Position numbers and translations under genes: made by a program | The notes under the pieces: generated by a model | The model's database searches: none | What the model saw: the letters and a program-made list of their open reading frames with translations, nothing else | What the model was told of the DNA's origin: nothing | In this document: positions 1 to 64,000 of the stretch, piece after piece | Layout: each line of letters starts with the position of its first letter | Position numbering within the stretch: the stretch's first letter is position 1 | Source: Rickettsiales bacterium | Lineage (GTDB): Bacteria > Pseudomonadota > Alphaproteobacteria > Rickettsiales > UBA998 | Direction of reading: 5' to 3' | Length of the DNA: 64,000 nucleotides | Assembly (NCBI GenBank): GCA_028279475.1 | Contig: JANQNR010000002.1 | Coordinates: forward strand, 62,001 to 126,000

Positions 1-1
1 A

Positions 2-922
2 ACGGAAAAACGCTATACTCCGCTGAATCATCTCGAAGGAGTAGAGAAGCATATTGAGGTGGTGGACAGTTCCCTGTCGGAATTCGCCATCCTTGGATTT
101 GAGTATGGCTACAGCCAAGCGGAACCCAATGCACTAACCATTTGGGAAGCGCAGTTCGGCGACTTCGCCAACGGTGCGCAGATCATGATTGATCAGTTTA
201 TTTCTTCTGGGGAGATCAAATGGCTGCGTATGTCCGGATTGGTGATGCTACTGCCGCATGGCTACGAAGGGCAGGGGCCGGAGCATTCTTCGGCACGGCT
301 GGAGCGTTTTCTCCAACTTTGCGGTCAGGATAACATGCAGGTAGTGAATTGCACGACACCAGCCAATTTCTTTCACGTATTGCGCCGCCAGTTGCACCGC
401 AAATTCCGCAAGCCGCTAATAGTGATGACACCGAAATCGCTACTGCGACATAAGCGTGCCGTGTCGTCACTGCAAGAGTTTGCACCGGGCACTTCGTTCA
501 GTAAGGTGTATGACGATCCGTACCCGATTGCGGCGGATAAGGACATTAAGCGGGTGCTGGTGACCAGTGGTAAAGTCTATTATGACCTGTTACAAACGCG
601 GGAAGACCAGCAGATTCTGGATGTCGCTATCCTTCGCATCGAGCAATATTATCCCTTCCCGTATGATGAGCTGAAGCAGGAGTTAGCGCGTTATGGGCAG
701 GCGCAGATTGCCTGGGTACAGGAAGAGCCGAAAAATATGGGAGCCTGGAGTTTCGTTGCCCCCTGTATTGAAGAGGTACTCACCGAGCTGGGACGTGATG
801 GTGACCGTCCCCGTTATATTGGGCGGAAAACGGCGGCATCACCGGCAGCCGGCTACCTGCAAATTCATAACCGGGAACAGGACGCGCTGGTTGCAGAGGC
901 GCTAGGGATTTCAAACGCTTGA
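2..922 (+). CDS. sucA: 2-oxoglutarate dehydrogenase E1 component, C-terminal part (5' end outside window)
   Basis: This is the last ~306 residues of the thiamine-diphosphate E1 subunit of the 2-oxoglutarate dehydrogenase complex (TCA cycle). The reading frame is open from the first base, so the gene is cut by the window edge. The end of the pyrimidine-binding domain is visible in the stretch around ALTIWEAQFGDFANG, followed by LPHGYEGQGPEHSSARLERF, which is typical of SucA. The OxoGdeHyase C-terminal domain follows, with WVQEEPKNMGAW. The usual downstream partner sucB is not present: the next gene is an ArsR regulator on the other strand. lpdA, which encodes the E3 subunit, is about 43 kb away. 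The family call is certain. Confidence 0.95.
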   Translation, partial: TEKRYTPLNHLEGVEKHIEVVDSSLSEFAILGFEYGYSQAEPNALTIWEAQFGDFANGAQIMIDQFISSGEIKWLRMSGLVMLLPHGYEGQGPEHSSARLERFLQLCGQDNMQVVNCTTPANFFHVLRRQLHRKFRKPLIVMTPKSLLRHKRAVSSLQEFAPGTSFSKVYDDPYPIAADKDIKRVLVTSGKVYYDLLQTREDQQILDVAILRIEQYYPFPYDELKQELARYGQAQIAWVQEEPKNMGAWSFVAPCIEEVLTELGRDGDRPRYIGRKTAASPAAGYLQIHNREQDALVAEALGISNA

Positions 923-926
923 TATA

Positions 927-948
927 TATACTCGTTTCCCTTTAAAAT
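927..948. repeat. 22-bp direct repeat, copy 1 (flanks arsR)
   Basis: A 22-bp sequence beginning TATACTCGTTTC and ending TTTAAAAT. It recurs in the same orientation at 1441-1462 with 20 of 22 identical bases. The two copies bracket the arsR gene and its upstream region. Confidence 0.5.
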
Positions 949-949
949 A

Positions 950-977
950 TAGCGCTTCCCATAAATAGGAAACGCTT
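950..977. other. Hairpin downstream of sucA
   Basis: The arms AGCGCTTCC and GGAAACGCT can pair around a short loop (AGCGCTTCCC / AGGAAACGCT with two weak positions). There is no clear T-run, so this may be an RNA 3'-end stabilising hairpin rather than an intrinsic terminator. Confidence 0.35.
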
Positions 978-1033
978 AAGTGGAACTGCGATAGCGTATA
1001 TTATGCCGTATGTCCGAAAATGAAACGCATCGG

Positions 1034-1321
1034 CTATAAATCAAACAATGGTTCCAGTGACGTTAATAATGCGGGAATACGTTTATCCTTAATCGAATAG
1101 AAAATCTGCTGCCCACAGCGCCGGGTGGAAAGCAGCCCTTCCTGTCGCATCCGTGCCAGATGCTGCGACAAAGCCGGTTGCGAGACACCCAATGCTTTTT
1201 CCAATTCCCCAACATTGGCCTCTTGTTTGGCCAGCAGGCACAGAATCTGGAGGCGATTGGCATTAGCAATCAGCTTCAAGAATTGGGCGGCGTCGTTCAC
1301 AGTATGTGTTATAGGGTTCAT
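1034..1321 (-). CDS. ArsR/SmtB-family winged-helix transcriptional regulator
   Basis: A 95-residue protein that is one compact ArsR-type winged helix. The recognition-helix region is GVSQPALSQHLARMRQEGLL and the wing is RRCGQQIFYSI. The closest pattern I recognise is the BigR/SqrR/YgaV subgroup of sulfide- or redox-sensing repressors. It keeps a cysteine at the position of their first sensor cysteine (ILCLLAK, about residue 28). The second sensor cysteine near the C-terminus is missing (LEPLFDL); instead there is a cysteine in the wing at about residue 69. No canonical metal site (CxC) is visible. The gene stands alone between sucA and rne, both convergent or tandem, and sits between two 22-bp direct repeats. 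The ligand is unknown; the family call is secure. Confidence 0.85.
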   Translation of the reverse strand: MNPITHTVNDAAQFLKLIANANRLQILCLLAKQEANVGELEKALGVSQPALSQHLARMRQEGLLSTRRCGQQIFYSIKDKRIPALLTSLEPLFDL

Positions 1322-1440
1322 GAATTATTTCTGCCTGCCCACTATAGCGCGTTGATTATTTATCCGGACACTTCTGAGTCCACGATAAAAAGTCAAACTA
1401 CTATACATGATAACCAGTATTCTCCCCATATTCAATTCTT

Positions 1441-1462
1441 TATACTCGTTTCATTTTAAAAT
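1441..1462. repeat. 22-bp direct repeat, copy 2 (flanks arsR)
   Basis: Second copy of the TATACTCGTTTC...TTTAAAAT motif found at 927-948. The only differences are two adjacent bases in the middle. Confidence 0.5.
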
Positions 1463-1606
1463 TCATGGGGAATTTATAAAATGAAAGGCCAAGTATATCT
1501 TTAAAAACATAGCGAATCTGTGTTTCAAGCTGATAGCCGTTTTTTAACATAAGCATTACTACATAGGGAAGCTCATGCTGAGCTGCTATGGCTGTGGTGT
1601 ATAGGA

Positions 1607-3883
1607 TTACCCGCTGGCGCGCTGCCACCAGCCTCGGCGCTTTTTCTCCGGCGACGGCGTATCTTCCGGTACTTCCACTTCGGGTGTCTCCTCGGCCACG
1701 TTGGAAGCGGGTTTGACCACGTCATCCACTACTTCTTCACTGGTGTCTTTTGCCTTTTTCTCCTTCCTGGAACCGCGTCGTGACTTGCCGGTTTCGCTTT
1801 TCTTGCTTCCTTTACTGCCACGTTTGGATGATTCCTTTGACGGAGCCTCATCGTGTTCCTTCGCATCCGTCACCTGTTCCACTGGTGTTTCTTCCTCGTC
1901 TACCTCTTTGCGGCGCGCCTCTTGAGATGCAGAGGAACGTTGTCGCCCACTACTGCCTCGTCCATTACCACGGCTGCGACGCCCACGCCCTTTGCGAGCA
2001 AAGCCGGATAATGAATCAAAGCGCAATCCTGACTGCCCTTTCAATTGATAATAGGCTCTATCATCCTGCGTATGTAATTCGATGATAATGGTGACCTCAT
2101 GTGCCTCTTCTAGCTGCTTCAATACGTCACGATGCGTGTTGAACAAATCCAGCAACACTGGCTGTGATACGCTGACGGTAATCTCACCGCTTCCATGTTC
2201 GGCAACAAAGCTTTGCAGGTTCCGCATTAACTGTACCACGGTCGACTCCACCAATGTCACCCGGCCATGACCATGGCAATGCGGGCAGGTTTCCGTCGTT
2301 GTCTCAATCAGGCTGGCCCCCATACGTTGCCGTGACAGCTCCAGCAGTCCGAACGTTGAGATATGCCCTACCTGAATGCGGGCACGATCGTTGCGCAGCG
2401 CTTCTTTAAGCGCACGTTCAACATTACGGCGATATTTATGATAGGCCATATCGATAAAGTCGATCACGATTAACCCGCCCAGATTGCGCAGACGCAGTTG
2501 CCGTGCAATTTCCTCGCATGCTTCTAGATTGGTTTTGTAAGCCGTTTCTTCGACATTGCGTTCATTGGTCGAGCGCCCGGAATTCACATCGATGGAAATC
2601 AATGCTTCGGTTGGATTAATCACCACATACCCGCCGGATTTCAATGAAGCGGTGCTGTGGTATAGTTCTGCCAATTGCTGTTCCACCCCATGCTCAGTGA
2701 AAATCGGATTGCTCTCTTTATAACGCTTCACTTTCGGTGCATGTGACGGCATCAGCATTTTCATGAATTCCTTAGCCTGCTTATAGGAATCCTCACCTTC
2801 GACCAGAATCGTCTCAATTTCTGATTCATAATGGTCACGAATCGAACGTTTGATGATGTCGTTTTCCTCATAAACCAGCGCCGGTGCGATGGACGCTAAC
2901 GCATCCTCGCGTATTTGGTTCCACAACTTGATCAGGTACTCATAGTCACGCTTGATCTCCGCACGGGTACGGTCAATTCCAGCCGTACGAATAATTGCGT
3001 TCATTCCACGTAACTGTTTTAATTCCGAGGAAATATCTCGCAGGCGTTTGCGGTCATCGCCATTGGCGATCTTGCGGGAAATACCGCCGGCTTTGTGCGA
3101 ATTCGGCATCAAGACACAGTAACGTCCTGCCAGTGAAATATAGGTGCTGAGTGAAACACCTTTATTGCCACGCTCTTCTTTGACCACCTGCACCAGCAGA
3201 ATCTGACCAGGGCGCACGACTTCCTGAATTTTGTAGCGGCGGGATGATGGACGGCGTGGTTTACGCACCTCTTCTTCCTCTTCCACTGCTTCTACGGCAC
3301 CCCCCTCCTCGTCAATGAGGTCGGCATCCGTTTCCGTGTCACCCTCTTCGCTGGCAATCACGCGCTCTACTTCGTTGGCTAGTGCCTGGGTGGTTCCCTG
3401 CTCTTTATCCTCATCCGCGTCGGCTTCAGGCGTCACGGCCTCTTCATTTTCGTTCTTCTTTGCAGTGACTTTTCGGCGCCCTCGCCGCTTCACCCCTGCT
3501 TTTTTAGAACGGTTAGAAGATTTTGCTTTTTTATCCGATGGTTCGGATGACTCTTCGCCTTCTTCACCATCCTGTGCTTCTTCCTCTTCCCGCGCTTCCG
3601 CTTCCGCTTCCTCTAGCAAACGTTTGCGGTCTTCCACCGGAATCTGATAATAATCGGGATGGATTTCGGAAAATGATAAAAACCCGTGTTTGTTGCCGCC
3701 ATATTCGACAAACGCAGCCTGCAAGGATGGCTCAACCCGGGTCACTTTACCCAGGAAAATATTCCCTTTGATCTGTTTTTTGGATTTGGAAACGAAGTCG
3801 AAATGGTCAACGTCACCACTTTCCGTGATGACCACGCGGGTTTCTTCAGCGTCTGCCGCATCTATAAGCATCATTCGTGTCAT
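1607..3883 (-). CDS. rne: Ribonuclease E/G
   Basis: A 758-residue endoribonuclease of the RNase E type, which processes rRNA and tRNA precursors and starts mRNA decay. The start MTRMMLIDAADAEETRV is the classic N-terminus and has an upstream GAGGAGATAG ribosome site. The S1 domain begins at about residue 35 and is interrupted by a strongly acidic and basic low-complexity insertion (roughly residues 85-215), as in other alphaproteobacterial RNase E proteins. The catalytic aspartates lie in ALISIDVNSGRS and LIVIDFIDM. The zinc-link CPHCHGHG that joins dimers is present. The C-terminal ~180 residues are a charged Lys/Arg/Glu-rich tail, presumably an RNA and degradosome-partner binding scaffold. 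A 441-nt gene-free leader precedes it. Confidence 0.97.
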   Translation of the reverse strand: MTRMMLIDAADAEETRVVITESGDVDHFDFVSKSKKQIKGNIFLGKVTRVEPSLQAAFVEYGGNKHGFLSFSEIHPDYYQIPVEDRKRLLEEAEAEAREEEEAQDGEEGEESSEPSDKKAKSSNRSKKAGVKRRGRRKVTAKKNENEEAVTPEADADEDKEQGTTQALANEVERVIASEEGDTETDADLIDEEGGAVEAVEEEEEVRKPRRPSSRRYKIQEVVRPGQILLVQVVKEERGNKGVSLSTYISLAGRYCVLMPNSHKAGGISRKIANGDDRKRLRDISSELKQLRGMNAIIRTAGIDRTRAEIKRDYEYLIKLWNQIREDALASIAPALVYEENDIIKRSIRDHYESEIETILVEGEDSYKQAKEFMKMLMPSHAPKVKRYKESNPIFTEHGVEQQLAELYHSTASLKSGGYVVINPTEALISIDVNSGRSTNERNVEETAYKTNLEACEEIARQLRLRNLGGLIVIDFIDMAYHKYRRNVERALKEALRNDRARIQVGHISTFGLLELSRQRMGASLIETTTETCPHCHGHGRVTLVESTVVQLMRNLQSFVAEHGSGEITVSVSQPVLLDLFNTHRDVLKQLEEAHEVTIIIELHTQDDRAYYQLKGQSGLRFDSLSGFARKGRGRRSRGNGRGSSGRQRSSASQEARRKEVDEEETPVEQVTDAKEHDEAPSKESSKRGSKGSKKSETGKSRRGSRKEKKAKDTSEEVVDDVVKPASNVAEETPEVEVPEDTPSPEKKRRGWWQRASG

Positions 3884-4324
3884 GATTCTATCTCCTCGTA
3901 TGTGCCTGAGGAGGGAATCGCCACATCATTGGCCTTGCTGGAAGGATCACTTCCAAGCAAGAACTATGCGTGTTTAACGCATCATTATCTGTAGGCGAGT
4001 CGTACCCACGTCTCAAGCAATCATGGTTGTGTTGTTTGAAACGTTAGGCCTGTACCTCTGAGCGGCTGGTTGCCGTCATGGTCAGTGGCTGAATAAAAAT
4101 AAAATGGGGGGCATGGATCGTATACATGTTGGTATCCTTTTTTTTTAAAAGTATCTTTGTTCTGATGCTCCGGTGTTTCGCATTGAAATTAGCGCGCCAC
4201 GCCGGGGTATTCGGTGCTGATATGTGTTTTCAGTGCCTTCACTGTAAACGCATTATAGTAAATAGATTACTAAAGGATCATGATTGTTTGAGTCAATGAT
4301 TTCTTTGACCTAAAGTCACCACAT
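3884..4324 (-). other. Long 5' leader/intergenic region between rne and amiC
   Basis: No convincing gene is present in these 441 bases. The region lies between the divergent rne and amiC starts. E. coli rne has a ~360-nt autoregulatory leader, so part of this stretch may play the same role; that is inference from family knowledge and size. An A/T-rich stretch with a nine-T run lies around 4139-4147. Confidence 0.35.
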
Positions 4325-5524
4325 ATGTGTGTATATCGTTATATTTTTGCTACTTGGCTTCTGTTAATCTGCCTGTGGTCTGCTTCAGTATGGGCAAACA
4401 CATCGGTACTGAGTGTCACTTACAAGCAGGAAGTGGCGAATGAATACCTGGTGATCTACAGCAACCAGCCGCTGGTCCATCAACAGGTCTTTGCTCTGGA
4501 GAACCCATCACGATTGGTGTTGGATGTGGCACGTGTCGGCAATCATGATCTGACCATTCCCGTGCCGCCAAAAGGAACGATTGCACGCAGTATACGCTTC
4601 GGGCATTTCACCCCGGAAACGTCGCGCTTCGTCGTGGAGCTGGCAGACACTATCACCTCTTACGACGTGCATCAATTCGCCGCGGCAAAAGGACAACCCC
4701 ACCGGCTGGTATTACGCATGAAACCAGGGAAGCGCTTCACTGAGCGTGCCGTCGTCAGCCAGCAAGAGGCCGAGAATGCCGGCTTTATCCCTACCCCGGT
4801 GGACAAACCGTTTTTCTCTCCGGCGCAACAGCATAAACCGTTGGTCGTGATTGATGCCGGCCATGGCGGCAAAGACCCCGGTGCCATTGGCCGTGACAAG
4901 ACACTGGAAAAGGACGTGACGCTGCGCTATGCACTGGCGCTGCGCCGCGCCTTGCTGCGCACCGGGCAATATAATGTTGCTATGACCCGCAGTGACGATC
5001 GCTTTATTTTCCTGCATGAACGGGTACGCATGGCACGCAATGCCGGTGGTGACCTGTTCATTTCCCTGCATGCCGATAGTGCTCCGCAACGCTCGGCGCG
5101 GGGTATTTCGGTCTATACCGTATCGGAAAAAGCCTCAGACAAAGAAGCGGCAACGTTAGCAAAGAAAGAAAATGAAGCCGATCGTATTGGCGGGATCAAA
5201 TTTGCCGAGGATCATCCGGAGGTCGCGGATATTCTCATCGACCTGGCCTCGCGCGATGCTCGCATTAAAGCCACCGATTTCTCTCAGGCGCTGGTGAAAC
5301 AGTTCCGTACTGTCGGGTTGAAGCTGTTGAAAAACCCGAACCGCTATGCCGGGTTTCGCGTACTTAAGGCACCGGACATTCCCTCGGTATTGGTGGAGAT
5401 GGGCTTCCTTTCTAATCGGGTGGATGAGGGTGAGCTAAAGACTCGCCGCTACCGCGATACACTGATTCAGGCAATGGTACGCGGGGTGGATGACTATTTC
5501 ACCGCCCATCCGGTGGAGCGTTGA
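4325..5524 (+). CDS. amiC: N-acetylmuramoyl-L-alanine amidase (AmiC-like, periplasmic)
   Basis: A 399-residue zinc amidase that cleaves the lactyl-amide bond between MurNAc and stem peptide, used for daughter-cell separation. It has an N-terminal signal peptide (hydrophobic run ending in SASVWA). An AMIN domain that targets septal peptidoglycan spans about residues 30-140. The Amidase_3 catalytic domain covers about 170-395. Zinc ligands are visible in VIDAGHGGKDPGA, in an E around TLEKDV, and in FISLHADS; the catalytic Glu is in VLVEMGFLSN. In many alphaproteobacteria this gene lies next to rne, as here, usually followed by mrcA. Here the next element is a palindromic repeat and a tiny membrane protein instead. 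Confidence 0.93.
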   Translation: MCVYRYIFATWLLLICLWSASVWANTSVLSVTYKQEVANEYLVIYSNQPLVHQQVFALENPSRLVLDVARVGNHDLTIPVPPKGTIARSIRFGHFTPETSRFVVELADTITSYDVHQFAAAKGQPHRLVLRMKPGKRFTERAVVSQQEAENAGFIPTPVDKPFFSPAQQHKPLVVIDAGHGGKDPGAIGRDKTLEKDVTLRYALALRRALLRTGQYNVAMTRSDDRFIFLHERVRMARNAGGDLFISLHADSAPQRSARGISVYTVSEKASDKEAATLAKKENEADRIGGIKFAEDHPEVADILIDLASRDARIKATDFSQALVKQFRTVGLKLLKNPNRYAGFRVLKAPDIPSVLVEMGFLSNRVDEGELKTRRYRDTLIQAMVRGVDDYFTAHPVER

Positions 5525-5547
5525 GAACCCACTTCATAATCTCCTGT

Positions 5548-5690
5548 CTATGGTCTGCAAATACCAATTTTCTGCGCTTTCCCCCTTCGCCCTTCGGGCT
5601 ACGGTGGACACGCCGCTTTCAAGGCCTGCCCGCCGAAGCCTGCTTGCAGGCGTAGGTGGGTTCTCGAAAATGGGCATTTTCGCCTCATAG
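5548..5690. repeat. Palindromic repeat element C
   Basis: A ~143-bp imperfect inverted repeat. The outer arm (CTATGGTCTGCAAATACCAATTTTC) pairs imperfectly with GAAAATGGGCATTTTCGCCTCATAG. The arms resemble those of elements at 41133-41251 and 59030-59174, including the GCGAAAATG/CATTTTCGC core. The centre differs: it holds nested inverted repeats such as CGCCCTTCGGGC and CCTGCTTGCAGG. An open frame through it is a product of the repeat and is not called as a gene. Confidence 0.6.
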
Positions 5691-5786
5691 CCAAAAGATT
5701 CTAAAGCAAGTTCTGAGGGTGGTTCCTTGACAGATTAACCAAGGTAAATTATAGTAATGGTTCGTTTAGTATTGGGCTAAAGAGCT

Positions 5787-6011
5787 ATGGAAATTACAAT
5801 TATTCTCCAGATAGCGCTGGGGCTAATAATGTATTTTTTTAGCATGGCGGTATTGATGCCATGGGTAAGGGAAGTAGCTATTGTTTGGTCGGTGGCCCTT
5901 TTTGGAGTTCTCGTCTTACAGCACAGTCCCGCCTTTTGGGGGCTACTGGGAGGCGGCTTTCTTGCCGCACTCTGCCGGATTGCTACCTACAACTCCAAAC
6001 CACGCTCCTGA
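5787..6011 (+). CDS. Small hypothetical membrane protein (74 aa)
   Basis: A 74-residue protein with two or three hydrophobic segments (around residues 5-24, 28-45 and 48-63), ending in a short polar tail. I do not recognise the family. A weak purine-rich site (AAAGAG) precedes the ATG at normal spacing. A hairpin with a T-run lies at its 3' end, which supports a separate transcription unit. It is convergent with the winged-helix gene that follows. No function can be assigned. Confidence 0.45.
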   Translation: MEITIILQIALGLIMYFFSMAVLMPWVREVAIVWSVALFGVLVLQHSPAFWGLLGGGFLAALCRIATYNSKPRS

Positions 6012-6033
6012 ATTTCGGGGGCGCTTTTTTTCA
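6007..6033 (+). terminator. Probable intrinsic terminator after the 74-aa gene
   Basis: A short stem GCTCC/GGGGC (one G-T pair) overlapping the stop codon, followed by GC and seven T residues. Weak stem but a good T-tract. Confidence 0.4.
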
Positions 6034-6600
6034 ACTACTTGATTGTATCCGATAACACCCCTGCTCCACCTGAATTTCCGGCACATCCGCGCCCGGCAAC
6101 CCTGCCAACTTCTGCCGCAGACGGTAGAGCGTCGATTCAAACGTCCGGGTCTGGGTGTCAGGATGATACCCCCAAATACGCGCCAACAACGCCTCCCGGT
6201 CAATTCCCTCTGCCCCGCCGGTCATAATCGCCTCCAGCAACGCACATTCCTTTTCTGTCAGACTCAATAGGACTTCGCCATTCTCCGTATTCACGACCAC
6301 ACGGCGCAACCCGTCCAGCTGTAACGTTGGTGTCAGGTGCAGCGGAGTCGCAGATGTTGCCTGTCCGGTAGACGCCAGTTGCTGTTCCACAGCTCGCCCC
6401 AGCGTATGCAGCGCCAGTGGCATAGCATAGCGCGCCTGACAGGTCTCCCCAGCATAGAGCGCAAAGCACCCATCCTCCTCCCTCAATATATGACTAGCAT
6501 CGGTGACGCCGGCGAGCGTGATTCTGTTCAATTCACCATATTGCCGCAACGTCGTGGCGATCTCCGCATCCTCTATGTCCAATGCCAATGAAGGGGACAT
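6031..6600 (-). CDS. OmpR/PhoB-type winged-helix regulator without a clear receiver domain
   Basis: A 189-residue protein. The C-terminal ~95 residues form a Trans_reg_C (OmpR/PhoB) winged helix: LTEKECALLEAIM, then REALLARIWGY and TFESTLYRLRQKL as recognition helix, ending in a wing with GCYRI. The N-terminal ~80 residues are short for a receiver domain and lack the acidic pocket and phospho-acceptor Asp pattern, so phosphorylation by a kinase is unlikely. It is the last gene of a minus-strand operon with the TAXI receptor (14 bp upstream) and a membrane protein. It might respond to the same signal, but nothing in the sequence shows which. Confidence 0.75.
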   Translation of the reverse strand: MSPSLALDIEDAEIATTLRQYGELNRITLAGVTDASHILREEDGCFALYAGETCQARYAMPLALHTLGRAVEQQLASTGQATSATPLHLTPTLQLDGLRRVVVNTENGEVLLSLTEKECALLEAIMTGGAEGIDREALLARIWGYHPDTQTRTFESTLYRLRQKLAGLPGADVPEIQVEQGCYRIQSSS

Positions 6601-6614
6601 GGTACCATCACCAC

Positions 6615-7661
6615 CTATTTCTTGCCGTGCTTAACAATATCAAGCAAATCCTTGGTCAACGCTTCTTTGTATTTCGGACGATCGCCCGGGATAAAGCGCT
6701 TACCGTCCCATACACATGGATTACGTTCCCACAATGTCACGTCCCGGTACAGGCTAACTTCCTGCCATTTTGGATGACCGGATTCACGGAGTCCGTCAAT
6801 ATTCTGTTGAATCGCCTTGCTGACATCCTGTAAGGCCTTACAATGCTTGCCGTCCGGATTCTGCTTCTTGGCATTATCATAGGATACCAGCACTGCCGTT
6901 ACCTTTGCCGTTAAAATCGTTTTATCGACAAATGGATAATCGCCTGGCTCAATGCGTGTCGGCAGATATTCGGCATACACACGCTGGTCGTCAATCGGTA
7001 CAAAATGTACCTGTTCCAATAATTTTGCTTTCTCTTTGTCCTTGTCATCCTTGAGCGCTGCCAGGTTCGTAAACAGTGGCACTGGCTTCCCGCCAACAAA
7101 TATCATGGCATCCGCCTCGCCGGAAATCACGGCAACCACGCCCTCTGCTGGCGTCAGGTGGAGCAACTCTCCGGCAGAAATCTGCGACAGCGCCATGATG
7201 TTGATTGCGGTCAGCATATTGCCACTACCTTGCTTGCCGACGACCACGCGCTTGCCTTGTAAATCCCTCAGCCCATTAATGCTCTTATTTGCCAGAATAT
7301 GGACTTCTTCTTCATAAAACGGGAACACCAGCGACAGGCGATCCGCCACTTTCTGCGTATTCGGATTGCTGGAACGCTTGATAAATCCAAGAATATCCGA
7401 TTGTACGATACCGAGCGCAATATCACCCTTACCATCGACAATCCGTTTGATGTTATCAATCGAACCATGGCTCTTGAGCACTTGCACCGGCTGTTCATAC
7501 TTGGTCGCCACTTCGGCAATATTATGGCCGAACTGGATATAGGTACCGGTTTCCGGTCCCGTGACCAGTTTGACCGGTGCCGCGGCAATCGCCGTATGGG
7601 CGCAGGCGGCCAGCACTAATAGCCATGCAAAATGCCAGATTTTTTTGGGTGTCATCATCAT
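6615..7661 (-). CDS. TAXI-family TRAP transporter solute receptor (periplasmic)
   Basis: A 348-residue secreted binding protein. The signal peptide ends around HTAIAAAPV, and the mature part begins KLVTGPETGTYIQFGHNIA, the typical TAXI N-terminus. Further family hallmarks are QSDILGF, KRVVVGKQGSGN and EADAMIFVGGKPV. TAXI receptors bind organic acids or amino acids for tripartite transporters. No TRAP membrane subunit (DctM-like) is encoded nearby, so this is an orphan receptor, possibly a sensor input or a partner of a distant permease. It lies 9 bp downstream of a single-pass membrane protein and 14 bp upstream of a winged-helix regulator. The start has a GAGGAGATG ribosome site. Confidence 0.9.
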   Translation of the reverse strand: MMMTPKKIWHFAWLLVLAACAHTAIAAAPVKLVTGPETGTYIQFGHNIAEVATKYEQPVQVLKSHGSIDNIKRIVDGKGDIALGIVQSDILGFIKRSSNPNTQKVADRLSLVFPFYEEEVHILANKSINGLRDLQGKRVVVGKQGSGNMLTAINIMALSQISAGELLHLTPAEGVVAVISGEADAMIFVGGKPVPLFTNLAALKDDKDKEKAKLLEQVHFVPIDDQRVYAEYLPTRIEPGDYPFVDKTILTAKVTAVLVSYDNAKKQNPDGKHCKALQDVSKAIQQNIDGLRESGHPKWQEVSLYRDVTLWERNPCVWDGKRFIPGDRPKYKEALTKDLLDIVKHGKK

Positions 7662-7670
7662 CTCCTCGGT

Positions 7671-8297
7671 TTATTCGTCTTGGGTAGTGGGTGCAGGACG
7701 TTCCATAGATGGAGGTTGTACGTCCGGGTTAATATAGGTCTCATAGTCGTCATCCTGTGCAGTTTTTGGCGGTGACAGATTCGGTGCTCCGCCACGCAGT
7801 TGCTGCAAGAGATTTTCGCGATCATCTTCGGTAATTACAATCACGCGACGTCCTGGCAAGGTGCCCAGCAATTCCGTGGCAGGAAATTCCATCAATCCAT
7901 CCCGTGAGGGTAAACCGGCAATGCCGTGTGATGGTGGCGTTCCCAATTGTGATGGTTCAAACACGACCGTTGCTTCGTCCAGTAATTGCCGCTCCAGCCA
8001 TTCCGGTCGAAACGCTACGATCAGCAACAAGTTGACGATCAGAAACACGGCCAGGCAGGCGACGGCAAATCCTGGCGTCCAGCGCAAACGGGCTGCAGGA
8101 ATAGAAGGTGCCGTTTTACCTTCCCCTTTCAGTGTCGCCGCATAGGCATGCACGGGATGATTTGTAGATGTCGACGTTTCCTCTACTCCCTGAGTCGCCG
8201 GTGATTTCGACATCCGCATGCGGCCAAAATCCGATGGAAATGCACTGACCTTTGGCAGAACGATCGGGGCAGAATTTCCTGTATGTGAGACGGACAT
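7671..8297 (-). CDS. Hypothetical single-pass membrane protein
   Basis: A 208-residue protein that I do not recognise. It has a polar ~85-residue N-terminal part, one strong transmembrane helix (FAVACLAVFLIVNLLLIVAF, about residues 72-95) and a ~110-residue Pro- and acid-rich C-terminal part. No signal peptide is visible, so the topology is probably N-in with the C-terminal part in the periplasm. It is the first gene of the operon with the TAXI receptor and the winged-helix regulator, which suggests a shared signalling or uptake task. That is inference from context only. Confidence 0.7.
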   Translation of the reverse strand: MSVSHTGNSAPIVLPKVSAFPSDFGRMRMSKSPATQGVEETSTSTNHPVHAYAATLKGEGKTAPSIPAARLRWTPGFAVACLAVFLIVNLLLIVAFRPEWLERQLLDEATVVFEPSQLGTPPSHGIAGLPSRDGLMEFPATELLGTLPGRRVIVITEDDRENLLQQLRGGAPNLSPPKTAQDDDYETYINPDVQPPSMERPAPTTQDE

Positions 8298-8435
8298 GAG
8301 CGATTCTTTCTTGTTCCTTTACCAGTATCATAATCATGTGATGCCAGCAAATGCGCTATTACCACTGGTTAACCTGTTTTCAATAGCGTGAAGCTTCGGT
8401 AAAGTCCAGCCTGTGGTTAACGGTTCTTTAAATTG

Positions 8436-9536
8436 TCATATTTGAATGGCAGGTTTACGGCGCTTCTCACTCGCAGATTTTAACTGTCCGCACGCCGCAA
8501 GAATATCCTGCCCTCTGGGCGTTCGTATCGGCGAGGCATAACCGGCTTTCTGGACGATAGAGGCGAACGCGCGAATGCGCTTGGCGTCGGAGCAGACATA
8601 GGCGGAACCCGGCCATGGATTAAACGGTATCAGGTTCACCTTCGCCGGAATTCCGCGCAATAACTGCACCAGCTTGCGCGCCTCCGCATCGCTATCATTT
8701 ACCCCGGCCAGCATCACATATTCAAAAGTGATGCGCTGGTTGGTGTTGATCTTGGCATAGTCGCAGCACGCTTCCAGCAGTTCAATAATGTTCCAGCGCT
8801 TGTTGAGCGGCACCAGTTCGTTACGCAGCGTATCGTTCACAGCATGCAAGGAAATGGCTAGGTTGACGCCCAGCGTCTCGGCGCATTCGCGGATGCGCGG
8901 CACATGCCCGGAGGTGGAAAGGGTGATCTTCTTGCGTGACCAGGCCATCCCGTCCGCGTCCATCAGTAGTTGCATCGCCTGGGTGACGTGGTCGAAATTG
9001 AACAGCGGCTCCCCCATCCCCATCAACACGATATTGGTGATGCGGCGCTGATCGGGCTTGCCTGACCAGTCCTCAAGCGCATCACGTGCCGCCAGCACCT
9101 GCCCGACAATTTCCCCGGCCGTAAGGTTGCGCACCAGTTTCTGCGTCCCCGTATGGCAGAAAGTGCAGGACAGCGTACAGCCCACCTGTGAGGAAATGCA
9201 CAAGGTGCCGCGATCTTCTTCCGGAATAAAGACGGTTTCGGCCTGATTCCCATCGGTAAAGCGAAACAGCCATTTTCGGGTACCGTCTTCCGAGATTTGA
9301 TCCTCATCCACTGCCGGGCGCTCTAACGAACATTGCTCTGCCAACAAGAGACGGGTTGGTTTGGCGATATTGCTCATCGCGTCAAAATCTCGTACGCCCT
9401 TCACATATATCCATTGCAAGAGCTGCTTGGCACGAAACGGCTCTAACCCGAAACTCGCCAGCGCACCAGTGAGTTGTTCACACGAGAGGTCGGTTAGATT
9501 GATGCGGGTGTTAGGATGAGCAGGTGTAGTGGACAT
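8436..9536 (-). CDS. rlmN: Dual-specificity 23S rRNA A2503 / tRNA A37 C2-methyltransferase
   Basis: A 366-residue radical-SAM enzyme that makes 2-methyladenosine at 23S rRNA position 2503 and in some tRNAs. The iron-sulfur motif CTLSCTFC is at residues 120-127. The two family cysteines, C113 (GTLCISS) and the one in ILAACGQL near the C-terminus, serve as methyl carrier and resolving residue in the family. Other family blocks are MGMGEPLFN and LSTSGHVPRI. It is a normal-length member. The neighbouring TAXI operon is on the same strand 138 bp downstream. A two-tier hairpin lies about 65 bp upstream of the start and could belong to its leader. Confidence 0.96.
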   Translation of the reverse strand: MSTTPAHPNTRINLTDLSCEQLTGALASFGLEPFRAKQLLQWIYVKGVRDFDAMSNIAKPTRLLLAEQCSLERPAVDEDQISEDGTRKWLFRFTDGNQAETVFIPEEDRGTLCISSQVGCTLSCTFCHTGTQKLVRNLTAGEIVGQVLAARDALEDWSGKPDQRRITNIVLMGMGEPLFNFDHVTQAMQLLMDADGMAWSRKKITLSTSGHVPRIRECAETLGVNLAISLHAVNDTLRNELVPLNKRWNIIELLEACCDYAKINTNQRITFEYVMLAGVNDSDAEARKLVQLLRGIPAKVNLIPFNPWPGSAYVCSDAKRIRAFASIVQKAGYASPIRTPRGQDILAACGQLKSASEKRRKPAIQI

Positions 9537-9601
9537 GTGCGTCCCTATAGCGGAACGTCACGGCGTTGAACAGAGAATTTCATGAAAGGCGGACATAGGA
9601 A

Positions 9602-9646
9602 AGCCCTCCTGTAGTACCTTTACCCGGGTACTCATCAAGGAGGGCT
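9602..9646. repeat. Two-tier stem-loop upstream of rlmN
   Basis: The outer stem is AGCCCTCCT (9602-9610) with AGGAGGGCT (9638-9646). The inner stem is AGTACC (9613-9618) with GGTACT (9627-9632). It lies in the putative rlmN leader. No strong T-tract follows in either direction. Confidence 0.5.
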
Positions 9647-9846
9647 GACTTCAACTTTGCCTATAGATGGCCTAAACGACTGTGCAAGTATGGTAAAAAC
9701 CCAATCATTCAGGTTTCCATAAACAAAGTTAGTGGCGTATGGGTAAAGAATAATTACCTACTTGTCAACAAAAAATTAAGGGGGGTACAGTGGGATGTTT
9801 TTGAGTAGCAATAGAGGGCAGTAACAAAGCCTGTGCCACATAAAGG

Positions 9847-9875
9847 AAAGCCCTCCACGGAGCCAGGAGGGCTTT
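9847..9875. terminator. Perfect 10-bp hairpin, terminator-like
   Basis: AAAGCCCTCC (9847-9856) pairs with GGAGGGCTTT (9866-9875) around a 9-base loop. The A and T flanks are short, so it could act weakly in both directions. No adjacent protein gene needs it, which makes a short RNA gene possible. Confidence 0.45.
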
Positions 9876-10104
9876 ATCTGAATCACGTATTCGGGAGCGA
9901 AAACACAAAGCTCCCTCCCAACAACACATCCGAAGATATATCTTAAACTACTGACATGAGGTAAAACAGTAATTTAACTTACTATACGCCCCATATAGAC
10001 AAGGTTGGTAAGGTGCTTATAGTTAGTACAATACTGGCCGTCAAGTATCTTCACGCTTTCGGTATCATATCCCTTCGTGTCTGCACCTGCATCCGGTGCG
10101 CTGC

Positions 10105-10308
10105 CTATGATTCATACAAGACTTTCCTGAGGGGCGGCAGGGCGGCCAGAATAGCAACCAGTGCATACCAGTGCCATTCCAGACTTAGCAACGGCGGCCA
10201 TAATTTGGCAAGCATCAGCACGAACGCCGCCGTACTCAGCTTGATGAGCGAAATATCATACCAGTGATATAGACGTATTTTTTTCTCTGCCCAGGTTGTT
10301 ATAGTCAT
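10105..10308 (-). CDS. Small hypothetical membrane protein (67 aa)
   Basis: A small protein beginning MTITTWAEKKIRLYHWYDIS, with one long or two short hydrophobic helices (about residues 20-56) and a basic C-terminus. The start is set by a perfect AAGGAGG ribosome site; of two adjacent ATGs the second (10308) has the better spacing. The upstream longer frame is rejected because it overlaps the preceding small gene. That gene's stop codon overlaps this ribosome site, so the two are probably co-translated. The divergent neighbour is a Crp/Fnr regulator whose TTGA-N6-TCAA box lies between them. Function unknown; regulation by oxygen or NO is inferred from the box. Confidence 0.6.
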   Translation of the reverse strand: MTITTWAEKKIRLYHWYDISLIKLSTAAFVLMLAKLWPPLLSLEWHWYALVAILAALPPLRKVLYES

Positions 10309-10318
10309 CATCTCCTCC

Positions 10319-10498
10319 TTAATCCGTTGCCGTATTGCAGCATTGTTCTTCTTTAGGTAATAAAACCGGCGCCAGAAGGGTGCCGGCAATTTTCTTGATC
10401 TTATGACAGGTGGCACTCTTGAGCTTTCCCTTTCGAACCGGCAGGATTGCTATTCCGGGATTACCGTTTTTTTTCATTGATACGTCAGTGCAATACAT
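10319..10498 (-). CDS. Small hypothetical basic protein (59 aa)
   Basis: A 59-residue frame from an ATG with a good GGGAGA site eight bases upstream. It is rich in Lys and has five cysteines, including a C-terminal CC. It has no clear membrane helix apart from a short LLAPVLLP stretch. I do not recognise it. It lies directly upstream of the 67-aa membrane protein, with its stop overlapping that gene's ribosome site, and is divergent from the Crp/Fnr gene. It could be a real small gene or the translated leader of the next one. Confidence 0.4.
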   Translation of the reverse strand: MYCTDVSMKKNGNPGIAILPVRKGKLKSATCHKIKKIAGTLLAPVLLPKEEQCCNTATD

Positions 10499-10586
10499 AG
10501 ATCGTCTCCCTAGTCTAGTGTTGGTTGCAGAATAAAAATTGTGTTTAAAAACATAATCATATAAAGGTGAAATGTCCTGTCCTGCT

Positions 10587-10600
10587 TTGACAGGTATCAA
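10587..10600. promoter_or_regulatory. FNR/FixK-type binding site (TTGA-N6-TCAA)
   Basis: TTGACAGGTATCAA fits the FNR/FixK/Anr half-sites TTGA and TCAA with the standard six-base spacer. It lies 16 bp before the ATG of the Crp/Fnr gene, where it would block transcription or translation-start access of that gene. Toward the divergent small genes a TATAT/TATGAT stretch sits about 33-35 bases from the site centre, near the class II activation distance. Confidence 0.65.
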
Positions 10601-10616
10601 GTGGAGATGCATTATC

Positions 10617-11402
10617 ATGGAACAGCTATTGGAAAAAACCACGTCCGCGACAGGGATAGCGCATGAGCACTACAGCAATTTTCTGAGGAGCGTATCGCTG
10701 TTTTCCGAGTTTGAACGTCAGGATCTTGATGAAGTGCTGCGCAAATCCATGATCAGAACCTACCCGAATAAGTCGCTGTTGTTTCTTACCGGCGATGAGG
10801 CCGAATTTTTCTACGTCATCGTCAGTGGATGGATCAAACTGTTCCGCGAGACACCCGAAGGCCACGAGACCGTTATATCGGTGTTATCCCATCACGACGT
10901 GTTCGGCAACAATGCCATTGTCAAAGGTACGCGCTTTGCCTATAGCGCTGAAGCCGTAAGCAACGCGACCCTGCTACAGGTTCCTTCCGCGTTTATGCTG
11001 CATATGGCAAAAGACCATACATCGTACGATAGTTTTCTTACCAAGTTTCTGAAATCGGAATTCAGCAGGACGGATCAATATTGTCTGGAAGCGGAACATC
11101 TTAGCAAAAAAACCTCGAAAGAGCGTGTGGGATGTTTTCTGTTGAAAATGTGCGACGGACAAAAGGAAGGGGAGGTGCATTTGCTCTTCCCCTATGAAAA
11201 GTCGCTAGCGGCAGGAAGACTGGGCATGGCACCGGAAACCTTTTCGCGCTGCCTGAACCAGTTGGCACCAATGGGGGTTGAAACACACGAAAACCGGGTC
11301 ACTATTCATCAGGTGGAACGGTTGCGCCAAAATATCTGTAGCGATTGTTCTGCGCTCAGGAAGGAATGCGCATTGAGTTACGATGGGGAAGTGTCAGTGT
11401 AA
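10617..11402 (+). CDS. Crp/Fnr-family transcriptional regulator
   Basis: A 261-residue protein with a cyclic-nucleotide-binding-like beta-barrel (about residues 25-135), a dimerisation helix and a C-terminal winged helix. The recognition helix reads APETFSRCLNQL and keeps the E-x-x-S-R pattern that contacts TTGA half-sites in FNR proteins. The four-cysteine N-terminal cluster of FNR is missing. Instead there is a C-terminal cluster, NICSDCSALRKEC, of unknown role, possibly metal or Fe-S binding. The ATG at 10617 is chosen for its GGAGAT site. A perfect TTGA-N6-TCAA box lies just upstream, so autoregulation is likely. Ligand (O2, NO, heme or none) unknown. Confidence 0.85.
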   Translation: MEQLLEKTTSATGIAHEHYSNFLRSVSLFSEFERQDLDEVLRKSMIRTYPNKSLLFLTGDEAEFFYVIVSGWIKLFRETPEGHETVISVLSHHDVFGNNAIVKGTRFAYSAEAVSNATLLQVPSAFMLHMAKDHTSYDSFLTKFLKSEFSRTDQYCLEAEHLSKKTSKERVGCFLLKMCDGQKEGEVHLLFPYEKSLAAGRLGMAPETFSRCLNQLAPMGVETHENRVTIHQVERLRQNICSDCSALRKECALSYDGEVSV

Positions 11403-11413
11403 ACGATGCTGGC

Positions 11414-13420
11414 TTATGCTTTCGGTGTATCATCCGGCGTATCCTGTTCACCCGGCGCGTCCTTAGCGGACGTGGTGTTGTCTGTTTCCGCCATAGTGTC
11501 CGCTCCTTCTGCAGCTTCTGTCACCTCCGGCTTCTTTCCACCTTTTGGTAACGACGAACGTAGCTTTTTCGGCGCTTTCTTCTTGGTGGATTCGCGGGTA
11601 AGCGGTTTGCCTTCTGCGACCAGCTTCACCTCATCGCCGGTCAGCGTTTCATGCTCTAGCAGTGCCTGCGCCAACCGCTCCAGCTCATCATGATGTTCTT
11701 CCAGCAAGGCGCGGGCACGGGAATGCGCCTCGTCGACCAGCCGCTTGACCTCGGCATCGACCTTGGCGCGGGTTGTGCCGGCGATGTTAGCACCCCCGGC
11801 ATTGCCGCCCAGATAATTATCCTCTTGATCTGAGCCGTAGAGCACCGGCCCCAATTCATCGCTCATGCCCCATTCGGCAACCATGGCTCGTGCCAGCTGC
11901 GTCGCATATTTGATGTCCGACGACGCACCGCTGGAAACCTTGTCATAGCCAAAAATCAGCTCTTCTGCCACACGTCCGCCCATCGCTACCGCCAGATCGT
12001 CATGCATCTTGTCGCGATGATAGGACACCTTGTCCGCCTCCGGCAAGCGCATCACCATCCCCAGCGCCCGTCCGCGCGGGATGATCGTCGCCTTATGGAT
12101 CGGGTCGGAGGCCGGGCAATGCAGCGCCACAATCGCGTGTCCACCCTCATGGTAGGCAGTCATTTTCTTCTCTTCCTCGCTCATGACCATGGATTTTCGC
12201 TCCACGCCCATCATCACCTTGTCCTTGGCTTCTTCCAGCTCACGCATGGTCACGACCTTCTTGTCCCGCCGCGCTGCCAGCAATGCCGCTTCGTTGATCA
12301 GATTGGCCAGATCGGCGCCGGAAAACCCAGGTGTACCGCGGGCAATAATATTCAGATCGACATCAGGCGAGAGCGGCGTTTTGGCGGCATGTACCCGCAA
12401 AATTTCATCACGACCGTTGACGTCGGGGTTCGGCACCACAATCTGACGATCAAAGCGTCCGGGACGCAATAGCGCCGGGTCGAGCACGTCCGGCCGGTTG
12501 GTCGCGGCAATCAGGATCACCCCTTCGTTGGATTCAAACCCGTCCATCTCGACCAGCAGCTGGTTCAATGTCTGCTCACGTTCGTCATTACCGCCGCCCA
12601 GGCCAATGCCACGATTCCGCCCAACCGCATCAATCTCGTCAATAAAGATGATGCAAGGCGCATTCTTCTTGCCCTGCTCGAACATGTCGCGCACCCGGCT
12701 GGCACCGACTCCGACAAACATTTCAACAAAATCCGACCCGGAAATGGTGAAAAACGGCACCCCTGCCTCCCCGGCAATGGCACGCGCCAGCAAGGTTTTA
12801 CCGGTACCCGGAGGGCCTACCAGCAAGCACCCTTTGGGGATTTTTCCACCAAGCTTTTGAAACTTGGCGGGGTCTTTCAGGAAATCCACCACTTCCTGCA
12901 ATTCTTCCTTGGCTTCATCAACCCCGGCGACATCTTCAAAGGTTTTGCGTTCGGTCTTTTCATTGAGCAGCCGGGCACGGGACTTGCCGAACCCCATGGC
13001 TCCGCCGCCGCGTCCGCCCTGCATCTGGCGCATAAAGAAAATATAGACCCCAATAAACAGCAGCAGCGGGAACCAGGACAGCAGCACACCCCAGATACCG
13101 CTCATTTCAGAATCATTCGATGCCACAGAAATTTCAACATTGTTTTCCTTCAGCTTGTCAACCAGCCCCGGATATTCCGGCGCGTTGGTCACAAACGGCT
13201 CGCCACTGACATAATGCCCGGAAACCTTGGTGCCAGTCTCCGGTGATTGCTTGATGGTTACATCGGCAATCTCCCCAGCTTCTACCTGCTCTAAAAATTC
13301 GGAGAAGCTTGGTTTCTGGTACCCAGCCGTACTCATGCCGTTGCCCAGCGAGTCAAAAATCAACAGCAGGACGACAAAGATACCCAGCCAAATAAACAGA
13401 TTGCGGGTCAGATTGGGCAT
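11414..13420 (-). CDS. ftsH: ATP-dependent zinc metalloprotease FtsH
   Basis: A 668-residue inner-membrane AAA+ protease that degrades misassembled membrane proteins and regulators. It has two membrane helices (about residues 8-25 and 112-130) bracketing a periplasmic domain. Walker A GPPGTGKT is at 202-209, Walker B IIFIDEID follows, and the second region of homology carries the arginine finger. The zinc motif is HEGGH near residue 425, with Gly where HEAGH is common; HExxH is intact. The C-terminal tail is Lys-, Glu- and Thr-rich. The start overlaps the end of tilS by 13 bp, the usual tilS-ftsH order, implying translational coupling. Confidence 0.97.
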
Positions 13421-14721
13421 ATTGGCAGGTACTCCTGATGATTAATGTGGCGGCAATGTAGCCGGGGCAGTTCTCCACCACCCCACTCGTGCCATGTTTG
13501 TGAAACGTAGTCAATATGGGGAACGGCAAGCAGCGCGTCAAGATGGTACAGCGCCGGTAATCCATGGAAAACCGTTGCAGGCCAGTCAGGTAGCGCGACT
13601 GATGCCTGCCGTAATTGTTGGACTCCGTCAGCACCTAGCATACCGAGCATGCATTTTTGATGCCGTATGTCATGCCCTGCCTTAAACCGATCATCCCAGT
13701 ATTGCTGCATAGCGACCGGTGGCGGCAGTCGTGCCGGTTCACGTGCGATATAATAGTGCGCCGCCTTTTTGATGACCACGCAACCATGCAGGGTACGACG
13801 CCGAAATGATGCCGGGCTGTGCATGGCCCGCATAACGGGATATAACCGTTCAAACCGCAGCGCCTTTGCGTTTGGACGCAAGGTTTCCAACAGGCGGCGC
13901 AACACCCGCAGCGCCAGTTCTTCATGCAATGCCTGAAATGCGGCAGTAGGCACGATGGCAAATGCTTCATGGCGGAAACAACTCTGTGTGCTGATCCAGT
14001 CCTGTGTCAAACCGTTCAGGCAGTCCGCCGCCCGCGCCAGATGATCCGTTACGCTACCGATACGTTCTACTGTAATGCCCTCTGCCTCTAACGCAGGCAA
14101 TAGCTGACGGACACGATTGCGGGTATAAGCAGGGGAATCATTGGTTGGGTCATCCAGCCATGCCTGCCCTTGCTGTTTTAGATAATCTTCCAACTCTGCA
14201 CGATGCATATGCAGCACGGGGCGCAGCAGCGCCACACCTTCTCGTTGACTTACGGGGCGCATGGCCGCCAACCCGTCCACCCCGCTGCCCCGCCCCAATC
14301 GCATCAGGAAAGTTTCCATCTGATCCTCGGCGTGATGCGCCACACATAGATGCATCACATCATGGGCATGGCACCAGTCAATCATCAGGCGATAGCGGGC
14401 ATCACGCGCTGCCGCTTGCAGATTAGCGGTATCTCGTAACGATTCCGTTATGGTCAGAATATGACAGGGAATGCCGTGCATCTCCATCCATTGCTGCACC
14501 TGCTGCGCTTCATCAGTGGATTCAGGACGCAGGCAATGATCAACATGCAGGGCAGTTAAGGATAGGTGGTGCTCAACACACCAGTCGCGCAGCATTAACA
14601 TCAGCGCCATCGAGTCCCTGCCACCGGAGACAGCAACAGCGAGTGCAGATAATTCGGAGGGTGGAGGTAACAACATCCGGTTATGATAGAAGAAACCATA
14701 TAAGAAGCCAGCGTCATTCAT
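13408..14721 (-). CDS. tilS: tRNA(Ile)-lysidine synthase
   Basis: A 437-residue PP-loop ATPase that converts C34 of the CAU-anticodon isoleucine tRNA to lysidine, so that it reads AUA. The PP-loop SGGRDS is at residues 32-37. The family blocks [40 protein letters not shown] and [12 protein letters not shown] are all visible. The C-terminal part is a weakly conserved tRNA-binding region. It overlaps ftsH. The gene is essential in most bacteria and looks intact here. Confidence 0.95.
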
Positions 14722-14798
14722 TGTTTACCGATGTATGGTAGGGCTGCTTCTTTCTCTATAATATTTGAATGGGCGTTAGCACCTGGACTCGTTAGTGA

Positions 14799-15725
14799 TT
14801 ATAATGCCGGTTGCCAGATCAGCATCAGCCCCTGATGCAGTCCATGTGATCCTGTCAGATGTTCCAGACCGGCGGTCTGGGATAATCTATCCATGATCGT
14901 ATCAAAGCGGGATTTGAGCTGCATGTCCCGGACTTCCATGGTAGCGGGGATGTCTTTATGTTCTTCCAGCCAGGCCAATGCCTCTGCTTCGCCGCCCAAC
15001 GCGTCGATCAACCCCAGTTCTAACGCACGCATGGCACTGTAAACTCGACCATCGGCAATATTACGCACGTCCTCAATCGGCAATTCGCGTGCCTCAGCAA
15101 CCATCTCGACAAATACAGTATGAAACTCGTCGATCATTTGTTGTACTACGATCCGCTCATCCTCGGTGATTGGATCAGTCATGGACGGGCTGCCTTTATA
15201 CGCTCCGGACTTGACTGTAATCGGTGTAATGCCTAGCTTTTCCGCCAGTTCGGACAGTTCTGCCGTCTGAATAATCACGCCAATCGAACCGGTAATGGTC
15301 GAACGCATCGCCAGCACATGGTCAGCAGCCAGAGAAATCATATAGCCTGCGGAAGCACAAATGGAGCGCATCGAAGCTACTACCGGCTTCACTTCAGTGA
15401 TTTCCTTGATTTTGCGGTAGATGGTTTCGCCGCCAACTGCAACGCCTCCCTGTGTATCAAGATGTAGAATCACCGCCTTGATATCATTATTGTCGCGAAT
15501 TTCATCCAGCAACTTGTACAGCTTTTGGTCGTCACCAACCACTCCCTGTACTGTAACACGGGCTATATAGGCATCTTTTGCTGCCGCGACTTTCGGGATT
15601 TTGGCATTGCGCTCTACCAGTATAATCAGAAAGAACACCATGACCCCGACCGCTGCAAGCCGCCAGAACGTTACCTGTCGCTTTAGCAGGCTGCGCTCGA
15701 TGAACGTATCGCTGGTCAGAGGCAT
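14799..15725 (-). CDS. sppA: Signal peptide peptidase SppA (S49 family, short form)
   Basis: A 308-residue membrane-anchored serine protease that clears cleaved signal peptides. It has one N-terminal membrane helix (about residues 21-41). The catalytic serine lies in ICASAGYMIS, a variant of the usual ASGGY, and the catalytic lysine in the SGAYKGSP block. TITGSIGVI is also typical. This is the short, single-domain form that works as an oligomer. It follows rpsA by 15 bp on the same strand, an arrangement common in alphaproteobacteria, where ihfB usually comes next; here tilS-ftsH follows instead. Confidence 0.92.
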   Translation of the reverse strand: MPLTSDTFIERSLLKRQVTFWRLAAVGVMVFFLIILVERNAKIPKVAAAKDAYIARVTVQGVVGDDQKLYKLLDEIRDNNDIKAVILHLDTQGGVAVGGETIYRKIKEITEVKPVVASMRSICASAGYMISLAADHVLAMRSTITGSIGVIIQTAELSELAEKLGITPITVKSGAYKGSPSMTDPITEDERIVVQQMIDEFHTVFVEMVAEARELPIEDVRNIADGRVYSAMRALELGLIDALGGEAEALAWLEEHKDIPATMEVRDMQLKSRFDTIMDRLSQTAGLEHLTGSHGLHQGLMLIWQPAL

Positions 15726-15740
15726 CGCATTCTCGTGTGA

Positions 15741-17528
15741 TTATTTCTTGGCTTTTGCCTTGGCTTTTTTCTCAGACTGTTCCTCAGCTTTGGCATCGAC
15801 TTTCGTTTCTTCCTCTGCCGCGGCATCAGTATCCGGTTCGGTTTCGGCCTGACTGAGTGCCACACCCAAAATATCTCCCAGGGTTGCACCGCTATCGGAC
15901 GAGCCATATTCACGGATTGCTTTTTTATGCTGTTCGATTTCCAACTGCTTGATCGACAGAAGTGTCCGGCCTGTCGCCTTATCCGTTGACATGACTTTGG
16001 CGTCAATGCGGTCACCCACGGCAAAACGCTCCGGCCGCTGCTCTTTGCGCTCACTGGAAAGGTCAATCTTCTTGATAAACCCTTCTCCTCCGTCGCTCAA
16101 TTTGACCACAATACCATCTTTTTCAATGGCAGTGATTTCACAGGTCAACTGTTCGCCACGTTTCACCTGATCGGCGGCACCGCTTTCGTCAAGTTGCTTA
16201 ATGCCAAGACTAATGCGCTCTTTCTCAGCATCAATCAACAGAATTTTTGCCTTTACTACATCATCTTTGTTGTAGTCCTTCACAGCATCCTCGCCGCCTA
16301 CAGTCCAGCTAATGTCAGAGTGGTGTACCAACCCGTCAATCTCATTTTCCAGTGCGATGAACAGACCAAACTCCGTAATATTCGTAATTGGTGCCTCGAT
16401 AATGTCACCGACTTTATGCTGGTTAGCGAACTCTATCCATGGATTCTCATGGCATTGCTTCATACCTAGTGAGATGCGATGTTTCGCCGGCTCGACTTCC
16501 AGCACCATGACATCCAACTCGTCACCAACATTGACCAGTTTGCCCGGATGTACGTTTTTCTTAGTCCAGCTCATTTCTGAAACATGTACCAGCCCTTCAA
16601 TGCCATCGCCCAACTCGACGAATACACCGTAGTCTGTTACATTACTGACTTTTCCTTTAAAGCGTGCGCCCGCAGTGTAGATATGATCGGCGCCATCCCA
16701 TGGGTTTTCCGCCAACTGCTTCATTCCCAACGATACCCGCTTGGTGTCGGCATCGTATTTGGTGACCATCACTTGTACCGTATCCCCGATAGAAAAGACT
16801 TCCGATGGGTGGTTGATGCGTTTCCAAGAAATATCGGTCACATGCAGCAATCCATCAACGCCACCAAGATCGATAAAGGCGCCGTAATCGGTGATGTTCT
16901 TGACAATCCCCTCCATGCGATCACCTTCTTTGATATTTTCCAGGATTTCTTCACGCTGCCCCTGACGGGATTCTTCCATGATTGCCCGGCGAGATACGAC
17001 GATATTACCACGCTTGCGATCCATTTTCAGGATAACGAAAGGTTGTTCCACACCGATGAGCGGCGTAATGTCCTTGATCGGCCGGATATCGACCTGACTG
17101 CCTGGAAGGAAAGCTACTGCTCCCTGTACATTCACGGTGAAACCACCTTTTACTTTGCCGAAAATCACACCAGGTACGTGTTCGCCGCTTTCTGCCGCTT
17201 TCTCCAGGTCAAACCATGCAGATTCGCGTAATGCTCGTTCACGGCTAAGCACCACTTCACCCTGTCGATTTTCAAGTTTTTCGACGTACACCTCAACCTG
17301 GTCGCCGATGTTTAGTTCTGCCGGTTGTCCGTTTTCCTGAAATTCTTTCAATGGCACACGCCCTTCTGATTTCAGTCCGACATCGATGCACGCAATGTCG
17401 TTGTAAATGCCGGAAATTGTACCGGTGACGACTTCACCTTCCCGAATGTCAGATTCGCTAATCGACGCTTCAAACAGCGCGCCAAAATCTTCAGTTAAGT
17501 CTTCTTGTGCTTGTGTTGCTAATTGCAT
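15741..17528 (-). CDS. rpsA: 30S ribosomal protein S1
   Basis: A 595-residue protein with six consecutive S1 RNA-binding domains, which recruits mRNA to the small subunit. Clear repeats are LLHVTDISWKRINHPSE, LVHVSEMSWTKKNVHPGK and LVHHSDISWTVGGED, each followed by RVSLGMKQ-type ends. I chose the start MQLATQAQEDLTEDF, which matches the family. A longer in-frame upstream extension of 30 residues is rejected because it lacks homology and contains the AAGGAGAG ribosome site. The C-terminus is a Lys/Ala/Glu tail. sppA lies immediately downstream. Confidence 0.96.
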   Translation of the reverse strand: MQLATQAQEDLTEDFGALFEASISESDIREGEVVTGTISGIYNDIACIDVGLKSEGRVPLKEFQENGQPAELNIGDQVEVYVEKLENRQGEVVLSRERALRESAWFDLEKAAESGEHVPGVIFGKVKGGFTVNVQGAVAFLPGSQVDIRPIKDITPLIGVEQPFVILKMDRKRGNIVVSRRAIMEESRQGQREEILENIKEGDRMEGIVKNITDYGAFIDLGGVDGLLHVTDISWKRINHPSEVFSIGDTVQVMVTKYDADTKRVSLGMKQLAENPWDGADHIYTAGARFKGKVSNVTDYGVFVELGDGIEGLVHVSEMSWTKKNVHPGKLVNVGDELDVMVLEVEPAKHRISLGMKQCHENPWIEFANQHKVGDIIEAPITNITEFGLFIALENEIDGLVHHSDISWTVGGEDAVKDYNKDDVVKAKILLIDAEKERISLGIKQLDESGAADQVKRGEQLTCEITAIEKDGIVVKLSDGGEGFIKKIDLSSERKEQRPERFAVGDRIDAKVMSTDKATGRTLLSIKQLEIEQHKKAIREYGSSDSGATLGDILGVALSQAETEPDTDAAAEEETKVDAKAEEQSEKKAKAKAKK

Positions 17529-17687
17529 AATAATGTATTTCTCTCCTTTTACCGCACTTTCTTTTAGTGACGAGCGACAAAAAGACGCCGCCACACAGAA
17601 TGTAGCGTTATGCGCCATTCATAGGCGAACCAGGCAAAAAATCAAGCGCTTAATTCTGTATGCGTATTTGCAATGCCTGCAATCACC

Positions 17688-17930
17688 TTATTCACACATA
17701 TGAATATTGTCAGGATTGCATCCAAAACTGCTTGGCGGCGTGTAATATTCATCGTTGTCCTGATAGTAGTAATCATAGGTTGGCTGAACCGGCGCGGCGC
17801 CCGGCGGTGCATGCCGATAGTCATACGTTGACCATACGGAATCGCGGTTGCTGCCGGTACTGCTATTGCAGGCCGCGACCGTCCCCATCAACACCATACA
17901 GGCAACCGATTTTATTATCCATTGATTCAT
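17688..17930 (-). CDS. Small lipoprotein (80 aa)
   Basis: An 80-residue protein with a lipoprotein signal peptide: basic start, hydrophobic core CMVLMG, and lipobox TVAAC with cleavage before C21. The mature part is short and rich in Tyr, Pro and Asp, with no recognised domain. A GGGGGAGA ribosome site precedes the ATG. It stands alone between rpsA and the divergent cckA genes. Membrane anchoring is well supported; function is unknown. Confidence 0.65.
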   Translation of the reverse strand: MNQWIIKSVACMVLMGTVAACNSSTGSNRDSVWSTYDYRHAPPGAAPVQPTYDYYYQDNDEYYTPPSSFGCNPDNIHMCE

Positions 17931-18095
17931 ATTGTCTCCCCCAAGACATGATTTTTCTCTTACACGACTCTTCGGACAAACGGAAGCATAAATATACGTT
18001 GAAAATAAATTATCGCATTGTTAAGGCTCATATTAGAGGTTTTATGCGTATTGCATCCACATGATGACCAACCTGAAATTGAGCCGAACATATTT

Positions 18096-19073
18096 ATGAA
18101 ACGCTATTATGAAACAAAAGTAACGCCAGACATGCTGGAAACGGATTTTACCCAGCGAAATAAGCGTTCCATGCTGAAAACACTTTTTTATTATGCAACC
18201 GGTCTGATGTGTGTGATCGCCTTTTATTATACGCAAGGCTGGTTTGGGTTGAACATCCCGTTTGTACTCGTTCTTGTGTTGGTGTTAGGGCTGTTGACCA
18301 CCTACTCGGTGATTACCATGCAGAGTCATCTGGATCTTGTCACGTCCATCGAATTTCAAAACGCACTGTTTTCTTCTGCATTTCGTGAGGGCAAGCTGTT
18401 TTCGCTGATTGTCAGTAACGATGAGCAGATGTATTATGCAGATGCTGATTTTTGCAAGCTTTATCCGGCGTTAGCTAAAGGAAACGGGCAGATACTGGAT
18501 CAGTTGATTCAGGATTCCGACGACCCGATTGACAATAATGCGATGCTGCAAAACGCCCTGCTGCGCCGTGAGCAGGCCACATTCGATATATACGTGAATC
18601 ACGAGCAATCCCGTGTGAAGGCCAGGTTGACGATGACGCCCCTGCAACGTCCTCGCGGGTATTTTTACGTCAGTGCCCGACGCTATGTGGAGCATCGGTC
18701 GTCACGGGACGAGCCCTTGCATCAGGAGCCGCGGCCGCAAGAATTGGAAGCGGTTCTGGATATGCTAGTGACACAGGCCGAGGACGCCATCTATATTTTG
18801 AATTCTAATGGCCAGATCATGACAGCCAGTCCTGCATTTTTGGCTCTGTTAGAAACAAGCCTGACAGATATTGCCGGTTCGTTCGTCACAAATCATCTGT
18901 TTAACCCACCACAGAAAGATGCATCTGCACTAGCCAGCACGACATTTGAAGGGCAGAAACTGAGTTTCCGTAAAAAATCCGGTGATATTCTGCTGGCGGA
19001 GGTAACGCATACGCCGGTTGGCGGAAGCGGGCAGCAGGTGTGGATGACTGTTGGGAAAGTAGTGGTACGCTAA
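18096..19073 (+). CDS. CckA N-terminal half: two membrane helices and PAS domain
   Basis: A 325-residue protein with two membrane helices (about residues 29-48 and 52-70) and two PAS-like sensory segments, the second starting near QAEDAIYILNSNG. It ends at the last strand of the PAS fold (VWMTVGKVVV) without any kinase domain. In other alphaproteobacteria this module is the front part of the single-chain hybrid kinase CckA. Here its stop codon overlaps the start of the kinase-bearing gene as TAATG, in a different frame. I chose ATG 18096; its ribosome site is weak, and a start near 18018 or at 18132 is possible. It may tether the downstream kinase as a separate subunit. Confidence 0.8.
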   Translation: MKRYYETKVTPDMLETDFTQRNKRSMLKTLFYYATGLMCVIAFYYTQGWFGLNIPFVLVLVLVLGLLTTYSVITMQSHLDLVTSIEFQNALFSSAFREGKLFSLIVSNDEQMYYADADFCKLYPALAKGNGQILDQLIQDSDDPIDNNAMLQNALLRREQATFDIYVNHEQSRVKARLTMTPLQRPRGYFYVSARRYVEHRSSRDEPLHQEPRPQELEAVLDMLVTQAEDAIYILNSNGQIMTASPAFLALLETSLTDIAGSFVTNHLFNPPQKDASALASTTFEGQKLSFRKKSGDILLAEVTHTPVGGSGQQVWMTVGKVVVR

Positions 19074-20668
19074 TGTTTGAGTGGTTTACGCGCTCCTCAG
19101 CAGATACCTCCCACCTGTTATCAAACTTTATTACGGCATGTCCGATCGCCATTGCTGAGTTAGATGCAGACGCACGTATTATGCGTACCAATCATCCCTG
19201 CCGCCAAATATTACGATCCACGCAGGAACACAGCATGTTGTTCTCCGATGTGATTGCCGAAGCGGAACGGGACGGGTTTATAAAGCTGGTGCAGGCGGTG
19301 CAATCCGGTGAGCCGGTGCCTGTAGAGGCTACCTACACCTTAACCATCCCGGAGCAGAAGGATGTGGTGGTTTCGCTCAGTCTGACAGCCGTTCCCGGTG
19401 CTATGGATGATGACCCGATTCAGCTATATGCATTTTTGAGTGATATGACTGAGCAGAAGAATCTGGAGATGCGTTTTGCTCATTCCCAGAAAATGCAGGC
19501 TGTGGGACAATTGGCCGGTGGGGTTGCACACGATTTCAATAATCTGCTTACGGCCATGATTGGGTTTTGTGACCTACTATTGATGCGCCATCCTGCCGGC
19601 GATCCTTCCTTTGCCGATATTATGCAGATCAAGCAGAATGCTAATCGTGCGGCAAATCTCGTCCGGCAATTATTGGCGTTTTCCCGCCGTCAAACCTTGC
19701 AGCCCAAGCGTATTGATCTAATGGATTTATTGTCCGAACTCTCTAATCTGATGCGCCGTCTGATTGGGGAGAATATCGAATTACATATCGACCATCAACG
19801 TGGATTATGGCCGGTAAAGGTCGATCAAGGGCAATTGGAACAGGTGCTTATCAACCTGGCCGTCAATGCCCGCGATGCTATGCCCGAGGGAGGGAAGCTT
19901 AACATCCGCACAGCCAATATCACCATTGATAATACCGGCATTCCCGATAAGCAGTTACGCGTTCCCCCGCAGGAAGACATGATTGCTCCCGGTGACTATG
20001 TCGAAGTGGTGATTGATGATACGGGCACTGGCATTCCGGAAGATGTCATTGACAATATTTTCGAACCGTTCTTTTCCACCAAGGAAGTTGGTAGCGGCAC
20101 AGGTCTGGGATTATCGACCGTATATGGTATCATCAAACAGACAGGCGGGTATATCTATCTGAAAACCAGTCCGAGAAAGGGCACCAGTTTCCATCTGTAT
20201 ATTCCCCGATTGCATGATAGCGCAACCGATACGCCGGAAGAAGGTAGCGAACAGCCGGATGCACAGGATCTGACCGGCGCAGCCACTGTCCTGCTGGTGG
20301 AAGATGAAACCCCGGTTCGAATTTTCGCGGCTCGGGCATTGCAGAATAAAGGATACCATGTGCTGGAAGCAGATTGCGGCGAAAGCGGTATTGAAGTTTA
20401 TGAAGCGAACCACCAGCGTATTGAAGCAATTATTACCGATGTGGTCATGCCCGGCATGAACGGTCCGGCGATGATTGATGCACTGGATGAAACATTTTCG
20501 GATTCCATGCGCAATGTACGTGTTATTTTTATGTCCGGCTATACGGAAGAAGCGTTTGCCGATGGCTATGATGGTGAGCGTGAGTTTAATTTTCTTTCCA
20601 AGCCTTTTACCCTGAAACAGTTAGCTGCCAAATTGAAAGAATTGACCCATACGGCGGACGCCTCCTGA
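19073..20668 (+). CDS. cckA: CckA-type hybrid histidine kinase, C-terminal half (PAS-HisKA-HATPase-REC)
   Basis: A 531-residue protein. The N-terminal ~135 residues are a PAS domain. The dimerisation/phospho-acceptor helix [20 protein letters not shown] is a diagnostic CckA sequence (phospho-His in VAHDFNN). The HATPase domain has its N-box ([14 protein letters not shown]) and G-boxes ([18 protein letters not shown]). A receiver domain begins ATVLLVEDE, with the acceptor Asp in IITDVVMPG. CckA feeds phosphate through ChpT to CtrA and CpdR in the alphaproteobacterial cell cycle. No membrane segment is present; these lie in the preceding gene, which overlaps by one base (TAATG). gmhB follows after 2 bp. 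Confidence 0.93.
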
Positions 20669-20670
20669 AC

Positions 20671-21243
20671 ATGACGCCAGGAAAGCTGGTATTGCTGGAT
20701 CGTGATGGCGTGATGAATCACGACCTGTCTCCTCATGGGGTGACTGCACCGGAGGCGCTGGTACTGTATCCGAATACCGCGCCGGCCATCCGACTGTTAC
20801 GTGACAAAGGCTGGAACATTGCCGTGGTTACCAATCAATCCGCCATCGGCAAGGGGCTGTTGACCGAAGCGGGGTTGCATGCCATTCACCAGCGTATGCA
20901 GGACGAGCTGGCCGCTTCTGGGGCATGGATTGACCGCATCTATTATTGTCCGGATGCGCCCAATGCTCCGACACATCGTCGTAAACCCGGTGACGGCATG
21001 CTGCGTGAAGCATTGAGGGATTTTCAGGCCGACCCATCCCACACTCCCCTGATTGGTGACGCATTGCGTGATTTGCAGGCAGCCGCCTCCGCCGAATGTC
21101 CGCGTTATCTGGTGGCGACCGGCAAGGGGGCGGTGACACGCGAACAACTGACACCGGAAGTGAAACCGGTTACGTGTTGTGAGGATATACTGGACGCCGC
21201 GCGTCAAATCATCGTAGACTTCCCCCATGGCATGGGTAGCTAA
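20671..21243 (+). CDS. gmhB: D-glycero-D-manno-heptose 1,7-bisphosphate phosphatase-like HAD hydrolase
   Basis: A 190-residue HAD-superfamily phosphatase. The nucleophile motif LDRDGVM is at residues 9-15, followed by AVVTNQSAIGKG and RRKPGDGM, then LIGDALRDLQAA with the Mg-binding acid. GmhB removes the 7-phosphate in ADP-heptose synthesis for LPS core. The zinc loop of classical GmhB (CxH...CxC) is not conserved: only one cysteine remains (YYCPDAPNAP). It could therefore be a zinc-free subtype or a related sugar-phosphate phosphatase. It sits 2 bp after the cckA half and overlaps the next gene by 17 bp. Confidence 0.8.
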   Translation: MTPGKLVLLDRDGVMNHDLSPHGVTAPEALVLYPNTAPAIRLLRDKGWNIAVVTNQSAIGKGLLTEAGLHAIHQRMQDELAASGAWIDRIYYCPDAPNAPTHRRKPGDGMLREALRDFQADPSHTPLIGDALRDLQAAASAECPRYLVATGKGAVTREQLTPEVKPVTCCEDILDAARQIIVDFPHGMGS

Positions 21244-21799
21244 ATGGATGGTGATTGGCAGTTTGGTACTGCTGAGCATATGGGGGGCCGGGTTATGGCT
21301 ATTTGTTCGGCATGTGCCAGATGCTTCTGAACCCACGCGTCAGTATGACGCCATTATTGCTCTGACGGGTGGTGAACAACGGCTTTCCCATGCGATTGAT
21401 TTACTGCTCCGTGACACGGCGCCGGTCTTGTTTATCAGCGGCGTTGCGGACGGGTTCCGGTTCGAGGATTTACAAGGGGATATACCCGCCTCGCTCAAAC
21501 CTCGCATTCATTATGGTGAGCACGCCCGTTCCACGGTTGGTAATGCTGAGGAGGCAGCACAATGGCTGGAGACCACGTCCCATCAACGCCTCCTGATCGT
21601 CACCGCCAATTACCACATGCCGCGGGTGATGTTGTTATTCGGACATTATTTATCTGGGTATCAGCTGGACTATGCTCCGGTCGATCCGCCCCAGTTTCAT
21701 CGCGAACGTTGGTGGCAACATCAAAATTCGCGTCGCCTGGTGTTTTCCGAGTACCATAAATGGCTAGTCACCTGGATGCGGTTACAGGCGCGTGGCTGA
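21227..21799 (+). CDS. YdcF/ElyC-like DUF218 membrane protein
   Basis: A 190-residue protein with one N-terminal membrane helix (about residues 8-28) and a DUF218 domain. Family motifs are YDAIIALTGGEQRLSHAI, VLFISGV, STVGNAEEAA and LLIVTANYHMPRVMLLF. DUF218 proteins (ElyC, SanA, YdcF) act in envelope or undecaprenyl carrier metabolism in E. coli, though the reaction is not settled. It overlaps gmhB, so an envelope sugar role is plausible by context. Confidence 0.82.
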   Translation: MAWVAKWMVIGSLVLLSIWGAGLWLFVRHVPDASEPTRQYDAIIALTGGEQRLSHAIDLLLRDTAPVLFISGVADGFRFEDLQGDIPASLKPRIHYGEHARSTVGNAEEAAQWLETTSHQRLLIVTANYHMPRVMLLFGHYLSGYQLDYAPVDPPQFHRERWWQHQNSRRLVFSEYHKWLVTWMRLQARG

Positions 21800-21809
21800 T
21801 ATGTTGAGC

Positions 21810-21849
21810 AAAAAAAATACCTGCTCAGGTCAGAAACCGTGTTGCAGGT
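21810..21849 (-). terminator. Intrinsic terminator of the 111-aa minus-strand gene
   Basis: On the minus strand, ACCTGC and GCAGGT pair around a 19-base loop and are followed by A and seven T residues. It lies immediately after the stop codon at 21851. Confidence 0.55.
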
Positions 21850-21850
21850 G

Positions 21851-22186
21851 TTAAGCGCTGTTCGTGGTGAATATGAGCCACGGATTTACATACCATGGTA
21901 TAATTAAATAATAATCTACCATGAGAACCCTGAAGTAACTCTCGTCACTTCGGAGTATCATATTGCCGATTCTGGCAATCAACACTCCCGTGTCATCTTT
22001 CCCTTCCGAACCCGGAAATTTTACCACTTTTACATACCGGACAGTATAAACATGACCTTCGGTTAGTTTACACATGCTGTCGGTAAAAAAAATGTAGGTG
22101 GTGTCATCCACCAAACTTCCGAGAATCACCCGCGCTCCACTATTTTCAAACGAAGTCCAGGAAATGAGTTTTAAATTAATAGCCAT
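21851..22186 (-). CDS. Hypothetical protein (111 aa)
   Basis: An unrecognised 111-residue protein beginning MAINLKLISWTSFENSGARV. It reads like a small all-beta protein with alternating hydrophobic residues, and no signal peptide or membrane helix is obvious except a hydrophobic C-terminal region (VDYYLIIPWYVNPWLIF). A longer form starting at 22243 is possible; I prefer the internal Met because the upstream residues are unlike a domain. A T-rich hairpin directly after the stop supports a real gene. Codon use is more A/T-rich than its neighbours, which may indicate acquisition. Confidence 0.5.
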   Translation of the reverse strand: MAINLKLISWTSFENSGARVILGSLVDDTTYIFFTDSMCKLTEGHVYTVRYVKVVKFPGSEGKDDTGVLIARIGNMILRSDESYFRVLMVDYYLIIPWYVNPWLIFTTNSA

Positions 22187-22329
22187 GACTAGCTTAAAAC
22201 AACGACTGGAAATGAGTATATTAATGAACCTCAACAAAGTCACGTAATTTTTAAAAAAGTCGCCTGCTTAATGCTTGAGATACGTAGAGGATGCTGGTAC
22301 GGGTACGGGATTAACGATAAGGATTGACT

Positions 22330-23811
22330 ATGGGATCGCATCTACTTGCCATTGACCAAGGCACCACCAGCAGCCGGGCATTGCTGTTTAATGACCGCGC
22401 CGAGATGGTCGCATCACACCAGGAGGAGTTTCCACAAATCTTCCCGCAGCAAGGCTGGGTGGAGCATGACCCGATGGCCATTTGGCAGTCCGTAAAAACA
22501 TGCCTGGACGAAGTATTAAAAACGGAAGAGGTTGCGGCAATTGGTATCACCAACCAACGTGAAACCACCATCATCTGGGACAAAGCGACTGGGCAGCCGA
22601 TCCATAATGCCATTGTCTGGCAGGATCGCCGCACGGCACAGGCCATTGATGCCCTCAAGGCCAAAGGGCTGGAAGCCGAAGCCACGCAGCGCAGCGGACT
22701 GGTACTGGATGCGTATTTCTCCGCCAGCAAGATCGCCTGGATTCTCGATCATGTCGAAGGCGCACGCGCACGAGCCGATGCCGGAGAACTGGCATTCGGT
22801 ACCGTCGATAGCTGGTTGATCTGGCAGTTAACGGGTGGGCGACTGCATGTCACTGATGCGACCAATGCTTCACGCACTTTGCTCTATAATATTCATGACA
22901 ATGACTGGGATGACTGGCTGCTGGAATTGTTCAACGTACCGAAAGCTTTATTGCCGAAGATCGTCGATTCCTGTGCGATAATCGGCCATACGGATGCTAG
23001 TGTCACAGGCAAAGACATTCCCATTGCCGGAATTGCCGGCGATCAGCAAGCGGCTACGTTTGGCCATCTTTGCACCGAACCGGGCTATGCCAAGAATACC
23101 TACGGCACCGGCTGTTTCCTGGTCAGTCCGACAGGGGACACACCGGCAGCTTCATCGCATAAATTGCTCTCCACCGTCGCCTGGCAACGTAACGGACAGG
23201 TGAGCTACGCGTTAGAAGGGAGTATCTTCACCGCCGGGGCAGCAATTAACTGGGCAGCGGAGCAGATGGGCATCGGTAAGTCTGGGCGCGACATTACCCG
23301 CACAGCATCTGAGGCAGAGGATAATGGCGGCGTGTATTTCGTTCCGGCGCTGGCCGGGCTGGGCGCTCCGCATTGGAACCAATATGCACAGGGTACCTGG
23401 CTGGGGATCACTCGTGCCACGACACGGGCGCATCTGGCACGTGCCGTGCTGGAAGGCATTGCGTTTCAGGTACATGACATGGTGCGTGCGATGGAACAGG
23501 ATATTGGTGCGCCGCTGAAAGAACTGATGGTCGATGGTGGCGTGAGCCGTAGCGATGTGTTGCTGCAATTCCAGGCCGATATTTTAGGGATTCCGATTCT
23601 GCGTCCGCGCATGGTGGAGTCCACAGCGCAGGGCGTTGCATTCCTCGCTGGCTTAGCCGTAGGAATATGGCCGGACATGGAAGCATTGCGCGCCTTGCCG
23701 AAGGAGCATGACCGGTTTGAACCGTCCATGGACAACGCGGAGTGCGAGCGACTGCTCACACGCTGGAATAAGGCGCTAGCCGCAGCGGAACTGTGGAGTG
23801 AGGCGGCGTGA
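22330..23811 (+). CDS. glpK: Glycerol kinase
   Basis: A 493-residue FGGY-family kinase that phosphorylates glycerol to glycerol-3-phosphate. The N-terminus LLAIDQGTTSSRALLF is the ATP/phosphate motif. GITNQRETTIIWD, NAIVWQDRRT and NTYGTGCF are family signatures, and the FGGY C-terminal block is around MVDGGVSRSDVLLQFQADIL. The ATG at 22330 has an AAGGA site and gives the standard N-terminus; an upstream TTG start is rejected. The stop overlaps the start of glpD by four bases, so both steps from glycerol to dihydroxyacetone phosphate are co-expressed. No glpF transporter is adjacent. Confidence 0.97.
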   Translation: MGSHLLAIDQGTTSSRALLFNDRAEMVASHQEEFPQIFPQQGWVEHDPMAIWQSVKTCLDEVLKTEEVAAIGITNQRETTIIWDKATGQPIHNAIVWQDRRTAQAIDALKAKGLEAEATQRSGLVLDAYFSASKIAWILDHVEGARARADAGELAFGTVDSWLIWQLTGGRLHVTDATNASRTLLYNIHDNDWDDWLLELFNVPKALLPKIVDSCAIIGHTDASVTGKDIPIAGIAGDQQAATFGHLCTEPGYAKNTYGTGCFLVSPTGDTPAASSHKLLSTVAWQRNGQVSYALEGSIFTAGAAINWAAEQMGIGKSGRDITRTASEAEDNGGVYFVPALAGLGAPHWNQYAQGTWLGITRATTRAHLARAVLEGIAFQVHDMVRAMEQDIGAPLKELMVDGGVSRSDVLLQFQADILGIPILRPRMVESTAQGVAFLAGLAVGIWPDMEALRALPKEHDRFEPSMDNAECERLLTRWNKALAAAELWSEAA

Positions 23812-25367
23812 CGATTTCTCGCGCTGAACACATCGAACGCCTGAAAACCGAGACATTTGACCTCGTGATCATCGGTGGCGGAGCAACAGGTGCAGGTGCC
23901 GTGTTGGATGCCGCCAGCCGCGGGTTAAAGGTCGCGCTCATTGAACGTGCCGATTTCGCCTCCGGCACCAGCTCCAAAAGCACCAAGCTGGTGCATGGGG
24001 GGGTGCGTTACCTGGAGCAGGCGTTCAAAACCTTCGATATGGAGCATCTGGCATTGGTGCGTGAAGCGCTGGCGGAGCGTAAAACAGTACTGAGCATCGC
24101 CCCGCATTTAACCCGTGCACTGCCGCTCCTCATCCCGCTCTACAAACGCTGGCAGATTCCCTATTATTTCGTCGGACTGTGGCTCTATGATTTGCTCGCC
24201 GGATTCCGCAGCATCGGCCGCTCACACTTCCTTTCCGTCAAGAAGATCAACCGGCGTTTCCCGGCGCTGAACACGGACGGCATGACCGGGGGGATCGTTT
24301 ATTATGACGGGCAGTTCAACGATGCGCGCATGAATGTGGAACTGGTGATGACGGCGACGCAGCATGGCGCAGCCGTGGCCAACTATGTGCGCGTGGATAC
24401 GCTGGAAAAGCAGGATGGTACGCTGCATGGCTGTCAGGTGACCGATACCATCAGCGGAGAGAGTTTTTCCATTCAGGCGAAGGGAGTCATCAACGCCACT
24501 GGCCCGTTTGCCGATACCATTCGCACCATGGATGACTCGGAGGCGCAACCGATGGTACGCACCTCGTCGGGGACGCATATTATGGTGCCAGGGACGGTCT
24601 GCCCCGATGATCTGGGCATGCTGATCCCGAAGACCAGTGACGGGCGGGTGATTTTTGTGCTGCCATGGCAGGGGGTGACATTGATTGGCACAACGGATGA
24701 TGATGCGCCGCTAACGGATAATCCGCAGCCGACGGAAGAGGAAATTCTGTTTCTGCTCAAACAGGTGAATGGCTATTTCAAGACGGAATTGAAACGCCGG
24801 GATGTGATGGCGGCGTGGACGGGGCTGCGCCCACTGGTCAGCAAGACGCCGGGCGGATCGACGGCCAGCTTGTCGCGCAGCCATGTGATCCATACCTCGG
24901 ACAGTGGGCTGATGACAATTACCGGCGGTAAGTGGACGACCTATCGCAACATGGCCGAAGACGTGGTCGATGCGGCGGTGAAGCAGTTTGGATTGAGCGC
25001 GAGTCCTTGTCAGACGGCTACCACCACGCTGATCGGCGGCGAGGGCTATAGTGAGGCACTGTCGGAGACGTTGGCACGGGAGCATGATCTGGAGGCCGAG
25101 GTAGCAATTCATCTGGCTGACACGTATGGCGGGCGGGCACATGCTGTGCTGGCGCTGGCTGGGGAGGATGAACGGCTGATGCAGCGCCTGTGCGACCATC
25201 ACCCCTATATCGCTGCCGAGGCGCTCTATGCCCTGCGCTACGAGATGGCACAAACGCTGGACGATGTGCTGGCACGCCGTTTGCGCCTGCGCTTTATCGA
25301 TGAAGAAGCCGCCGAACATGCCGCCGGCGTACTGGCCGGACTGATGGAAGGTGAGCTGGCAGCTTGA
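23808..25367 (+). CDS. glpD: Aerobic glycerol-3-phosphate dehydrogenase
   Basis: A 519-residue FAD-dependent, membrane-associated enzyme that oxidises glycerol-3-phosphate to dihydroxyacetone phosphate and passes electrons to quinone. The dinucleotide fold is FDLVIIGGGATGAGAVLDAASRG, and the substrate-side signature is SSKSTKLVHGGVRYLEQ, then YYDGQFNDARMN. The C-terminal domain carries ITGGKWTTYRNMAEDVVD. Translation starts at GTG, which overlaps the glpK stop (GTGA). The product feeds triose-phosphate isomerase, encoded at 53.5 kb. Confidence 0.97.
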   Translation: MTISRAEHIERLKTETFDLVIIGGGATGAGAVLDAASRGLKVALIERADFASGTSSKSTKLVHGGVRYLEQAFKTFDMEHLALVREALAERKTVLSIAPHLTRALPLLIPLYKRWQIPYYFVGLWLYDLLAGFRSIGRSHFLSVKKINRRFPALNTDGMTGGIVYYDGQFNDARMNVELVMTATQHGAAVANYVRVDTLEKQDGTLHGCQVTDTISGESFSIQAKGVINATGPFADTIRTMDDSEAQPMVRTSSGTHIMVPGTVCPDDLGMLIPKTSDGRVIFVLPWQGVTLIGTTDDDAPLTDNPQPTEEEILFLLKQVNGYFKTELKRRDVMAAWTGLRPLVSKTPGGSTASLSRSHVIHTSDSGLMTITGGKWTTYRNMAEDVVDAAVKQFGLSASPCQTATTTLIGGEGYSEALSETLAREHDLEAEVAIHLADTYGGRAHAVLALAGEDERLMQRLCDHHPYIAAEALYALRYEMAQTLDDVLARRLRLRFIDEEAAEHAAGVLAGLMEGELAA

Positions 25368-25377
25368 TTAATAAGCG

Positions 25378-25701
25378 ATGTTTAGCTATACTGGCAAAGA
25401 CCTACAATTATTTTTGCTCATGAAAATCGTTGATTTTTTTCGTAAGCACCCAATTAGCCAAGCTGCATGGTTTGGTATTTTCGTTGCAATAGCCACCGCA
25501 GCACTGATCTACGGAACGCCTTTTGGGCGTAGTGGCGTCGACTGGTACTACGAAAAGCTTTACGGTCTATTCCGGCCGGAAACTTTTCTGGAGTCTGCAA
25601 TATGGATTCCGTTATTCATTGTAGTTAGTCTAGTACTGACCCCAGTGCTGCTTAAGTTGTTTAATGCCATTAGCCAATGGATGGACACTGAAAAAGGATA
25701 A
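25378..25701 (+). CDS. Hypothetical membrane protein (107 aa)
   Basis: A 107-residue protein with two membrane helices, about residues 27-46 and 77-96, separated by a ~30-residue polar loop. I do not recognise a family. Two starts are possible, ATG 25378 or ATG 25420 (MKIVDFFRK); neither has a strong ribosome site. It follows glpD by 10 bp and ends before a strong terminator, so it may be the last gene of the glp operon. Confidence 0.5.
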   Translation: MFSYTGKDLQLFLLMKIVDFFRKHPISQAAWFGIFVAIATAALIYGTPFGRSGVDWYYEKLYGLFRPETFLESAIWIPLFIVVSLVLTPVLLKLFNAISQWMDTEKG

Positions 25702-25726
25702 CGTAAAGTTTCACTGCAAACTGGTC

Positions 25727-25759
25727 AGAGTTGTTGCTTCGTGCGGCAACTCTTTTTTT
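25727..25759 (+). terminator. Strong intrinsic terminator upstream of valS
   Basis: AGAGTTGTTGC pairs with GCGGCAACTCT around a TTCGT loop, followed by seven T residues. It ends about 41 bp before the valS start codon. Confidence 0.75.
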
Positions 25760-25800
25760 GTTCCTTTACTCCCACCCCCCGCCTGCGCTACAAGGCGGAG

Positions 25801-28548
25801 ATGGACTTTCCGAAGAAATACAATCATAAGGCACGCGAGAAACACTGGCAGGAAACATGGGAGGCGAACGGCGTCTACCATTGGCGTGGCGATCAGCCCC
25901 GCGAGAACACGTATGTGATTGACACTCCGCCGCCGACCGTCTCCGGCCTGCTGCATATGGGGCATATTTTCAGCTACACCCATGCCGATTTCGTGGCGCG
26001 CTATCAGCGGATGAAGGGCAAGGATGTGTTCTACCCGATGGGGTTTGACGATAACGGCCTGCCCACCGAGCGGCTGGTGGAAAAGACCAAGAAGATTCGC
26101 GCAAAAGATTTATCCCGTGAAGAGTTCATCAAGGTCTGCGAAGGTGTATCGGAAGAAGCGCGGCGCGAGTTCCGTTACCTGTTCACCACGACGGCATTGT
26201 CAGTGGACTGGAACCAGGAATACCATACGATCAGTGAACATGCGCGGCGCGTGTCGCAGGCATCGTTTCTGGATTTATACGAGAAAAGGCAGGTCTACCG
26301 CCAATTGCAGCCGATGTTGTGGGATCCGGTCGATCAGACCGCCATCGCCCAGGCGGAAGTGGAAGACAAGGAGTTGTCGGGCACATTTAATGATATTACG
26401 TTTGGCATCAAGGATTCCGATGAAACCTTCATCATCGGCACCACCCGCCCGGAGATGATCCCGGCCTGCGTGGCGATCTTTTATCACCCGGATGATGCGC
26501 GGTATCAGCATCTGAAAGGACGCATGGCAATCACGCCGCTATTTGGTGTTGAAGTGCCCATTTTAGAGGATGACACGGTCGAGCCGGACAAGGGCACCGG
26601 TATCATGATGTGTTGTACCTTTGGTGATGAGGCCGACATTGAGAAATGGCGCAAGCATGGGTTGGAGACGCGCATTATTCTGAATCAGTATGGGAAACTG
26701 CAAGACGAGCGGTTGGAATCCTTTGAAACACTTCAGGGAAAAAAAGCATCGGTAGCGCGGGAGAATATCATTGCATTGCTCCGTGACTCCGGCGACCTTG
26801 TGGAATCCAAGCCCATCACCCATGCGGTCAAATGCGCCGAGCGTTCCGGGGCGCCGCTGGAGATTATGCCGACGGAGCAATGGTTCGTGAAAGTGCTGGA
26901 ACATAAGGATGCGTTGAAGGCCAAATCACAGTCTTGCAACTGGAAACCCGCCTGGATGCAAAAGCGCATGGAGCAATGGATTGACGGGCTGAACTGGGAT
27001 TGGTGTATCTCACGGCAGCGCTATTATGGCGTGCCGTTTCCGGTATGGTATATCTTTAAAAGAAAATCTGAAAAAAGAACCGTTGCGGTTACTCATAAGT
27101 CAGGAACGGGAGAAGTCAAAGGCGTTAGCGAGGGTTCGATTGAAGAATGGGAGCGTTGTGGAATGTTTTATGCGGAACCAGATGAGCTTCCGGTAAATCC
27201 CATTTCTTCACCGCCTGCTGGTATCAAGATTTTATCCAAGGAAGCACCGGGCAACTGGATTGGCATTCACCCTGAAACGGGTGAAGAAGTGCTAATCACG
27301 GCTGATAAAGACGTCATGGACACCTGGGCGACGAGTTCGGTGTCGCCGCAAATCAGTGCGTATGTGATGTTTAACTCCCCCCTTGAGGGGGAGTCGAAGA
27401 GCGCAACGCGCGATTCGGTGGGGGGGCAACAACCATCTACCCCCCACGCATCGTCTTCGGACATTGTCCTCGACTCTGCTGCTCCCCCTCAAGGGGGGAG
27501 CTGTCCACGCCAGAAACTCTTCCCTGCTGATCTGCGTCCACAGGCGCATGAGATCATCCGTAGCTGGGCGTTTTACACGCTGGTCAAGTCGCACCTGCAT
27601 CATGACTCGGTGCCATGGCATGATTTGATGATTTCCGGCTGGTGTCTGGCCTCGGACAAAACCAAAATGTCGAAATCCAAGGGCAATGTCGTCACCCCAA
27701 CCGCCCTGTTGGAAGAGAAAGGCACGGACGCCGTGCGCTACTGGGCATCAACGGCCAAGCTGGGTACAGATACTGCCTTTTCCGAAGATTTACTAAAAAT
27801 CGGTAACAAGCTGGTGACCAAATTGTGGAATGCGTCGAAGTTTGCGGCCACGATTATGGGCGACACTCCGCTTGGGAAATCTCTCCCGGAAGGAGGCGAG
27901 GCTCCCCTCGATCGTTGGATGCTCAGCCGCATTCACCGTGCCATCACGGAAGCGGATCGCTGTTTTGCGGAGTATGATTATGCAGGAGCGCGTGCGGCAG
28001 TAGAAGATGTGTTCTGGAATGATTTCTGCGATAATTATCTGGAGCTGGTCAAGTCCCGCGCTTACGGTAATATGGGAGAGGCTGGGCAGCATTCTGCCGC
28101 GTGCACGATCTGGCATACGTTGCATGCCATCCTGAAACTCTTCGCTCCGTTCGTGCCGCATATTACTGAAGAGATTTACCATATTATCTACACTGAGGAG
28201 GCGACGCGCATCGGGTCAATCCATGCGCGTGGCAACTGGCCGGAGGCGCAGGCATTCCCGCTCGATGAGGCGGCGGAAGCAGCGGGGGTGACCACCGTGG
28301 CGCTGCTGGAACTGGTGCGCAAGGCCAAATCAGAGAAAGGCGTGTCGATCAAATACCCGATTGATCAAGCAGTGGTCAGCGGTGTGGAGGCGGATGTACT
28401 GGATGCCATTGCCGACGACCTCAAAGCTGCCGGAACCATCAGTGAGCTTACCACCGGCGATGCACCGAGCGAGGCAGTAACGTTACAGGATGACGCGCAG
28501 GGACTTTCTATTGCTCTGACCTTTGCCGCACAGGCGGATGTGGCATAA
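25801..28548 (+). CDS. valS: Valyl-tRNA synthetase, short archaeal/Rickettsia-like type, with in-frame repeat insert
   Basis: A 915-residue class I synthetase that charges tRNA-Val. HMGH (HIGH motif) is at residues 52-55 and KMSKS at 622-626. Blocks such as YPMGFDDNGLPTERLVEK, MLWDPVDQTAIAQAEVEDKE and CISRQRYYGVPFPVWY match Rickettsia ValRS as I know it, rather than the longer common bacterial type. No C-terminal coiled coil of the bacterial type is seen. Between DTWATSSVSPQ and LFPADLRPQAHEIIRSW there is an extra Ser/Pro/Gly-rich segment, residues about 526-567, encoded by a 126-bp palindromic element. The frame and both motifs remain intact. ATG 25801 fits the family start; the GGCGGAG before it is unusually close. 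Confidence 0.95.
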   Translation: MDFPKKYNHKAREKHWQETWEANGVYHWRGDQPRENTYVIDTPPPTVSGLLHMGHIFSYTHADFVARYQRMKGKDVFYPMGFDDNGLPTERLVEKTKKIRAKDLSREEFIKVCEGVSEEARREFRYLFTTTALSVDWNQEYHTISEHARRVSQASFLDLYEKRQVYRQLQPMLWDPVDQTAIAQAEVEDKELSGTFNDITFGIKDSDETFIIGTTRPEMIPACVAIFYHPDDARYQHLKGRMAITPLFGVEVPILEDDTVEPDKGTGIMMCCTFGDEADIEKWRKHGLETRIILNQYGKLQDERLESFETLQGKKASVARENIIALLRDSGDLVESKPITHAVKCAERSGAPLEIMPTEQWFVKVLEHKDALKAKSQSCNWKPAWMQKRMEQWIDGLNWDWCISRQRYYGVPFPVWYIFKRKSEKRTVAVTHKSGTGEVKGVSEGSIEEWERCGMFYAEPDELPVNPISSPPAGIKILSKEAPGNWIGIHPETGEEVLITADKDVMDTWATSSVSPQISAYVMFNSPLEGESKSATRDSVGGQQPSTPHASSSDIVLDSAAPPQGGSCPRQKLFPADLRPQAHEIIRSWAFYTLVKSHLHHDSVPWHDLMISGWCLASDKTKMSKSKGNVVTPTALLEEKGTDAVRYWASTAKLGTDTAFSEDLLKIGNKLVTKLWNASKFAATIMGDTPLGKSLPEGGEAPLDRWMLSRIHRAITEADRCFAEYDYAGARAAVEDVFWNDFCDNYLELVKSRAYGNMGEAGQHSAACTIWHTLHAILKLFAPFVPHITEEIYHIIYTEEATRIGSIHARGNWPEAQAFPLDEAAEAAGVTTVALLELVRKAKSEKGVSIKYPIDQAVVSGVEADVLDAIADDLKAAGTISELTTGDAPSEAVTLQDDAQGLSIALTFAAQADVA
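27375..27500. repeat. Palindromic repeat element D inserted in frame within valS
   Basis: Perfect 19-bp inverted arms: CTCCCCCCTTGAGGGGGAG at 27375-27393 and its reverse complement at 27482-27500. An inner stem GTGGGGG/CCCCCAC lies in the middle. The element is 126 bp, exactly 42 codons, and keeps the valS frame open. The arms differ from those of elements A-C. Confidence 0.85.
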
Positions 28549-28605
28549 GGAGAGAGTGTTATCCCTGTCATCATATTTTCATACAATGCTGCTATAGTAT
28601 TCTTA

Positions 28606-28944
28606 ATGAAAAAGACGACAGAACAGGCAGAAGAATTCAGAGGCAGCCCTCCAATATATCAGGGATTAATAGAGGGTATGGCAGCCACTTCTTTAGCCAT
28701 GTTATTTGTAGAGGGTGAATTACCAAGACCTGAGAGCAAGGTAGTAAGGGGTGTCATTGCTGCCGTTGTGGTTGGTCTTGGTGGGGTGGCCGGAAAAATC
28801 GGATATGATAAAGCCAAAAACGCTCTTGACCAGTTTAAAGAAAATCAGCAGGTCATCGCCGAGCAACAAAGGATCATTTCTGAAGCAGAGAGCCAGGGGT
28901 TCGTTTATACGTCACCAGTCGCAGAAAAGAATATGGCGGGCTAA
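28606..28944 (+). CDS. Hypothetical small membrane protein with coiled-coil tail (112 aa)
   Basis: A 112-residue protein of unknown family. A hydrophobic, glycine-rich helix (about residues 47-63, VIAAVVVGLGGVAG) is followed by a charged helix with a heptad look (about 66-95). A first hydrophobic stretch lies near residues 24-34. TATAGTAT twelve bases before the ATG looks like a -10 box, so the mRNA may be nearly leaderless. The gene ends inside a terminator that serves the opposite strand. Confidence 0.55.
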   Translation: MKKTTEQAEEFRGSPPIYQGLIEGMAATSLAMLFVEGELPRPESKVVRGVIAAVVVGLGGVAGKIGYDKAKNALDQFKENQQVIAEQQRIISEAESQGFVYTSPVAEKNMAG

Positions 28945-28968
28945 AAAAAAGCCTGCGCAGTGGCAGGC
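28943..28968 (-). terminator. Intrinsic terminator for the aroQ-side minus strand
   Basis: On the minus strand GCCTGC-CACTGC-GCAGGC is followed by eight T residues. It ends the minus-strand unit containing aroQ and the 50-aa gene, and overlaps the stop of the 112-aa plus-strand gene. Confidence 0.7.
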
Positions 28969-28989
28969 GGTGGTGATAGGCGACGGCGC

Positions 28990-29142
28990 CTATCGACGAG
29001 GAAAATGATTATTCAACCACATCGCCAGCCAAATTCCGCCACAGATGAGTAAGAGATAATCATTAGGTGTGTAAATGTACTTAATCACCCCCTTTAAATT
29101 ACTATCAACAAAATTACTATTACAAACCCGAGGCAAAGCCAT
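28990..29142 (-). CDS. Tiny hypothetical membrane protein (50 aa)
   Basis: A 50-residue frame starting MALPRVCNSNFVDSNLKGV, with one membrane helix near the C-terminus (YLLLICGGIWLAMWL). A GGGAGGTGG ribosome site lies 11-13 bases before the ATG. It follows aroQ on the same strand and is followed by an intrinsic terminator. I do not recognise it; gene status rests on the ribosome site, the helix and the terminator. Confidence 0.4.
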   Translation of the reverse strand: MALPRVCNSNFVDSNLKGVIKYIYTPNDYLLLICGGIWLAMWLNNHFPRR

Positions 29143-29210
29143 TTCAAAGAAACCACCTCCCTGGAAAAATACAACGTAAAGGGGAATACTAAAAAAATTA
29201 TGCGTGTCTG

Positions 29211-29672
29211 TCAAGCGGTACCGGTGCTGGCTTCATTCTTCACCAGATTGGCGATGGCATCAACGGCATACAAGTAGCCGATCGCGCCGAAGCCGCATAG
29301 CACTCCGGTCGCCACGCCACTGATGAACGAGACTTGCCGGAAACTTTCACGCTGGTGGATATTGGTGAGGTGCACCTCAATGACTGGAACGCGCATCATC
29401 GCCAGTGCATCGCGTAATGGAATTGAAGAGTGTGTCAACCCACCGGGATTGATAATGACGCCCTTCACCTTGCCGAACCCTTCCTGCAATTTATCGATCA
29501 AATCGCCTTCATGATTGCTCTGATAGGGTTCCAGCGCCAGCTCATGCGCCGTTGCGCGGGCAATGCACTGGGTTTCAATCGCCTCCAGCGTGTGCGAACC
29601 ATAAATTTCCGGCTCACGCATGCCTAACAGGTTGAGGTTCGGTCCGTTAAGGAGTAGGATGTCGGCTTCCAT
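29211..29672 (-). CDS. aroQ: 3-dehydroquinate dehydratase, type II
   Basis: A 153-residue shikimate-pathway enzyme that dehydrates 3-dehydroquinate. The N-terminal ILLLNGPNLNLLGMREPEIYG holds the catalytic Tyr region. YQSNHEGDLID, GVIINPGGLTHSS and VIEVHLTNIHQRE, with the catalytic His, are all present. It is a standard-length type II enzyme that forms dodecamers. accB-accC often follow in proteobacteria but are not found here. Confidence 0.96.
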   Translation of the reverse strand: MEADILLLNGPNLNLLGMREPEIYGSHTLEAIETQCIARATAHELALEPYQSNHEGDLIDKLQEGFGKVKGVIINPGGLTHSSIPLRDALAMMRVPVIEVHLTNIHQRESFRQVSFISGVATGVLCGFGAIGYLYAVDAIANLVKNEASTGTA

Positions 29673-29704
29673 AGACTCAAGGATATGCCACGGCGGAGAG
29701 AAAA

Positions 29705-29908
29705 ATGCAAATCACGATTAACGGAGAGCCGCATACGCTTGATGCAGACGGGCTGAGTATCACAGAATTGTTGCAACGCCTCAACGTAGATGTGACGCAG
29801 GTGGCAGTAGAAAAGAATCTGGAGATCATCCCGAAATCGCGCTACGAACAGGAGAGCGTCGCAGCAGGGGATGCGATTGAACTGGTAGAATTTGTCGGGG
29901 GGGGATAA
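29705..29908 (+). CDS. thiS: Sulfur carrier protein ThiS
   Basis: A 67-residue ubiquitin-fold protein ending in VEFVGGG. The terminal Gly-Gly is thiocarboxylated to give sulfur for the thiazole ring of thiamine. The sequence [13 protein letters not shown] with [12 protein letters not shown]-like helix fits the family. The stop codon overlaps the start of thiG as TAATG. Confidence 0.93.
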
Positions 29909-30714
29909 TGACGCAGGCCGTACAGAACATCACACAGGATCAAGGTGACGACCCGCTGGTCGTCGGTAGCTATCGTTTCAATTCACGCCTGATTGTCGGC
30001 ACCGGGAAATACGGTGACCCGGACATCGCCAGCCGTGCGATCGCCGCGAGCGGGGCGGAGATGGTGACCGTGGCACTGCGACGAGTGAATCTGGCCGACA
30101 CGAGCGAGGGATCCATCACCCATATTATACCGCCAGATCAATATACCTACCTACCCAATACCGCCGGCTGCTATACCGCCGATGAGGCCGTGCGTACGCT
30201 ACGGTTGGCGCGGGAAATGGGCGATTACCGGCTGGTCAAGCTGGAAGTCATTGGCGATAAGACGTTTTTATATCCCGATGTGCTGGAAACGGTGAAAGCA
30301 GCAGAAATTCTGGTCGATGATGGGTTTGAAGTGATGGCCTATACCAATGAAGACCCGCTGATCGCCGCTCGGCTGGAGGAAATCGGCTGCGTCGCCATCA
30401 TGCCGCTTGGTGCACCGATTGGTTCAGGGCTGGGGATTCAGAACCCGTACAATATTCGTATGATTGCCGAGCAATCCTCAATCCCTGTGGTACTGGACGC
30501 CGGGATCGGCACGCCTTCCGACGCGGTGGTCGCGATGGAGTTGGGCTGCGACGCGGTGCTGATGAATACCGCGATTGCTGAAGCGGGTGACCCGGTGGCC
30601 ATGGCGGAGGCGATGAAGATGGCAGTGGAATGTGGCCGTATTGCGTACCGTTCCGGGCGGATGCGGCAGCGTGCGGTCGGGTCTGCCTCGTCCCCCGAGA
30701 CGAATTTGATTTAG
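29908..30714 (+). CDS. thiG: Thiazole synthase
   Basis: A 268-residue TIM-barrel enzyme that joins 1-deoxy-D-xylulose 5-phosphate, dehydroglycine and ThiS-thiocarboxylate into the thiamine thiazole. Hallmarks are [11 protein letters not shown], the Schiff-base lysine in [24 protein letters not shown] and [14 protein letters not shown], and the C-terminal [11 protein letters not shown]. It is directly coupled to thiS. thiO, thiC and thiE are not nearby. A putative toxin cluster begins 65 bp downstream. Confidence 0.97.
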
Positions 30715-30779
30715 TTAGTTAGTGATTAACTGGTCGCTTTTTTGGAATTTTACCCTTCCAGACATCCTTTATCCCTTCC

Positions 30780-31439
30780 ATGTTCCCTCGCATGGAAATG
30801 GAAAGTTTAGAAGAGGTTGAACGCATCTACATTGAGTCACAGCTTTATCGGCTGAGAGCACTGGATGAAGAGCGCTTTGTCGAGGCATGGAAGCTCCGCA
30901 ATCTTGGGCTGGCGTTGCAGGAACTCATGCAGATCATGCATGAAATCAAGTATGACCCGAACCAACCGCGCGTGCCCGCTGGAAGCCCGGAGGGTGGTCG
31001 TTGGACAAGTGATCCCCATTACATTTCCCGGCAACATAAGTGGGGTGATCCAAGCACACTCGGAGAGCATGTGAAAGATCATGGCAGAGATTTCAACACG
31101 CGATCAGCCAGTGAATACGCCCGCAAAGCCCAGCAATTCAGAGAACGTGCGATCCGCAATAAATTCCCTATGCATGTCGATAAAAGCGGTAACTTGCGCA
31201 TTTATGATCCAAAAACCAATACCTTTGGCTCATACCGCAAAGATGGTACAACAAGAACTTTCTATAAACCGCCGGAAGGGATAGAATATTACAAAAAGCA
31301 GGAAAATCGGTATGTTGGAAAACGTGGCAAGGTTATCAATCCACTACCACGATCAGGTGGTGGCGGAAGTGGTGGAGCATCTCCATTTCTTGAACGTCCT
31401 GACTTACCCGGTGGAAGATTTCGGCCACCAAATAGATGA
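30780..31439 (+). CDS. Putative polymorphic toxin-like protein with C-terminal nuclease-like module
   Basis: A 219-residue protein. The N-terminal ~55 residues are helical. A short linker YDPNQPRVPAGSPEGGRWT (about residues 58-76) is a motif I know from alphaproteobacterial phage-like and toxin proteins. Then comes a segment with HVKDHGRDF, RIYDPKTNTFGSYRKDGTTR and FYKPPEGIEYY (about 100-180). It resembles the C-terminal toxin modules of RHS and hemagglutinin-type polymorphic toxins, which are predicted RNases. The tail is Gly- and Pro-rich. No signal peptide or large repeat region is present, so delivery is unclear. Two CPCC-type genes follow at once (16 bp), in the position of immunity genes. 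The toxin assignment is inference from motif memory and context. Confidence 0.55.
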   Translation: MFPRMEMESLEEVERIYIESQLYRLRALDEERFVEAWKLRNLGLALQELMQIMHEIKYDPNQPRVPAGSPEGGRWTSDPHYISRQHKWGDPSTLGEHVKDHGRDFNTRSASEYARKAQQFRERAIRNKFPMHVDKSGNLRIYDPKTNTFGSYRKDGTTRTFYKPPEGIEYYKKQENRYVGKRGKVINPLPRSGGGGSGGASPFLERPDLPGGRFRPPNR

Positions 31440-31454
31440 AGAGGAGAATGGAAT

Positions 31455-31727
31455 ATGAAACATATATGTCCGGTCTGTGGCTGTGACCATCTGCATGAGC
31501 CTGCTTATGATGATGAGGGGGGAGGATCTTATGAATTCTGTCCAAGCTGTGGGTTTCAGTTCGGTTATCATGATAATGGAGAAGATGTAGATGATTCTAC
31601 CATTTTTCATCAGCGCTGGCGCCAGCAATGGATTGAAGGTGGCATGGTATGGTGGTCACCCAGTCGTCAGCCTCCCGAATCGTGGAGTCCACTTGCTCAA
31701 TTACTCAGAATTGGCATTCGCATATAG
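31455..31727 (+). CDS. Cysteine-rich CPCC-family protein, copy 1 (putative immunity)
   Basis: A 90-residue zinc-ribbon-like protein: CPVC at residues 5-8 and CPSC near 29-32, then GFQFGYHDNGE and an aromatic WRQQWIEGGMVWW block. This pattern matches the Cys-rich CPCC family, often found in polymorphic toxin loci. An AGAGGAGA site precedes the ATG. It follows the toxin-like gene by 15 bp, and the next copy starts two bases after its stop. Roughly half of its residues are identical to copy 2. A role as immunity protein is inferred from position. Confidence 0.7.
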   Translation: MKHICPVCGCDHLHEPAYDDEGGGSYEFCPSCGFQFGYHDNGEDVDDSTIFHQRWRQQWIEGGMVWWSPSRQPPESWSPLAQLLRIGIRI

Positions 31728-31728
31728 T

Positions 31729-32004
31729 ATGAAACATATGTGTCCTGTATGTGGTTATGACGAATTGCCGGAGCCGGCATATGATGAGTTTGGTGAGCCC
31801 TCGTTTGAATATTGTCCTTCATGTGTTTTTCAGTTTGGGTATCATGATAAAGGCTATGAATATAAGGATGCGGCGAAGTTTCATGACCAATGGCGTCGGC
31901 AGTGGATCAACAAGGGGATGCCATGGGGAATGAGTGAACTACCTCGACCAGCTAGATGGAACCCAAGGCACCAACTACTAAACATAGGAATAATTATTGA
32001 TTAG
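31729..32004 (+). CDS. Cysteine-rich CPCC-family protein, copy 2 (putative immunity)
   Basis: A 91-residue paralogue of the preceding gene: MKHMCPVCGYDELPEPAYDE, then CPSC, FQFGYHDKG and WRRQWINKGMPWG. All four putative zinc cysteines are kept. The start ATG 31729 lies one base after the copy 1 stop, so translation is probably coupled; a much longer in-frame start at 31591 inside copy 1 is rejected. Divergence from copy 1 is greatest in the acidic middle and at the C-terminus, as expected if the two recognise different toxin variants. Confidence 0.7.
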   Translation: MKHMCPVCGYDELPEPAYDEFGEPSFEYCPSCVFQFGYHDKGYEYKDAAKFHDQWRRQWINKGMPWGMSELPRPARWNPRHQLLNIGIIID

Positions 32005-32062
32005 TGTTTTCTTCAATCAGGTACAAAGGTTTGGATCACCTAACCGATAAGGAGATAAAACC

Positions 32063-32173
32063 ATGAAACATATGTGTCCTGTTTGCGGATATGATAAACT
32101 ACCGGAACCTGCCTATGATGGGGAAAGATTGGGGATTCTGTTGTCTGGCACTCCCCAAACAAATCTGATTTAA
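32063..32173 (+). pseudogene. Truncated third CPCC gene copy
   Basis: A 36-codon frame with an excellent ribosome site (AAGGAGATAAAACC before ATG). It starts MKHMCPVCGYDKLPEPAYD, nearly identical to copy 2, and then loses homology at a sharp junction. The rest, ending GTPQTNLI, lacks the second CPSC pair and the aromatic block. The ending resembles the C-terminus of ThiG (SSPETNLI), which lies at the other side of the cluster. It is most simply a recombination remnant. Confidence 0.65.
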
Positions 32174-32175
32174 GT

Positions 32176-32745
32176 CTACTCCTCCAACACCGGGCGATCG
32201 GGGAAGAGGGTGTGCAATACGCGATCCTGCGGCGCAATGGCATAACGTTCCGCCGTGCCACCCGCCAGATACAGCAATGCCTTGACCGGTTTGTCGACGG
32301 TAATCGGTTGAGCCAACTGGTTTGGCGTAATGGATTTGGCGATGGTCAGGATATAACCGTGGCTGTCGATAAAGAAGATGTCGACCAGATCTTCGCCGGA
32401 CTCGGTGGTGATTTGTGTCGGTGCCGCCGTTTCCAGCATATAAAGCGTACCATAGGTACCGGAAATGGCGCCCCGGTCAAGAAACCAGTCTGGACGCCCG
32501 GTGGCGGTATGTTCGATATTGACGGAAAAACGATGCTGACGGGTCGTTGTCACCGTCTCTGGTTCGGACGATTCTTCCCCGTCGGCTGCCGCTTCTTCAT
32601 CGGTGGCTTCTGCACTCGTCACCGGAATGTCCACTGTAGAGGCAATCGTGATCGTATCCCGGCTGAAGACGACGGAGCTGGCATGAACAACGCTAAACGC
32701 CGTCATAGACACCATCATTATGGAAAGTAAAACCCACTTATTCAT
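32176..32745 (-). CDS. DUF192-related secreted protein with long insert
   Basis: A 189-residue protein with a signal peptide (cleavage near VVHASS). An acidic linker (about residues 42-62, rich in Glu, Ala and Asp) precedes a degenerate DUF192 domain: DIFFIDSHGYILTIAKSI, then KALLYLAGGTAERYAIAPQDRV. Compared with its upstream neighbour, the MHRK...MWM block is lost. Its start overlaps the end of the canonical DUF192 gene by eight bases, so this is a tandem paralogue pair. Function of DUF192 proteins is not established. Confidence 0.7.
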   Translation of the reverse strand: MNKWVLLSIMMVSMTAFSVVHASSVVFSRDTITIASTVDIPVTSAEATDEEAAADGEESSEPETVTTTRQHRFSVNIEHTATGRPDWFLDRGAISGTYGTLYMLETAAPTQITTESGEDLVDIFFIDSHGYILTIAKSITPNQLAQPITVDKPVKALLYLAGGTAERYAIAPQDRVLHTLFPDRPVLEE

Positions 32746-33172
32746 AGCCTCTTACGCTTACGTGATTGCCAACGGAAATACTATGTCTTTTTGCACTACC
32801 ACCAGCGATTTCCAGCACATAACGCACCGGAAAACGTGAGGAAATGGGGGTGGTATCATGCGGGTTGGCGCTGTGTTTGATATGCACAATCTTGCCTGCC
32901 TGCGTAATAAACAGCATATCGAGTGGTGCGGGCGTGTTTTTCATCCACATAAAAACCGGTTGCTCTTTGGGATAGACAAACAACATGCCGTAATGCTCAG
33001 GAATCGTTTTCCGGTGCATCAATCCCTGCCGCCGTGCTGCCTCTGATGCAGCCACATCCACCTGAAAACGGACAGTTTTGGAGCCGGAACGAATCTCTAC
33101 TGTCGCGCTGAGCGCCCATTCCGGAAAGCACAAGCATAGTAGCAATAAAACGCGAGGAAATAGTTTCATCAT
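32738..33172 (-). CDS. DUF192 family protein (secreted)
   Basis: A 144-residue protein with a signal peptide (hydrophobic core VLLLLCLCF, cleavage near ALSATV) and one complete DUF192 domain. Conserved blocks are RQGLMHRKTIPEHYGMLFVY, FMWMKNTPAPLDMLFI and LEIAGGSAKRHSISVGNHV. The family is widespread, and no reaction is proven. It is divergent from the Gly-rich protein gene and overlaps its own paralogue downstream. Confidence 0.85.
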   Translation of the reverse strand: MMKLFPRVLLLLCLCFPEWALSATVEIRSGSKTVRFQVDVAASEAARRQGLMHRKTIPEHYGMLFVYPKEQPVFMWMKNTPAPLDMLFITQAGKIVHIKHSANPHDTTPISSRFPVRYVLEIAGGSAKRHSISVGNHVSVRGYE

Positions 33173-33229
33173 AATGTTATCGTTTTTTATACAATTATGT
33201 TATTATAGTATAGGAGAGAGGATTATTCT

Positions 33230-34003
33230 ATGACACGAATGTTTACTGGTAGTCGGGGTGATGGTGCAGGCGGCGGCACAAGCAACCCTATTTTTGACAA
33301 ATACAAGAAACGTAGCGCCAAGGAAACCTTCCTCAATAAAATGCGCGGCATTGACGAAGCAAAAATGAGTGAAGAAGAAAAATACAAGAAAATCTTCGAT
33401 GAAAAGCTCGAAGAACTTCGTCAACAGGCGTTGACCGGCGGACGTGGCTCCAAATACAAATTTTCTCTGCCCGGCACTGAACAGGCGGAAGGCGAAGAGA
33501 AAGAATTGTCCAAATCCATGGAAGCGTTCCTGCGTCGCATGGCGATGAAAAAGGTGAAAGAGCAGAAGAAGAAGGATCAGGAACGGGCGCAAATTAAGGT
33601 CAAAGCGCAGTATTTCACCGGGATCCAGGGTGGACGGATCGATGCCAAAGGTCGGATTTACGGACCGGACAATCGCTGGGTGGCTTCCGTCAATTTAAAA
33701 ACCGGGAAAGTGATGAGTCGCTCCGGCATGCGTATATGTAAATATAATGCTAAATCTCCCTACACCTTCCACCTAATTGCGCAGTATATTGCCCGTGAGT
33801 ATGGGCCGAATAAAGGGTCGTTCATGGGAGGAACCAACGGTTACGGCACACCGGCAAGCAATGCGATGTATGGGCCAAATTCAACCGCTGATCCTAATGC
33901 CGGCATGGGTAGTTTCTATGGTGGTGGCAGTGCTCCGCAAGGCGGCATGGGCGGCTTCTATGGTGGCGGTGATGATAATAAAGGTGGCGGATTCTGGGGC
34001 TGA
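33230..34003 (+). CDS. Hypothetical charged protein with Gly/Tyr-rich tail
   Basis: A 257-residue protein that I do not recognise. The first ~125 residues are highly charged, Lys- and Glu-rich and probably coiled coil (EEEKYKKIFDEKLEELRQQ). A compact middle part follows (about 125-190: GGRIDAKGRIYGPDNRWVASV). The last ~65 residues are rich in Gly, Met, Asn and Tyr with a repeated GGFYGGG/GSFYGGG unit, typical of disordered or surface polymers. There is no signal peptide. A strong AGGAGAGAGGA site precedes the ATG. The next gene is a prepilin peptidase. Confidence 0.7.
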   Translation: MTRMFTGSRGDGAGGGTSNPIFDKYKKRSAKETFLNKMRGIDEAKMSEEEKYKKIFDEKLEELRQQALTGGRGSKYKFSLPGTEQAEGEEKELSKSMEAFLRRMAMKKVKEQKKKDQERAQIKVKAQYFTGIQGGRIDAKGRIYGPDNRWVASVNLKTGKVMSRSGMRICKYNAKSPYTFHLIAQYIAREYGPNKGSFMGGTNGYGTPASNAMYGPNSTADPNAGMGSFYGGGSAPQGGMGGFYGGGDDNKGGGFWG

Positions 34004-34071
34004 GTACATCTGAAGGGCATCTGGTGCCGTTGGTTGCTTTTTCCCACACACTTTCTTAACCCTCCTGGCGC

Positions 34072-34863
34072 ATGATGGAGCGCATGTGGATCGAAGTTTT
34101 TATTGTTGTGGTGGTAGGGCTGTGTTTTGGCAGCCTGAATACGCTGCTGATATACCGGTTACCGCTCAGCAAGCCGGTCGGCATGGTGCGGTCGGCCTGC
34201 CCGGTCTGCCGTACACCGCTGCGTGCAGCAGATTTGTTGCCGCTGTTTAGCTGGTTGCTAACACGGGGGCGGTGCCGCCATTGCCATGCGGCGGTGCATT
34301 GGCGCTATCCGGTTACGGAGTTAGTAACAGCACTAGTGTTTCTGCTGGTATGGCGATTCCATGGCCTGACACCGGAAGGGGCGTTGATTGCGCTGCTGGG
34401 GTCACAATTACTGGTGCTTTGTGTGATTGACTTTGAACATCGGATTATTCCGGACGCGCTGCAAGTCACGATTGGTGCAACGGGGGTTGCCTATGGTGTC
34501 ATGACGACGATGCACCTGTCCGAAATGCTGGGTGGAATGCTTGTGGGAGCGCTGATCGGACTGGTACTGCAATATGGATTTCGCTATGCGACAGGTAAAG
34601 ATGGGCTGGGAACCGGGGATGTCAAATTTATGGCAGCGGCAGGTATCTGGCTTGGCCTGTCGCCTCTGGTCACATTTCTGTTTTATTCCGGCGTACTTGG
34701 GGTGGCAAGTGCGCTGCTTTGGCGGATGATTCACCCTGATCCGCGTTTTCCCTTCGGTCCGGCATTGGCGCTCAGCCTGTTTTTGCTGGTCATGTATCCG
34801 GCATCGGCTTTGTGGTTTCAAACCATTTCGGTATGGATTGTCACAGCGCTGGGGCTAATATAG
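34072..34863 (+). CDS. Prepilin leader peptidase / N-methyltransferase (A24 family)
   Basis: A 263-residue polytopic membrane aspartic protease that cleaves and methylates type IV prepilin-like leaders (PilD/GspO type). FGSLNTLLIYRLPLSKP and the cytoplasmic double cysteine pair CPVC...CRHC are present. The catalytic aspartates lie in VIDFEHRIIPD and GTGDVKFM. Seven to eight membrane helices are expected. Three ATGs (34072, 34075, 34084) compete; the last has a GGAG site and gives the shortest leader. It precedes a secretin gene, which suggests a pilus or type II-like secretion system. Confidence 0.92.
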   Translation: MMERMWIEVFIVVVVGLCFGSLNTLLIYRLPLSKPVGMVRSACPVCRTPLRAADLLPLFSWLLTRGRCRHCHAAVHWRYPVTELVTALVFLLVWRFHGLTPEGALIALLGSQLLVLCVIDFEHRIIPDALQVTIGATGVAYGVMTTMHLSEMLGGMLVGALIGLVLQYGFRYATGKDGLGTGDVKFMAAAGIWLGLSPLVTFLFYSGVLGVASALLWRMIHPDPRFPFGPALALSLFLLVMYPASALWFQTISVWIVTALGLI

Positions 34864-34864
34864 G

Positions 34865-34891
34865 TAAATTATCCGCCACCAGGGTAATTTA
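34865..34891. terminator. Hairpin between prepilin peptidase and secretin
   Basis: TAAATTATC (34865-34873) pairs with GGTAATTTA (34883-34891) with one mismatch around a 9-base loop. The following TTTGACGG is only weakly T-rich, so it may be an operator or RNA structure rather than a terminator. Confidence 0.3.
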
Positions 34892-34943
34892 TTTGACGGC
34901 CTCATTTTACCTGTCCTAATTTTATGTGAGGAATAGGTACAAT

Positions 34944-36854
34944 ATGAAGCAGACAGGATGGCAGCGAATGGGTATATGTGGTGGTTTCCGAAGTCGTGTA
35001 GCTGTGCCGTCCGGACGTATTCATGCGTTTTTCTGTGTTGTATTGTTGTTGGGACTCACTGCTTGTGACCAAACCGGCATCGAGCGGTTTATTGAAGGCG
35101 ATCCCATTGATCGCGGATTGGGACTGAAACGTTCCGATTATCGCGATATGCATGATTTGGGAGAGCGCCCGATCACCGAATCCTATGCTAGTCGGCAAGC
35201 GGCCAGTAAAGCGCCAAGTCTCGCTTCTGTGCTTGCTGCTCCACGCCCGCCCAAGATTGGTGAAACAAAGCTGGTATCAGTCGCGGTAACCGATGATGTG
35301 CCGCTTAAGGATGTGCTGATCGAATTAGCCAAGCTGGCGAATGTTGACCTGGAATTGGATGCCAATATTCAGGGTGGTATCGCATTCCGCGCCAAGGATC
35401 GTCCATTTAATGAAGTAATCGAACGCATCGCTGATCTGGCCGGGCTGCGCTATAGTTATTCCGGCGGCATTCTGAGGGTGGAGCGTGATCTGCCCTATAT
35501 TCAAAATTATCCGCTGGACTTCCTGAATCTGGTGCGCTCCAGCTCCAGTAATGTCAGCATTACGACGGATGTATTGGCCATTGCCGGTTCCGCAACTGGT
35601 GGCTCTAGTGGCGGCGGTGGTGAAAGTGAAGGCGGCGGTGATAGTGGTGGCGGACTCACGACAGGTTCAACCACCACCATTGATACGGAGGCGGCCGATG
35701 ATTTCTGGGAATCGCTGGAAACCAATATTCGTGCGATTCTGTTACACGAGTCACCTCGCTTCATGTCTTCCTATGATGGTCTGGGAGAGACGGCGCTGGC
35801 AGAAGCAGCAGTTGCTACGGCCGCTTCAGCCACAGGTGGGGAGCAGGGTGAACAGATCGGCAACAATATGTTTTTCGTCATTAACCGTCAGGCCGGTATT
35901 CTCTCAATCGCCGCGACAGAAAAACAGCATGACAGTGTGCGAAACTATCTGGAGTATCTGAAACGTCATGCCACGGCACAGGTGTTGATTGAAGCGAAAG
36001 TGGTGGAAGTGGAATTGAACGAAACATTCCAAAGCGGCATTGACTGGACAGTTCTGCAACAGGAATTTGGCGGTAGTGGCAATTTTGATTTTGGCGGAAC
36101 ATTCGGACCGGAAGTAGACAGCGCTAATCTGTTTCGTATTGCGCTGAACCCCAATGATCCGACTGCTAATATTAATACAGTGTTGGATCTGACCGAGCGT
36201 TTCGGTACAACGCGGACATTGTCCAACCCTCGGCTGCATGCCATTAACAATCAGCCAGCTGTGCTAACCTTTGCCGAAAATCGCGTATTCTTTGAAGTAG
36301 AGTTGGAAAGTGAAGCCGATACAGTGGATTCGACAGGACAACGGCAGGAAGGACAGTTAACGATCAATACCGAGCGGCGTTCCATTCCGATCGGGATCAT
36401 TTTGACTATCCTGCCATCGGTCAATCTGGATTCAAACGAAGTGACATTGAGTGTGCGTCCGACACTGACCCGTCAGGTGGATGAAGTGATTGATCCGGGT
36501 GCCGCTTTTGCCGCTCAGATATTGATTGCCAACCCTGCGGATCGCTTTACGAATACGGTGCCGATTGTGGAAGTGCGGGAACTGGATTCCATCATGCGCC
36601 TGAAGAGTGGTGAAGTGATGGTTATCGGTGGTCTGATGGAATCTGTGACCGGTAATACAGATGCCGGCGTACCATTCCTAGGTGGTGTGCCCTTCCTTGG
36701 CAACCTGTTTAAAGGCGTGGATAAAGCAGAAAACAACCGTGAACTGATTATTTTTATTCGGGCAACCATTGTCTCGCCACAAGGGTATTATGATGATGCC
36801 GATCGTCGTATCTATGAGAAATTCACCCGTGATCCGCGCCCGATTGCTTTCTGA
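34944..36854 (+). CDS. Outer-membrane secretin (PilQ/MshL/GspD family), lipoprotein
   Basis: A 636-residue secretin. The signal peptide ends in a lipobox (LLLGLTAC), so the protein is probably a lipoprotein. An STN/N0-like domain lies around DVPLKDVLIELAKLANVDLELD. A Gly/Ser-rich linker follows (about residues 205-235). The secretin core runs to the C-terminus, with TRTLSNPRLHAINNQPAVLTFAEN-like and LKSGEVMVIGGLMES blocks and VPFLGGVPFLGNLFKG. Layout and size are closest to MshL/PilN-type secretins. The ATG at 34944 is used because of a GAGGAA site; a GTG at 34926 is the alternative. The pilin subunits are not in the window. Confidence 0.9.
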   Translation: MKQTGWQRMGICGGFRSRVAVPSGRIHAFFCVVLLLGLTACDQTGIERFIEGDPIDRGLGLKRSDYRDMHDLGERPITESYASRQAASKAPSLASVLAAPRPPKIGETKLVSVAVTDDVPLKDVLIELAKLANVDLELDANIQGGIAFRAKDRPFNEVIERIADLAGLRYSYSGGILRVERDLPYIQNYPLDFLNLVRSSSSNVSITTDVLAIAGSATGGSSGGGGESEGGGDSGGGLTTGSTTTIDTEAADDFWESLETNIRAILLHESPRFMSSYDGLGETALAEAAVATAASATGGEQGEQIGNNMFFVINRQAGILSIAATEKQHDSVRNYLEYLKRHATAQVLIEAKVVEVELNETFQSGIDWTVLQQEFGGSGNFDFGGTFGPEVDSANLFRIALNPNDPTANINTVLDLTERFGTTRTLSNPRLHAINNQPAVLTFAENRVFFEVELESEADTVDSTGQRQEGQLTINTERRSIPIGIILTILPSVNLDSNEVTLSVRPTLTRQVDEVIDPGAAFAAQILIANPADRFTNTVPIVEVRELDSIMRLKSGEVMVIGGLMESVTGNTDAGVPFLGGVPFLGNLFKGVDKAENNRELIIFIRATIVSPQGYYDDADRRIYEKFTRDPRPIAF

Positions 36855-36891
36855 GATACGGTGAGGAATCGTTGAAACACAGGGAGGTTGT

Positions 36892-37656
36892 ATGCAAACA
36901 ACATTACGCTTTATTCTGCTGACAGCCATTCGCGACCGTCTGTTCCCGGTACTGATTATATTAATGGCAGCGTTACTAGGAGTGACCATGGCGTTGTCTG
37001 AAACCGTGATGCTAGAGGAAGCGGAGCTGCACTTGGCCATGAGTGCTGGTATTGGTCGGATTGTCCTCAATATGGGGATTGCCATTTTTGTCTGTTTTCA
37101 TGTGCGTGCACTCTATGAAAACCGGGAGATTGACGTGATGTTGTCTCGCCCGATCTCACGTCCTCAACTGGTGTTTGCCTTCTGGTTCGGATTTGCCATT
37201 GTCGCGGCACTGCTCGTACTGGCATTAACACTCATGCTGCTGGTGCTCAAACCGAACAGCGTGCCTGATTTGGCCATCTGGAGCGCAAGTCTGCTGCTGG
37301 AAAGCTGGGTAGTGGTGGCGATTGCGCTGTTTGCTTCACTCACCAACAAAAGCGCCGTAACATCGGTGCTTGTATCATTCACTTTTTACACACTGGGGCG
37401 ACTCATGGCGTTTTTTGTGGCGACAGCACAGTCGCGTATCAATGCCGGCAATGAGTGGGTAGCAATGATATTACGTAACACGGTAGAAGTGGTATCAGTC
37501 GTCATGCCAAGGCTGGATATGTTCGCCGATACATCCTGGTTGGTCTATGGATTGAAGGATGGGCAGGAGGTGCTATATTTTGCAGCGCAAAGCCTGATTT
37601 TTATTCCCTTCATTCTTGCTATCGCCATCATCGATTTTTGTAGAAAGCAGTTTTAG
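36892..37656 (+). CDS. ABC-2-type permease-like integral membrane protein
   Basis: A 254-residue protein with about six membrane helices, resembling ABC-2 transporter permeases. The region MLSRPISRPQLVFAFWFGFA corresponds to the short coupling helix typical of such permeases. No ABC ATPase is encoded beside it. A strong GGGAGG site precedes ATG 36892. It sits 37 bp after the secretin gene and 8 bp before the next gene, so it likely belongs to the same transcription unit. Confidence 0.75.
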   Translation: MQTTLRFILLTAIRDRLFPVLIILMAALLGVTMALSETVMLEEAELHLAMSAGIGRIVLNMGIAIFVCFHVRALYENREIDVMLSRPISRPQLVFAFWFGFAIVAALLVLALTLMLLVLKPNSVPDLAIWSASLLLESWVVVAIALFASLTNKSAVTSVLVSFTFYTLGRLMAFFVATAQSRINAGNEWVAMILRNTVEVVSVVMPRLDMFADTSWLVYGLKDGQEVLYFAAQSLIFIPFILAIAIIDFCRKQF

Positions 37657-37664
37657 GAGCGCCT

Positions 37665-38444
37665 GTGGCACGTACTCGGTATTATACGGCACTGGCCATT
37701 TTCTTGCTGATAATTCAGGCTGGTTTCTGGCAGGTGAGTCAGGGGCGACTGCCGGATTTGGGCGTGGTGCCGGAACTGGCCAGTGAAGACGAATTAAATC
37801 TACTTTCATTCGGGGATAAGCAATTACTGTTTCGCATCATGGCGTTTCGGTTGAACAATACCGGTGATACATTTGGTCGTTTTACTCGCCTGGGTGATTA
37901 TGACATGGAGAAAATCTATGACTGGTTCACCCTGCTGGACAAGTTTGATGCCGCATCAAACCACCCGGCCGCCATGGCTTCCTATTATTTTGCCCAGACA
38001 CAGAATGAAGCTGATGTCATTCACATGATTTATTACTTGTATGAACACAGCTATTACCGCCCTCAGGAAAAATGGTGGTGGCTGGCGCATGCGACTTATA
38101 TGGCCTTGCATAAGGCACAGGATAAAGATCTGGCATTGAAGATTGCCAAACATCTGGAAGGTGTGCGTGGCATTCCCTATTGGGCGCAGCAGATGCCTGC
38201 CTTTGTACACGAAGAACGGGGAGAGTTTGAAGACGCATTTATCATCATGAAGAACATCCTGGAAGATGATACGGAACTGGATCAGGGTGAACTGAACTAT
38301 ATTCGCTATTTCATGGAAGAGCGCATGGAGCGGGCGGAGGAGGTTCAGGAACTGCTTCGCCAACAGCAACAACGCATTGAAACGGAACGCAAAGAAGGTG
38401 GGGCCACCGAAAAGCCTGAGCCGATCTATCCACCGCATTGGTAG
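37665..38444 (+). CDS. Membrane-anchored helical-repeat protein (unknown)
   Basis: A 259-residue protein with one N-terminal membrane helix (about residues 7-25). A mostly helical periplasmic or cytoplasmic part follows, with TPR-like spacing (AMASYYFAQTQNEADVIHMIYYLYEH...) and a charged coiled-coil tail rich in Gln, Glu and Arg. The start is GTG with an AGGAGCG site. I do not recognise a named family. It lies between the permease-like gene and a TPR protein, all within 10 bp of each other. Confidence 0.7.
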   Translation: MARTRYYTALAIFLLIIQAGFWQVSQGRLPDLGVVPELASEDELNLLSFGDKQLLFRIMAFRLNNTGDTFGRFTRLGDYDMEKIYDWFTLLDKFDAASNHPAAMASYYFAQTQNEADVIHMIYYLYEHSYYRPQEKWWWLAHATYMALHKAQDKDLALKIAKHLEGVRGIPYWAQQMPAFVHEERGEFEDAFIIMKNILEDDTELDQGELNYIRYFMEERMERAEEVQELLRQQQQRIETERKEGGATEKPEPIYPPHW

Positions 38445-38450
38445 CAGGTG

Positions 38451-39356
38451 ATGTCGGGGCAGACGGACACGGTGTTGCCGATCTCTAGGTTGGCGCCTTC
38501 CCTGCATCACCAGCTTCAGGACAGATGGGCAACAATGGACCTGGAGGTGTTGCAAGCGTTACTGGCACAGGCTCCATGGTATACCGATGGCTGGCATGCG
38601 TTAGGACATCGCCTCATGAATGAGCAACGCAGCGAGGAAGCTATTGACGCCTATGGCCATGCGGTGATGCTGGCGCATCGCTATCATCCCCTGATACATT
38701 TCGAGCATTCGGCGATATGGTTGCAACTGGCGTTGCTCCGGTATCGACAGGGGGAAATCGAGAAGGCGGAAGACGCCGTCGAGCAGGCGATCTTTCAGGA
38801 TCATAATAATGAGCCGGCATTGCTATTACGTGATATGGGTAGAGAGGCGCTGGCAACATTGCCGCCCTATGAACGGCATGTGGTGCGTATGGAGGATCGT
38901 TTACAGGAGTTACGGCGCTTACCGTTGCCAATAACGGTGCATAGTGATGCTACGATATTGTATACTGATGCGGAACAGCCGACCATGCGTACGCATGACG
39001 AAGCGATGGAAGTGTGGATGGATACCGGTAATGCTGACGCTGCGTTGCCGATGCTGGATGCGTTAATTGGAGAATCAATAGAACATCATCTATGGTTATT
39101 GCATCGGGGTCTGGTGCGTTACGATGCCGGGAATATCAGCGGAGCGTTGCAAGATATTGAACGAGCGTTAACGGCACGGGATATGTCCCATAAACGCTAT
39201 CATCGTGATGCAGCGATGCACTATTACCATCGCGGGCTGGCGCATCGGGCGATCGGCGAGGTGGTGCTGGCGCGCAATGATTTCATCCGCGCTGCCGATA
39301 TTGATACGGGTTATGCGCTGCCGAGAGAGGCATTGCATGCCGTGGAGAACACATAA
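38451..39356 (+). CDS. TPR-repeat protein
   Basis: A 301-residue soluble protein with tetratricopeptide-like helical pairs: WHALGHRLMNEQRSEEAIDAY, then ALLRYRQGEIEKAEDAVEQA, HRGLVRYDAGNISGALQDIE and HRGLAHRAIGEVVLARNDFI. TPR proteins act as binding scaffolds; the partner is unknown. A GTG three bases upstream (38448) is an equally possible start. The stop overlaps the ispE start as TAATG, so it is co-translated with an isoprenoid gene, probably by operon accident. Confidence 0.75.
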   Translation: MSGQTDTVLPISRLAPSLHHQLQDRWATMDLEVLQALLAQAPWYTDGWHALGHRLMNEQRSEEAIDAYGHAVMLAHRYHPLIHFEHSAIWLQLALLRYRQGEIEKAEDAVEQAIFQDHNNEPALLLRDMGREALATLPPYERHVVRMEDRLQELRRLPLPITVHSDATILYTDAEQPTMRTHDEAMEVWMDTGNADAALPMLDALIGESIEHHLWLLHRGLVRYDAGNISGALQDIERALTARDMSHKRYHRDAAMHYYHRGLAHRAIGEVVLARNDFIRAADIDTGYALPREALHAVENT

Positions 39357-40210
39357 TGGCAGAGGAACATTTAACCGGCACTACTTGCGCCAAGCTGAAT
39401 CTGTCGCTACGTGTCACAGGTAGGCGGGCGGATGGGTATCACACGCTGGATTCACTGGTAGCGTTCTGTGAGGTGGGGGATCGGATCACGGTGCAGCCAT
39501 CGGAGCGTATCACATGGATGCAAGATGGTGTGTTTGCCGGGGATATAGAGCAAGAGGAGAATTTGGTACTGAAAGCTGCTCGGCTGCTTCAGAGGCATGC
39601 TGGGGTAAAACAAGGTGCAGTGCTGCATTTGCACAAGGCGCTGCCGGTAGCGTCAGGCATTGGCGGCGGGTCAGGCGATGCGGCGCTGGCTTTACAATTG
39701 CTCAACCAATTATGGGCGTGTGGTCTGTCGGATGCGACATTGGCTGCGCTTGGCGCGGAGTTGGGTGCCGATGTGCCGGTCTGTCTGCATGGTCGTGCCT
39801 GCCGGATGACGGGTATTGGTGAGCAGATCACGCTGCTTCCGCCTTTGCCATCGCTGTATGCCGTGCTGGTGAATCCGCTGATCCCGGTGGCGACGAAATC
39901 GGTCTTTGCACAGTTAGGAGTGCCGACGAAGTTACCCGTAATGCCGGAGATTCATACGCCGGATGACTGGTTTGCGGCGTTAGCGGCAGCGCAGAATGAC
40001 TTATGTGAACCGGCGATGGCGCTTTGCCCAGATATAGTCCCACTACTGGAAACCATCAGGGAACAGCCGCAGATACAATATGCAGGCATGAGCGGTTCCG
40101 GGGCGACTTGTTATGGGATTGCGCAGACCTTAGAAGCAGCCGACGCTGCTGCGAAGCAATTGCGGGATATGTGGCCAGACTATTGGGTGGCGGCAGGGAC
40201 GTTGCGCTAG
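39356..40210 (+). CDS. ispE: 4-diphosphocytidyl-2-C-methyl-D-erythritol kinase
   Basis: A 284-residue GHMP kinase of the non-mevalonate isoprenoid pathway. KLNLSLRVTGRRADGYHTL is the N-terminal substrate motif. The ATP-binding loop is LPVASGIGGGSGDAA, and the C-terminal GHMP motif is MSGSGATCYGI. It is complete and of normal length. In many alphaproteobacteria a TPR protein precedes ispE, as here. The next gene is convergent, with its stop one base away. Confidence 0.95.
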   Translation: MAEEHLTGTTCAKLNLSLRVTGRRADGYHTLDSLVAFCEVGDRITVQPSERITWMQDGVFAGDIEQEENLVLKAARLLQRHAGVKQGAVLHLHKALPVASGIGGGSGDAALALQLLNQLWACGLSDATLAALGAELGADVPVCLHGRACRMTGIGEQITLLPPLPSLYAVLVNPLIPVATKSVFAQLGVPTKLPVMPEIHTPDDWFAALAAAQNDLCEPAMALCPDIVPLLETIREQPQIQYAGMSGSGATCYGIAQTLEAADAAAKQLRDMWPDYWVAAGTLR

Positions 40211-40211
40211 G

Positions 40212-41000
40212 CTACGTAGCAACACCCAATTGGGAGACATGGGGAGCAGTTTTTCCCTGATGGGATGCCGTGGCAGCATTTACGGTTGGCTTGGGTTTCA
40301 ACTGAGAGGCCGAAACGATGTCATTGAGACCCTTGGTTGCTCCGTTTACCATGTGGCCGGCGCTTGTGGCGACGTGTCCGGCAGTCCTGACCGTACCATC
40401 TACAACTTTTGCTCCGCCTTTCATCAGGTTGCCGGCGGCATGTACCGAATCGCCGACGACTTTGGCGCCGGATCGGGCGAGGCCTATGCCCGTATCAATA
40501 ATGTTATTGGATGTATCAGGTATAAGCCTATTGGCAGCGATGATCGTGCCCCCACCAATGGCAGTACCGGTAATCAGTGTGGTGCGGTTTTTGGGATCAA
40601 AGACGGTATCGACCATTTCTGAGAAATCAACATCCTGTACCCCCTCCAATGCGGCGCCGCCAACGCGAGGAATCATACCGAAATCGTTTTTAAAGTGGTC
40701 AGGGGTGAGTTTTTGTCCCTCCGGCAGTCCAGAAATCTTGTCGATTCCAATGGTGTTACTGATGTCTGTAGCGACCTGTATGGCACCTTCGTTGAAGTTA
40801 TGCCCAAATTCAGCAGCCGAACCAATGGCTCCCTGGATACCTTCCGGTTTTACCATTTCTCCCCAGACTAGCTGGTCAGCGCCGTTGACTTCCATTCCAG
40901 CCATTTGGCCAATGGCTTCGAAACCACCATCAAGCAAAGGAGTGAGGGCTGCGAACCCAATCATTGCTTGAACTGTACTTATTGCTGCTCTTACTACCAT
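40212..41000 (-). CDS. Hypothetical protein with amphipathic Gly/Ala repeat helix
   Basis: A 262-residue protein that I cannot place. The N-terminal ~30 residues are hydrophobic (AISTVQAMIGFAALTPLL) and could be a signal or membrane anchor. A second hydrophobic stretch TLITGTAIGGGTIIAANRL lies near residue 140. From about 170 to 225 there are two tandem ~18-residue repeats (SGAKVVGDSVHAAGNL / GGAKVVDGTVRTAGHV) that form an amphipathic, perilipin-like helix. The C-terminus is Thr-, Ala- and Lys-rich. It is isolated between ispE (convergent) and a palindromic repeat. Membrane-surface binding is a guess from the helix pattern. Confidence 0.65.
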   Translation of the reverse strand: MVVRAAISTVQAMIGFAALTPLLDGGFEAIGQMAGMEVNGADQLVWGEMVKPEGIQGAIGSAAEFGHNFNEGAIQVATDISNTIGIDKISGLPEGQKLTPDHFKNDFGMIPRVGGAALEGVQDVDFSEMVDTVFDPKNRTTLITGTAIGGGTIIAANRLIPDTSNNIIDTGIGLARSGAKVVGDSVHAAGNLMKGGAKVVDGTVRTAGHVATSAGHMVNGATKGLNDIVSASQLKPKPTVNAATASHQGKTAPHVSQLGVAT

Positions 41001-41132
41001 AGAATCTTGCCGTATTTTCTATTAGTTTACCTGTGCTGTATGTCATTTTTATGACTATAGGGCGGGAAAATGTGTATATTTCTACATATTTATCCAATAA
41101 TTCGCCATACGCCCATGCTATAGTTGTTTAAA

Positions 41133-41251
41133 TTTGTGTCTGAACATGAGCGAAAATGATTTCGCTTGAGAACCGCAGCGGAATGTACATAGAGGTACAT
41201 GAGCAGCGGAAGCGAAAAGCGGAGACATTTACAGCCATGGTCAGACATAAA
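41133..41251. repeat. Palindromic repeat element B
   Basis: A ~119-bp imperfect palindrome. The outer arm TTTGTGTCTGAACATGAGC pairs with GCCATGGTCAGACATAAA. The centre holds ATGTAC/GTACAT. It shares the motifs GCGAAAATG, TGAGAACC, CGGAATGTA, TACATGAGC and GGAAGCG with element A at 59 kb. Its right end lies 5 bp before the mutT start codon, so it forms most of that gene's leader. Confidence 0.65.
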
Positions 41252-41256
41252 GATAA

Positions 41257-41709
41257 ATGACTATATTTGTCACTGCCGCTGCCCTGTACCACCCGGATGG
41301 AACCGTGCTACTGCAACAGCGCCCGGAAGGCAAGCCGATGGACGGATTGTGGGAGTTTCCCGGTGGGAAGGTGCAGGCGGGAGAAACGCCAGAACAGGCG
41401 CTGGTGCGAGAATTACGGGAAGAATTGGCCATTGAAGTGATGCCCTCGCACTTGACACCGCTCAGCTTTGTCACCCATCCGCTCAGCCCATCCAATGGAC
41501 AACCCGACGGAAAAGAACGGTCTTCCGCCGCCTCGGCAGATACAATGCTGTTATTATTGCTCTATCGCTGTACGCAGTGGGAAGGCGAGATCAGGCCACA
41601 AGAATCACAAATCTGGCAATGGGTTGCACTGGATGCACTCGCGTCTCTGCCCATGCCGCCGGCGGATGTGCCGCTTATTCCTTATGTGCAGGGGGTGGCT
41701 AAATTATAG
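41257..41709 (+). CDS. mutT: NUDIX hydrolase, MutT-like 8-oxo-dGTP diphosphatase
   Basis: A 150-residue Nudix protein that removes oxidised dGTP from the nucleotide pool. The Nudix box is complete: GGKVQAGETPEQALVRELREELAIEV, split here as GGKVQAGETPEQAL and VRELREELAIEV, fitting GX5EX7REUXEEXGU with Leu/Ala in place of the last Gly-side residues. The N-terminal VTAAALYHPDGTVLLQQR fits MutT. No canonical ribosome site is seen because a palindromic repeat ends directly upstream. Its 3' end overlaps the convergent higA by six bases. In several alphaproteobacteria mutT lies near argJ/secA; that context is absent. Confidence 0.88.
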   Translation: MTIFVTAAALYHPDGTVLLQQRPEGKPMDGLWEFPGGKVQAGETPEQALVRELREELAIEVMPSHLTPLSFVTHPLSPSNGQPDGKERSSAASADTMLLLLLYRCTQWEGEIRPQESQIWQWVALDALASLPMPPADVPLIPYVQGVAKL

Positions 41710-42021
41710 CTGGGTGTGTGTTGAATACGAATCAGGAAGCAGTGCGTTGACATTTGTGTAATCATAGGTCTGCTCTGCTTCACGTCGGTCATATTCATTT
41801 TGTAGGTTCATCCAGAATTGTGAGGAAGTGCCAAGTGCTTTGCCAAGCCGGATAGCAGTGTCCATAGTGATTGGGCGTTCACCACGGCAGATCGCCGATA
41901 TGCGGCTGCGTGGTACGCCGATGGCGTTGGCCAGTTGTGACTGGCTAACGTCCAACTCATCCAGAAAATCCTGTTTTAGTAATTCGCCGGGATGTTTTAA
42001 TCGTAATGTTTGCTGTGCCAT
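41704..42021 (-). CDS. higA: HigA-family antitoxin (XRE/Cro-type)
   Basis: A 105-residue antitoxin with a helix-turn-helix of the HigA/VapI type: HPGELLKQDFLDELDVSQSQ, then LANAIGVPRSRISAICRGER and RLGKALGTSSQFWMNLQ. It would bind HigB and repress the operon. The AGGAGG ribosome site overlaps the stop codon of higB, so translation is coupled. The toxin gene comes first, the usual order for higBA. Confidence 0.92.
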   Translation of the reverse strand: MAQQTLRLKHPGELLKQDFLDELDVSQSQLANAIGVPRSRISAICRGERPITMDTAIRLGKALGTSSQFWMNLQNEYDRREAEQTYDYTNVNALLPDSYSTHTQL

Positions 42022-42033
42022 AGATTGATCCTC

Positions 42034-42315
42034 CTAGTGATAGTCACAGATTGCTACATTGTTTGCATGCATGTCATGCCAATCGAAACAGATACGCCAG
42101 CGTTTGTTGATGCGAATGCTGTATTGTCCATCACGGTCGCCGCGTAGCTTTTCCAGATGATTGCTAGGCGGTGCGCGTAAATCTTCAACATGTGTTGCGG
42201 CATGGATATATGCCAGCTTATCCAGTGCCCGCTGTTGAATATCCGGAGGCAGTTTCCGACTACGCTGCCCGCGCCATAATTTTTCTGTCTCCTTGCATGC
42301 AAAGCTGACGATCAT
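42034..42315 (-). CDS. higB: HigB-type mRNA interferase toxin (RelE superfamily)
   Basis: A 93-residue toxin of the HigB/plasmid-maintenance type that cleaves mRNA at the ribosome. The start MIVSFACKETEKLWRGQRSR matches the family; a six-residue longer form from 42333 is possible. Typical features are LPPDIQQRALDKLAYI, the central basic segment HLEKLRGDRDGQYSIRIN and the C-terminal RICFDW...DYH with the terminal aromatic/His residues of the active site. It forms a toxin-antitoxin pair with the downstream higA gene, 12 bp away. Confidence 0.92.
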   Translation of the reverse strand: MIVSFACKETEKLWRGQRSRKLPPDIQQRALDKLAYIHAATHVEDLRAPPSNHLEKLRGDRDGQYSIRINKRWRICFDWHDMHANNVAICDYH

Positions 42316-42362
42316 GATTGCATTGTACCGCAATGCGGGACGGCATGCAACATTACTGTTGC

Positions 42363-44045
42363 TTAAGCCGCCCGTGACACCGGCTTGTACTTGATACGCG
42401 TCGGATTGAGGGCGGAGTCGCCGAGGCGGCGCTTGCGGTCTTCCTCGTAATCCTCATAGTTCCCCTCAAACCACTCAACATGGCTGTCGCCCTCAAATGC
42501 CAGGATATGGGTAGCGATGCGATCCAAGAACCAGCGATCATGCGAAATAATCACCGCGCACCCGGCAAAGTCGAGCAGTGCGTCTTCCAGCGCACGCAAC
42601 GTTTCCACATCCAGATCATTGGTCGGCTCATCGAGCAGGATCACGTTTGCGCCTTCTTTGAGCATCTTGGCCAGATGCACCCGGTTACGCTCCCCACCGG
42701 AGAGCATCCCGATGGTCTTTTGCTGATCAGCACCTTTAAAGTTGAATGAGGAACAATAGGCACGGCTTTTGACTATATTCTTACCTAGCGTGATCTCTTC
42801 GTTTCCACCGGAGATTTCCTGCCAGACCGTATTGGCATCGTTCAGCGAGTCACGCGACTGATCGACATAGCCTAACTGGACGGTGCTTCCCACTTTAAAC
42901 GTGCCATCATCCGGTGTTTCCTGTCCGGTAATCATACGAAATAGCGTGGTCTTCCCAGCACCATTCGGCCCGATCACCCCGACAATGCCGCCTGGTGGCA
43001 GGGAGAAGGTCAGGTCATCAATTAGTAATTTATCACCAAAGCCTTTCCCTAAATGGCTGGCTTCAATCACCACATCCCCCAGTCGTTCCGCAGCCGGAAT
43101 GATAATCTGTGCGGTGCCGCTGCGTTTTTCATTCTGCTTACTGACCAGCTCATTAAATGCCTTGATCCGTGCTTTGGATTTAGCCTGCCGTGCCTTGGGT
43201 GAAGCGCGTACCCAGTCCAGCTCCTGCGCCAGCGCTTTCTGGCGGGAGGACTCTTCTTTTTCCTCCTGTTGCAGGCGCTTTTGCTTTTGCTCCAGCCAGG
43301 CAGTATAATTGCCTTCATAGGGAATCCCTTGCCCACGATCGAGTTCCAGAATCCATCCGGTGACATGATCGAGGAAATAGCGGTCGTGGGTGACCATCAC
43401 CACGGTACCACTATATTCGCGCAGGAAGCGTTGCAGCCAGGCGACCGATTCGGCATCGAGATGGTTGGTTGGCTCGTCAAGTAGCAACATATCGGGTTTT
43501 TCCAGTAGCAGTCGCGCCAGCGCCACCCGGCGACGCTCACCCCCGGAGAGTTTGGTCACATCGGCGTCACCCGGCGGGCAACGCAACGCTTCCATTGCCA
43601 TTTCAATTTCATTATCAAGGTTCCACGCATCCATGGCATCGATTTTCTCCTGTAGCTCGCCCTGCTGCTCCAGCAGTTTCATCATCGCATCGTCGTCATT
43701 GACTTCACAGAGCTGCATGGAAATGTCGTTAAAAGCGTCGAGCAACTCTTTCTTCTCCTTCAGCCCGTCCATGACATTGTCAAACACGTTTTTGGATTCA
43801 TCCAACTGTGGCTCCTGTTCCAGATAGCCGACCCGTGTGCCCTTGGCTGCCCAGGCCTCTCCGTTGAATTCCGTGTCACGTCCGGCCATGATCTTCAGCA
43901 AGGTTGACTTCCCCGCCCCGTTATGACCCAGCACACCAATTTTGGCACCAGGATAAAAGGACAGAAAAATATCCTTCAGCACCGTTTTCCCGCCAGGATA
44001 GGTTTTGGTCAGACCCTGCATGTAGTAAATAAACTGATCGGACAT
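42363..44045 (-). CDS. ettA: Energy-dependent translational throttle protein EttA (ABC-F ATPase)
   Basis: A 560-residue soluble ABC-F protein with two ABC domains and no membrane part, which binds the ribosomal E site and gates entry into elongation according to ATP level. Walker A motifs are GHNGAGKST and GPNGAGKTT. Signature motifs are [20 protein letters not shown] and [15 protein letters not shown], and each Walker B is followed by DEPTN. The arm and inter-domain linker fit EttA closely, as does the C-terminal RIKYKPV. The start [19 protein letters not shown] matches the family; a 22-residue upstream extension is rejected. Confidence 0.95.
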
Positions 44046-44263
44046 GATGAAACTCCTTCCCAATATGCTGCTATTTATCTGCCTTAAACCGCATTGATGG
44101 GGGCAGGTCAATGGTTTACTGATAGTAAACGCATGTGGCTTCTGTACGCAGGTTTACTAAAGAGTGATCTTCGATCACATGCCCTTTTCTGGCCTCGCTT
44201 TACAAAGCCGGATGAGTGTGTTTTACGGAAAGTCGAGAATGACTACCTATGGGGGAACATGGC

Positions 44264-45649
44264 ATGGATGCATTTGATCTGATCGTAATTGGCGCTGGGC
44301 CGGGTGGATATGTCGCAGCGATCAAGGCGGCGCAGTTGGGCATGTCGGTAGCCTGCGTTGAGAAGCGTGGGACGCTGGGCGGCACCTGCCTGAATGTCGG
44401 CTGTATCCCCTCCAAAGCGTTGCTGCAATCTTCTGAGCTCTATGAAGAAATGCAACATGCCGATGCGCATGGGTTTAGCGCCGGGCGGATCAAGGTCGAT
44501 GTGAAAAAAATGCTCGCCCGTAAGGATGAGGTCGTGGATGGACTGACTAAGGGCATTTCCGGCCTGTTCGCTAAGAATAAGGTGACCTGGCTAAAAGGGG
44601 CAGCAACACTGGCCGGGCCGAATGCGGTGCAGGTGGATGGTAAGGAATACAGCGCCAAGCATATCTTAATTGCCACCGGCTCCGAAGTGATGCCATTGCC
44701 GGGAGTGGAGATGGATGAAGAGCGGATTGTCTCATCGACGGGGGCGCTAACCTTGAATGAGGTGCCAGGCAAGCTGGTCGTCATTGGCGGCGGATATATC
44801 GGACTGGAGATGGGCACCGTCTGGGGACGGCTGGGTGCTTCCGTGGAAGTTGTCGAGTTCGCTGATAGCATCGTCCCGGCGATGGATGGCGACGTGCGTA
44901 AGGAATTCCAGAAGATTCTGGAAAAGCAGGGCATGGCGTTCCGCCTCAAAACCAAGGTGGTCGGCGTGGAGCGTAAAGGCAAGAAGGTCAATGTCACCGT
45001 GGAGCCGGCGGAAGGTGGTAAAGCAGAAACCATTGCCGCAGATGTGGTGCTGGTGGCGATTGGCCGCCGTCCGTTCACCGACGGGCTGGGGCTGGAAACC
45101 GTTGGCATACAGGTCAGTGAGCGGGGGCAAATCCCCGTGAATGGCCAGTTCCAGACTAGTGTACCGTCGATTTATGCCATTGGTGATGTGATTGCCGGGC
45201 CGATGTTGGCGCACAAAGCCGAGGAAGAAGGCGTGGCCTGCGTCGAGATGCTCGCCGGGCAAAAGCCGCATGTGAATTACGATGCGATTCCGGGTGTGGT
45301 CTATACGTGGCCGGAAGTGGCGACAGTTGGAAAAACCGAGGAAGAGCTGAAGGCCGCCGGTGTGGCGTACAAGGCGGGTAAATTCCCGTTCCTGGCCAAT
45401 AGCCGTGGGCGCGCAAGCGGCCAGACGCAGGGCTTTGTCAAGATTCTGGCAGAGAAGGAAAGCGACCGGGTTCTGGGCGTCCATATTATCGGCGCCGATG
45501 CCGGCACGATGATCGCCGAAGCGGTGCTGGCGCTGGAATTCGGTGCATCCTCTGAAGATATTGCCCGTACCTGCCATGCCCACCCGACCTTGAATGAAGC
45601 GGTCAAAGAAGCGGCACTGGCGACCTTCGCCAAACCGATTCATATGTAG
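44264..45649 (+). CDS. lpdA: Dihydrolipoamide dehydrogenase (E3)
   Basis: A 461-residue FAD disulfide oxidoreductase, the shared E3 subunit of 2-oxo acid dehydrogenase complexes. The FAD fold is DLIVIGAGPGGYVAAIKAAQ, and the redox disulfide is GGTCLNVGCIPSKALL. The NAD fold is VVIGGGYIGLEMG, and the catalytic His-Glu pair lies in HAHPTLNEAVKEA. The ATG at 44264 follows a GGGGGAA site; a start five codons earlier is possible. It is not next to other complex genes here; sucA is at the left edge of the window. Confidence 0.96.
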   Translation: MDAFDLIVIGAGPGGYVAAIKAAQLGMSVACVEKRGTLGGTCLNVGCIPSKALLQSSELYEEMQHADAHGFSAGRIKVDVKKMLARKDEVVDGLTKGISGLFAKNKVTWLKGAATLAGPNAVQVDGKEYSAKHILIATGSEVMPLPGVEMDEERIVSSTGALTLNEVPGKLVVIGGGYIGLEMGTVWGRLGASVEVVEFADSIVPAMDGDVRKEFQKILEKQGMAFRLKTKVVGVERKGKKVNVTVEPAEGGKAETIAADVVLVAIGRRPFTDGLGLETVGIQVSERGQIPVNGQFQTSVPSIYAIGDVIAGPMLAHKAEEEGVACVEMLAGQKPHVNYDAIPGVVYTWPEVATVGKTEEELKAAGVAYKAGKFPFLANSRGRASGQTQGFVKILAEKESDRVLGVHIIGADAGTMIAEAVLALEFGASSEDIARTCHAHPTLNEAVKEAALATFAKPIHM

Positions 45650-45940
45650 ATAGAGGTCTCTCTCCGCCATTCATTGACTTTTTTTGGATTCACTCCCACC
45701 AGTGCAGTGGTGATAATTTGGGCATCGTTCCATTATATACTCGTGTGATTACCGAAAAACACTTGGTTTCGTGTTTCCTTCCTTTTCAAACTAAAACTCC
45801 ATCAAGATCAACGCGTTGCTGCGTCCAGAAAATTTTTATCCCCTTTCGTTCATTTCTTCCTTTGACATTGCGGCAATGTCATGCTGTGTATGAATGGGTG
45901 CAACGCAACATATGCCTGTGATTAATGAGAGGAGAACCTT

Positions 45941-47560
45941 ATGTCACTGAACTTACAACTGCCACCTCAACAACAACAGACCATGCGCCCGATCATTACC
46001 GTCGTTGGTGTCGGAGGTGCCGGGGGAAATGCTGTTAACAACATGATTTCCGCACAGTTGGAAGGGGTGCAATTCGTTATTGCTAATACGGATGCACAGG
46101 CATTGGAGGGAGCGCTTACCGAACAGGTGATTCAGCTGGGGCGCAATATCACACAAGGGCTAGGAGCCGGTGCGACGCCAGAAATCGGCCAAGCAGCGGC
46201 GGAAGAAGCGGCAGATGATATTCAGCATTGCATCGATGGCAGCCATATGGTGTTTATCACCGCTGGGATGGGTGGTGGCACTGGCACCGGCGCAGCACCC
46301 GTGGTAGCACGCATGGCGCGAGAGCAGGGAATGCTGACAGTTGGTGTCATTACCAAACCCTTCCAGTTCGAGGGCGGCAAGCGGATGCACATTGCCGAAC
46401 AAGGCATTGCCGAATTACAAAAATATGTCGACACGCTGATCGTTATTCCGAATCAGAACCTGTTTCGTGTCGCCAATGAGAAAACCACCTTTGCCGATGC
46501 CTTTCGCATGGCGGATGAGGTCTTGCATTCCGGTGTACGTGGTGTCACCGACCTGATGGTCAAGCCAGGGCTGGTAAATCTCGACTTCGCTGATATTCGT
46601 ACCATCATGCAGGAAATGGGCAAAGCAATGATGGGTACCGGGGAGGCATCCGGTGAGAAACGTGCGGTCGACGCCGCCGAAGCTGCTATCTCCAACCCAC
46701 TATTGGACGATGTATCCCTGCGTGGAGCGCGGGCGGCATTGATTAACATTACCGGTGGCGCTGACATGACTCTGTATGAAGTCGACGAAGCAGCCAATCG
46801 TATTCGTGAAGAAATCGATTCAGATGCAAATATTATCTTTGGTTCGACGTTCCATGAATCCATGCAAGGAACGATGCGTGTTTCCGTCGTGGCAACCGGT
46901 ATTGATATTGATCCAGAGCAATTGCAACAATCGACAAGCAGTGTACGCCATCAACATAAACCGGCAGCCAAACAGAATTTCAAACCGGCACCGACCTATT
47001 TTGCAGCCCGCAAACCAGCAGTTCAAGCGCCTGCCTCTGCTGCCAGTACTTCTGAACAGGTCAGGGATGATATGGCGATTGATACCAATCGTACGGCTCC
47101 TGCTGCATCTGCATCATACGAAAGCACGGCAAACCGGTCGGCTATGCCAGAACCCTCCGCTCCGTCTAAATCACCTAATGAATATTCGCAAGACATGCGA
47201 GAGGAGGATGCCGGCCCTTTGTTCGTTAGCCCGAGTGCCGGGCAGCCAGCTAGCCGTAATTATCAGCAGTTTGACGCGGAAACATCACGCACTCCTGAAA
47301 CCTCGGAACACCACCAACAAGGCGGATCATTCGGCATTCTCAGCCGGATTGCCGATGTCGGGCGTTCACTGAATACACGCTCCGAGGCGCCGAGCACGCA
47401 GCCTCGCGCCGTCGAAGTGCGCTCCAGACAGGTGGCACCGGAAACTACTAATGCCGCACCTGCCAGAGGACAAGAGGCGGAATCTTTTGACGAATACAGC
47501 CAGCATGAAGAAGAGAATTACTACGATATTCCGGCCTTCCTGCGTCGGCAGGCGACATAG
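45941..47560 (+). CDS. ftsZ: Cell division GTPase FtsZ
   Basis: A 539-residue tubulin homologue that forms the division ring. The N-terminal domain has [16 protein letters not shown]. The tubulin signature [10 protein letters not shown] and the T7 loop ([11 protein letters not shown]) needed for GTP hydrolysis in the polymer are present. The globular part ends near residue 320. A ~190-residue disordered linker, rich in Ala, Pro and Ser, follows. The C-terminal peptide [11 protein letters not shown] binds FtsA and ZipA-like partners. An AGAGGAGA site precedes the ATG. ftsQ and ftsA do not lie upstream: the gene is separated from any dcw cluster in this window. Confidence 0.97.
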
Positions 47561-47573
47561 ACGCGGTTACGTT

Positions 47574-47825
47574 TTAATCACCATTTTTTCTCAGGCGTAG
47601 CACATGCCAGATGCCATAGAGGCTGATGGCGATCCAGATGATTTCGATTAAAATAGAGGGCAGATTCGGCGCTTCTATCAGCGATACCATAATACATAAC
47701 GCGCCAACAAGATTAGTGACGGGTAGCGCCAGTCGCTCATGTGTCCATCGCCCGGACTGAACCATGAAATAAGCGACGACGACCATACCGACCCCAGCCA
47801 CGCCTATCAGTTCTGCAATTGTCAT
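47574..47825 (-). CDS. Small membrane protein, CBU_0592-like
   Basis: An 83-residue protein with three membrane helices (about residues 4-22, 33-50 and 55-75) and a basic tail. The pattern IGVAGVGMVVVAYFMVQSG ... NLVGALCIMVSLI ... IEIIWIAISLYGIW is that of the CBU_0592 family of small membrane proteins, whose role is unknown. It is convergent with ftsZ, with 13 bp between the stops. Confidence 0.7.
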   Translation of the reverse strand: MTIAELIGVAGVGMVVVAYFMVQSGRWTHERLALPVTNLVGALCIMVSLIEAPNLPSILIEIIWIAISLYGIWHVLRLRKNGD

Positions 47826-47939
47826 GATGTTTCATCCATATTAAGCATATCTCAACGGTTTCGTGTCAGGGATAGGTAGCATGATATGCTGCATTGTCAT
47901 AGTCGCCTCTCACCTCTATGATAGACTCGTGCCACTATT

Positions 47940-49826
47940 ATGTTAACCTATCGGACATCTATGCCCTACTCGCAACGTAAATCATCGGTATCACGGGACT
48001 TTATCCTGTTATTTGCAGTCATCATGGTGACTATTGCCATTGTCGCGTTATGGGTTGCGTATAAAACCTTTGAAAACTATGCCGATGGCGTCATCGCTGA
48101 GATGGAAGGTGAGGCTATCCGTATCGACCGCTCGCTGATCGTGGAAATCAAAAGTGCTTCTTATCTGCTGGAATCGCTGGCGCGTCAAGTCGTGCAGATC
48201 GGCTCCGGTGATCATCAAAAAATTGCGCGCCTGCTACGCTCTTTCAACGATAACAGTCAACGAAACGATGAATTTGCATGGATGAATGCTGAACAAAACG
48301 TGATTATTAACAGTGGCAGTGGCATTCTGCCGAAACCCGTTAATCTTAGCGATCGTGATTATGTGAAGAAATCGCTGGCGGCACCGTGGCAAGTGCATCT
48401 GGGCCGACCGGTGAAAGGTCGGGTGACGGAACGCTGGATTCTACCGCTTAGTCTTGGCGTCACAGATTACCAAGGGGTATTTGTCGGTATGATTGTACTC
48501 AACCTTGATATTGAGCAACTTACCAAAGAACTGGCTCAGATTACCAGAGAATCCGGCATGGAGTTTTCCATCTATATGAAAACACTCAACCTGATTGCTA
48601 ATAGCCGGATTGACTATACGGCATTTGAATATGTCGATAGCGGGCGTTCGTCGCTTGCCGAGATTGATTTTGATACTTCGCGCAAGGGCTTGCTATCCAA
48701 ACCACAGCTTTTCCAGCCATCCCGGCCGTTTATCTATTATGAGGCCTCCACTCAATATCCATACATTGTGGAAATTACCTATAACCAGATCAAAAGCGAT
48801 GACAAAATCTTTGCGCTTATGCAGGCACGGCTCAGCCAAATTTTGATTGTATCGGTCTTTTTGCTGACCCTGCTATGGATGGTACGCACCCGTATTATTC
48901 GCCCGGTGGAACAACTTTCCGATATGACGGCAGCGATTTGCGCTGGTGAACGCTATAAACCGTTGCCCAAAGGCGGCCCCATTGAGATCGAAAACCTGGC
49001 GAACCAGATTCGTCGGCTCTCCGATTACCTGAACGAACAACATCGTATTGAACAGGAATTGAAGCTTAAGAACCAGTTTCTGACTAAATTGCAGGAAAAC
49101 TCCAGTACCTTGACCAAGGCGCGCAATGGCTTTTTAGCACAAATGGCTTCCGAAATTCAGCGCCCCATCCACTACGCCCTTGAGTATGTACAAAATATTC
49201 GCCATGAGCGTCATGGCACTATTTCTCCTCAGGAATATGCAAGCGATGCAGTCGAGGTTTCCGGACATCTCATGCGATTACAGAATATGGCGGAAGATCT
49301 GTATGAAATCGGTGAGATGGAGTCTCATATCATGACACTCCGGGAATCTTCTACGAATATCTCCTTTGTACTACATCGAGCCCTGAGAAAATTTCATGCC
49401 TTTCAACAATATCAGCATGTCGAAGTGAAGTTAAAAATCCATGATAATCTGCCTAACCTATTGATTGATGAAGAGCGGTTTATTCAGATTTTGGTACATT
49501 TGCTGTGCGGTGCCGTCGCCAGCCTGATGCAAGGCACCCAAATTGATATGGTGGCACAATGCGAATCTGATGAGAAAGGTGCAAGAGTTTTGGTGATTCA
49601 ACTGAATTATCTGACGCATATTCATTTGCCTGTGCAAGAGAATGCGCCAACGACTTCCTCTACCGAATCCACTGATTTATCGCCACGCATTAAAAGTGAT
49701 ACGACTTGTTTTGCGCTTGCCCGGATGCTAATCTCGCTCTACGACGGTGAAATGTCGGCGGGTACGGCGAAGGGAGAGATGAATCGGATTTTTATACGCT
49801 TCCCGGAACACCGATTGTTAGATTAA
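47940..49826 (+). CDS. Membrane sensor protein with degenerate (probably inactive) histidine kinase core
   Basis: A 628-residue protein. Two membrane helices (about residues 21-43 and 298-317) enclose a ~250-residue periplasmic sensor of the Cache/PDC type. A HAMP-like segment (RIIRPVEQLSDMTAAICAGE) and coiled coil follow. The HisKA-like helix reads FLAQMASEIQRPI, where active kinases have a His (MSHELRTPL): Ser replaces the phospho-acceptor. The N-box reads LVHLLCGAV without the catalytic Asn, and no Gly-rich G1/G2 boxes remain. The protein probably senses and scaffolds but cannot phosphorylate. Cells with DivL show that such pseudokinases can regulate CckA, but the sequence does not prove a link. 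The start could also be Met 9. Confidence 0.8.
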   Translation: MLTYRTSMPYSQRKSSVSRDFILLFAVIMVTIAIVALWVAYKTFENYADGVIAEMEGEAIRIDRSLIVEIKSASYLLESLARQVVQIGSGDHQKIARLLRSFNDNSQRNDEFAWMNAEQNVIINSGSGILPKPVNLSDRDYVKKSLAAPWQVHLGRPVKGRVTERWILPLSLGVTDYQGVFVGMIVLNLDIEQLTKELAQITRESGMEFSIYMKTLNLIANSRIDYTAFEYVDSGRSSLAEIDFDTSRKGLLSKPQLFQPSRPFIYYEASTQYPYIVEITYNQIKSDDKIFALMQARLSQILIVSVFLLTLLWMVRTRIIRPVEQLSDMTAAICAGERYKPLPKGGPIEIENLANQIRRLSDYLNEQHRIEQELKLKNQFLTKLQENSSTLTKARNGFLAQMASEIQRPIHYALEYVQNIRHERHGTISPQEYASDAVEVSGHLMRLQNMAEDLYEIGEMESHIMTLRESSTNISFVLHRALRKFHAFQQYQHVEVKLKIHDNLPNLLIDEERFIQILVHLLCGAVASLMQGTQIDMVAQCESDEKGARVLVIQLNYLTHIHLPVQENAPTTSSTESTDLSPRIKSDTTCFALARMLISLYDGEMSAGTAKGEMNRIFIRFPEHRLLD

Positions 49827-49848
49827 CCCCCAATAGCGTCTACATGAT

Positions 49849-50610
49849 CTAGAATCGATACCCGACCGCCAGAGAGAATCCGTGATCGGGATCGTCATCA
49901 AACACACCGAACCGATAACCGGCATAAAACGTAGCACTGCCCTGCAATGCACCTTTGGCCATAATGCCCAACTGGTGCTCCTGCCCTTCACGCCCATCCA
50001 GATGATTCAGTCGCCCCAGATCGTTGAACAGCTCTATCCCGGTTGCCAGCTTTTTTACTTCCGGCAAGGGCGATTCCAGTGACCAGGCCAGCTGGTTGCG
50101 CCATTCCAGCTTGATGCCATCGTCAGCGTCTTCCCCGATATCCTGTTCAAAAATCGTATTATGTCGCCATTCCAGTTTTGGAGTGACCGGCACCTGCGCC
50201 ATCAGCCGAAATTCTATCTCATGTGGCGTCTTATCACCATCGCTGTGCGTATATAGCAGGCGTACCCCTCCGTCCCATCCATAGTCGCGGCGCTCAATCA
50301 ACTGAAACCGATTTTCAATGCGCACACTGGCAAATTCCAGATTATCTCCATCACGCTTATCCTGCGCCGTCACTAGCCGCAAGGCATACCAGTCGGTAAA
50401 CCCGTAATCGACATGCTGGCGCATCCGAAAACGCTGGTCTTGCCCGCTATCTTCTGCATCCGCCGTATAACCGACACGCCATTGCACCTCCGCCTTTCCT
50501 GCGGTGACGGATGCGCCACCCACCTGACTGATGGTGGATGCCGCCTGTCCCGCATGAGCCAGCAAAACAGTGGAAACGGCAATCATGCCGGAAAGAAAAA
50601 AACGTGTCAT
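49849..50610 (-). CDS. Putative outer-membrane beta-barrel protein
   Basis: A 253-residue secreted protein with signal peptide (cleavage near GQAAS). The mature part has alternating amphipathic strands with many aromatic girdle residues and ends in AVGYRF, the terminal Phe expected for BAM-assembled barrels. The number of strands suggests a small barrel of 10-12 strands. I do not recognise a specific porin family. ATG 50610 is preferred over 50646 because the latter lies inside the terminator of the upstream gene. Confidence 0.7.
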   Translation of the reverse strand: MTRFFLSGMIAVSTVLLAHAGQAASTISQVGGASVTAGKAEVQWRVGYTADAEDSGQDQRFRMRQHVDYGFTDWYALRLVTAQDKRDGDNLEFASVRIENRFQLIERRDYGWDGGVRLLYTHSDGDKTPHEIEFRLMAQVPVTPKLEWRHNTIFEQDIGEDADDGIKLEWRNQLAWSLESPLPEVKKLATGIELFNDLGRLNHLDGREGQEHQLGIMAKGALQGSATFYAGYRFGVFDDDPDHGFSLAVGYRF

Positions 50611-50622
50611 AAGCAAAAAGAA

Positions 50623-50655
50623 AAGGACGCTGTGACGGTATGCCACAGCGTCCTT
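50623..50655 (-). terminator. Strong intrinsic terminator of the NTF2-like gene
   Basis: A perfect 12-bp stem (AAGGACGCTGTG / CACAGCGTCCTT) around a 9-base loop. On the minus strand it is followed by TTCTTTTTG. It ends the 50674-51201 gene and separates it from the barrel gene. Confidence 0.8.
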
Positions 50656-50673
50656 GGTGAGTGTGGATGAAAA

Positions 50674-51201
50674 TTATGGTGTGGTATACGGCAAGGATGA
50701 ATGGTGGACATTGATGCGCACCGTGCCTTCCTTGTCTTTCATGTAACCAAACGTGTATTCCACTTTGGTTTCTTCCGTACTGCCCACGGGAGTAAAGTAG
50801 TAATTCCCCATGGCCGTGGCCGAATCCTGATCGGTGATGATTTCCTGCTCACCGAAACGCACCTTGCTCCATGGCTTGATGGCAAAGCCCGTATCCTCGG
50901 CAATATCACCGCCAACGAAATAGGACAGTGCCTGATCGAAAGTCTCACGGAATTGGTCCGCTGAGGCCAGAGTCGGTTTAAACAGCACCTCCCCCTGGTC
51001 ATAGGCATAAAGCGCCTTAATATGCTCGCTGGCACGGGCTTTATAATCGCCCTTTTCCTGATAGACGGTACCGATGGCAACAATGCCGTCCGCCCAGGCT
51101 TTCTGTGCGGCCAGCACTTCGTCTTTCGTAATCGCCGATCCTGCCAGTGCAGAACTTGCAAGGAAGCCGGTAGTTAATGCAGATATCATGAATGTTTTCA
51201 T
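50674..51201 (-). CDS. Secreted SnoaL/NTF2-like protein
   Basis: A 175-residue protein with a signal peptide (MKTFMISALTTGFLASSALA). The mature domain reads like an NTF2/SnoaL-type alpha-beta cone: QKAWADGIVAIGTVY, VLFKPTLASADQFRET, ALSYFVGG, SATAMGNYYFTPV and a final RINVHHSSLPY. Similar proteins are sometimes labelled phosphoribosyl-AMP cyclohydrolase, but no motif of that enzyme (HisI) is present. A terminator follows directly. Ligand or substrate unknown. Confidence 0.75.
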   Translation of the reverse strand: MKTFMISALTTGFLASSALAGSAITKDEVLAAQKAWADGIVAIGTVYQEKGDYKARASEHIKALYAYDQGEVLFKPTLASADQFRETFDQALSYFVGGDIAEDTGFAIKPWSKVRFGEQEIITDQDSATAMGNYYFTPVGSTEETKVEYTFGYMKDKEGTVRINVHHSSLPYTTP

Positions 51202-51336
51202 GTAAAAACTCCAAATATTAATTAATACGGTGATTCAGCGACTGTATCATCGCTACTGCCCCTAATATCAGGTGATATCAGGCGTATTTCAAGCGCATTC
51301 GGAACGAATATGGATGTAATTTTGGTAATGCTGGCG

Positions 51337-53010
<1,674 letters not shown>

Positions 53011-53487
53011 TTATTCCGCCACCGGTGCTGCCAACGGCTTTGTTTTCTCCGGCAGTGCGTCTACTGGCGCCGTTTCCACCGGAATGTCTGTTGCTTTATC
53101 ATCAGGAGATTCCACTGGCGATAGATTTTCCGTGTTTTCACCAGCGCTACGTTCCTGCTCATCCGTTTCACCCGCTTCCGAATTAACCACTGGTTCCGCC
53201 CCATCACGCGGTGCGCTGAATGGCTGCTGTTCCACCACCTCATCGACTAGTGAACGCGAACTGCCCTGCGTTGTCAGAATGCTGAGTACCAGACTGTTGA
53301 CCATGAATAATGTCGCCAGTACCGCCGTGGTACGGGTCATCAGGTTGGCCTGCCCCCGGCTGGAGAGCAGTCCGCCGCCACCACCGGATCCAAGTCCGAA
53401 CCCATCGGTATCACTACGCTGAATCAGCACCGATCCAATCAAAAATATGGCTAGCACCAATTGTACGATCAGGAGAATTAATTCCAT
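53011..53487 (-). CDS. secG: Preprotein translocase subunit SecG
   Basis: A 158-residue accessory subunit of the SecYEG channel. Two membrane helices are at about residues 2-22 and 50-70. The conserved middle reads VLIQRSDTDGFGLGSGGGGG, then a loop with SSRGQANLMTRTTAVLA. The C-terminal ~85 residues form a long acidic, Pro- and Val-rich tail absent from E. coli SecG but usual in alphaproteobacteria. It lies between tpiA and pyrG. Confidence 0.93.
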   Translation of the reverse strand: MELILLIVQLVLAIFLIGSVLIQRSDTDGFGLGSGGGGGLLSSRGQANLMTRTTAVLATLFMVNSLVLSILTTQGSSRSLVDEVVEQQPFSAPRDGAEPVVNSEAGETDEQERSAGENTENLSPVESPDDKATDIPVETAPVDALPEKTKPLAAPVAE

Positions 53488-53530
53488 TTCTCTTTTATCC
53501 CTTGCTTATGTATCTGCTACGCTAGTGACG

Positions 53531-54265
53531 CTATTTAACAGTGTTCATGATCCCTGTCCACTCCTGCGCATCAATGCTGCCACCACCGACCAACGCACCG
53601 TCTACCGAAGGAATGGAAAAGATGTCTGCACTGTTCGCCGCCTTAACCGAACCACCATACAGGACAGAAGCATTAATATGATGCTTTGCTATGTGCGCGT
53701 GGATGGCATCACAGACATCTGTTATTTCTTCTATCGTGGGTGTACGCCCGGTACCGATTGCCCAAACCGGCTCATACGCTACGATCAGCGATTCCAGACC
53801 TGCGTTTTCTGCCAATACTGCATCCAGCTGTGCCAAAATGATGCGTAAAAAATCACCACTGTCCCGCTGTTCTTGCGTCTCTCCAACACATAAGACCGGC
53901 GTTAATGCTGCATTACGTGCCGCTTTGACTTTTGCTGCCACCAGCACATCCGATTCACCATGCCCGGCGCGCCGCTCGGAATGCCCTACAATCACATAGT
54001 CGCAGCCAACATCTTTTAACATGGCCGCGCTGACATCGCCGGTATAAGCACCTTTCTCCTCCGGGTGACAGTCCTGCGCACCGATGGCCAGTTCAGAGTC
54101 AGACACCAGCATCAACGCTTCTGAAAGGTAAGGTGTAGGCAGACAATGCACCACCTGATGCTGTTCACCAATATCTGTTACCTGCATTGCCTCTATCACA
54201 GACGTTAAATGCTCTTTTACAAACGCACGATTACCGTGCATTTTCCAATTACCAATTAGGTACAT
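53531..54265 (-). CDS. tpiA: Triose-phosphate isomerase
   Basis: A 244-residue TIM barrel that interconverts dihydroxyacetone phosphate and glyceraldehyde 3-phosphate. N-terminal IGNWKMHG holds the catalytic Asn-Lys. The electrophilic His lies in IVGHSERR, the catalytic Glu in VAYEPVWAIGTG, and the phosphate loop in LYGGSVKAAN and VDGALVGGGSI. It links the glycerol pathway (glpKD) to glycolysis. Divergent from ppiD. Confidence 0.97.
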   Translation of the reverse strand: MYLIGNWKMHGNRAFVKEHLTSVIEAMQVTDIGEQHQVVHCLPTPYLSEALMLVSDSELAIGAQDCHPEEKGAYTGDVSAAMLKDVGCDYVIVGHSERRAGHGESDVLVAAKVKAARNAALTPVLCVGETQEQRDSGDFLRIILAQLDAVLAENAGLESLIVAYEPVWAIGTGRTPTIEEITDVCDAIHAHIAKHHINASVLYGGSVKAANSADIFSIPSVDGALVGGGSIDAQEWTGIMNTVK

Positions 54266-54389
54266 AACTGTGTGCTCCAGGTGGTTTTAGCGGTTCTATC
54301 ACGTGATTACTGGCTTTTCTAGCAGGAAAACCTTTGAATCTTTATGCGGCGGACGATAGATAAAGAGAATAACCCTTTAGAGACTTATC

Positions 54390-56309
54390 ATGTTATCGAC
54401 GCTGCGTCACAGTACAGACAGTTTTTTTGTTAAAATATTACTAGTGTTGCTCATTGCCAGCTTCGCGTTGTGGGGCGTTGGCGATATGGTCAGTTCCCAG
54501 GATAATGTCGCCGTCGCTACCGTGGGCGAAGAAATCGTGACAGATGTAGAGTATGGGCGTTCACTGGCACGACTACGCGCCAATCTGGGTGAGTATTTTT
54601 CCGACGAAATTGCTCAGTCACTCCGCCTGTACCAGGTGACATTAGCTGGCCTGATCAGTGAAAAACTCATTGCACAGGAAGCAAAACGACTCCACTTACT
54701 GGCAGGTGATGATTTAATCAAGCGTATGCTCGGGGAAGACTCCCGATTCCGCAATGAGAGTGGGTTATTTGACCGCGATATGTTTGAACGGCATGTCCGA
54801 CAGATGCAGCTCAGCGAGCAGCAATACCTAGAACAACTCAACTATCACGCAGTGGATTATATTCTGGAGCAGACAATCACGCCGCAAAGCCTGCCTGATC
54901 CAGCACTGGCCAACCTGCTCTATGAAATTCAGGAAGAGCGGCGCAACGTGCTGGCCTTTGTGATTCGTGATTTCCCCACCCGGCATCTGGCGTCCCCAAC
55001 CGATGATGCATTGCGCACTTATTATGATGCGCATCGCGAACACTACAAAGCACCGGAATATCGAGTCTTGCAATATATATTGCTGGATCGGGATGCCGTC
55101 ACAGATGCTGTTTTCATTAGTGATGATGATCTCCGGGATGCCTATTTTGAACGCCAGAAAGAGTTGGTGACGCCAGAAAAGCGTGATGTAATTCAATTGC
55201 TGTATGAAGAAAAGGCTCTCGCTGAACAAGCCTACGGATTACTTAGATCCGATACGGATATACAGGTGGTAGCACGTCAGGCTACTCCTACAAATCAGGG
55301 CAATATTGAGCTAGGTAAGTTGACGAAAGCACAATTGCCCCATGCGGCAGATGCTGTTTTTGCACTGGAAAAGGGGGGATTCACTGCTCCGATACAAACC
55401 GGGTTTGGCTGGCATATTTTTTACGTCAGAGACATTACAACTTCCTATATGCCGTCTTTTGACTCACTGAAATCTACGTTGCGGAAAGAATTGATACAAA
55501 ACCGCTCTAATCATACATTGGCACAACTTGTTGAAAAACTTGAGGATACTATCGCCGCCGGACTACCCATTGAGGAGGTGGCCGCTACAATTAATGTCCC
55601 ATTACGGGAGTCTGTACCAATTGACGCTAAAGGGAAGCGTGGCGATAATACCATTGCGTTAGAACCTGAAACCTATAGCGCCTTAATTAACCATGCCTTC
55701 CTGATGGAAGAAGGCGACATTTCCGACGTACAACGCATCGAAAGTGGCGGGTATTTCGTGGTGAGTCCAGTGCAAATCACTCCTAGCAGACAGCGTACCT
55801 TTGAGGAAGTACGTGGTCTGGTGTCACGTGATTGGATGGAGCAAGAACGAAAGCACGCGCTAAAAGATCATACTCAGGAGATACTGGAAGCGTTGGACTC
55901 CGCTCAACTTGACTCTAAAACCTCTATCACCCGAATGCTAAAACCTTATGGTATAGATAAAATTCACATGCTTACACTGAAACGCGGCGGCATAGTGGAT
56001 AAAGGTAAGGGCACTATTAGGTATGAGCAAGTCAGCACCGATTTTGTGGAGACTGCCTTCACTGCTACAAAACCCTATACCATCATCGGTTTTTCAGAAT
56101 ACGGGGACAACGCATTACTGGCCGGAATCTATCTCGGAGAATCATCCCTTCCTGAAGGTGGTGCGGAAAGCGGGCGGCAAGATGTTGCCCGGCGGCTAGA
56201 AAAACAGTATGAGCAGGAAATCATCCAGCAATATCTGGCTGCGTTACAACGGCGATTCCCGGTACGTCAGGATTCACTGGCTGTCGATCGGGTGATTCGG
56301 CAATTCTGA
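54390..56309 (+). CDS. ppiD: Periplasmic chaperone / peptidyl-prolyl isomerase PpiD-like
   Basis: A 639-residue inner-membrane anchored SurA_N-parvulin protein that assists folding of exported proteins at the Sec exit. One N-terminal membrane helix (about residues 11-33) is followed by a SurA-like N domain. The parvulin domain lies around residues 260-355 (RDVIQLLYEEKALAEQAY ... KGGFTAPIQTGFGWHIFYV). A long C-terminal SurA_N-like part completes the protein. The stop overlaps the start of trpE (TGATG). The ppiD-trpE-trpG order is conserved in alphaproteobacteria. Confidence 0.9.
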   Translation: MLSTLRHSTDSFFVKILLVLLIASFALWGVGDMVSSQDNVAVATVGEEIVTDVEYGRSLARLRANLGEYFSDEIAQSLRLYQVTLAGLISEKLIAQEAKRLHLLAGDDLIKRMLGEDSRFRNESGLFDRDMFERHVRQMQLSEQQYLEQLNYHAVDYILEQTITPQSLPDPALANLLYEIQEERRNVLAFVIRDFPTRHLASPTDDALRTYYDAHREHYKAPEYRVLQYILLDRDAVTDAVFISDDDLRDAYFERQKELVTPEKRDVIQLLYEEKALAEQAYGLLRSDTDIQVVARQATPTNQGNIELGKLTKAQLPHAADAVFALEKGGFTAPIQTGFGWHIFYVRDITTSYMPSFDSLKSTLRKELIQNRSNHTLAQLVEKLEDTIAAGLPIEEVAATINVPLRESVPIDAKGKRGDNTIALEPETYSALINHAFLMEEGDISDVQRIESGGYFVVSPVQITPSRQRTFEEVRGLVSRDWMEQERKHALKDHTQEILEALDSAQLDSKTSITRMLKPYGIDKIHMLTLKRGGIVDKGKGTIRYEQVSTDFVETAFTATKPYTIIGFSEYGDNALLAGIYLGESSLPEGGAESGRQDVARRLEKQYEQEIIQQYLAALQRRFPVRQDSLAVDRVIRQF

Positions 56310-57826
56310 TGCACTCCGCCACCGTCTTTCCTGAGCAATCCGCCATTACACAGGCACTACAGGAAGGCCGTAACACCCTGCTATGGACCCGAATCGTCAC
56401 TGATATGGAAACGCCGGTCTCCGCCATGCAGAAGCTGGCTTCCAATTCTGATACGCCTTCCTTCCTGCTGGAATCGGTTCATGGCGGCGAGAGGCGAGGT
56501 CGCTACTCTCTGCTGGGTCTTTACCCGGATCGGCTGTGGCGCTGTTATGGTGCCAGGGCAGAAGCCTGCATGGTGATAGATGAGAACTCTACCTTTGAAC
56601 CGCTGCCGGAACCATCACTGCGCTCACTGCAACAGGAGCTGGATCATATCGCCATGGACATTCCGGAGACGCTGCCGCGCATTGCCACCGGCATGATCGG
56701 TTATCTGGGCTATGACATGGTGAAGCAGTTTGAACGCCTGCCGCATGCCAATCCCGATCCAATCGGCATTCCCGATGCCTGCCTGATGCGTCCGCGCCTG
56801 ATGCTGATTTTTGATAATGTCGATGGCGTGTTATTCGCCTGTGCCCCCATCTGGAAAGACACACCGCTTGCTGCCGATGCAGCATACGAAACTGCTGCCG
56901 ACCTGATCCGCGATTCACTGGCAACACTGGAAAACACGCCAGTACAGGATAGTTATTTCGATCCAGAGCATCGTACGCCGCTGGAGTTTACATCCAACGC
57001 CACGCCAGAAGCCTATCATGCCATGGTCGAAGCCGCGAAAGAATATGTCCGTGCCGGTGATATTTTCCAAGTGGTCCCGTCACAGCGTTTTGAAACCACG
57101 TTTCCGGTGCACCCGTTTGATCTCTACCGGGCACTGCGCTATCGTAATCCATCACCCTTCCTGTTCTACCTGAATATGGGCGGGTTTACGCTGGTTGGCT
57201 CTAGCCCAGAAATCCTGGTACGGCTGCGTGATGACACGGTGACTGTACGCCCCATCGCCGGAACACGCAAACGCGGCACCGATGAGGCTGAGGATGTGGC
57301 ACTGGAGCAAGATTTGCTTGCCGACCCTAAGGAAATCGCTGAACATCTGATGTTGCTTGATTTGGGACGCAACGATGTAGGACGCTGCACACAAGATGGT
57401 AGTGTGCACGTTACCGAACAAATGATCGTCGAGCGCTATTCCCATGTGATGCATATCGTCTCCAATGTTGAAGGTACTCGCCGTCCGGATGCCAGCGCCA
57501 TTGACTGCCTGATGAGCGGCTTCCCGGCAGGGACGGTCAGCGGCGCACCGAAAATCCGGGCGATGGAAATCATCGATGAGCTGGAACCGGTCACCCGCAG
57601 TTTCTATGCCGGCGGGGTGGGATATTTCTCGTCCAGCGGATGGATGGATACGTGCATCACCCTGCGCACCGCGCTGGTGAAGGACGGACAGCTCTATGTG
57701 CAGGCAGGCGGCGGCGTAGTTGCCGACAGTGACCCACAGGCGGAATATGAAGAATCCTGCAACAAGGCCAAAGCCATTATGAGCGCCGCCGAACTGGCGA
57801 TGGGATTGATGGGAGTGGCAGAATGA
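56309..57826 (+). CDS. trpE: Anthranilate synthase component I
   Basis: A 505-residue chorismate-utilising enzyme, the first step of tryptophan synthesis. The N-terminal Trp-binding motif [18 protein letters not shown] (feedback site) is present. The catalytic part carries [33 protein letters not shown] and the C-terminal [17 protein letters not shown]. It is a separate subunit, not fused to TrpG. trpG follows after 46 bp. Confidence 0.95.
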
Positions 57827-57872
57827 TGCATATATGTGTAATTGTCATTCTGGAAGCAGTAAGAGAAATACC

Positions 57873-58442
57873 GTGACCAATCTCCTCCTCCTCGATAATT
57901 ACGACAGCTTTACTTACAACCTGCTGCATTATTTTGCAGAACTAGGGGCGGAGGTGGAGGTGGTGCGCAATGATGCGCTGAGCGTCGCCGAGGTAGCAGC
58001 GCGCTCACCCGCAGGGATCGTTATCTCACCTGGACCGGGTGCACCGAAAGATAGTGGCATCTGCCTTGAGGTCATTCAGGCATTAGGCGCCACCACCCCT
58101 ATACTGGGCGTCTGCCTGGGCCACCAGGCCATCGGCGAAGTCTATGGCGGGAGCATCGTACGACATCCCCCTATGCACGGCAAAACCAGCGACGTTGTAC
58201 ATGGCAGCAAAAGCGTCTTTGCTAGCCTCCCCTCCCCCTTCACCGCTACACGCTACCACTCGCTGGTGATTGACCCGACCTCCCTGCCAGACTGTCTGGA
58301 AGTCACCGCCCACACCAACGACGGCGTCATCATGGGCATCACGCACAAGGAACACCCGGTTCACGGTGTCCAGTTCCATCCGGAAAGTATTGCCTCCGAG
58401 CATGGTCATGCCCTGCTGAAGAACTTTCTGGAAATGCTGTGA
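57873..58442 (+). CDS. trpG: Anthranilate synthase glutaminase component II
   Basis: A 189-residue class I glutamine amidotransferase that supplies ammonia to Trp[18 protein letters not shown] is the N-terminus. The nucleophile Cys lies in [13 protein letters not shown], and the His-Glu pair in [13 protein letters not shown]. The GTG at 57873 gives the standard family start; a 13-residue longer frame from 57834 is unlikely. trpD and trpC, expected next, are missing: a small membrane protein overlaps the stop codon instead. Confidence 0.94.
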
Positions 58443-58939
58443 TGCGCCCCCTGCTGACTACCAGATTACTGGTAACGCTTGGCATTACTTGCCTGGTTGC
58501 TTCCGCGCTCATCAGTTTCCTACAGGTACAGCAGGCCGGCCGCGAACTTGAACACTATCGGCAGCTATCGGCCACACAGGAACGCCAAATTACCACCCTC
58601 TGGCAGGATGTGGCACACATCGATAGCCGTGCCGACATGGCGTTGTGGTTTGCCTCACAACAGCCAGAGAACGCTGACATGGTGGCTTACTTCGTTGCTC
58701 GTTTTTCCGATGCGAAGAAGGATGGCCTATGGACAGTGGATAACGTGATGGTACTGGCGGCCTCGGAGCGGCAGGCACGACTGGATGCCATCAACCGCCT
58801 CTATGAAGAAAAGCTGAATGCAGAAGAAGCAATGATGCATGCTACCCACCGGCAACAACAATATGGCGCACTGGCGCTGGTGCTGCAACTGGCCGGTCTG
58901 GTGATGATTATCCTCCGGCGCGATGTACCGAACATATAA
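58442..58939 (+). CDS. Hypothetical two-helix membrane protein
   Basis: A 165-residue protein with membrane helices at about residues 9-26 and 142-159 and a long charged, helical middle part with coiled-coil features (Gln-, Glu- and Arg-rich) between them. This is the layout of a hairpin membrane sensor or scaffold. ATG 58442 overlaps the trpG stop (TGATG), so it is co-translated with trpG. I do not recognise the family. A palindromic repeat follows about 90 bp downstream. Confidence 0.65.
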   Translation: MRPLLTTRLLVTLGITCLVASALISFLQVQQAGRELEHYRQLSATQERQITTLWQDVAHIDSRADMALWFASQQPENADMVAYFVARFSDAKKDGLWTVDNVMVLAASERQARLDAINRLYEEKLNAEEAMMHATHRQQQYGALALVLQLAGLVMIILRRDVPNI

Positions 58940-59029
58940 GCAAAATCTTCATATAGTCATTTCAAAATCATATGACACGTTCATATTATTTTGAGTAATG
59001 ACGATAACATTGTAGTATTATAGGCTCTT

Positions 59030-59174
59030 AGAGGGTGTCGCTATTTCGCTTATGCGTCGGCGAAAATGGCAGTTTTGCGAGACCCAAAGCGAAGTGTATT
59101 GGACATACATGAGCGAGGAAGCGCAGGAAAACTGTCATTTGCGGCAAGCAGAAGTAGAAATAGCGACACCCTCT
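59030..59174. repeat. Palindromic repeat element A
   Basis: A 145-bp inverted repeat with perfect 18-bp outer arms (AGAGGGTGTCGCTATTTC at 59030-59047, complement at 59157-59174). Imperfect pairing continues inward through GGCAGTTTTGCG/AAAACTGTCATTTGC to a central TGTAT/ATACA stem. It shares inner motifs with element B at 41 kb. Confidence 0.85.
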
Positions 59175-59231
59175 TAAATCTCCTTTAACGGTTCCACGCT
59201 ATGGTTGGGGAAAATTCAAGGACTTACGCTT

Positions 59232-60479
59232 ATGCATCAGGACGCCGCCCACCCCCAGGAACCCTATGAAGGAAACGCCTTGCGTGACGTAACTGACCAC
59301 GTCTACCACACGCTATCTCTGTTTGAACAATTAGCTGCCCGGCTGGAGCAGCGCTGCCACGCGCTGGATGCAACCGTGGCCGGTCATGGCGGTGAACAGG
59401 CGCTTATGGCCGCTGCCGTCGAACATCTCAACTTGGGAAGGCTCCAACCTTTACTTGACGATGCTGGCAACTGCGACATTCTGATTAATGGCATTCACGA
59501 TATTTACGTTGAACGCGGCGGGGTACTGGAAAAAGTCGATCTACAGTTTGATTCTGAGGAAGAGCTTGCCGAACTGGCCTTTGGCATCGCTCATTCCTGC
59601 GGCCGGGTGATTGACCTGAAACACCCTTATGTCGATGCCCGTCTGCCCGACGGCTCACGGGTCAATATTGTTATGCCGCCCGTTTCCATCGATGGGGTCA
59701 GCATCTCCATTCGTAAATTCGGCGGCGCGTCACTGAACCTGACCAATATGGCGGAAAGCGGCTGCATGAGTCTGGAGATGGCCGAATTTCTGCGCTGCTG
59801 TGCCAAAGCCAATGCCAATATGGTGATTTCCGGTGGAACCGGCTCCGGGAAAACCACCCTACTCAATGCTATTTGCAAACATATCCCGGAAACGGAGCGG
59901 GTCATTACTATTGAGGATTCTGCCGAACTGCAATTACCGATCCCCCATGTCGTGCGTCTGGAATCGATTGACCATGACAGTAATGGCGGACGTGTCGTCA
60001 CCATCCGTGACCTGGTACGTAACGCGCTACGGATGCGCCCGAACCGGATCATCGTTGGTGAGTCACGCGGCGCTGAAGCGTTTGATATGATTCAGGCGAT
60101 GAATACCGGCCATGACGGCTCACTGACTACCGTGCATGCCAACACACCGCGCGACGGCATCGCCCGGATTGAAAACATGATTGGTATGGCCGGCGTCAAC
60201 CTGCCGACCGTGGCCATTCGCAAACAGATTGCTTCCGCCATCCATTTTGTGGTGCAAGTGGAACGCGGCTCCAACGGTCATCGTCATATCTCCACCATCT
60301 CCGAAGTCGTTGGCGTGGAAGGCGACATTATTACCATGCAGGATTTGTTCACCTACCGACAAAAGCAGCAGCCGGACGGTTCCACTCACGCGGAGCATGT
60401 CTGGAGTGGCGTATTCCCACGCCACAATAAGCTGAATCAGCTGCTGCGCGACGGCGGCGTCTTAAAAATGAATCTCTAG
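59232..60479 (+). CDS. cpaF: CpaF/TadA-type secretion ATPase, copy 1
   Basis: A 415-residue hexameric traffic ATPase of the VirB11/CpaF branch, which powers Tad-type pili. The N-terminal domain has INGIHDIYVERGGVLEKV. The ATPase domain carries Walker A GGTGSGKTTLLNA, the Asp box TIEDSAELQL, Walker B-like MRPNRIIVGESRGAEA and the His box NTGHDGSLTTVHAN. ATG 59232 has an AAGGA site; a TTG 27 bases upstream is the alternative. A second ATPase gene follows after 11 bp. Other Tad genes (cpaB-E, tadBC, pilin) are not in the window. Confidence 0.9.
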   Translation: MHQDAAHPQEPYEGNALRDVTDHVYHTLSLFEQLAARLEQRCHALDATVAGHGGEQALMAAAVEHLNLGRLQPLLDDAGNCDILINGIHDIYVERGGVLEKVDLQFDSEEELAELAFGIAHSCGRVIDLKHPYVDARLPDGSRVNIVMPPVSIDGVSISIRKFGGASLNLTNMAESGCMSLEMAEFLRCCAKANANMVISGGTGSGKTTLLNAICKHIPETERVITIEDSAELQLPIPHVVRLESIDHDSNGGRVVTIRDLVRNALRMRPNRIIVGESRGAEAFDMIQAMNTGHDGSLTTVHANTPRDGIARIENMIGMAGVNLPTVAIRKQIASAIHFVVQVERGSNGHRHISTISEVVGVEGDIITMQDLFTYRQKQQPDGSTHAEHVWSGVFPRHNKLNQLLRDGGVLKMNL

Positions 60480-60490
60480 AGGATACTACT

Positions 60491-61768
60491 ATGTCTGAAG
60501 AAAATAACGCACTACTATTGCAGCATGTACGGCGTCTTGAAGAAGAACTGAACCTGCTCAAACAGGAACAGGATTACCGCTTCAACAACATGCAGCATCA
60601 TATCACTGCACAGGAACCCGTTCCACCAGTACCCCATAACCCGGTTGCAGAAGAACTAACCGAACAGCTGGTACAGGAACTCTCCGATATGGGACCGATC
60701 CAGCCATTACTAGACGACGAATCTGTCAACGATATTCTCATCAACGGCACCGATTCCGTTTATGTCGAGCGATACGGAAAATTGGAGCGCACCAGCGTCA
60801 TCTTCCCGCAGGACTCACAGATCATGGAATTAGCGCATCGGATCGTCAAAGCTGTCGGACGCCACCTCACCCCATCCCGCCCACTGGTCGATGCCCGCCT
60901 GCTGGACGGCTCGCGGGTAAATATCATCGCACCGCCATTGGCCGTCGATGGCACCTCGATCTCCATTCGTAAATTCTCCAAGCGCAGCATCACACTGGAC
61001 ATGATGGCCGAGCAGGACAACGTGTCGCAACAAATCGCCGAATTCCTAAAGATTATCGGAAAATGCCGCATGAACGTCATCATCTCCGGTGGAACCGGCT
61101 CCGGTAAAACGACGCTGCTTAACGCGGTATCTAACTTTATTGAAGATGAAGAACGCGTGGTCACGATCGAGGATGCAGCAGAATTGAAACTACAACAACC
61201 TCATATCGTCCGCTTGGAAACCAAGCCGGTATCCTTCAGTGACGGACGGCGCGAGGAAGAGGTCAGCATGCGCGACCTGGTGAAGAACGCACTACGGATG
61301 CGCCCCGACCGTATTATCGTCGGAGAGGTACGCGGCCCGGAAGCGTTTGACATGATGCAGGCGATGAATACCGGCCATGAAGGATCACTGACGACCATCC
61401 ACGCCAACCACCCACGCGACTGTCTGGCCAGGTTGGAAAACATGATGGGGATGGCCAATCTGGGACTGCCAATGCGCTCGATCCGCCAGCAGATTTCCTC
61501 CGCCATTAATATCATCGTGCAAATCAGCCGGATGCGTGATGGCCATCGCCGCCTGACTTATGTCACCGAGATTATCGGGATGGAGGGGGACACTATTACC
61601 ATGCAGGATCTGTTTGCTTTTAATGCCAAGGGGGAAGGAAAAGACGGTAAGCTGGACGGCGAGTTCAAATGGAGCGGCATCATGCCCCGCTTCGTCCGCC
61701 GCGCCGCCTATTACGGCGAGCTGGAGCATCTGGCACAATGTTTGGGTGTGCGTATTCCGAAACTGTAA
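60491..61768 (+). CDS. cpaF: CpaF/TadA-type secretion ATPase, copy 2
   Basis: A 425-residue paralogue of the preceding ATPase. An N-terminal ~25-residue coiled coil (EENNALLLQHVRRLEEELNL) and a Pro-rich linker precede the shared core: INGTDSVYVERYGKLER, GGTGSGKTTLLNA, TIEDAAELKLQQPH, MRPDRIIVGEVRGPEAFDM and NTGHEGSLTTIHAN. It is closer to canonical CpaF than copy 1 (GEVRG instead of GESRG). All catalytic boxes are intact in both, so they could form mixed hexamers or drive different steps. Confidence 0.92.
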   Translation: MSEENNALLLQHVRRLEEELNLLKQEQDYRFNNMQHHITAQEPVPPVPHNPVAEELTEQLVQELSDMGPIQPLLDDESVNDILINGTDSVYVERYGKLERTSVIFPQDSQIMELAHRIVKAVGRHLTPSRPLVDARLLDGSRVNIIAPPLAVDGTSISIRKFSKRSITLDMMAEQDNVSQQIAEFLKIIGKCRMNVIISGGTGSGKTTLLNAVSNFIEDEERVVTIEDAAELKLQQPHIVRLETKPVSFSDGRREEEVSMRDLVKNALRMRPDRIIVGEVRGPEAFDMMQAMNTGHEGSLTTIHANHPRDCLARLENMMGMANLGLPMRSIRQQISSAINIIVQISRMRDGHRRLTYVTEIIGMEGDTITMQDLFAFNAKGEGKDGKLDGEFKWSGIMPRFVRRAAYYGELEHLAQCLGVRIPKL

Positions 61769-61792
61769 ATCATTGACACCGCCCAATAGAAA

Positions 61793-61820
61793 CAGTAATT
61801 TACCTTCATTAAAATTACTG
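61793..61820. repeat. 9-bp inverted repeat between cpaF copy 2 and next gene
   Basis: CAGTAATTT (61793-61801) and AAATTACTG (61812-61820) form a perfect inverted repeat with a 10-base spacer. It could be an operator for the downstream gene; it lacks the T-run of a terminator. Confidence 0.4.
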
Positions 61821-61888
61821 GTGACGTGATTTTTGCTTATGCGAAAAACTGCATCGCCGGTGTTTGTTGTCGATATTTCGGAGTTTTT

Positions 61889-62209
61889 ATGGAACTTACA
61901 GAAGAGACAGCGCAATCTATAATCGGTGCAATTGAAGACTTCTTTCAAATGCGGGTGTTTTTTGAAATCTTCATTGATCATCAGAGCCAACCAAAACAGA
62001 CAGAACGATGTATTATTAGCCTTGCACCTACTGATCCCATTACTCTGAATGCCGATAACGGCTCCATTGTCGTTAAGGACACCAGCAATAGCTGGTGTAT
62101 TTTACAGGGTGATTTTATTATGATATGCAATGGTATGCTTATTCACAGCATGCAGAACGGGGGAGTGCGCATCATAATGTTGGCAACCGATAAACCTATT
62201 CATATATAG
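61889..62209 (+). CDS. Hypothetical protein (106 aa)
   Basis: A 106-residue unrecognised protein, MELTEETAQSIIGAIEDFFQ at the start, then predicted beta strands (IISLAPTDPITLNADNGSIVV, GDFIMICNGMLIHS). There is no signal peptide or membrane helix. A CGGAG site five bases before the ATG supports this start over a 21-residue longer frame. An intrinsic terminator follows. It lies downstream of the tandem CpaF genes, after a 120-bp gap with an inverted repeat, and is probably its own unit. Confidence 0.6.
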   Translation: MELTEETAQSIIGAIEDFFQMRVFFEIFIDHQSQPKQTERCIISLAPTDPITLNADNGSIVVKDTSNSWCILQGDFIMICNGMLIHSMQNGGVRIIMLATDKPIHI

Positions 62210-62241
62210 CCTTTCCTAACTCAGGTAAGGCTCTTTTTTTT
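62208..62241 (+). terminator. Intrinsic terminator after the 106-aa gene
   Basis: AGCCTTTCC pairs with GGTAAGGCT (one mismatch) around TAACTCA and is followed by C and eight T residues. Confidence 0.75.
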
Positions 62242-62270
62242 GCCTTCTGTATTATCACTCCGGCGCAGTT

Positions 62271-62292
62271 CCTCCCCCGCAAGCAGGGGAGG
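62271..62292. repeat. Short GC-rich hairpin
   Basis: CCTCCCC (62271-62277) and GGGGAGG (62286-62292) form a 7-bp stem around CGCAAGCA. It looks like a fragment of the CTCCCC/GGGGAG arm sequence seen in the repeat inside valS. Confidence 0.4.
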
Positions 62293-62344
62293 CAATGACT
62301 GACGCTACATTTTCAACATGTTCCCATGGGGGAAAAACCACGCA

Positions 62345-63388
62345 TCAATACGGCGTGTAGACTTCCACCTGTAACAGCCCACGCATAATCTTATCGCGCG
62401 CTTCCTCCACCTGTTCGATCATGTCCAACGTCACGATATTCTTGTTATGGACATCGACGGCGTAATCGAGCGCCCCTTCCTTCAGCCCCAGATATTTGAT
62501 TCCCGGCTTCCAGCGCCCGCTATAGGTGCTGGTGATCGTCTCATACACCGCCTTGTCGACCCGCTTGATCATCGACGTCACGACCGTCCCTGGAAACAGG
62601 CTGTTCTGGTTGGTATCCACCCCGATCGCATAGCGCCCCATCTCTTCTGCTGCTTCCAACACACCGATTCCGGAACCACCCGCCGCCGCAAAAATGACGC
62701 TCACCCCCTCATTATATTGCTTTTTCGCTAGTGTCTTAGCACGCTCCGGGTTGTTCCATGCCTTGGGATCATTACCAATAATGTCGCGCACCAATTCGGC
62801 ATCCGGGTTATAATATTTTGCCCCCTGGTAAAACCCGAGCGCAAAATTGTTAATCAGTGGCACGTCCATTCCACCGATAAAACCGACCTTGTTGCCCGGA
62901 GAGAGTGCAGCACCAATAATGCCAACCAGAAATGCTCCCTCATGATCCTTGAAACTGACGGACTGCACATTTTTGTATATCGGAGGAATAATTCCATCAA
63001 TCACCGTGAATTTCACTTCCGGATAATCATTGGCAATGGTCAGCACTGGCACCATGTTCTGAAAACCGACCGCAATAATATGGGTATAGCCGTCGTTCAC
63101 AATTCGGCGAAACTCAGCCACACGATCCTGATTTGGTTCAATACGGTACTCATCATAGTCAATACCGACCTCCTGGCGCGCCTGCTGTGCCCCTTTACGC
63201 ACCAGATCAATGAACCCTTTGTCCCCTTTCTTACCGCTGAATTCATAGATGATCGCAGGACGGAATTCCGCCTCGCTCAGTGGCGCTGCCGCCTGCGATA
63301 TTGCAGCGCAAAATAAGAGCGATAATATTACAAAAGAAGCTACAAGACGCCTCAAAAAACCTGTGCTATGATGGTAAGCAAAACACAT
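62345..63388 (-). CDS. BMP-family ABC transporter substrate-binding protein
   Basis: A 347-residue periplasmic binding protein of the basic membrane lipoprotein (Med/BMP, PF02608) family, typically for nucleosides or related solutes. The signal peptide has the core FVILSLLFCAAI and cleavage near SQAAAP; it lacks a clear lipobox before the cleavage site. Family blocks are KGDKGFIDLVRKGAQQA, HIIAVGFQNM, DHEGAFLVGIIGAAL, KVGFIGGMDVPLI and GSGIGVLEAA, YAIGVDTNQNSL. No ABC permease or ATPase lies next to it. Start ATG 63388 is chosen to avoid overlap with the divergent aminopeptidase; a longer frame reaches 63436. Confidence 0.88.
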   Translation of the reverse strand: MCFAYHHSTGFLRRLVASFVILSLLFCAAISQAAAPLSEAEFRPAIIYEFSGKKGDKGFIDLVRKGAQQARQEVGIDYDEYRIEPNQDRVAEFRRIVNDGYTHIIAVGFQNMVPVLTIANDYPEVKFTVIDGIIPPIYKNVQSVSFKDHEGAFLVGIIGAALSPGNKVGFIGGMDVPLINNFALGFYQGAKYYNPDAELVRDIIGNDPKAWNNPERAKTLAKKQYNEGVSVIFAAAGGSGIGVLEAAEEMGRYAIGVDTNQNSLFPGTVVTSMIKRVDKAVYETITSTYSGRWKPGIKYLGLKEGALDYAVDVHNKNIVTLDMIEQVEEARDKIMRGLLQVEVYTPY

Positions 63389-63410
63389 AATAAATAACTT
63401 ATACACAAAA

Positions 63411-64000
63411 ATGACCGAAACCACCACACAAAACATACGCGAGTTAAGGGAATACCTTGCTACCGCAGGCTATGATGGATTTTTGTTGCCGGTTACCGAC
63501 GAATATCAAGGCGAATATTCGGCCGATTATGCACGGCGTGTCACCTGGCTGAGCGGATTCGACGGCTCCGCAGGCATGATTGTGGTACTGCCGGAGCAGG
63601 CTGTCCTATTGGTGGATGGACGCTATACGCTACAGGCGGCACAGGAAGTGAATACGAACCTATTCGACATACATAATAGCGCCGACGTGACCACAGCGCA
63701 GTATCTGAGTGCTCATACGAAAGCGTCGACTACCATTGCCTACGACCCATGGCTGCATACGGTACACCAGATCCAGACGTTGTCACAGCAGGCACCCTGT
63801 ACCCTGACACCTCTTAACTCCAACCCGGTGGATGCGCTCTGGCACGATCAGCCACCACGCCCCATGGAACCGCTTATCCGACATGACGACAGCCTCGCCG
63901 GGTGTACCAGTACCGAAAAAATTACACAGGTTACGGCGCGTATGGCGGCAGATGCCTTATTACTCACCGAACCCGATACTATCTGCTGGCTGCTCAATAT
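63411..64000 (+). CDS. pepP: Xaa-Pro aminopeptidase (M24B), N-terminal part, cut by window end
   Basis: The first ~196 residues of an aminopeptidase P-like enzyme, which removes N-terminal residues before proline. Visible is the creatinase-like N-terminal domain: IRELREYLATAGYDGFLLP, then VTWLSGFDGSAGMIVVLPEQ and AVLLVDGRYTLQAAQEV. The metal-binding pita-bread domain lies beyond the window. The frame stays open to the last base. The ATG at 63411 follows a purine-poor ACACAAAA stretch. It is divergent from the BMP gene with only 22 bp between the chosen starts. Confidence 0.92.
   Translation, partial: MTETTTQNIRELREYLATAGYDGFLLPVTDEYQGEYSADYARRVTWLSGFDGSAGMIVVLPEQAVLLVDGRYTLQAAQEVNTNLFDIHNSADVTTAQYLSAHTKASTTIAYDPWLHTVHQIQTLSQQAPCTLTPLNSNPVDALWHDQPPRPMEPLIRHDDSLAGCTSTEKITQVTARMAADALLLTEPDTICWLLN

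Follow-up and report, generated by a model that had tools for sequence, protein, structure and literature searches.

Palindromic DNA elements that code for protein have been known since 2000, when the Rickettsia palindromic elements (RPEs) were reportedly described by Ogata et al. To our knowledge, no enzyme has ever been tied to such palindromes. RPEs are 105-146 bp long and lie within genes, in frame (review PMC2229807). In their survey of 2013, Di Nocera et al. described alphaproteobacterial CGTC repeats without a dedicated transposase, listed replication, repair and tRNA synthetase genes among those with intragenic repeats, and asked whether specific proteins accompany untagged palindromes (PMC3733652).

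The locus described here is a valyl-tRNA synthetase (ValRS) gene, valS, and the insertion of a palindromic element inside it is confirmed. The identity of the host gene was established with Pfam (tRNA-synt_1, E=2.8e-77; Anticodon_1, E=1.8e-34) and by a match to PDB entry 1gax (E=7e-83). The features are as follows, with positions counted in the window, the whole 64-kb stretch of DNA that was analysed.

25801-28548, forward strand: valS, valyl-tRNA synthetase, host of the insertion; open reading frame of 915 aa from the ATG at 25801
27375-27500, forward strand: palindromic element, in frame; 126 bp, 42 codons (SPLEGESKSATRDSVGG...APPQGGS)
27375-27393, forward strand: left terminal hairpin P (CTCCCCCCTTGAGGGGGAG), from inverted-repeat analysis
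27394-27418, forward strand: left subterminal hairpin H (TCGAAGAGCGCAACGCGCGATTCGG), from the predicted fold
27418-27425, forward strand: inner G-run (GTGGGGGG), pairing with 27440-27447
27426-27439, no strand: short central spacer of 14 nt, the position taken by the DUF559 gene in relatives that have one and whose ends are oriented alike
27440-27447, reverse strand: inner C-run (CCCCCCAC), from inverted-repeat analysis
27448-27481, reverse strand: right subterminal hairpin region (GCATCGTCTTCGG...CGACTCTGCTG), from inverted repeats and fold
27482-27500, reverse strand: right terminal hairpin P, exact reverse complement of the left P

A preliminary description had claimed perfect 19-bp inverted arms and an insertion that keeps the frame. 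Both claims are borne out: positions 27375-27393 and 27482-27500 are exact reverse complements, the 126 bp make up 42 codons, and the valS frame is open from 25801 to 28545. Zero sites with exact inverted arms of 19 bp are expected by chance, as judged from 100 shuffles of the window. Pairing of the arms continues to 27 bp (89%), 72 nt separate them, and the fold of a 146-nt stretch with the element has an energy of -44.9 kcal/mol (z = -7.3), which was equalled by 0 of 200 shuffles. Because each arm is a hairpin in its own right, with an 8-bp stem, the element is made of two facing hairpin units and is not a simple inverted repeat. Hairpins of differing sequence occupy the position of the left hairpin H at three other loci (L169, L165 and L032). 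A search of Rfam with the element returned chance-level scores only, none of them near a gathering score.

The effect of the insertion on the protein was assessed by aligning ValRS with 27 relatives and by inspecting an AlphaFold model. The nearest named record is that of the MAG Rickettsiales bacterium MSM10 (L063), 68% identical over the N-terminal part of ValRS, so the source is an uncultured alphaproteobacterium of Rickettsiales-like kind. No conserved segment of such length is common to the relatives. Between the motifs SPQ and LFPADLRP the nearest relatives have about 10-19 residues, and the ValRS with the element has 13 plus the 42 extra ones; in most of the 27 relatives the stretch is short and its DNA unpaired. 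In the model, pLDDT falls to about 30-47 over residues 513-573, directly before LFPADLRP, and the structure flanking them is mostly predicted with confidence; the one further stretch of poor prediction is the KMSKS loop (622-629). These values indicate that the insert is predicted as a disordered loop. The earlier view of the added residues as Ser/Pro/Gly-rich also holds.

This ValRS loop is a hotspot of insertion. It is empty in most relatives, it holds palindromes of other sequence types at L084, L081 and L034, and at L157 it holds a whole DUF559 domain with palindromes on both sides. Other inserts, whose nature is less clear, are found in it at L064, L066 and L082. At L091 and L078 it contains pairs resembling CGTC-type repeats (CGTCATTGCGAG... 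and GTCATCCTGAGCGAAG...), a separate occurrence with no tie to DUF559 here. Further ValRS loops carry lineage-specific inserts (L064, L073, L075, L080, L081, L082, L088, L091 and L096), and some of the lineage-specific loop inserts in relatives are palindrome-like in the peptide. In the ValRS insert at about residue 206 of L034 (genome G002), the DUF559 domain comes after about five tandem coding units of GRGLGEGTTEKPSPS.

BLAST with the valS element found 44 matches (E <= 1e-3) in the 1.98-Mb source genome (G000), some of which are the two halves of one element. Among the copies searched, which do not amount to a full in-genome census, in-frame members of the family occur in secA and close to the 3' end of rmlB, and another lies within an open frame directly upstream of ligA. 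The reading frame SPLxGES...VGG...PxQGxS is common to the copies in valS, secA and rmlB and to the sequence around a DUF559 domain in dnaE; the copy upstream of ligA also uses the frame SPLxGES...PxQGxS. Intergenic copies vary in length. The comparison with RPEs drawn in the preliminary description thus stands as far as behaviour is concerned, with a palindrome of ~100-150 bp, many copies, and in-frame insertions into conserved genes, the ValRS loop being empty in most relatives. A target duplication at the element ends was considered and rejected, since the end repeats of 17 copies did not exceed in length those of shuffled pairings (p=0.23). Some palindromes of the family (L004, L009, L011, L015, L022 and L026, near ~1500-1750) have a terminal hairpin that is broken by other palindromes (ACAGCACCCAC...GTGCTGTG; GCTTGCACCCCG...GCAAGC), one palindrome being nested in the loop of another.

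The source genome contains two DUF559 domains, matching the PF04480 profile with E=1e-38 and 6e-41, and both are embedded in frame, one in dnaE and one in ileS. The domain in dnaE (C4:28480-28785) is bounded by ends of the valS family at C4:28424-28480 and 28792-28853, and a DUF559 domain of the relative G003 is likewise bounded by valS-family ends. The domain in ileS is flanked by a different palindrome, to which the genome contains 22 more matches, many in mirrored pairs of about 100 bp. The two DUF559 domains of this genome thus have separate end families, one set of short elements for each. A RAYT transposase was rejected as the partner enzyme: no match to Y1_Tnp (PF01797) was obtained in the source genome, and E. 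coli and other controls were positive.

The loop of dnaE is found in three states. It is empty in G004-G009, it contains palindromic coding sequence without DUF559 in G002, and in the source genome and G003 it contains DUF559 between valS-family ends. In both of the latter the end units face outwards, opposite to those of the short elements, which speaks against the reading proposed below. The DUF559 gene within such an element has about 105 codons. DUF559 is a PD-(D/E)XK, Vsr-like domain, and the Caulobacter DUF559 protein VsrA has been interpreted as a mismatch-repair nuclease (PMC12907096). PDB entry 3hrl, an endonuclease-like protein, matches DUF559 with E=2e-23. The catalytic-type residues E59, D61, G62 and H65, and others, are kept in all 35 of 35 embedded DUF559 copies, indicating that the embedded domains are not decaying as nucleases.

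DUF559 was found in 42 of 131 genomes of the order; among the 51 nearly full-length domains that were read there, 35 form part of long open frames. About 19 different genes serve as hosts. Those identified by Pfam are IleRS, ValRS, DnaE, Mfd (the host at L143), CarB, GltB, RecJ, RecG, PriA, HolC, Sua5, RdgB/Ham1 and LipB, together with an FtsJ/S4 (TlyA-like) methyltransferase, a YkuD protein, a Pyr_redox_2 protein and two restriction-modification enzymes; peptidyl-tRNA hydrolase carries the domain as a fusion at its end, and the host at L156 is not recognisable by Pfam. This list resembles the host genes of intragenic repeats given by Di Nocera et al. In samples from the class and the phylum the open frames with DUF559 are mostly 110-250 aa, so these are free-standing genes. 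One genome, G089, has five DUF559 matches with differing end types (L158, L173, L180 and L184; C34:17834-18109), and holC and lipB are the hosts of two of these. Outside the order, inspection by eye placed DUF559 between palindromic peptides in an apparent HsdM-type methylase (L230, G267) and, fused, upstream of CbiG-like sequence (L222, G424).

We consider it likely that the valS element derives from DUF559-bearing elements as a miniature, non-autonomous form, comparable to a MITE or an RPE; its mobilisation by DUF559 is inferred. The 126-bp palindrome comprises two facing end units, each with hairpin P, hairpin H and G-run, around a short spacer, and the full-size element would be a DUF559 gene between ends of the same kind. 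DUF559 may recognise the ends of its own family, as hairpins or as cruciforms, and cut them, although Vsr-type nicking and hairpin recognition are inferences, and no nuclease activity or movement has been shown. If so, elements with those ends would be copied whether or not they hold the gene. The cut element would be copied to a new site without leaving a target duplication, by a route that is likewise inferred. Insertions into genes would be filtered, with survival only in frame and in loops; the valS palindrome has entered ValRS in frame, at a surface loop that tolerates it, and persists there as 42 residues predicted to be disordered. DUF559 is thus put forward only as a candidate agent for the spread of valS-type elements. 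We also lean, with less assurance, towards a broader proposal: that DUF559 with palindromic ends forms widespread, unrecognised minimal mobile elements in Pseudomonadota, driven by a Vsr-like nuclease of ~105 residues and not by a transposase, which make untagged palindromic repeat families and, in this Rickettsiales-like order, can place an entire nuclease gene within essential enzymes without a break in the frame.

The explanation that competes best with a DUF559-driven element is an RPE-like mobile coding palindrome that spreads through slippage during replication, through repair or by means of an unidentified enzyme, DUF559 being a mere passenger. We regard this as unlikely, but it draws support from the absence of activity data, from RPEs and CGTC-type REPs having no known enzyme (PMC3733652) and from the repair role proposed for DUF559 in Caulobacter (PMC12907096). 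It does not readily account for the inverted flanks of DUF559. Flank-to-flank inverted repeats exceeded the 99th percentile of random positions for 42 of 51 DUF559 domains in the order and for 37 of 53 in the class and phylum samples, and matching inverted flanks were present on 76% of 104 DUF559 domains of Pseudomonadota vs 1.8% of 279 other genes. In most callable cases the units are oriented as in the short elements, with DUF559 at the position of the spacer; in three cases, including dnaE of the source genome, they are reversed on both sides.

A passenger is also at odds with the presence of two DUF559 domains and two separate end families within one genome, and with the finding that end similarity tracks DUF559 similarity. 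When end types, assigned by a simple pattern rule, were placed on the DUF559 tree, 15 changes were required vs 24.9 in shuffled data, and 0 of 2000 shuffles were as low (all rows). Between different host families DUF559 similarity correlated with end similarity (Mantel r=0.29; 0 of 2000 permutations). In ten genomes of the family, the copy number of an end family was higher where the matching DUF559 type was present (permutation p=0.001). The three end queries used for this count were taken from G000 (two) and G002 (one), a choice that biases the count towards these genomes; the pattern also fits G003, G007 and G009. When each host family was represented by a single DUF559, the tree test gave no signal (n=13, median p about 0.5), so that relatedness or low power matters; the evidence for the coupling comes from the tree test with all rows, the Mantel correlation and the co-occurrence of copy number. 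G002, which is 77% complete, is an exception that favours a passenger: it has 74 valS-family matches, and the only DUF559 found there is of another end type.

A second explanation, which we find very doubtful, is that DUF559 is a homing endonuclease of fixed housekeeping sites, like the endonucleases of inteins and introns, and that the palindromes are a secondary decoration. The Vsr-like nature of the domain speaks for such a role (PMC12907096), and the region of IleRS after LPSNLALAVSGEMEY has received DUF559 repeatedly, in genomes of several families. DUF559 domains in the same host gene also tend to be related (3 changes vs 5.7 in shuffled data), and vertical inheritance therefore explains part of the pattern, a point that also weighs against mobilisation by DUF559. 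Homing to fixed sites is contradicted, however, by the number of unrelated sites, by ends that are common to dozens of short copies elsewhere, and by the lack of any intein domain detectable by Pfam in the DUF559-bearing proteins. In two IleRS genes (L150:1-2769 in G005 and L179:2080-6399 in G099) a GNAT acetyltransferase domain (PF13302) accompanies DUF559 inside the synthetase domain, in frame, as a further cargo that resembles a gene. Finally, a conserved, lineage-specific and immobile extension of ValRS, suggested by the intact frame and by the varying length of ValRS loops in the group, has next to nothing left in its favour, being absent from the nearest relatives, palindromic in its DNA far beyond chance, and refuted by the copies of the element in unrelated genes and at intergenic sites of the genome.

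A nuclease gene with the same ends as the short copies provides a concrete candidate for the untagged palindrome families, and one that can be tested in the tube. If the proposal is correct, a common domain still named DUF559 acquires a role in mobile elements. The data also show that enzymes of replication, repair and translation can harbour nuclease domains in frame. No paper on a DUF559-palindrome, Vsr-REP or MTES_1575 link was found in the openly licensed literature.

Four described systems bear comparison with the valS element. Like REPs and REPINs with their RAYT genes (REPtrons; PMC3733652, PMC8266576), it has paired, facing hairpin units, a candidate partner gene flanked by such units, and some intragenic copies; it differs in that the Y1/HUH transposase is absent from the source genome, the partner is a PD-(D/E)XK Vsr-like nuclease, and a GTAG tag was not noted. 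With MITEs and their parent insertion sequences it shares terminal inverted repeats and a short copy with a longer, gene-bearing relative that has common ends, transposition by DUF559 being inferred, whereas target duplication and a DDE transposase are absent and the gene has only about 105 codons. The CGTC-tagged REPs of Alphaproteobacteria, including RPE-4 and RPE-6, are likewise intragenic, paired and described without a dedicated transposase (PMC3733652), but the valS element is untagged and has another core sequence. RPEs resemble it in being palindromic with terminal inverted repeats, and in occurring both between genes and in frame in genes for conserved proteins, the host enzyme presumably still working. 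No RPE family has been shown to be related to the valS element in sequence, and RPEs are without a known enzyme, whereas the valS-type element has a nuclease gene with the same ends.
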